DNA from: a virus
Length of the DNA stretch: 22,758 nt
IMG/VR virus record: IMGVR_UViG_3300025096_000145
Location: 1-22,758 of that record
Reading direction: 5' to 3' (one strand)
Shown: positions 1 to 22,758 of the stretch, piece after piece
Layout of the letters: each line of letters begins with the position of its first letter
Position numbering within the stretch: position 1 is the stretch's first letter
Program-made: the position numbers and the translations under genes
Notes under the pieces: generated by a model
The model's database searches: none
Seen by the model: the letters and a program-made list of their open reading frames with translations, nothing else
Told to the model about the DNA's origin: nothing

Positions 1-237
1 CTACCACTTCCTCCAGCTGAAAGTCTAATTTTCTCTTCAGATGTACTATCCCCATCAACACAGGAGACAGTATAAGTTGTATTAGTATCAGATACAGTAT
101 TAGCAAAGGTAATCTTATCAACATCTCTAGTAATTGATAAACCTGTACTAGCTGCTAATACAATATCATCTGTACCGCTACCACTTCCTCCAGCTGTAAG
201 TCTAATCTTCTCTTCAGATGTACTATCCCCATCAGCA
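1..237 (-). repeat. In-frame 177-bp tandem repeat in the fibre shaft
   Basis: Bases 1-60 and 178-237 match at 57 of 60 positions with a spacing of exactly 177 bp (59 codons). On the minus strand each copy encodes a unit containing CxDGDSTSEEKIRL followed by AGGSGSG and GTDDIVLAASTGLSI. At least one complete unit and one partial unit are visible, and more may follow beyond base 1. A short hexanucleotide run (Asp-Thr repeats) at about 257-279 precedes the array. Confidence 0.85.
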
Positions 238-1394
238 CAAGAAATACCATATGTAGTATCAGTATCAGTATCAGTATCATCACCCCATGTAAGTGCTCCA
301 GCAGCATCTGAAGTCTTAAGAACTTTTCCTGATTCTCCTACACCTGCTGGGAGTGTAAGTGTATAACTTGTTGTTACAGCAGCTGGTGCTTTAATTCCTA
401 CAGTATATTCATTAGAATGACTATCTTGGAATTTAACAGGTGCTGAATCTTCTAGTGTTATACCTGTTGTAAATGTAGGAGATGTTTTTGTACTATATCG
501 ATCTTCTGGATCATTAGCAAAGTAACTTTTCCAAGTAAATAATTTCTCATATGATGAACCATCATATGAACCACCTGTATGATCATAAGTCATTCTTACA
601 GTTAAACCAGCTGCACCTGTAAAATCATCTGGTTTACCCTTAAATGTGTATGTTAGCGCAGGATCACCAAAAGTCCAATCTCCATTAACCAGGCTAGTTG
701 AATTCGTTAATTCATAGTAACCATCACCAGTAGGTGTAAAACCTTTTAAAGCTGCGAAATCATCTTTTGGTGTATATATTACAGCATCAGCCACCGCTGC
801 AGCAGTAGTATCGGCAGTATCTTTAGCAGCATCTGCTACACTTATAGCACTTGTATAACCGCCTGAACCATCAGATTTCCGTGAGTTACTTAAAGCAGTC
901 TCAGCTGTAGTTACCGAATACTTAACCCCTTTAGGGTCTGTACTGGCATCAGTGTTACCACCTGTTAATGTCCAAGTAGAGCCACCATCTGCAGTAGTTG
1001 CAACAAGACGATCTGTAGCAAGCTTAGCAGCAGTTGCTGTAGTATCAGCGTCATTTGCAGTTCCTTCTGTCTCTTGAGAAACATAATGAACTTGTGTATA
1101 GTTATCGTTTAGGTCTGCTGCACGTAGAGCAGAGCCAGGGTAGAAAGTAGATCTTAGAGTTTCATTAGCTGTATCTCTAAAAATTTTGATCTTTGCGCTA
1201 GCTGCTGGAGCTGAGGTAATTTCTATTGTAGTAGCATTGGCAAATGTATATGCACTTGTAGACTGAGTAGTATAGGAAGTTTCACTGCTAAGTTGAATAC
1301 CTACTTTTACATCAGTTTCTTTTAAATATGGAAATGTGAACGGAAACAACTTATTAGATGCATCCGTTTGAGTTATTATGTTGTAAGTAGCCAT
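1..1394 (-). CDS. T7-like tail fibre protein, N-terminal part (runs off the window)
   Basis: Partial gene: it starts at ATG 1394 and stays open to base 1, giving about 464 residues. The first ~110 residues (start MATYNIITQTDASNKLF, later AADLNDNYTQVHYVSQE) match the N-terminal tail-attachment domain of T7 gp17-type fibres. Known family role: this domain docks the fibre on the tail hub, while the distal part binds the host receptor. After it come Ala/Thr/Asp-rich segments, then a Gly/Ser/Thr/Asp-rich beta-type shaft ending in a 59-residue tandem repeat (second copy cut by the window edge). The gene begins 4 nt after the stop of the gp16-like gene, with a weak purine-rich ribosome site (AAGAAAG). 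The receptor-binding tip is outside the window. Confident for the domain, not for specificity. Confidence 0.9.
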   Translation of the reverse strand, partial: MATYNIITQTDASNKLFPFTFPYLKETDVKVGIQLSSETSYTTQSTSAYTFANATTIEITSAPAASAKIKIFRDTANETLRSTFYPGSALRAADLNDNYTQVHYVSQETEGTANDADTTATAAKLATDRLVATTADGGSTWTLTGGNTDASTDPKGVKYSVTTAETALSNSRKSDGSGGYTSAISVADAAKDTADTTAAAVADAVIYTPKDDFAALKGFTPTGDGYYELTNSTSLVNGDWTFGDPALTYTFKGKPDDFTGAAGLTVRMTYDHTGGSYDGSSYEKLFTWKSYFANDPEDRYSTKTSPTFTTGITLEDSAPVKFQDSHSNEYTVGIKAPAAVTTSYTLTLPAGVGESGKVLKTSDAAGALTWGDDTDTDTDTTYGISCADGDSTSEEKIRLTAGGSGSGTDDIVLAASTGLSITRDVDKITFANTVSDTNTTYTVSCVDGDSTSEEKIRLSAGGSG

Positions 1395-1398
1395 GCTT

Positions 1399-4300
1399 TT
1401 ACTTTCTTAATTGAAGGATTGTCTTAAGCTTTTGTTGTTCTGATACCTTATTGGCATCTTCAACTCTACCTTGTTCTAAATAATTATCTATAACTTTCTT
1501 CGAATCTATACCACCCCATATATCAGGTTGCTCTGCTCTAAGTCTTTGTTCAGCTAGAATCTGAGCCCTTTTTATTATTCTTCTTATCTCTTTATATACA
1601 GGTAACTTACTCTGTTCTAATTTAATCTTATCTGCATCATGACCTTGAGCTCTTAAAGTACGTATTTGACCTATTTCGTTATTATACCTTTTACTTTTCA
1701 TTAATTCCTGTACCTCTAGATAAGGTTGTAATTCACCTATATATTGATAAAGAAGATCACGTTCTTCAGGTGTATACTCTCTTGAACCAGTAGAGTCACT
1801 AAGAAGCATAGCGACACCAGGGAATCCGAGTTCTCTTAAATACTTTCTAAAAGGTTCCTCACCGTCACTGACTTTAACAGGACTTAGAGCGTTTAGACCT
1901 CTAAGTATTGGATTATCGATCTCATTAATAGGCTTTCCAGTCCAGAAATCTCTTTGTTCAGGTAATGTACTAGATGCTATTGGTATTCTATTTTTAATAT
2001 AACCTAAGAAATCATTATGAATAGATTTTTGACTAGTAGTTATAGCTTGAGAAACAACTCCTAATGCACCTGAAGCAGGTATCAAACCTCTAACTTCATT
2101 TGCTGCTATTCTTCTCAATGCAGTTTCATCACCAGTTAATGCTTTTAATATTGGATCAATACCAGATAAAGCTGTTTGATCTAAGAAAGTTGCTGTAAAA
2201 GTCCATGCTAGTTTATAAGTCAGATCTTCCATAATAGAAGAACCTATATCACTTGCATAATAAGCTGCATCACCTACTAAAGTAAGTGCAGCTTCAACAC
2301 CAGGTATACCACTATAATCGTACCAAGTACCTCCTACATTAATAGTTCTTGGTTTCCATCCATAGTTATCTCTTAACTTTCTACGGTCAGCCGCTCCTGG
2401 TGGTCCATTACCTCGTATATTACCACCTAAAGCATAATCAAATAAAGTACCTGATAATAACGTTGCAAACGCTAATCTACCCCGATACTCAGCTCTTAGA
2501 TTTTGATATATAGCCATAGCAGCTGGTTCTGCATTAAAATCTTTTATACCATGTTCAGCTAAAGCTACTTTAATTTTCTCTATATCATTACCAGCCCAAA
2601 GTATTTTTGTATACCTACTCAGACCAGGTATAGCCATTAAAGGTGTATAAGATGTTGCATACTTAACCAAATTATTACCTGTTCTGGGGAACATAAAGAA
2701 TGATTTAAGAAATGGAAATCTGTCAACTCCATGTTGAATCCATTTAGCTGCACCATCATCTAAGTTCATGGCTATACCACCACTTAGAGTCTTAACTACA
2801 GAATCTTTAACAGTCCCATCTAGATTAAATATATTTTTATAATGCTGTTTTTCAGCTCTTTCTAAAGCTTCAAGTGTTATATTACCACCATTCTTTTTAA
2901 ATACTTCATCATAAGCTTTAACTCTAGATATTTCTGTAGCTATTTTGGTATTAGTAAATGCATCAATACCAGTCATTGCAGTCAATGGTGACCTCATGAT
3001 AGGCCATCTTGCTATATCTCTGTTAACCTTAGCCCATCTATAGAAAAATATTTTACCATAATCTGCTTGCTCAGTCCATGACTTAGACAAATTCTCTAAG
3101 ACTTCCCAGGAGTTATCATCTTGAATAATAAAGTCCTTACGGAAAGCATCAACCATAGCATCAGGATCTGTATTAACTTTCTTAATAATTTCCCATGCAT
3201 CATATAAGGCACGCTTATTTGTTTCAAACATGGCGCCTTGATAATATATAGCTTTCTTTATAGGTTCAAAGCTGTTACCTAATAAAGCTTCTACACCATG
3301 ACCTAAAAATGAGTTCATACTCCTTAACATTAAGGCTGATGTATTACCTAATCCAGCACGGAATGCAGATATACCAGACAAAACATTATTATATCTAATG
3401 GCCCAAAGGCCTTTAGCGAATAAATTCATCCCTTCTTTTGTTGGGCTTTTAATTAAACCTAATGGTGTTATTTTCTTCCAAGCCCATTGTTGCAGTTTCA
3501 TTAAAGTATCTACATCACCATTTGATAAAGCAAAAGCATCTACCAAAGGTTTCATAGCTAAAGGATTTTTAATTCTTAATTCTTCTAGAGTTTGACGGAA
3601 GTCCATAGTTTTAGCATGGAGTGCGTTTTGTGCTTCTGTGAACTCTTTTTGTAGTAAATCTGTAAATTCTTTGGGATTATCAAATCTTGTTAAATTATTC
3701 CACCAACCTTTATTCCTTAACTGCCAGCCAGATATATATTTATTTAAAGCATATTCATTGGTTAGGAATGACCATTTATCCATGATACTAGTCATGATCC
3801 TATCTTTATCCATTAGCTGACTAAAGTCTTTAGAAGCATTGGATATAGTAGTCATTTCACGTCCTAATGTATCCATAGCCCTTGCTGAAGTTAAAGTAAC
3901 AGCCCGTCCTAGGTACTTATCAGTAAGATCACGTATAGCAAAAGCAGCGGCTTGTGCATTTACATCATTTATATAATCTATTTTTGTACCATCAATAAGG
4001 TTTTTAACATCTCTATTCCTAAGGAATAATTTCCTTACATCTTGTACAGTATTAGCATTGATAATACTTCTATAAATATCCCAAGCTGCAGCATTCATTT
4101 CTTTAGCTGTAAACCTAAAACCATCTACAGTTGCATTAAAATTACCTGTATTTCTAGCTTGTTCAGCTAAGTCTACTATAGTCTGTCTTGAGTTACCAGA
4201 AACATGTAATCCTTTTCTTAACATAGGATCACTTATAAGAGGAGCTGGGTCACCTTGACTAGTTCCTCGTTTAATTGCTGTAGTATCAGCCATATTCCTA

Positions 4301-5490
4301 GCAACATTAGCTGTAGGAATACTTTGACGTGCAGTAGAAGCTTCTGAAGATACTTTAGAATATATATCTGGATCATACCTACTAGAAGTAGGATCAGCTT
4401 CAATTTTACTTAAAGCAATTTCGTCTGTCTGATTATTTCTAGTGGTCCCGTTACGTTGAATACTAGCTTCTAATGGTTGTATTCTAGTAGCAGATGTAGT
4501 TCCTGAATTTAATTGCTCTAATAAAGTCTGCCTTTCTTGCATTAATTGACTTTGATCAGCTTTACCAACAGCTCCTGAAGACAAAGCTTCATCTATTTGA
4601 GAGATACGCATTAAGGTATCATTATCAGCAGAATCTAATAAGGATTTAGCTTTATAAGTTTTAGCTGTATTATCTAAACCTTTAAACCAACCCATAATAG
4701 GTTTACCAGCAATTAATCCATATCCTAATATATCAGCAACTACACTTAAACCTATAGATTCCCATCTATTCTTTTCTTGTCTTACTTTAGGACTATCTGA
4801 TTCTAATGTTCTCCATTCTTCTGGTATATTAAGATGAGGAAACCATTCATTTAAATAGTATAAAACATTATGCTCTTCTCCTTCATCACTAAGACTAATA
4901 ACTGCGCCATCTATAGCAGCAGTCATTCCTATAGCAGATAATCCATGTGCTAATCCAGGTAATTGAGCTTTCGCTAATTGAGCATTACCTGTTTTAATAG
5001 CTATAATAGTAGGTAGAATGACACTAGTCATTTCCCTAGCTTTTTGTATGTAAGGGTTATCAAACTTAGACCATTCATCCCAGCTATCATCTAGCCTTTC
5101 TAAAGCTTCTATACCACTAGCATTGCTGATAGCATCAAATGTAAAGTCAGCTAGAGCGTAACCTGGTATATTAGCTATATCAACTACATCAGATACTATA
5201 GGTGTTCTACCTCCAGGTAGATCTAAACCAAGTTGCCTTTTAGCTTGAGCTTTTGGAGTAGGTAGAGATTCTAATCCTTCTTCTTCTTCTTCTTGAGGTT
5301 GAATCTCTTCTGTAGGTTGAACTTGTTCTGTAGGTTGAGTCTCTTCTATAGGTTGAACTTGTTCTGTAGGTTGAGTCTGAGAAGAAGGGGTGGGAGTATC
5401 TTCAGGATAAAAACCTTGTTTAATTCTGTTCTGACGCTCGATCTCTTGAAGTTTCTCCTTTTGTAATTCACTTAACTCTTCTTCATTCAT
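1399..5490 (-). CDS. Internal virion (ejection) protein, T7 gp16 equivalent
   Basis: The 1363-residue product lies immediately upstream of the tail fibre and downstream of the gp15-like gene, the T7 gp16 position; T7 gp16 is 1318 residues. The family sits inside the capsid core and is ejected to form the DNA channel across the cell envelope. I see no SLT transglycosylase motif at the N-terminus, unlike T7 gp16. Instead there is an acidic Gln/Pro/Glu hexapeptide repeat (residues 39-68) and then a conserved-looking region (QLGLDLPGG). Several hydrophobic stretches could touch membrane (about residues 155-170, 185-200, 1010-1030). Residues 882-899 share a near-identical peptide with the upstream gp15-like protein. 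The start ATG overlaps the upstream stop by 4 nt (ATGA) and has an AGGAAT ribosome site. Assigned by size and synteny. Confidence 0.8.
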   Translation of the reverse strand: MNEEELSELQKEKLQEIERQNRIKQGFYPEDTPTPSSQTQPTEQVQPIEETQPTEQVQPTEEIQPQEEEEEGLESLPTPKAQAKRQLGLDLPGGRTPIVSDVVDIANIPGYALADFTFDAISNASGIEALERLDDSWDEWSKFDNPYIQKAREMTSVILPTIIAIKTGNAQLAKAQLPGLAHGLSAIGMTAAIDGAVISLSDEGEEHNVLYYLNEWFPHLNIPEEWRTLESDSPKVRQEKNRWESIGLSVVADILGYGLIAGKPIMGWFKGLDNTAKTYKAKSLLDSADNDTLMRISQIDEALSSGAVGKADQSQLMQERQTLLEQLNSGTTSATRIQPLEASIQRNGTTRNNQTDEIALSKIEADPTSSRYDPDIYSKVSSEASTARQSIPTANVARNMADTTAIKRGTSQGDPAPLISDPMLRKGLHVSGNSRQTIVDLAEQARNTGNFNATVDGFRFTAKEMNAAAWDIYRSIINANTVQDVRKLFLRNRDVKNLIDGTKIDYINDVNAQAAAFAIRDLTDKYLGRAVTLTSARAMDTLGREMTTISNASKDFSQLMDKDRIMTSIMDKWSFLTNEYALNKYISGWQLRNKGWWNNLTRFDNPKEFTDLLQKEFTEAQNALHAKTMDFRQTLEELRIKNPLAMKPLVDAFALSNGDVDTLMKLQQWAWKKITPLGLIKSPTKEGMNLFAKGLWAIRYNNVLSGISAFRAGLGNTSALMLRSMNSFLGHGVEALLGNSFEPIKKAIYYQGAMFETNKRALYDAWEIIKKVNTDPDAMVDAFRKDFIIQDDNSWEVLENLSKSWTEQADYGKIFFYRWAKVNRDIARWPIMRSPLTAMTGIDAFTNTKIATEISRVKAYDEVFKKNGGNITLEALERAEKQHYKNIFNLDGTVKDSVVKTLSGGIAMNLDDGAAKWIQHGVDRFPFLKSFFMFPRTGNNLVKYATSYTPLMAIPGLSRYTKILWAGNDIEKIKVALAEHGIKDFNAEPAAMAIYQNLRAEYRGRLAFATLLSGTLFDYALGGNIRGNGPPGAADRRKLRDNYGWKPRTINVGGTWYDYSGIPGVEAALTLVGDAAYYASDIGSSIMEDLTYKLAWTFTATFLDQTALSGIDPILKALTGDETALRRIAANEVRGLIPASGALGVVSQAITTSQKSIHNDFLGYIKNRIPIASSTLPEQRDFWTGKPINEIDNPILRGLNALSPVKVSDGEEPFRKYLRELGFPGVAMLLSDSTGSREYTPEERDLLYQYIGELQPYLEVQELMKSKRYNNEIGQIRTLRAQGHDADKIKLEQSKLPVYKEIRRIIKRAQILAEQRLRAEQPDIWGGIDSKKVIDNYLEQGRVEDANKVSEQQKLKTILQLRK
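2795..2848 (-). repeat. 54-bp dispersed repeat, copy in the gp16-like gene
   Basis: This segment matches 5605-5658 at 51 of 54 positions: 27 identical bases, then 9 bases with 3 mismatches, then 18 identical bases. It is read in the same frame in both genes and encodes QHYKNIFNLDGTVKDSVV at residues 882-899 of this protein. Flanking sequence is unrelated. Confidence 0.95.
5287..5376 (-). repeat. Hexapeptide-encoding minisatellite near the N-terminus of the gp16-like protein
   Basis: Five tandem 18-bp units encode the pattern [TVI]-Q-P-[TIQ]-E-[QE] at residues 39-68. At a higher order, the 36-bp blocks 5305-5340 and 5341-5376 match at 35 of 36 positions, which suggests recent slippage or duplication. 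The result is a flexible, acidic, proline-rich tail ahead of the folded part. Confidence 0.9.
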
Positions 5491-8180
5491 TTGGATATTC
5501 CTAGTTTCTGTTTAGCAAATTGGGTCAAGTTTGTTTTTCTATCGTCCGATGTCATTTCAGATTTAGTTAGAGGTTTGTTAGCCTCTTTAGATTTTTCTGG
5601 ATTGACTACAGAATCTTTAACAGTCCCATCTTCATTATATATATTTTTATAATGCTGTAACTGATGCCATTCTTCCGTAGTAACAGGACTCTCGATAAAT
5701 TCTACAGTAGGTGGTACCTTTCTGTCCGGTGTTCCAGGATCATTGTTTGCTGCAATTGTATTCAATTGATCTATGTTTAACTTCATTAGCTCATCATACC
5801 TAGATGATAGATTATTAGACATATTATCACGGTTTCGAGGGTATCCTTCTTTACTAGGTATTAAAACAAGTTGGAAGTTTTTTAATTGTTCTGGTGTTCT
5901 TATCTCACGTACCAGTTTAAGTATCCCTGGATCCATATTAGATAGTTCTCCAGCTCTAATCATAAGATCCTTCCTCCAATCTGTTTTAATTTGAGTACTA
6001 TAACCACCTAATTTTAATTGAGCATTCAGTACATCAACAACAGTAATTTGCTTTTCTAATGGTTTATCTTCATTAAATACAGCTACTAAATCATGAACAG
6101 TACCTGGCACACTTATCATGGAGTTGTTATTGACCTGATGATCGACAAGTCCAATTAAAGAATCTTTTAGTATAATTTCTTTATCCCATTTTAAAATCTG
6201 CTGGTCACTTACATTGTCTTTTAACTTATATGAATTTAGTACTACTTTCCCAGGCTCTTTATCATCGTTTTCGCCAAAAGTAAAATTAGTAAAATAAGCG
6301 TTTCCACTTTTCCTTTTAAGAAGGTCACGTGGTGATGTTATATGCCACAAAGAACCAGGATCGTTTTTACCATCTTTTATCTCTGTATGTATTTTATCCC
6401 ATGCCTTAGAGACTGCTTTAGTAGAAGGTTCATCCTTATCAAGGAAATCCTTAACATATCTTTTAAACCTTCTAAAAGCTCTATATTCTGCAAGCTGTAA
6501 ACTGCTATCAGATATAGCAGTGGTACTTTCAACTTTCAGTAGGCCTTTTAATAAGTTACTTAATGATTTATTTAAAGTATCACTAGTACCAATAGCAGCC
6601 ATATTTAGTTCATCTTGAACTTTGGCTTTATTTTGAAACGCTGCTACTACTTTACTTGATACCCAAGGTTCAGTTAATTCAGCAGTAGTTAATAAACCAT
6701 CTCTTTCTAAGTCACCAAAGTATTGATTCCAATAAGCTTCATTTATTCCATCTATAGATTGAGCGTATAACCTAGCTTGAAGTTTATCTGTGCTCCAACC
6801 TTGGTCTTTAGCTAGTTTAATTAAGTGATCTACAACTTGAACATTAAAGCCTCCTGGTAGACTGTTAACGACTTCTTCAGCTTTTTGCTCAAAATCACTT
6901 TGTTTTTGTTTGTCGTTAGTTAATTCATTGTTTAGAGCTTTCCTTCTGTTTGAACCTCTTTCCTGAATTAACTCATCTAGACGTGTAATAAATTTTGAAC
7001 CCCAAGTTAGGTCACTTATTGGCTTACCGTTTTCATCTAAGATAGTTTGATTTTCTAGGAAATCTCTTATTTCATCATCTTCACCAGGTACTAGACTTAC
7101 ATTTTCCATCCAATTAAATATAAGATCGATGGCTTCAGTTCTGTGATAATTTCTATTGTACCCATTTGGTTGTAAACTATCAGGGTTAATAGTCATCATT
7201 AATTTGTTTAACGTATTGCTCAAGTACTGCTTACTTATTCCATACGGATTGTCATCCTCAACGAATAAGCCTCTTTCTTTAAGCTCATGTTTAAACAAAT
7301 TACTTATAGTACCAACAATTTCCTTAGCATTTGATTTACCTTCCTCAAGTCTAGATGTGTTTAATAAAGCATTAGTACTTTGTTTCATTTTCTGAAACAT
7401 TGGTCCCATGAAATCAGCACTGAGTCCAAATAGACCTCTTTCTTTTAAAAACTCATCTCTTAGTGAAGGTAGGATAGCATCTATCTCTGATGCTTTAGAA
7501 AGGTTTCTTTCTCCTAAGCCTTTCTGAAAGAATACTGGCCAATCAGCAGCAGCCATTTCAGAATAAGCTTTCATTTTGCCATAGGATTGTGGTTTGGTTA
7601 AACCTGAAAAACTTTGAACTAGCCAAAAAGGTGCTCCAGCTTGTTGAAGTCGTGTAGCCAGATCTCCAGTAATCTTTTCTGAATTTTCTAAAAGTAGTTC
7701 AGCGTTGTTTCTTACAATCTCTCGATCTCTTGGTATTCCTTCATTCCAAGCTTTAGTATAAGCTTCAGAGGCTTCCTCATCACCTTTAATTTTACCCATC
7801 TTCAGTAAAGCTTGGGCCCAAGTTGTACTTAGGTTCTGAATACTTGAAGCAAATGCTGTAGCGTTATCTTTTTCTTGCTGATGACTTCTTAGTTTACTTC
7901 TCAGTAAACGTTCTTCAGATGCCATTCTAGTAGTCCCAGCTTTATCTTCTAATTGTTTTAACTCTTGTCTATTAGCCTCTGCTTTACGGAATGTTTCAGA
8001 TGTATCTGAGATGCGTCGGTTTGCAAGAGATTCACGTCGTGATTCTTGCTCCTTCATGCCACGTATGACAGTCTGATTTCTTTCGTTAATTCTGTTTAAC
8101 AATCCGTATGGCATCTGTACAGCTTTATTGCTGCGTCCAGTCGCGTACGACTGAAAATTTGCTTTAGGTAAACGTGCCAT
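5487..8180 (-). CDS. Internal virion (ejection) protein, T7 gp15 equivalent
   Basis: An 897-residue, mostly helical, charged protein between the gp14-like and gp16-like genes; T7 gp15 is 747 residues and occupies the same slot. In T7 the protein is part of the internal core stack and is ejected into the periplasm to build the DNA-conducting tube. The N-terminus is basic (MARLPKANFQSYATGRSNKA) and followed by a coiled-coil-like region rich in Arg, Glu, Gln and Lys (about residues 30-95). No catalytic motif is visible. Residues 842-859 (QHYKNIYNEDGTVKDSVV) recur almost exactly in the gp16-like protein. The ATG lies 11 nt after the previous stop with no Shine-Dalgarno, only an A/T-rich leader. 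The stop overlaps the next start (ATGA). Assignment rests on position, size and composition. Confidence 0.75.
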   Translation of the reverse strand: MARLPKANFQSYATGRSNKAVQMPYGLLNRINERNQTVIRGMKEQESRRESLANRRISDTSETFRKAEANRQELKQLEDKAGTTRMASEERLLRSKLRSHQQEKDNATAFASSIQNLSTTWAQALLKMGKIKGDEEASEAYTKAWNEGIPRDREIVRNNAELLLENSEKITGDLATRLQQAGAPFWLVQSFSGLTKPQSYGKMKAYSEMAAADWPVFFQKGLGERNLSKASEIDAILPSLRDEFLKERGLFGLSADFMGPMFQKMKQSTNALLNTSRLEEGKSNAKEIVGTISNLFKHELKERGLFVEDDNPYGISKQYLSNTLNKLMMTINPDSLQPNGYNRNYHRTEAIDLIFNWMENVSLVPGEDDEIRDFLENQTILDENGKPISDLTWGSKFITRLDELIQERGSNRRKALNNELTNDKQKQSDFEQKAEEVVNSLPGGFNVQVVDHLIKLAKDQGWSTDKLQARLYAQSIDGINEAYWNQYFGDLERDGLLTTAELTEPWVSSKVVAAFQNKAKVQDELNMAAIGTSDTLNKSLSNLLKGLLKVESTTAISDSSLQLAEYRAFRRFKRYVKDFLDKDEPSTKAVSKAWDKIHTEIKDGKNDPGSLWHITSPRDLLKRKSGNAYFTNFTFGENDDKEPGKVVLNSYKLKDNVSDQQILKWDKEIILKDSLIGLVDHQVNNNSMISVPGTVHDLVAVFNEDKPLEKQITVVDVLNAQLKLGGYSTQIKTDWRKDLMIRAGELSNMDPGILKLVREIRTPEQLKNFQLVLIPSKEGYPRNRDNMSNNLSSRYDELMKLNIDQLNTIAANNDPGTPDRKVPPTVEFIESPVTTEEWHQLQHYKNIYNEDGTVKDSVVNPEKSKEANKPLTKSEMTSDDRKTNLTQFAKQKLGISK
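5605..5658 (-). repeat. 54-bp dispersed repeat, copy in the gp15-like gene
   Basis: Partner of the copy at 2795-2848 (51/54 identical, same orientation and codon phase). It encodes QHYKNIYNEDGTVKDSVV at residues 842-859, about 40 residues before the C-terminus of the gp15-like protein. Confidence 0.95.
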
Positions 8181-8191
8181 TAAATTAATTA

Positions 8192-9361
8192 TTAAGTGAT
8201 TAGTTCCATGTTAACATCTAAGAAATCATAGATTACACTTAAGAATCCATCTTTCTCTTTAATAACAGCTTCTGGGAATATCTTGATGACTTCCTGTGCT
8301 ATGACTCCACGGTAACGTGAATTAGGTGCAGACTTATAACTCCATTCATAAATGTTTAAGCCAGATAATGCTTTACCAACTTTAACTATATTCTCTTTTA
8401 GGCGTATATCACTGGCTCCAGAAGTTTGGTTAGCAAAATTTCCGCTCTGATATGTTGAAGTATGTTGACTACCTGTATTACCTGTACTACCTATGTTCCA
8501 ATTTGATTGATAATTAGCAAAGGCAGTTATACTATTACCTAGTCCAGATATAGCATTAGCCCATCCAGCCAGAGAAGACGCCTGAGCGCCTTTAATAGGT
8601 TTAGGTCCAAAATCAAACGCCTCAAGTTCTCTAGGCTCTTGGTACTCTGTAAGTGGTGTTGCTAATGGTATTTCAGGTGTTGGTAGTGTTCCAGGATGTA
8701 TCATTTTATTAGCTAAAGCTGCTAAATTAGCACCATACTGATCTCTAGCTATATCTCTTATAGTAGCTGCTGTATTCCTTTCAGCGCTAATTAATGACTC
8801 TGCTAATTTAGCTTGATTCATTCCTAATGATGCCATTACTGCTTGAGCAGCTTTAGCACCAGATCTACCAGAACCTCTTACAATAGCATCACCTTCAGCC
8901 ATAAGAGATTCAAGAACCATGTCTTGATTTTGGAATGCTACACTTTGAGTTATTTCTTTTAATTTTCTATATTCAGCTTCTTTTGCTGCAGTAGCAGCCA
9001 TCTTATTATGTGATAACTGTGCTGTGAATAAAGCATTAGATTTAGTGTACTGTTTATTCAAAGATGTCTGTTGATAATTTCTTATCTTTAATGCCGCACC
9101 ATAACTTTTAATACTATTAGTATCTTTAAAATTCTTTAAAGTTATATCATTCTTTCTTGCTATGTTTATACCTTCTAGAATAAAATCTCTATCGGTTTCA
9201 AGTTTCTCCTTCCCATACTGCCAGTTTTGATTATCATATCTAAACTGATCTCTTATAGCTTTGTTCTGCGCTGCTGCTGCCTTACTGGAAGCTCTAGCAC
9301 CCAAAACCATACCAAGACCACCAAGTACTATACCTGCTGCTCCTAAAGCCTTCTCAGACAT
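8192..9361 (-). CDS. gp14-like internal virion protein with C-terminal S74-type chaperone domain
   Basis: The 389-residue product occupies the T7 gp14 slot after tail tube B. The N-terminus is a Gly/Ala-rich hydrophobic segment (about residues 5-22), as expected for an ejected protein that inserts in the outer membrane, followed by a long Ala/Lys/Gln-rich helical region to about residue 220. Residues 317-389 differ: they start SDIRLKENI and contain RGVIAQEVIKIFPEAV. This is the signature of the S74 peptidase / intramolecular chaperone domain, which normally ends tailspikes and fibres and cuts itself off using a Ser/Lys pair in the SDxRxK motif. Ser317 and Lys322 are both present. A strong ribosome site (AGGAGG) lies 9 nt before the ATG. 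The chaperone domain is a confident motif call; the gp14 role comes from position and N-terminal character. Confidence 0.82.
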   Translation of the reverse strand: MSEKALGAAGIVLGGLGMVLGARASSKAAAAQNKAIRDQFRYDNQNWQYGKEKLETDRDFILEGINIARKNDITLKNFKDTNSIKSYGAALKIRNYQQTSLNKQYTKSNALFTAQLSHNKMAATAAKEAEYRKLKEITQSVAFQNQDMVLESLMAEGDAIVRGSGRSGAKAAQAVMASLGMNQAKLAESLISAERNTAATIRDIARDQYGANLAALANKMIHPGTLPTPEIPLATPLTEYQEPRELEAFDFGPKPIKGAQASSLAGWANAISGLGNSITAFANYQSNWNIGSTGNTGSQHTSTYQSGNFANQTSGASDIRLKENIVKVGKALSGLNIYEWSYKSAPNSRYRGVIAQEVIKIFPEAVIKEKDGFLSVIYDFLDVNMELIT

Positions 9362-9364
9362 ATC

Positions 9365-12300
9365 TTAAGTCCTCCTGTAGAAACGTGGTGAATAATTACC
9401 TTCCCACATCATTGAATTTAATGCTACAGGAAAGGGTGAGTCACTAAAAACTCTTACTGTAAAGTTCTCATTACGTTGATGTATAGGAACTATTAATATA
9501 GATTGATCACTCATTGGTACATCATCGGCTAAATAATAATCAGAATCTTTTATAGATTGTAAGTCATACCAATAGTCAGCATACAATAATACTTTAACAC
9601 CAGCTCCAGGCGGATCTGTTAATGTTAAAATACCTTTTTCAGGAACTGTTATTGGTTGTGTAGAAGCTGCTATAGTAAATGCAGTTGTTTTTCTACCATT
9701 TAATTTAACAGCAGCGTCAGTAACATCAGGTAAATCTATATTATATTTAAAAACTGTAGTACCTAAAGTAGCGATAGTACCTTGAACATGATCTTTAGTA
9801 CCAACAAGATCTTTATCTACTATAATATAATTACCAACTTTATAACCAGTACCTTCAGTATGTACAGTCATTGCTGTCACAACACCACCTGCTAAGGTTA
9901 AGTTGACTAACATATCAGAACCTTTGGAACTAGCTGAACCATTTGCAGAAGTTGTTTTAACTTTAGTTAAAGTACAAGTAGGGCCGTCCTCAGTTCCATT
10001 ATGAGTAAGTGTAATAGTGGTACCAGTATCAGCAGTAAACTCTTGACTAGGATTATCGAATCCCTTCTTCTTAACTTTAAAACCTGCTACACCAGATAAA
10101 CCTAAGCTGAATTTCATTCTAGCTATAGTTAAGGTAGAACTAAAATCTGATATTTTATCATCCCCACGTAGTTTATAATATATTCTAGGTAAAGTGACAT
10201 CAAGGTTATATCTATAACCTACATAAACTTGAGCTTTAATATCAGATAAATCTTTATCAGGTACTAAGAAGTAAGGTGCACCGTCATTACCTCTGCTAGG
10301 TGTCATAGAAAAACCAGCTTGGTCAAACTCTGTGCCAGCTACACTTGCTACTAGTATGATAGGTGTTAAATCCGTTACATCATTATAAGGTAGATAACAT
10401 TTAGAATCACCTGTAGACGAAGAATATGTAACATCAGAAGCAACTGATAATAAATCTACACAAGGATTACTTGTAGATCCTACAGTACTAACCAATGTGG
10501 CTGCAGTAGGTACCATATTTAGATTAATCTCACCATAAGTATATTGACTTTGTTGATGAGTAACTACTCTAAATTTATCATCTATAATAGAAGCAAACTG
10601 TACATTACCTGGTAAAATCCATTTAAACCAAGATTGCATAATATCTTTCTCACCATCTGAAAAAGTTCTATAAAAATAGACCTCTTTACTTGTTGAAGAT
10701 AGCAGTGCAATAATAGTGTTCTGAGCGTTACCTATTAGCTGATCTACAGTAGAAGGTACCCATTCAGATATAACTTTACCAATATCTAAAAATGTAGGGT
10801 TCTCATCAAAACCCCTAGTGATCATATTAAAGATACGAGTATAACTTTCTGTCTTACTAATAAATGTTATTCTATCACCAACATCTACAGGATCGATATT
10901 AGTATCCATTTCATAAGAAGAGATACCTTTAATTGATGTACCAGCAGGAGTAAATATGCCATCAATACCTGACATAATGAATTGCTGATTCCTACTAAAT
11001 AGAACTAAACCTTGTGTAACAGGTACTACACCGTGTAAAACAGCTGGTCTAACAGAAGAACAACTTATATCTACAGGATCATTAGGAACAGCAGTCATCG
11101 AAGAAACATGATAAAAATTATCATATTCACTTGCTTGACTCATGGAAACATTATCTTGAGTTAAAAACCCTAAACGATTACCATAGAAAAATGCTTGCTG
11201 AATCTTTTCTCCAACAAAGCTAGGGTGTAAATTACTTGTATCATCACCAGTCAGGCGTGCAGTCCAAGGTATAACATCAAAATAAAAACGATCAACATCT
11301 GAGTTTACTAATTGATGAGGCATTGTACCTCCTTTTAAACCTGCAGAAACTGAAGGACTTATAGTTTCTTGCCAAAACCCTTTACCACTGCCAGCTACAT
11401 TAACTGTACCGTCAACATTATAAGTAGTATTATCTGCTACAAATTCTGAATAAAAATCATCAGCTGCAGCACCTGTATTAATTATCTTTGCAATTCTACC
11501 ATGATTAGACATTTTAGGTAGTACTGATATATTATCTACTTGTTCTTGAAATATTTCTAATGCTGTACCGCTGGCTGCTCCTTTTACAATAGAGATAGTA
11601 AAGGCTGAACCATCATCTTTTTCTATTTCAAAGCTTGTACCATTCATAGTAGTACTAAACCCTGATACAGCATTTATCTGCCTAGCTAGTCCATCATTGG
11701 TACCAGAATTATCTTTGTTAAGTATCTCTTCAGCACTAAGTTTTTCAATGTCTGTAGAACTACCACCTGTTTCAAAATAATCTTCGTTCCTAGAAGTATA
11801 TGTATAATCTGATCCATTTAGTTTTATTACATATTTACTAGAATATTCTACTGATTTTAATTTTACAGTAGCTTTACTTTTAGCAGTATATGATGGTGCT
11901 GCTAGTGTTTCTACTGTTCTAGTTTTATTAGTTATATATGTTCTATCCTGTACAGTCATTACATCAAAGTCTTTTGGATATAATGTTGCAGTATTTGATA
12001 GATAATGATCAGGAGTACCTGCTTCACCAGGTGGATCAGTAGTTATTTTACATTTTACATCAGAACCAGCTTCGGGGTCCCAATTATCTTTATCTAATGT
12101 TAATACGTCGTTTTTCTCATAATTTTTACCAGGTGCACATACAGTAAACGCTGTAGCTATAGTTCCATTACCAGTCACATTAACTGTCATACCAGTACCA
12201 CTACCACCAGTAACAGGTACATTACGTATAGTCGTTACTCCACTGCCACCATTGTCAGATCCATTTAACGCTAATGTAGTAGTTCTATCTTCTACAGTAC

Positions 12301-12586
12301 ATTCATTTCCTGTTTTTGTATTCCAAATTTTAATTTGTTTGTTTTTTATAACACCGAAGTAAGATTCCTGATCATCTCTTAAGATGTGAAACCATTTACC
12401 ATCAGCATAGTCAGTACCTGTACCGAGTGCTTTTTTGAAATCTAAACCAGGTCTTTTTGTTAGACCAAACGTAGGATCTGGGTAAGCATTATCAGCTTCG
12501 ATAACCTGACCATTTAATTTTTTTATATCCGATTGTTTAGATACTCCACCTACATAGGTATTTATTCGTTGAGTAACAGCTGCCAT
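9365..12586 (-). CDS. Tail tubular protein B (T7 gp12 equivalent)
   Basis: A 1073-residue beta-rich protein. Its opening (TQRINTYVGGVSKQSDIKKL, then about residues 26-50 with NAYPDPTFGLTKRPGL) is the hallmark of gp12-type tail nozzle proteins, which form the hexameric lower tail and the fibre docking surface. T7 gp12 is 794 residues, so this one is about 280 longer. The excess is explained at least partly by two glycine-rich beta modules at about residues 112-182 and 860-940. Each has a G-x-x-Y-x-x-x-(D/N)-x-(L/I)-x-(L/V)-D-K-D core. The ATG overlaps the stop of tail tube A by one nucleotide (TAATG), so translation is probably coupled; no Shine-Dalgarno is apparent. Confidence 0.92.
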   Translation of the reverse strand: MAAVTQRINTYVGGVSKQSDIKKLNGQVIEADNAYPDPTFGLTKRPGLDFKKALGTGTDYADGKWFHILRDDQESYFGVIKNKQIKIWNTKTGNECTVEDRTTTLALNGSDNGGSGVTTIRNVPVTGGSGTGMTVNVTGNGTIATAFTVCAPGKNYEKNDVLTLDKDNWDPEAGSDVKCKITTDPPGEAGTPDHYLSNTATLYPKDFDVMTVQDRTYITNKTRTVETLAAPSYTAKSKATVKLKSVEYSSKYVIKLNGSDYTYTSRNEDYFETGGSSTDIEKLSAEEILNKDNSGTNDGLARQINAVSGFSTTMNGTSFEIEKDDGSAFTISIVKGAASGTALEIFQEQVDNISVLPKMSNHGRIAKIINTGAAADDFYSEFVADNTTYNVDGTVNVAGSGKGFWQETISPSVSAGLKGGTMPHQLVNSDVDRFYFDVIPWTARLTGDDTSNLHPSFVGEKIQQAFFYGNRLGFLTQDNVSMSQASEYDNFYHVSSMTAVPNDPVDISCSSVRPAVLHGVVPVTQGLVLFSRNQQFIMSGIDGIFTPAGTSIKGISSYEMDTNIDPVDVGDRITFISKTESYTRIFNMITRGFDENPTFLDIGKVISEWVPSTVDQLIGNAQNTIIALLSSTSKEVYFYRTFSDGEKDIMQSWFKWILPGNVQFASIIDDKFRVVTHQQSQYTYGEINLNMVPTAATLVSTVGSTSNPCVDLLSVASDVTYSSSTGDSKCYLPYNDVTDLTPIILVASVAGTEFDQAGFSMTPSRGNDGAPYFLVPDKDLSDIKAQVYVGYRYNLDVTLPRIYYKLRGDDKISDFSSTLTIARMKFSLGLSGVAGFKVKKKGFDNPSQEFTADTGTTITLTHNGTEDGPTCTLTKVKTTSANGSASSKGSDMLVNLTLAGGVVTAMTVHTEGTGYKVGNYIIVDKDLVGTKDHVQGTIATLGTTVFKYNIDLPDVTDAAVKLNGRKTTAFTIAASTQPITVPEKGILTLTDPPGAGVKVLLYADYWYDLQSIKDSDYYLADDVPMSDQSILIVPIHQRNENFTVRVFSDSPFPVALNSMMWEGNYSPRFYRRT

Positions 12587-13224
12587 TATCGTACTAAAGC
12601 TTTATAAGGTTGATAACTGATGTGATAGTTCGTACCTTGTGGTTGGCCAAAGAAGGAATGATCACCTTGATTGCATTCGTACTCCATTGCTAAAGCTCTG
12701 TTGTACGCTTCTTTTTGTTGTAACATTTGATATTGTGTTGAATCTCCTACAATACGACTAGACACTATAACAGCAGCTCTAGCTACTATAAAGTCTTGTA
12801 TTGGTGTAGGTAAATCTATCCAATCAAAATAGTATACATAATCTAATCTGTAAGTTGCATCGGTGAATTTATAAGTAGATGGATCAGCAGTTCTATCGTA
12901 TAGTTTCTTCTCATTATCTGATGGGTCTCTTCTGATTACTACAGAAGTACCTCTATGGTTATGCTGATTTAACTTTGCTTGTAAAACGTTGTTAGGTATT
13001 TTTATATAATCATCTGAATCGGGTGTCACTTTAACATCGAAATCTTTATTAAAAGTCCATCCCTCAGCCTGTACTTCCCTTGAAACTTGTAGCAAGGTAT
13101 CGTAAGCAATCGCAACGTCTGGGTTGGTTTGATCTAACGTAGTTACAGGCGCTTGACCTACTGACGCTAGTATTTCGTTTATAGCAGGTAATTCTTGGGT
13201 AGCGTTAGTGGTAGGTATAGGCAT
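12586..13224 (-). CDS. Tail tubular protein A (T7 gp11 equivalent)
   Basis: A 212-residue protein of standard length for the gp11 family (T7: 196). The N-terminal segment with ELPAINEILASVGQAPVTTL is the typical family signature, and a conserved-type D-x-A-x-x-x-L-x-x-x-x-R-E-V-Q-A-E-G-W helix follows. The protein forms the dodecameric adaptor between portal and tail nozzle. It is the first gene after the strong terminator at 13244-13266, so expression depends on read-through or on a promoter in the short AT-rich leader. Its ATG follows an A/T-only leader without Shine-Dalgarno. The stop overlaps the tail tube B start. Confidence 0.92.
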   Translation of the reverse strand: MPIPTTNATQELPAINEILASVGQAPVTTLDQTNPDVAIAYDTLLQVSREVQAEGWTFNKDFDVKVTPDSDDYIKIPNNVLQAKLNQHNHRGTSVVIRRDPSDNEKKLYDRTADPSTYKFTDATYRLDYVYYFDWIDLPTPIQDFIVARAAVIVSSRIVGDSTQYQMLQQKEAYNRALAMEYECNQGDHSFFGQPQGTNYHISYQPYKALVR

Positions 13225-13243
13225 AATAATAATTTATGTTAAT

Positions 13244-13266
13244 AAAAAAAGGGGACCGAAGTCCCC
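13244..13266 (-). terminator. Rho-independent terminator with UUCG loop
   Basis: On the minus strand a perfect 6-bp stem GGGGAC/GTCCCC closes a TTCG tetraloop and is followed by seven T residues. It sits a few bases after the stop of the 64-codon gene and 20 nt before the tail tube A start. It would end or attenuate the capsid transcript, giving capsid mRNA in excess over tail mRNA. T7 likewise places its late terminator after the capsid gene. Confidence 0.93.
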
Positions 13267-13274
13267 CAGTTTGT

Positions 13275-13469
13275 TTATCTTTGATTTCCAGGTGAGTCAC
13301 AGTCTGGAACTTTATAAGCAAAGCGTAGGTTTTTTGTGACAGACTTTACAGCAGATTGTGAATATGTTCCGCCTTGAGTCATAGCCACTGACTTACGCCA
13401 AGCTTCAGTACCAGTTGTGGCTCCTGAAACGCCGTTGTTACCAGCTTGTGTTGCAGGATTTGCAGCCAT
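13275..13469 (-). CDS. Small protein downstream of the capsid gene, function unknown (64 aa)
   Basis: A 64-residue product, rich in Ala, Gly, Thr and Ser in its first third (MAANPATQAGNNGVSGATTG), then basic (WRKSVAM, VTKNLRFAYKVPDC). I do not recognise a family. It lies between the 50-codon gene and the terminator, in the capsid transcription unit, so a minor virion or head-completion role is plausible but unproven. The ATG has no Shine-Dalgarno; the leader is AATACAATATT, resembling the leaders of the capsid and 164-residue genes. The composition resembles the neighbouring 50-residue product, so the two may be structurally related small virion proteins. Confidence 0.7.
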   Translation of the reverse strand: MAANPATQAGNNGVSGATTGTEAWRKSVAMTQGGTYSQSAVKSVTKNLRFAYKVPDCDSPGNQR

Positions 13470-13490
13470 AATATTGTATTAGTAAATTAC

Positions 13491-13643
13491 TTAAGCGTCG
13501 CCTCTAGCAGTAAGACCGTCCGATTGAACTTGTCTTCCATATTCTAGAGGAGTCGAGCCAGCTTTTGTTTCAGAACCAGTTCCGCCGACACCACGGCCAG
13601 CAGAAAGAGTTCTAGTTGTAGCCACTCCAGGTTTAACTGACAT
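13491..13643 (-). CDS. Small protein immediately after the major capsid gene (50 aa)
   Basis: A 50-residue ORF with ATG at 13643 and TAA at 13491, in the gap between capsid gene and next small gene. The Gly/Ala/Thr/Ser-rich sequence begins MSVKPGVATTRTLSAGRGVG and ends SDGLTARGDA. A plausible ribosome site (GAGGT) lies about 7 nt upstream, at the end of the capsid gene. Low complexity, a basic first half and the position suggest a small virion-associated or head protein, but I recognise no domain. Spacing (8 nt after the capsid stop, 21 nt before the next start) fits an operon gene rather than a chance ORF. Confidence 0.68.
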   Translation of the reverse strand: MSVKPGVATTRTLSAGRGVGGTGSETKAGSTPLEYGRQVQSDGLTARGDA

Positions 13644-13651
13644 AGTTTACC

Positions 13652-14662
13652 TCAAGCAGTTTGGATTTCAATTGCAGCAGCAGGGTTTAGAGTACCAGCT
13701 CCCATTGCCAAACGTCCAACGATCAAGTCGCCTTGATACATTGTCTTAATATCGGCTCCGGTTGTTTGTACTTGAGGACCAATTGCTTCTACAATTCCAG
13801 CAGCATCCTTCTGATAGATAAGACCTGCATGTTGTGAGAAGTCACCGTCATAAGCATTGTTCTCACCAGACTGTGAATTAACAGTACCAGCTTTGAAAGG
13901 TAAGTTGTTAGAACGCTTGATGTCAATACCTGCAATAGATACAAGTCCTTCACCAGAGTTCAAGTTACCTTGGTTGTTACCGTAATCACGGTTCAAGATG
14001 TTAGAATCAACCTGAGATACGAGAGCATAGTACTGACGTGGAGAAAGTACAGCAGTCCTACCTTGCTTAGGAAGGTTCTTTTCATCAAGAATTGAAGCTG
14101 CTTCAAAGAAAGCATCAACTAGCTTCTGTGCATCATGCTCATTGTTAGCTCCAATTTTGATAATTGAACCACCTGGTTCTGGACCTGGTGATGCAGTGAT
14201 TGGATGAGCTTCACGAGCTGCTTTTGCGATGGTACGGAATACCTTCTTATCGTAAGCTTCGGCCAAAGCATGACCGATCTTCTTAGAGATCTCACTTCTC
14301 AGGGAGTAGTGAGCAAGTGTTTCATCAAGATCATATACGAAAGCTGAGCTTATGAGAAGATCATCACATAGGATAGTCTTCTCTGCTACTGGAGGATCAC
14401 CCGATCCGAGAATGGGTTCACCTGGAGTATGATAAGCAGCTTGCATACGGCCTGTGAAGATGAACTGTAAACTCTTACCGTTCTTTAGTGTACGGTTTTG
14501 TACAGTTCCCTTAGCTATCGTTGCTGACTCATAAGCTTTGAAAAGCTCACCAGAGAACAGCTTTAGATAGGTTTTATATTTAACGTCGTAATCGACAGAG
14601 CCAGCAGTATTAGAAGCAGCCTTATTAAGGGTACCTACTACTGACTGAGTTAGTGTAGCCAT
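13652..14662 (-). CDS. Major capsid protein (T7 gp10A equivalent)
   Basis: A 336-residue HK97-fold-type capsid subunit; T7 gp10A is 345. The N-terminal arm (MATLTQSVVGTLNKAASNT) is followed by family-typical elements: YLKLFSGELFKAYE, the E-loop region NRTLKNGKSLQFIFTGRMQA, then ILCDDLLISSAFVYDLDE, and a C-terminal region with AVLSPRQYYALV. It builds the icosahedral shell around the scaffold. The gene has a 159-bp structured leader, the longest gene-free gap in the window apart from small-ORF regions, and ends in a short transcription unit closed by the terminator at 13244-13266. No Shine-Dalgarno precedes the ATG; the leader ends TATACAATTACTCTCGCATA. The assignment agrees by sequence pattern, length and gene order. 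Confidence 0.95.
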   Translation of the reverse strand: MATLTQSVVGTLNKAASNTAGSVDYDVKYKTYLKLFSGELFKAYESATIAKGTVQNRTLKNGKSLQFIFTGRMQAAYHTPGEPILGSGDPPVAEKTILCDDLLISSAFVYDLDETLAHYSLRSEISKKIGHALAEAYDKKVFRTIAKAAREAHPITASPGPEPGGSIIKIGANNEHDAQKLVDAFFEAASILDEKNLPKQGRTAVLSPRQYYALVSQVDSNILNRDYGNNQGNLNSGEGLVSIAGIDIKRSNNLPFKAGTVNSQSGENNAYDGDFSQHAGLIYQKDAAGIVEAIGPQVQTTGADIKTMYQGDLIVGRLAMGAGTLNPAAAIEIQTA

Positions 14663-14821
14663 TATGCGAGAGTAATTGTATAGTTAACAGTCTCTCAATC
14701 GATTGAAAATTTTTTCTAAATTTTTTGTGGTCTATCCCACCGTCTAGACGGCAAAGGGTATCCTCGTAAGGGCCAATGCCAATGAGAGGGGAGTCCGACT
14801 CTGAGGTGCTCCCCACCCTAA
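14663..14821 (-). promoter_or_regulatory. Structured leader of the capsid gene
   Basis: 159 bp without a convincing gene. On the minus strand, in order: a hairpin GGGGAG/CTCCCC (14788-14814) eight nucleotides after the previous stop; a perfect 12-bp palindrome CCGTCTAGACGG (14740-14751) overlapping an alternative stem GTCTA/TAGAC (14730-14749); two A-tracts separated by TTTAG (about 14706-14726), which could bend DNA; the palindrome CAATCGATTG (14696-14705); and TATACAAT about 17 nt before the ATG. The first hairpin has no U-tract, so it looks more like an mRNA end or processing structure than a terminator. Promoter activity is inferred only. Confidence 0.5.
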
Positions 14822-15316
14822 TTAGAACTTAAGGTACTCTAAGTAGGTACCGAACTTGATAACAGTAGCTGTTGCTGAGCTTGTTACCTGTGCAGCTTGT
14901 AGGTCTACGTCACCTGCTGTATCACCAGCGGTTATAGTACCTTCAATGAATGCATAGTAAGCACCATCAGCTGCTACGACTTGAACTTCAGGAGAACCTG
15001 CAGTTGTTACATCGAATGTTACAGCTTCTGTTACAGCACCAGAGATAGGTGCTTCAGATACCATGTTCCTAGCTCTGTAAGATACAGTATTAGTTGGAGT
15101 GATGATCTTATACTTAAGGTCACCATCTGCATCGTATGCTGAATCTAGATAGCAACGGAATATAGCACGTTCATACTTACCTAATCTAAACTTAAGAATT
15201 GATTGGTAGTCTGTGGAGCTTGCTATGCTGACATCGTTAGGTACGATGAGTTTTGTATTCCATTGGTTCTGAGCAGCTACTACTGTACCTGCTACTGTAT
15301 TGGTATTAATGGCCAT
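14822..15316 (-). CDS. Beta-rich 164-residue protein, possible capsid decoration protein
   Basis: A 164-residue product rich in Thr, Val, Ala and Ser with alternating beta-type segments (TVAGTVVAAQNQWNTKLIV; GAYYAFIEGTITAGDTAGDV; TATVIKFGTYLEYLKF) and no Cys except one near residue 55. No signal peptide or transmembrane segment. It is the last gene before the capsid leader, a place where phages often keep head decoration or knob proteins; I infer such a role without recognising a named family. The ATG has an A/T-rich leader (TATACACATTTATT) lacking a Shine-Dalgarno, preceded by a strong hairpin at 15339-15368. A different structural role, such as a minor tail protein, cannot be excluded. Confidence 0.72.
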   Translation of the reverse strand: MAINTNTVAGTVVAAQNQWNTKLIVPNDVSIASSTDYQSILKFRLGKYERAIFRCYLDSAYDADGDLKYKIITPTNTVSYRARNMVSEAPISGAVTEAVTFDVTTAGSPEVQVVAADGAYYAFIEGTITAGDTAGDVDLQAAQVTSSATATVIKFGTYLEYLKF

Positions 15317-15338
15317 AATAAATGTGTATAGGTTGTTT

Positions 15339-15368
15339 ACCCTATTGTACGGTTCCGCCGCACAGGGT
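15339..15368 (-). promoter_or_regulatory. Hairpin in the leader of the 164-residue protein gene
   Basis: On the minus strand ACCCT-GTGCGG pairs with CCGTAC-AAT-AGGGT: eleven pairs including one G-U, a 5-nt loop (CGGAA) and a 3-nt bulge. It begins at the stop codon of the 44-codon gene and ends 22 nt before the next start. There is no U-tract, so an mRNA processing or stabilising structure (T7-type late mRNAs are cut by RNase III at such sites) is more likely than a terminator. Confidence 0.6.
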
Positions 15369-15502
15369 TAGTAGTTTTCTGTGATTTCGCACGTTGGACA
15401 TTCTCTACAATGTTTATGTTCGATCATGTGTAGAGTCTCCACGAACACAAAGAACCCAAACATTATGAGTGCTAAGGCCCATGGAGAATCTATGTACTTC
15501 AT
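15368..15502 (-). CDS. 44-residue membrane microprotein with a cysteine cluster
   Basis: An ORF of 44 codons: ATG at 15502 overlapping the TGA of the beta-barrel gene by one nucleotide (TGATG), TAA at 15368. The product starts MKYIDSPW, continues as a single hydrophobic helix (about residues 8-23, ALALIMFGFFVFVE) and ends in a soluble tail with HKHCRECPTC. The three cysteines spaced C-x-x-C-x-x-C, with two nearby histidines, could bind a metal or form disulfides. The coupled overlap with the upstream gene suggests joint expression with the secreted protein. Holin, lysis accessory or exclusion protein are all possible; I recognise no family. Confidence 0.72.
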   Translation of the reverse strand: MKYIDSPWALALIMFGFFVFVETLHMIEHKHCRECPTCEITENY

Positions 15503-15876
15503 CAGAAGTTATATTTAACCCCGACTTTGGTACCCCAACTTGAGTCATCATCAGTATCTTCATCTGCAGTTAGCAGTGAGACTTCACCATAAACTCCGAG
15601 GTTATTAGTAGCTTGGAAATTTCCACCTACTTTACCAGATAGTCGCCAGTCAGAATCTATACCTTGTTCAGCTACAATGGCTGGGCCTCCTTGAATGTAG
15701 AAGGAAGAACCATTCTCAGCAGCTGTTTCATAACCTACGTGAACGTCGGTTACAGAACCTGTATATTCCGAGCCCACACGAGCCCCGTTGGATTCTACGT
15801 TGGCATAGATACCGGCTGATGCAGGTGTCGCCAGTGCTGTGGTGGATGCCAGAGCGGCAAGTGCAATAAGTTTCAT
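15502..15876 (-). CDS. Secreted small outer-membrane beta-barrel-like protein
   Basis: A 124-residue protein with a clear Sec signal peptide: MK, hydrophobic core, and a signal peptidase site ATPASA|G after residue 21. The mature ~103 residues are alternating polar/hydrophobic strands (IYANVES, VHVGYETA, SFYIQGGPAIV, WRLSGKVGGNF, LGVYGEVSLLTA), and the last strand ends KVGVKYNF. A terminal Phe with alternating aromatics is the typical assembly signal of outer-membrane barrels. An acidic loop (DEDTDDDS) lies before the last strand. It should therefore sit in the cell's outer membrane or periplasm rather than in the virion. Superinfection exclusion, as for small barrels of the lambda Lom type, or envelope modification are possible roles (inference). 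The start has an A/T-rich leader with no Shine-Dalgarno, 9 nt after the 16-residue ORF. Confidence 0.85.
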   Translation of the reverse strand: MKLIALAALASTTALATPASAGIYANVESNGARVGSEYTGSVTDVHVGYETAAENGSSFYIQGGPAIVAEQGIDSDWRLSGKVGGNFQATNNLGVYGEVSLLTADEDTDDDSSWGTKVGVKYNF

Positions 15877-15885
15877 TGTTAAAGT

Positions 15886-15936
15886 TTAAATAGTTTTGGT
15901 ATAAGGGATACCGCGATACTTTAGTTGGACTTTCAT
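15886..15936 (-). CDS. 16-residue micro-ORF with a YRGIPY motif
   Basis: ATG at 15936 and TAA at 15886 encode MKVQLKYRGIPYTKTI. The ribosome site is the best in its neighbourhood (AAGGAG, 6 nt before the ATG) and overlaps the stop of an upstream open frame (TAAGGAG), a layout typical of translational coupling. The L-x-Y-R-G-x-x-Y pattern resembles the start of short cyanobacterial and cyanophage proteins of the DUF4278 type; I infer that from the pattern only. It may be a real micropeptide or a leader peptide that sets expression of the downstream secreted barrel protein, which has no ribosome site of its own. Confidence 0.5.
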   Translation of the reverse strand: MKVQLKYRGIPYTKTI

Positions 15937-15942
15937 AGTCTT

Positions 15943-15948
15943 CTCCTT
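15943..15948 (-). promoter_or_regulatory. Strong Shine-Dalgarno for the 16-residue micro-ORF
   Basis: AAGGAG on the minus strand, 6 nt ahead of ATG 15936, overlapping the TAA (15947-15949) of the preceding open frame. It is the main reason to treat the micro-ORF as translated, since neighbouring genes mostly lack such a site. Confidence 0.7.
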
Positions 15949-16066
15949 AGTAACCAACCCCCGTTCCATGATTGGTTTTCATGCGTTCCGTTAGGAATGA
16001 ACGGTCGTGGATCCCGTTGGCTTCTACTGCTTCGACAAGCGAGCCGCCATGTTTATTATGATGGTA
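15947..16066 (-). other. Open frame of 39 codons without a normal start; possible frameshift tail or gene remnant
   Basis: From just after a TAG (16067-16069) to TAA (15947) the frame reads as plausible protein, including GGSLVEAVEANGIHDRSFL and MKTNHGTGVGY, but its only ATG (15982) leaves 11 codons. It lies in the +1 frame relative to the 66-codon ORF and overlaps that ORF's last 11 nt. It could be the downstream half of a frameshifted product, a remnant of a gene that lost its start, or an 11-codon leader coupled to the 16-residue ORF. The sequence is noticeably more GC-rich than the flanking genes. Confidence 0.4.
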
Positions 16067-16256
16067 CTACACCAGAGCCACAAGAACTTCCATCAGTAGT
16101 ATTACCAACCATTACGTTACAACGTGAAGCTTGGTTGGCCATAGTGTCATTATCATTATAAGGGATGAACCATCTGTCACCCGTTTTGTTAATCATATAT
16201 TCTATTTGAAAAGTATCAGCACGTGATGCTGCTTTTGGATTGTAGATGATAGACAT
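16056..16256 (-). CDS. 66-residue hypothetical protein
   Basis: ORF from ATG 16256, two nucleotides after the stop of the 59-codon gene, to TAA 16056. The product is polar with aromatic residues (YMINKTGDRWFIPYNDNDTM) and two cysteines in the C-terminal half. No signal peptide, membrane segment or recognisable domain. The tight spacing and ordinary composition favour a real gene, but no good Shine-Dalgarno is present (leader AAAGAATTAATT). The reading frame may continue by +1 frameshift into the open frame at 15947-16066. Confidence 0.5.
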   Translation of the reverse strand: MSIIYNPKAASRADTFQIEYMINKTGDRWFIPYNDNDTMANQASRCNVMVGNTTDGSSCGSGVVPS

Positions 16257-16258
16257 AA

Positions 16259-16438
16259 TTAATTCTTTTTAGATTTAGCTTTACGAGTAGCCTCTTTTAC
16301 TTTCCCTCTTAATCCATGCAGATATCTTAACTCATGTGCTCGTATAGCATCTTTTTCAGGTTGAGTTAAAGGTCTACCTAAATCTTTTGAGTATGAGTTG
16401 TAAGCTGCTTTAATCCTTGCTGTAGTACTATCAGACAT
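16259..16438 (-). CDS. 59-residue basic hypothetical protein
   Basis: ATG at 16438 abuts the stop of the Arg-rich gene with no gap; TAA is at 16259. The product begins MSDSTTARIKAAYNSYSKDL, has a helical charged middle (PEKDAIRAHELRYLHGLRGK) and a lysine/arginine-rich tail ending KAKSKKN. A ribosome site (AGGTAG) lies inside the end of the upstream gene. The basic tail would suit nucleic-acid or scaffold contact inside the procapsid, but I do not recognise a family. Its arrangement between two basic or small genes after the scaffold suggests a small head protein. Confidence 0.68.
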   Translation of the reverse strand: MSDSTTARIKAAYNSYSKDLGRPLTQPEKDAIRAHELRYLHGLRGKVKEATRKAKSKKN

Positions 16439-16804
16439 TTATCTACCTCTACGAGTTCTAGCTTGTGCTGCAGCTATTGAAAGTATTCTATTAAGATCCC
16501 GCCTACTTGGTCTGGAACCCGTATTTAACCTTTGGGGACCAGGTGCTCCTAGTCCAAGCAAGGTAGCCCTTCTAGCTCTCCTACGAGGGTGTCTACCTAT
16601 AGGAGGTATTTGACCTTTCCTAGGAGGTTGAACAGGAAGTTCAATTGGAGGTAGTTCAGGTTCTCCCCTCCTACCTCTACGACTTGAGTTTTGTTCTTTT
16701 TCCCTTTCCCTTTTTGCCTTAGTCTTTCTCCTTCTCTTCTCTCTCGAGGTTAATGACCTACTCGATGCTAGTGCCTCTGATGCTGCCAGTGCTCCATATG
16801 CCAT
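16439..16804 (-). CDS. Arginine-rich 121-residue protein, possible DNA-binding virion protein
   Basis: About 27 of 121 residues are arginine and 6 lysine. After an alanine-rich start (MAYGALAASEALASSRSL) comes a basic helix (SREKRRRKTKAKREREKEQN), then a Pro-rich linker (about residues 50-70: LPPIELPVQPPRKGQIPP), a second basic cluster (RHPRRRARRATLLGLG), and a helical end with DLNRILSIAAAQARTRRGR. This looks like a disordered DNA- or RNA-binding protein, perhaps packaged with the genome; no family recognised. It lies 11 nt after the scaffold stop with a good ribosome site (AAGGAG, 7 nt spacing), so it is very likely translated and co-expressed with head genes. Confidence 0.75.
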   Translation of the reverse strand: MAYGALAASEALASSRSLTSREKRRRKTKAKREREKEQNSSRRGRRGEPELPPIELPVQPPRKGQIPPIGRHPRRRARRATLLGLGAPGPQRLNTGSRPSRRDLNRILSIAAAQARTRRGR

Positions 16805-16815
16805 AATGATACTCC

Positions 16816-17571
16816 TTAATATTGTAAGTTTGGTGAACGTTCTAATTTGTCATAAACATCCTGACGATAAGCAGGATCTTTTTCATAACGTGGATCTTGC
16901 ATAGCTTCTACTACTTCAGCTTGACTACGATATGCATCAGCTTTATTTGGTGCTGCTGTTCCAGTAAGCATTTCTCCTTCCACTCCTGTAGCATCCATGT
17001 ACCTATAGTTTAAAGCTTGTATAGCAAAGAAGCAAGATAAAGGATCGCCTCTTTGCATAACTGCATCAAACATATCCATTTCACCTTGCCTGAGTGATTG
17101 TCCAGCCCATTCTAACATACCATTATAAGCTTCTTCTCCTCCTACTGACCCCTGTAGGCTATGTATACTGTCTTCAGATAGCTCTGCGGCTCCACCATTT
17201 TGATTATTATTACGATAATCAAGATATGATTTAGCTAATTCTCTAGGATCAGTTTCAAATAACTCTTTTACTGTTTCTTCAGATACATTTCTAGAACCAG
17301 CTTCATGCCATAAACGGTCTAGTATATCGACCGGTTCATCGGTTTCATCCTCTTCTGTTACCTCTTCTTCTACATCTTCAGGTTTATTATCACCTAATTT
17401 CTTTTGTAGTTCTATGTAACCTTTTTCTAAGTCTTCAGCATCTTTAAATTTACCAGCAAGTAATTCGTTCTGCTGTTCTTCTAAAGATTCTCCTACTTTT
17501 AAAGCTTCTTGTTCTTCTTCAGTGAACTCAGCTGCTTCTGGATCAGCAGGATTATATGTTAGTGTTGCCAT
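16816..17571 (-). CDS. Capsid assembly scaffold protein (T7 gp9 equivalent)
   Basis: A 251-residue acidic helical protein located after the portal, as gp9 in T7 (307 residues). The N-terminal third is strongly acidic (AEFTEEEQEALKVGESLEEQ; later an Asp/Glu run near residues 65-80) and includes the family-typical segment LAGKFKDAEDLEKGYIELQK. The protein would fill the procapsid transiently, guide capsid subunits and then leave. The ATG lies within the last 20 nt of the small nested gene; there is no clear Shine-Dalgarno, so translation may be coupled to that gene. Confidence 0.9.
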   Translation of the reverse strand: MATLTYNPADPEAAEFTEEEQEALKVGESLEEQQNELLAGKFKDAEDLEKGYIELQKKLGDNKPEDVEEEVTEEDETDEPVDILDRLWHEAGSRNVSEETVKELFETDPRELAKSYLDYRNNNQNGGAAELSEDSIHSLQGSVGGEEAYNGMLEWAGQSLRQGEMDMFDAVMQRGDPLSCFFAIQALNYRYMDATGVEGEMLTGTAAPNKADAYRSQAEVVEAMQDPRYEKDPAYRQDVYDKLERSPNLQY

Positions 17572-17791
17572 TGTGTGTTACTACTTCTAGGTTTCCAAGC
17601 CCAACAGTTGTGACTTTAATAGGTGAACCGAGTTTGGGTGTACCTACAGGATCTCTGCGAGCATATTTCATTTTAGGTGTTGTAGGTTTTTCTTCCTTTT
17701 TTGAAAACACCTCTTGATCTTCTTTACTCAGGGGTGGGGTCACCTTGGACTTCCTGACTCGTTGGGGTCTGCTGGGTTTGACCTGCGCCAC
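17552..17791 (-). CDS. Small basic protein nested between portal and scaffold genes (79 aa, GTG start)
   Basis: The reading frame starts at GTG 17791, 68 nt inside the portal gene, crosses the 152-bp portal-scaffold gap and ends 20 nt inside the scaffold gene. A perfect ribosome site (GGAGGAG, 4 nt spacing) sits just before the GTG, and no better ATG exists outside the portal gene apart from Met41. The product is basic and Pro-rich (KPSRPQRVRKSKVTPPLSKE; KYARRDPVGTPKLGSPIKV), probably largely unstructured. Function unknown; a portal- or scaffold-contact role is a guess from position. The portal C-terminus is Gln/Thr-rich low complexity in the overlapping stretch. Confidence 0.7.
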   Translation of the reverse strand: MAQVKPSRPQRVRKSKVTPPLSKEDQEVFSKKEEKPTTPKMKYARRDPVGTPKLGSPIKVTTVGLGNLEVVTHNGNTNI

Positions 17792-19358
17792 TAATCTCCT
17801 CCATTAATTGTGGGTTTTTTGTGGGATCCAACATTGGTGCTGAAGCTAACTGTGGCATAGCCTTAGTCATCTCTAAGCTTTGAGCTTGTTGAGCTTGTTG
17901 AGCCTGTTCTTGCTGTACTTCTTGTACAGTCTTAACAAGATTCAACACATCAATACCTTGTGCAGCTGCTAATCTCTTAACAACTTCCTCTGGATTAATG
18001 TATCTAGCAATAGCTTCTGGTCCCATTGTTTGTGAGATTGTAGTTAAATAAGCTGCAAGACTCTCACGATCTTGTCCTCTACCTAATGCGTTAACACCTG
18101 CTACAATAGTAGGTTTTACAACATCCTTTGGTAAACGTGGTATCTGTCCTGATTTTTGAAAGACAGAAAGTTTCCTATTTAAATATGGTACTAAGAACTC
18201 AACAGTTAGCAGACTAAATAAGCCACCTAGCTGTTGCTCTAATTCCATTTGTGTCATACGTACTTCTTCTGCAGTGGTACGTTCACTTTGTCTTACAGTA
18301 AGAATAAGGAAAGCTTCAGACAATCTTCTTTCAAGTTGTTGAGACATTTCATATGCTGTTTTAAAATCAGCAGTCTTTCCTACCTGTACCACACCGATAT
18401 CATCGGGTCGTCCTTGAACGATAGCTCCATTACCTGCAGCGGCAAGGGTTTGTGGTTTAGTGGTACTACTTGGTGACACAACAAACACAACCTTAGCTGC
18501 AGCTGCTGAGCCTTCTACGAGAGCTTGAGATAAACCTTCTAAGGATCTAAGATCACCCATGAATTGTTCAACTCTACCTCGACCCCATACTTCACCATCA
18601 ACATTATTAAAACGAAGAGCTAACCAGGGATTAGTATCTAAAGGTGCTTTACCTATAGAACCAGGTACGATTTTATCGTATACTTCCTGATGCCATATAA
18701 CCCTGTTGTTTTCTCTCTTGACATGTGTGTACACATCACATTCGTTTCTATCGTGGCTGGTACCATCTTCTCCAGGTGGGTTCACATCCGTAGATTGCTG
18801 AGCCGCGTATTCTGGAAAATTTTTTTGTAATAATTTTTTGTTAATTCGTTCTTTGGTGACTAATTCTATCACATTACCGTTGCCATCTCTTTCTACAACA
18901 TAGCGATTCATAGGGAACATCTTAAGTCCTTTTTTACTCATAAAGATTAGAGCATTACCAGCTACAACTAAGTGTTGTAAAGCTTGGTGTACTACAACTC
19001 TATCATCAGAAGCTGCAATAGCTTCCATAATAGTCCTCTCTATTTTAGCAAAAGATAAATCTAATTCAGATTTAACTTGTGGATTAGAACCTAATTCTCC
19101 AAGTTGTGTTTCATCTACCTGTAATTTAAAGAAGCTGGTTTGAGGAGGTAGTAGAGCTAACATCAATTTTGATGCTAGAGTTACTACCCCCTTTGCGCCA
19201 ACGCTTTGCCATGGTGTAGGTAGGGTACGTGCACCTCTTGAGATATCATCATCTTGACGTATTAAATACGGAAGAGTCAGACGTGCTGCCGATTCTGCTG
19301 AGCTGAGAAATTCTGAACGATCACTTGATAAATAATCATACCTAGATTTAGCAGTCAT
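17724..19358 (-). CDS. Portal (head-tail connector) protein, T7 gp8 equivalent
   Basis: A 544-residue protein of the usual length (T7 gp8: 536). It contains the T7-type opening YLSSDRSEFLSSAESAARLT, LPTPWQSVGAKGVVTLASKL followed by MLALLPPQTSFFKL, and the later WLALRFNNVDGEVWGRGRVE and ERTTAEEVRMTQMELEQQLG, all recognisable portal family blocks. Twelve copies form the vertex ring through which DNA enters and leaves, and the scaffold nucleates on it. The C-terminal ~75 residues are Gln/Ala/Thr-rich low complexity (EVQQEQAQQAQQAQSLEM). The ATG overlaps the previous stop by one nucleotide (TAATG) with AAGGAAT upstream. The 3' end hosts the start of the nested basic gene. Confidence 0.95.
   Translation of the reverse strand: MTAKSRYDYLSSDRSEFLSSAESAARLTLPYLIRQDDDISRGARTLPTPWQSVGAKGVVTLASKLMLALLPPQTSFFKLQVDETQLGELGSNPQVKSELDLSFAKIERTIMEAIAASDDRVVVHQALQHLVVAGNALIFMSKKGLKMFPMNRYVVERDGNGNVIELVTKERINKKLLQKNFPEYAAQQSTDVNPPGEDGTSHDRNECDVYTHVKRENNRVIWHQEVYDKIVPGSIGKAPLDTNPWLALRFNNVDGEVWGRGRVEQFMGDLRSLEGLSQALVEGSAAAAKVVFVVSPSSTTKPQTLAAAGNGAIVQGRPDDIGVVQVGKTADFKTAYEMSQQLERRLSEAFLILTVRQSERTTAEEVRMTQMELEQQLGGLFSLLTVEFLVPYLNRKLSVFQKSGQIPRLPKDVVKPTIVAGVNALGRGQDRESLAAYLTTISQTMGPEAIARYINPEEVVKRLAAAQGIDVLNLVKTVQEVQQEQAQQAQQAQSLEMTKAMPQLASAPMLDPTKNPQLMEEISGAGQTQQTPTSQEVQGDPTPE
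17796..17802 (-). promoter_or_regulatory. Shine-Dalgarno GGAGGAG deciding a GTG start inside the portal gene
   Basis: GGAGGAG on the minus strand, 4 nt before GTG 17791, within the portal coding sequence. It is the strongest ribosome site in the head region and supports the nested 79-codon gene. Confidence 0.75.
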
Positions 19359-20869
19359 TAGATATTAATTCCTTGAATTTTTAATTGCTTTCTACTTAAT
19401 TGTTGAGTACCTTTTTTAGCTGCACCGGTCTTATACTTCTTAGAACGCTCTGGTCTTACTCCTGTAGCAGATGTGCCATACAATGCACTTGAACCAGCAA
19501 GTGACATTCCAGCTGCTTTTGTCTCTGGGGTCTCTACATTTACTGTAATCGGCTCTGTCTTGCTTATACCTTCGATCAATTTATTCCAATCTATATCGTC
19601 GCCTGTTTTAACTCCACCTACTACCTCACCATCAACAGGTAAAGTACCATTCCCATATGTAGATCCACCTTGTTGACCGTAATCAGTTGGTGGAACCCAT
19701 GTTCCGGTATTTTTATTGAAATCGAGCCATGAATCTATCTGTGCTTTAGTAGAAATAGTAGCATCCCTATCAAGGCCTGATTCAAACCTCCATTGATCTA
19801 ACTTATCTGGGTCGGCGTCTCTATTATACCAATCATAACTTATACTACCAATACGTCCATGAGGGTCACGACCTTTGTATTTAAGCCAATTAGAACCTTG
19901 CGTTCTACCTGCACGCTGATCAATCAAAGGTATTAGAGGGTTGCTATGAATATCCAAAGGTATTTGGCCTTCACCCCACGTACCTTCTCCAGTACCCATA
20001 AGCGTTTTCCAACCTTGACCGATATTTTCACCGGGGTTATAAGGGGTTATATGTACCCCATCATAACCCTCTCCAATATGGTCCCATTCATAATCAGTAC
20101 CAAGCTGCCTTTTGACATCTTCAACGCCTTGGTTATAGTACTTCTCTGCATTTGGAAGTCTTAATCTTATGCCTCCTTTTCTTTTGGTTCCTCTATCCCA
20201 TGATGGCCTACCTTTATAGTCACCTGGTGACCACCAGTCTCTCATGTACCCTTTAGGGCCTCTTCCTGTAGCTGCCACGTAAGCATAGGTAGCATCTTCG
20301 TCAGACATTTTACCGGTTTGATTGGCTCGAGCTTGAAGTGCCTGTGGTATCCTATATGTACCTTGTGGTATGGTGCCACCGCCAGTATAGGCATCCCAAG
20401 CTCTACTTCTAGTAGTGTCATAAAGACCGCCTTCTGCTCCTCTAACATCACCACCCTGTAATTGACCTTGGTTTTGATTTAAGTAATTATAAAAATCCCA
20501 AGGCTTGCCACCAGCGGCATAAAATGTCATGCGGTCATCGCCTTGTATCTGAGTCCCTGCGTTAGGATTAGCTTTCCAATCACCAAAGTAAGCAGAAGGC
20601 TCATCTTTAACATTCTTAATTTTATCATACAGACCGCCTGAACTTTCTCTATTATCTTTCCACATAGCCTTTCTACCTTCACCTCTTCCATACCAGTCCA
20701 TGAAATCTGTATAGCCTTGTTGTGTACCGCCTGGTTTGTTTCTAGCGTACTCTAGCCATTTTATCCAATCAGCACCACCGAAGTCTCCTTTATTTCCATA
20801 CCCTCCTCCTTCTTTGTCTTTGGCTATTTCTGACCACCATCGATCAATAGGTAAATTGTTATTACTCAT
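19358..20869 (-). CDS. Gly/Trp-rich 503-residue putative virion protein upstream of the portal
   Basis: I do not recognise a named family. The product is rich in Gly, Trp, Tyr, Asp and Asn (DRWWSEIAKDKEGGGYGNKG, ADWIKWLEYARNKPGG, GYTDFMDWYGRGEGRKAMWK) with repeated short D-W or Y-x-x-W elements over the first ~370 residues. A low-complexity hinge follows, then a basic end with ATGVRPERSKKYKTGAAKKG and QQLSRKQLKIQGINI. No signal peptide or transmembrane helix. It is co-translated with the portal (TAATG overlap) and with the upstream 65-codon gene (8-nt overlap), with a ribosome site GAGG. That ties it to head or connector assembly; a structural role is likely but inferred. The basic tail may bind DNA or the portal. 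Confidence 0.75.
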   Translation of the reverse strand: MSNNNLPIDRWWSEIAKDKEGGGYGNKGDFGGADWIKWLEYARNKPGGTQQGYTDFMDWYGRGEGRKAMWKDNRESSGGLYDKIKNVKDEPSAYFGDWKANPNAGTQIQGDDRMTFYAAGGKPWDFYNYLNQNQGQLQGGDVRGAEGGLYDTTRSRAWDAYTGGGTIPQGTYRIPQALQARANQTGKMSDEDATYAYVAATGRGPKGYMRDWWSPGDYKGRPSWDRGTKRKGGIRLRLPNAEKYYNQGVEDVKRQLGTDYEWDHIGEGYDGVHITPYNPGENIGQGWKTLMGTGEGTWGEGQIPLDIHSNPLIPLIDQRAGRTQGSNWLKYKGRDPHGRIGSISYDWYNRDADPDKLDQWRFESGLDRDATISTKAQIDSWLDFNKNTGTWVPPTDYGQQGGSTYGNGTLPVDGEVVGGVKTGDDIDWNKLIEGISKTEPITVNVETPETKAAGMSLAGSSALYGTSATGVRPERSKKYKTGAAKKGTQQLSRKQLKIQGINI

Positions 20870-21059
20870 GGTTATCCTCTATTCTATTTTTAAGCCACTC
20901 AACAACAGAGCGTTGACCTGATTTATACATTATACTTGATAGTTCCTCTTTAGGATGTGGATTATGTGGTGGGAAATTTGTTTCTAATTCTTGAAGTATA
21001 TACTTAAGATCAGGTCCAAGTAAAGCTTCAAGCGTAGGATGGGAGATTTGTGTTTGCAT
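20862..21059 (-). CDS. 65-residue hypothetical protein between reductase and head genes
   Basis: I prefer the ATG at 21059 (product starts MQTQISHPTLEALLGPDLKY) to an in-frame TTG further upstream. The gene overlaps the end of the reductase small subunit by 32 nt and the start of the 503-codon gene by 8 nt. The sequence is a small helical protein with IMYKSGQRSVVEWLKNRIED near its end; such GQRSVVEWL-type endings look like a conserved small phage protein, but I cannot name it. No Shine-Dalgarno is evident, so translation is probably coupled to the upstream gene. Role unknown. Confidence 0.65.
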   Translation of the reverse strand: MQTQISHPTLEALLGPDLKYILQELETNFPPHNPHPKEELSSIMYKSGQRSVVEWLKNRIEDNHE

Positions 21060-21750
21060 GTTCAAAGAAAGCTGGCATTCTAGCAGACTTAGTGGCAACA
21101 AGTTCAGGAGCTTTACCCTGATACATTAGGTTATCACTGGTATCTAGCCAGAATTTTTTGTCTAAATACTTATCATAGGTATTTGTACCTAAGGGTTGAA
21201 GAATCCAATTAATGGTGGCCTTCCTAAGTTTATCCAAAGATTGACTATGAGATAAGCCCAACTCACGACATACAAGGCTATTAGTGGCCACGTGTATTTG
21301 TTCGTCTCGACTGATGTCGGCGCTGACAGTCCTAAGACCAGCATCGCCATTAAAACGAAAGAAGGGAAGAAGTACGAAAAATATTGCACGCTCCGCTACC
21401 ACCGCTTTAACAATTGTGTGGTCGGGATGTGCCTCCCACGCATCGCGTAAACGGAGGGCTTCGGCTTCGGCGGTTGGGTCAGTCCCAAGAGCGTTAGCAA
21501 TGTATCCCAAAGCTTTGTCATGTTTAAGTTCATCCTTAGCGTTAAGTTCTAATAACTCCCTAGAGTGTTCGGGAACTTCTTTCTTAAGTGCTTCTTGAAT
21601 AAATTCGCCAACTGGTAACTCCATATGACGTATTGCGAGAGCACGGTAGATGGCCTCCTCTGCTCCATGTTTTAATTCTCCTGCGGTGGTTTGAACAGGC
21701 GTCCAAGTACGACGCCTTTCAATTAATTTTTGGTATGGTGTTTTTCTCAT
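21028..21750 (-). CDS. nrdB: Class I ribonucleotide reductase small (beta) subunit, compact type without radical tyrosine
   Basis: A 240-residue ferritin-like four-helix protein. Probable di-metal ligands are Glu44 (HMELP), Glu74 and His77 (DELKH), Glu120 (AERAI), Glu150 and His153 (DEQIH), with ferritin-like spacings of 30, 46 and 30. It follows the large subunit in an ATGA overlap, so it is read as the radical-generating partner, as in the cyanophage P-SSP7 type of class I reductase whose beta subunit was long overlooked. The residue four after His77, where canonical enzymes carry the radical Tyr, is Leu81. The tail ends NLPSYA, whose Tyr239 could relay the radical to the large subunit. It is much shorter than cellular NrdB (~350-375). 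A TTG 9 nt upstream is an alternative start; the ATG overlap is more convincing. Confidence 0.82.
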   Translation of the reverse strand: MRKTPYQKLIERRRTWTPVQTTAGELKHGAEEAIYRALAIRHMELPVGEFIQEALKKEVPEHSRELLELNAKDELKHDKALGYIANALGTDPTAEAEALRLRDAWEAHPDHTIVKAVVAERAIFFVLLPFFRFNGDAGLRTVSADISRDEQIHVATNSLVCRELGLSHSQSLDKLRKATINWILQPLGTNTYDKYLDKKFWLDTSDNLMYQGKAPELVATKSARMPAFFEHANTNLPSYA

Positions 21751-22758
21751 TCTTGACAATCACATGTAAGGGGTTCTTTAATAATCCCCTCCAAGTATTC
21801 GTCAACGTCACTCTGATCTAATGCTGCATACGCATCGGTCTTATCTTGCACGTCACCCATTACTTGGAGGCTGTAGTATAAGGAGGTTTGAGGTGAATCC
21901 AACCACTCTTGCACGAACGCATTGTCGTATTCTACAACATCACTCCAAGAGTTGAAGCTGTAGCCATGAAGAAGTCCTGTATTATTTAACATTATCATCA
22001 GTTGATCGGCGACCTTTTTGTAAGCATCCCAACCAACTTCACTTGCGATTTCAACATCGCCATATTCATAAGTTTGTACACCGAATGTACCACTATCTCT
22101 ATCAACAGAGCGTGCTATAGGCGGTGCTATTTCTGGGGTACAAGTATACCCATCTAAATCTTCGCTACGATAAGAACAACTAGCAGTAGGAGCAATAGTG
22201 AAGGCTTGCTCCATACTGTGAGATTTTGCGACAAGCTCAGCCGAGTAAATACCACGGAACAGTGCAAGCGCAATCTCTCCAGCTTTTGTTTCAGCATCTC
22301 TATATCCGTTGTTTACTTTCTCTAAAGCATCTCCGAATTCACTGTAGGTGACTTGATATCTTCTGAGGAGATTCGCGAGTCCAAGGCATCCAAGTCCGAC
22401 TTGCCGGTCCGTTTCACTTGGAAGGTATTCTCCAGTCCCTCCAACGCCTGTTCGGACATGAAGATGGCACAGCTCGGACATACCCTGACTGTAAGCCGTT
22501 GATATGTCGGAGATCTTACAGGCACCGAGATTGACGTGCTGTAAGAGGCACGTTCCTCGTGATCGCAGGTATATCTCAAGACAGACGTTTCCATAGATAC
22601 GGTTCCCATTTTTGTCCTCCTTTATTTTGTTAAGCCAGATGTCACCGGATTTGATTCCGTGAATGATGGCGTCTCTAACTTCAGTTCCGGCGTTGAACCA
22701 AGTTTCTTCTGTAAGGTCGACGCATCTTTTAATCCAGGCAAGTTCGGTACGAGAAGTC
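21747..22758 (-). CDS. nrdA: Class I ribonucleotide reductase large (alpha) subunit, C-terminal part
   Basis: Partial: the frame is open to the window edge (the first complete codon starts at 22757) and about 336 C-terminal residues are present. Catalytic landmarks are visible: the active-site N-x-C-x-E (NVCLE, 22575-22589), the following HVNLGAC cysteine that would pair with an upstream Cys, the phosphate-binding loop IAPTASCSYR, the paired tyrosines of the radical-transfer path (SLYYSLQ, 21873-21878) and a C-terminal redox-active C-x-C (TCDCQE). The Tyr pair argues for a class I enzyme that receives its radical from a beta subunit, rather than the B12-dependent class II to which this cyanophage clade used to be assigned. 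It converts ribonucleotides to dNTPs for phage DNA synthesis. The gene overlaps the beta gene by 4 nt. Confidence 0.92.
   Translation of the reverse strand, partial: TSRTELAWIKRCVDLTEETWFNAGTEVRDAIIHGIKSGDIWLNKIKEDKNGNRIYGNVCLEIYLRSRGTCLLQHVNLGACKISDISTAYSQGMSELCHLHVRTGVGGTGEYLPSETDRQVGLGCLGLANLLRRYQVTYSEFGDALEKVNNGYRDAETKAGEIALALFRGIYSAELVAKSHSMEQAFTIAPTASCSYRSEDLDGYTCTPEIAPPIARSVDRDSGTFGVQTYEYGDVEIASEVGWDAYKKVADQLMIMLNNTGLLHGYSFNSWSDVVEYDNAFVQEWLDSPQTSLYYSLQVMGDVQDKTDAYAALDQSDVDEYLEGIIKEPLTCDCQE

Follow-up and report, generated by a model that had tools for sequence, protein, structure and literature searches.

A segment of about 57 bp in the gp16-like internal virion protein gene of a T7-like phage was very probably copied, a single time and within one genome of this phage lineage, into the gp15-like internal virion protein gene. 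The two copies are near-identical at the DNA level, lie in otherwise unrelated surroundings and are read in the same frame. The evidence for the copying, for its direction and for its probable lack of consequence is given below.

Genes of the window and the repeat

The window, i.e., the whole stretch of 22,758 nucleotides analysed here (IMG/VR virus record IMGVR_UViG_3300025096_000145), is a T7-like, cyanophage-type genome fragment, and all genes named here are located on its minus strand. It contains genes for ribonucleotide reductase, portal, a Gp10A-like capsid protein, tail tubular, the gp14-, gp15- and gp16-like internal proteins and a fibre; the tail tubular and fibre genes were assigned by position and resemblance. 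The gene order, which is that of S-CBP1, and the assignment by sequence to phrog_6651 (internal virion protein) together mark the gp16-like gene as a gp16 of the T7 type. The features relevant to the repeat are summarized in Table 1.

Table 1. Location of the repeat copies and of the genes that carry them (positions in the window)
Feature	Position	Strand	Remarks
gp16-like internal virion protein gene, 1363 aa	1399..5490	-	phrog_6651, E 1.9e-232
Donor copy, native gp16-like segment, aa 882-899, QHYKNIFNLDGTVKDSVV	2792..2848	-	counterpart in 82/82 aligned relatives
gp15-like internal virion protein gene, 897 aa	5487..8180	-	phrog_24152
Lineage-specific gp15 C-terminal tail, aa 740-897 (158 residues)	5487..5963	-	relatives' alignments stop at or near residue 739
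Recipient copy, gp15-like aa 842-859, QHYKNIYNEDGTVKDSVV, in the C-terminal tail	5602..5658	-	53/57 to donor; pLDDT about 40

Several other features of the window were recorded. The gp14-like protein (window 8192-9361, minus strand) carries a C-terminal Peptidase_S74 (endosialidase chaperone) domain (E 5.7e-13), which is typically found in fibres and spikes. The fibre gene (window 1-282, minus strand) contains an imperfect tandem duplication of 177 nt with 85-91% identity. An open reading frame of 503 aa (window 19358-20869, minus strand), located between the portal and ribonucleotide reductase beta genes, gave no match in Pfam or PHROG. A glutamine-II riboswitch (RF01704, 48.8 bits; window 15953-16006, minus strand) is situated immediately upstream of a gene for a 124-aa outer-membrane-like beta-barrel protein (PF24653, cyanophage; 15502-15876, minus strand), so that a host-type nitrogen-sensing switch stands here on a phage membrane-protein gene.

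The best ungapped alignment between the gp15-like and gp16-like genes joins the two copies listed in Table 1, both on the minus strand, and is the sole repeat between these genes. A match of 51 of 54 bases between 2795-2848 and 5605-5658, reported in an earlier note on this DNA, was recomputed with the same result. The common reading frame was also correct, but the ends of those segments are one base off the codon register, which runs from 2794 to 2847 and from 5604 to 5657 (minus strand; 18 codons, 50 of 54 bases identical). The 18-codon blocks differ by three nonsynonymous bases in two codons (TTT/TAT and CTA/GAA) and one synonymous base (GTT/GTC), and the encoded peptides share 16 of 18 residues. 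A chance origin is excluded, since the ungapped score of 45 compares with a maximum of 17 over 60 codon shuffles of gp15, and the blastn E-value is approximately 1e-19. Comparison of the flanks agreed with the observation in the earlier note that the protein sequences surrounding the copies are unrelated. Two non-homologous sites are therefore alike at the DNA level, synonymous positions included, as fits a one-off intragenomic copy.

The source sequence is a metagenomic contig, and a chimeric assembly could in principle produce such a repeat. This is unlikely to the point of being negligible, because the copies are not identical and have unique flanks, neither gene is disrupted, and the same arrangement recurs in a second contig. 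The latter, IMGVR_UViG_3300030382_001120 from IMG/VR, shares an overlap of 9511 bases with the window; only nine bases differ there (99.9% identical), none of them inside either copy, and both copies are unchanged in it.

The identity at the DNA level, the AT-rich composition and the common orientation of the copies would also suit a DNA-level element (a promoter, or a site for replication, packaging or recombination) or a small mobile element. Such an element is hardly credible here, as each record has only two copies and the donor is normal coding sequence, conserved within its family. The peptide halves, searched in IMG/VR as degenerate DNA patterns, found the pair in the sister contig only, the remaining matches being unrelated proteins or out-of-frame DNA. 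A 26-base exact pattern of the segment had zero matches in 85k bacterial and archaeal genomes, blastn of the segment against phage records gave chance-level matches only, and Rfam and tRNA scans gave no match at the repeat.

Survey of relatives and direction of copying

The gp16-like protein is approximately 40-47% identical to most of the cyanophage-type relatives found. The counterpart of the donor segment reads AEKLAYSEMFDAAGNLTDDAVK in S-CBP1 and AENRHYKNFFDENGLVKDQVL in one relative from a metagenome. Across the gp16 relatives the key residues of the segment are retained (Y884 in 81/82, F888 in 82/82, G892 in 82/82 and D896 in 78/82). Conservation of the segment is average for the protein, with an entropy of 1.39 (about the 60th percentile) vs 1.30 across the whole protein. 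In an AlphaFold fragment model it spans the end of a helix, a loop and the start of the next helix. Given this span and the average conservation, the segment is, as modelled, an arbitrary slice across a helix-loop-helix and no unit. Solved structures were matched neither by the gp16 profile in a sequence search of the PDB nor by the predicted fold of a 380-aa fragment.

The situation in gp15 is different in that no gp15 relative has a counterpart of the recipient copy. Residues 1-739 of the gp15-like protein align with S-CBP1-type relatives at 22-27% identity; the alignments of nearly all relatives finish at residue 739 or earlier, and the last 158 residues align to none. Among 92 non-redundant gp15/gp16 pairs the repeat was found in one lineage and in 0 of the 91 others, where the top matches were the bases of overlap between the two reading frames. 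Other dispersed repeats (at least 35 bases, 85% identity; 93 sequences, 1.09 Mb) were located in the genes downstream of gp16 (the fibre region).

The earlier note had left the choice between copying and a functional module, i.e., a binding or processing signal of gp15 and gp16 that selection keeps alike. The shared frame and the 16 identical residues are in line with a module, as is the interaction of the two proteins in T7, in which gp16 stitches the C-terminal regions of gp15 (PMC8954989). A module is nevertheless improbable: the peptide is absent from all other gp15 proteins, the other pairs lack the repeat, and synonymous positions are near-identical as well, beyond what selection on a peptide requires. 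The segment is moreover no better conserved in gp16 than the rest of the protein and cuts through a helix-loop-helix, and a residue invariant in gp16 is altered in the gp15 copy. The shared frame itself does not call for selection on the peptide, since the native frame alone of the six reading frames of the gp16 copy is free of stops; in any other frame the copy would truncate gp15, and any surviving copy would thus share the frame.

Of the alternatives put forward, copying is the one that stood, and its direction was gp16 to gp15. In the following comparison residues are numbered as in gp16, and frequencies refer to the 82 gp16 relatives. Both copies have N889 (2/82 relatives), T893 (0/82) and S897 (1/82), states special to this lineage, which identifies the lineage's own gp16 rather than a foreign one as the donor. 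Residue 888, an invariant F in gp16, is Y in the gp15 copy. Residue 890 is E in the gp15 copy, as in 9/82 relatives, and L in gp16, as in 0/82; the gp16 residue may accordingly have changed after the copying. When the gp15 peptide and tail were used as query, the matches were gp16 genes of other phages, with a best E-value of 0.012, and gp15 genes were absent among them. The donor site is ancestral, being homologous in 82 relatives, and the recipient site is derived, as gp15 relatives are without the patch. These comparisons show that gp16 is the source, that gp15 is the recipient and that the copies are homologous DNA.

The high DNA identity might alternatively reflect ongoing gene conversion, which the earlier note had offered together with recent copying as an explanation of the conservation at the DNA level. 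Only the copying found support. Ongoing conversion is highly improbable, as 4/57 sites differ, the same four in both contigs and with no sign of continued homogenisation, and no other genome has two copies. The suggestion that the peptide varies in concert within genomes was pursued among the gp15 and gp16 relatives and failed there, only one lineage having two copies. The two sampled strains, which differ by about 0.1%, are identical at each copy, and the gp15 copy was seen in no further relative, so that a single event suffices. The copying is confined to this lineage and predates the split of the two strains. "Recent" is thereby bounded: the event postdates the divergence of the lineage from all known relatives, yet is old enough for 4/57 base differences.

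IMG/VR protein scans with gp15 and gp16 yielded no closer relatives of either protein, and a close relative with an empty site, i.e., one lacking the gp15 copy, was not found. Insertion and replacement consequently both fit, and the joins cannot be read for microhomology.

The gp15 tail and the fate of the copy

The nearest gp15 relatives have a C-terminal glucosaminidase lysin domain at the place of the tail (present in 23/48 aligned gp15 proteins), and one of them also has an M23 peptidase; neither domain was found in the gp15-like protein studied here. The AlphaFold pLDDT of the tail stays below 50 throughout residues 771-882, a span that contains the patch, although the tail has no homologues to align and low confidence is therefore weaker evidence of disorder here than elsewhere. 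In a Foldseek search with gp15, the T7 gp15 structures (6yt5, 7eyb) and the PhiM1 ejectosome (8vb2) ranked 1st, 4th and 5th, with weak E-values of 0.014-0.41, and matches of a PDB sequence search with the gp15 profile were essentially to the lysin domain of the relatives. A search of the window and of related loci for patches from which the remainder of the tail might derive found none.

In the proposed course of events, about 57 bp of the phage's own gp16-like gene would have been copied in a single event to the 3' end of the gp15-like gene, 2.8 kb from the donor, with orientation and frame kept. The copy would most likely have arisen while phage DNA was being replicated or recombined, through a template switch or a microhomology-driven patch, as a short templated insertion or a non-allelic conversion tract that changed slightly afterwards. 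The low pLDDT and the unalignable sequence of the tail suggest that the copy landed where structural constraint is small. It may have persisted because this tail, which is missing the relatives' lysin domain, is poorly ordered and changes fast, and because its reading frame is free of stops; a function of the peptide would not be necessary. The patch is probably near neutral and of little consequence for the virus. Of the four differences, three are nonsynonymous and cluster in two codons, which is too few sites for a measure of constraint on the copy.

A role of the patch is conceivable, in that T7 gp16 stabilises the C-terminal region of gp15: after loss of the lysin domain, the tail patch might mimic gp16 and help to bind the gp16 partner surface. 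No result obtained here points to mimicry, and it is considered very unlikely. Were it true, a new protein contact would have been made by a short DNA patch copied between partner genes. The repeat looks like a tolerated accident of copying, not a shared working part.

Relation to known systems

Rearrangement at microhomologies of 6-10 bp is documented for the lytic phage T4 (PMC9391042). The duplications and deletions of T4 resemble the present case in that the copying is intragenomic, occurs in a lytic phage and is presumed to involve replication or recombination. Tandem segmental amplifications and large deletions are seen in T4, whereas the present patch, of about 57 bp, is found in another gene 2.8 kb away. 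A literature search for templated short insertions in phages gave indirect parallels only.

In T7, gp15 and gp16 are binding partners, and the C-terminal regions of gp15 are stitched and stabilised by gp16; domain mosaicism is known for ejection proteins (PMC8954989). The phage studied here agrees with the T7 gp15/gp16 ejectosome and with the Synechococcus phages S-CBP1 and DSL-LC07 in the order gp14-gp15-gp16-fibre, in the protein families and in domain mosaicism. It differs from its nearest relatives in that its gp15 lacks the C-terminal glucosaminidase domain and has the gp16-derived patch.

The effect on the virus itself is probably small. With its donor and direction settled, the repeat provides a clean natural case in which a very short patch has moved in frame from one phage gene to an unrelated gene of the same phage. 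Homology searches could be misled by patches of this kind, or the patches could pass for shared motifs.

Follow-up and report, generated by a model that had tools for sequence, protein, structure and literature searches.

The gene studied here belongs to a cyanophage family that is catalogued as PF24653 in Pfam, under the name "Cyanophage outer membrane protein like beta barrel" domain, and also as PHROG 417 (phrog_417, function unknown) and T4-GC 241. GenBank labels its members gp222, DUF680 or 'outer membrane autotransporter barrel', and papers call the family PhCOG173. In P-SSM2 two members in tandem, PSSM2_246 and PSSM2_247 (each in T4-GC 241), immediately precede pstS (PSSM2_248). S-SCSM1 has the same order of a tandem pair and then pstS. 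We take PSSM2_247 to be the 'g247' gene that is up-regulated in P-starved hosts.

The published data concern DUF680 proteins, each of which may belong to subfamily A or B of this family. The S-TIM4 protein is non-structural and without particle association. Its gene acquired 13 mutations, many of them disabling, that summed to ~100% in each population and arose only where Synechococcus WH8102 was the host and the medium was nutrient-replete, and the authors cite a suggested DUF680 role in phosphate limitation (PMC6224464). The virion proteome of S-SZBM1 includes a DUF680 protein, detected with 2 peptides (PMC9146016). In metagenomes of the P-poor Sargasso Sea (BATS), DUF680 cluster 173 is enriched together with the PstS cluster 174 (PMC3686209).

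The glutamine-II riboswitch class was first found as the 'downstream-peptide' motif (PMC2864571). Its ligand is glutamine, it has been described from marine picocyanobacteria alone, and it is associated with DUF4278 proteins (PMC6316151). Two papers briefly note that T4-like cyanophages have glutamine riboswitches (PMC9964418, PMC9602691). A limited literature search found no papers on T7-like copies of the riboswitch or on a link to the outer-membrane protein (OMP) family.

Here, we analysed a 22,758-nt stretch of DNA (the window), an IMG/VR virus record with T7-like portal, scaffold, capsid and tail-tube genes by Pfam and PHROG. Its OMP gene stands behind a glutamine-II riboswitch. This linkage and the prediction of six strands appear to be the new parts.

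Results

The gene and its family

15502 to 15876, minus strand: Phage_OMP gene, 124 aa, with a signal peptide and a predicted 103-residue six-stranded barrel-like domain
15814 to 15876, minus strand: signal peptide codons, with cleavage between ASA and G; A21 and G22 invariant in 78 relatives
15505 to 15528, minus strand: codons of the terminal strand KVGVKYNF, which fits the outer-membrane β-signal

The OMP ORF runs on the minus strand from an ATG at 15876 to its end at 15502, with a C-terminus of ...GTKVGVKYNF*, and the plus strand has many stops over the same interval. The protein matches PF24653 over its full length (residues 5–124) with an E-value of 8.7e-38 and 129.7 bits against a cut-off of 27, and it also falls in phrog_417 and T4-GC 241. 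By sequence it is a further member of the family already catalogued. Signal peptide, strands, terminal F and phage groups are all alike between it and its relatives, but the window copy is less than 60% identical to any phage record, follows a glutamine-II riboswitch and has neither psbA nor hli with it.

Other databases add little. DUF680 and the Ail/Lom family are absent among the Pfam matches at E≤1, so the DUF680 label seems inherited. OMP_b-brl (PF13505) reaches 18.2 bits, below its cut-off of 28.7. NCBIfam gives no match above cut-off for the window protein, whereas paralogue B scores 19.8 bits against the generic autotransporter-barrel model (cut-off 16). PADLOC gives no match, and no sequence homologue with a solved structure was found (best E 0.48). 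The protein has no cysteine and hence no lipobox cysteine.

Paralogue B is ~35% identical to the window protein, which belongs to subfamily A. In a tree that is rough and built on few columns, the two subfamilies split with full support, and subfamily A requires at least two changes of phage type.

Export and outer-membrane signals

The N-terminus, MKLIALAALASTTALATPASA followed by GIYANV, reads as a Sec-type signal peptide (AxA before G) of 21 aa that leaves 103 residues. Across the 78 aligned relatives A21, G22 and the last F are invariant and A19 is conserved in at least 90%. A crude rule for signal peptides is satisfied by 90% of the 185 unique subfamily-A proteins and by 100% of the 65 in subfamily B, against 5.4% of 1738 background ORFs. 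The β-signal, defined as a polar-x-G-x-x-hydrophobic-x-aromatic end, fits 99.5% of subfamily A and 100% of subfamily B, against 0.06% of background ORFs and 0.2% of shuffled sequences. Both signals lie far beyond chance, since hardly any background ORF shows them and the relatives nearly all do.

Hydropathy alternates along the six predicted strands with a score of 2.70, compared with 1.35 in within-strand shuffles (P 0.002), and P falls below 5e-5 for the family average. The general features of outer-membrane barrels (a Sec signal peptide, amphipathic strands and a C-terminal β-signal) were thus all found in the window protein. The sequence-only reading had called the gene a phage-encoded outer-membrane protein with an ASA-G cleavage site, 103 mature residues, alternating strands and a terminal KVGVKYNF strand, and each of these features is borne out by the statistics above. 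Together with the PF24653 match and the predicted fold, they support an exported, outer-membrane β-barrel-like protein.

Predicted fold

AlphaFold with 78 sequences predicts six strands for the window protein (22–34, 37–52, 58–70, 76–88, 93–102 and 113–122; pLDDT 86, pTM 0.70) and also six for a subfamily-B member (pLDDT 83). The best match among solved structures is OmpX, with a probability of 1.00 but an E-value of only 0.018 and a TM score of 0.56. Other outer-membrane barrels make up much of the list, and in a viral structure library the family members come first. The window protein shares its signal peptide, amphipathic strands and C-terminal aromatic residue with the eight-stranded OmpX, Ail and Lom barrels, but it has six strands, short loops and no sequence membership among them.

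To our knowledge, all natural outer-membrane barrels have eight strands or more, the smallest having eight. A monomer would call for at least eight, and both predicted models have six. Hence, the protein would be either a smaller barrel or one of several copies that combine. An ordinary monomeric pore would need more than six strands, so the protein may serve as a plug, a binding surface or an oligomer subunit. Given that both ends are periplasmic in the model, the connection at 103–112, the longest and most acidic, would face outside.

Distribution and genomic site

The sequence-only reading had asked for a survey of cyanophage genomes, and tblastn with the window protein found homologues in 469 phage records, whose names point to marine or cyanobacterial phages and none of which reaches 60% identity. 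They include both T7-like and T4-like cyanophages. Among the named phages checked, the gene is present in S-RIP1, S-RIP2, S-SBP1, P-SSP10, 9515-10a and NATL1A-7 and absent from P-SSP7, P-GSP1, Syn5, P60, S-CBP42, S-CBP2, S-CBP3, S-PM2 and P-SS2.

None of 14 control genomes has a homologue. A scan of 84,980 species genomes with one short pattern gave seven cellular matches, all on cyanophage-like contigs. No genuine cellular homologue was found in either set, and we rejected a host origin, as all seven matches of that single pattern are mis-binned cyanophage contigs. As a side observation, metagenome-assembled genomes labelled Euryarchaeota, Lewinella, Gammaproteobacteria and Rhodobacteraceae hold such contigs.

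13652 to 14662, minus strand: major capsid protein (PF21703, E 7.6e-80), given as context
15368 to 15502, minus strand: 44-aa ORF MKYIDSPWALALIMFGFFVFVETLHMIEHKHCRECPTCEITENY, one apparent transmembrane segment and then CxxC
16816 to 17571, minus strand: scaffolding/head assembly protein (PF05396, phrog_1052), the other border of the accessory island

In T7-like phages the scaffold and capsid genes flank an island in which the OMP gene has hli and/or psbA as neighbours, as in S-RIP1, S-RIP2, S-SBP1, P-SSP10, 9515-10a, P-SSP2 and MedDCM-OCT-S04-C24. The podoviral gene is an optional passenger of this scaffold-hli-psbA-capsid island. In T4-like phages its context is psbA, psbD, talC, cp12, hli and pstS; P-HM2 and Syn9 have a single copy, which in P-HM2 is near talC, cp12 and nrdC. 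The gene is accessory and travels with photosynthesis and nutrient genes.

The window gene had been placed next to the capsid gene in a late structural operon. The first description is loose, since ~840 nt and two ORFs intervene. The operon is unsupported, because the gene is accessory and sits at the site of the hli/psbA island of related phages. The ATG of the 44-aa ORF overlaps the OMP stop by one base; this ORF has no family match above cut-off and is a possible partner of the OMP.

Several other ORFs on the minus strand were noted. A 164-aa protein between the OMP and capsid genes (14822–15316) has weak PHROG matches only, and its relatives diverge strongly after the first residues, which suggests a fast-changing head decoration or fibre. 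A 121-aa strongly basic, Arg-rich protein follows the scaffold gene (16439–16804) with no Pfam or PHROG match. A 66-aa ORF (16056–16256, MSIIYNPKAASRADTFQ...) also stands ahead of the riboswitch in a number of close relatives (five loci). The C-terminus encoded at 8192–9361 (DIRLKENIVKVGKALSGLNIYEWSYK...) resembles, by eye, an S74-type intramolecular chaperone.

A glutamine-II riboswitch and a micro-ORF

15953 to 16006, minus strand: glutamine-II riboswitch aptamer (Rfam RF01704), 48.8 bits, gathering score 33, E 3.1e-9
15943 to 15948, minus strand: Shine-Dalgarno AAGGAG of the micro-ORF, directly 3′ of the aptamer, assigned by sequence
15886 to 15936, minus strand: micro-ORF MKVQLKYRGIPYTKTI, 16 aa, with a YRG motif as in DUF4278-type 'downstream peptides'

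The aptamer ends 76 nt before the window OMP gene, and 9 nt separate the micro-ORF stop from the OMP start codon. In 48 fetched loci the aptamer core is 78–138 nt upstream of OMP, in two distance classes that match the micro-ORF length, and in 20 others it is more than 1 kb downstream instead. It adjoins OMP in P-SSP10, 9515-10a and NATL1A-7, follows psbA in S-RIP1 and S-RIP2, and is present in P-SSP7 and P-GSP1, where OMP is absent.

In the phage copies of the aptamer, 98.7% of cells are paired, 9 of 15 pairs carry compensatory double changes, as expected of RF01704, and the pseudoknot is invariant. Energy folding of the leader is mildly better than in shuffles (z −1.3) and uninformative, since the key helix is a pseudoknot. 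A YRG micro-ORF follows 68 of 70 phage aptamers, against 0.5% at random positions. The longer homologous peptides score 16.9 bits against DUF4278 (PF14105, cut-off 25.3), for which the 16-aa window peptide is too short. Compared with the picocyanobacterial riboswitches, the window has the same aptamer above the gathering score and a similar short YRG peptide after it, but the copy is in a phage and the next gene encodes an outer-membrane protein.

Two ideas about this arrangement were weakened. Translational coupling had been deduced from the missing Shine-Dalgarno of OMP, but T7-like OMP genes are without one in nearly every context, riboswitch present or not, in a comparison with noisy T7/T4 labels (the psbD probe also matches psbA, and the 'both' class is T7-like). 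A switch dedicated to OMP agrees poorly with P-SSP7 and P-GSP1. The aptamer without OMP in these two phages, or far downstream of it as in the S-RIP1 type, implies that the constant target is the micro-ORF and that the aptamer is a cyanopodovirus feature in its own right. Translation of the window OMP probably rises at high glutamine; the direction follows published work on the aptamer class and we infer the coupling to OMP.

Paralogue B, pstS and the Pho box

In T4-like phages pstS is within 150 nt of paralogue B in 65 of the 66 loci with enough DNA, and subfamily A is just upstream of B in 52 of 77 loci, all of them retrieved with B as the query. A Pho box in tandem form (at most one mismatch) precedes B in 23 of 51 clusters, compared with 0.28 in shuffles. 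P-SSM2 and S-SCSM1 have it upstream of B and none above their A genes. Above the A-type genes, in a mostly T7-like set, Pho boxes occur at 27 of 80 against 20 expected, little beyond chance. In T4-like cyanophages, paralogue B and pstS stay together almost without exception, and a Pho box often precedes B.

The window gene is of the same family as the P-SSM2 pair, in which PSSM2_247 is the subfamily-B member with the Pho box upstream. It differs as a single subfamily-A copy with no pstS in view and another regulatory signal.

Discussion

We firmly regard the window gene as a phage-specific accessory gene with all the sequence signals of an outer-membrane protein, and its product probably works in the infected cell, controlled by nutrient status. 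As to the role, an evenly balanced proposal is that it encodes a nutrient-status-gated small outer-membrane protein that tunes the infected cell's envelope to capture nutrients.

While the phage infects marine Synechococcus or Prochlorococcus, the protein would be made and exported through Sec, lose its signal peptide after ASA and be placed in the outer membrane by the host Omp85/BamA machine, with the C-terminal β-signal as the tag for insertion. Six transmembrane-type strands with the acidic longest loop outside may then act as a plug, a binding surface or part of an oligomer. It would be part of the nutrient and photosynthesis accessory island rather than of virion assembly. In the window the riboswitch and YRG micro-ORF ahead of it would probably allow more translation at high glutamine, while in T4-like phages the paralogue stands behind a Pho box directly before pstS. 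The adjusted envelope may plausibly help phosphate towards PstS when nitrogen is sufficient and phosphate is short. High glutamine with low phosphate would be the state in which the phage gains most from phosphate capture, and both inputs fit it.

The riboswitch upstream and the sister genes beside a phosphate-uptake gene make a role in nutrient-limited infections more likely than one in lysis. Against the nutrient role, it is paralogue B, and not the A-type genes of T7-like phages, that has the Pho box and pstS nearby, the modelled six-stranded barrel has no obvious lumen, P-SSP7 and P-GSP1 have the riboswitch without OMP, and S-SZBM1 virions contain a DUF680 protein.

The main rival is superinfection exclusion or debris protection, in which the phage receptor, on the infected cell or on lysis debris, would be occupied or hidden by the barrel, by analogy with T5 Llp, Cor or lambda-type Lom proteins. 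It accords with the outer-membrane location signals, a fold nearest OmpX (of the Ail/Lom/OmpX type) and an accessory gene exchanged between phage families. However, no Ail/Lom, OMP_b-brl or PADLOC match rises above cut-off, the lipobox cysteine of Llp and Cor is absent, the surface loops are short and the regulatory context concerns nutrients, not receptors, so we consider it unlikely. The sequence-only reading had favored late expression with a block of re-adsorption, protection of the infected cell or aid to lysis. We found no positive evidence for the first two roles, and late expression is unsupported for a gene in an accessory island behind a glutamine riboswitch, with a paralogue linked to a Pho box and pstS.

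Virion and lysis roles are less likely. A soluble periplasmic or virion-surface β-barrel that merely resembles an outer-membrane protein would explain why six strands fall short of the eight in the smallest known membrane barrels, and would suit the S-SZBM1 proteome. The near-universal β-signal, the lipid-type hydropathy alternation, the fold matches dominated by outer-membrane barrels, the conserved signal peptide and the S-TIM4 homologue outside the particle all speak against it, and we find it quite improbable.

Still less probable is glutamine-dependent envelope tuning only, with the T7-like OMP as a nitrogen-response factor and the pstS link of paralogue B as a separate use. The riboswitch beside A-type genes in the window and Prochlorococcus podoviruses and the lack of a Pho box at T7-like A-type genes agree with it, but the riboswitch is also found without OMP. 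Finally, an outer-membrane destabilizer helping lysis, possibly with the overlapping 44-aa ORF and its hydrophobic segment, is highly improbable for an accessory gene that many lytic relatives lack, that in named relatives is followed by psbA or another annotated ORF, and whose DUF680 counterpart was lost in nutrient-replete passage, with disabling alleles reaching ~100% in lytic populations (PMC6224464).

Returning to the nutrient-gated protein, its most specific form is rather unlikely: a six-stranded protein, smaller than known natural barrels or an oligomer subunit, that refits the envelope under a glutamine riboswitch in T7-like phages and under phosphate and PhoB in T4-like phages. If real, the six-stranded fold would mean that outer-membrane barrels can be smaller than the minimum known so far, or would reveal a small barrel built as an oligomer.

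The family occurs in hundreds of sequenced marine cyanophages of two unrelated kinds. The links to the riboswitch and to the Pho box and pstS turn a 'hypothetical protein' into a testable claim, that phages alter the outer membrane of the most abundant photosynthetic cells in line with N and P status.
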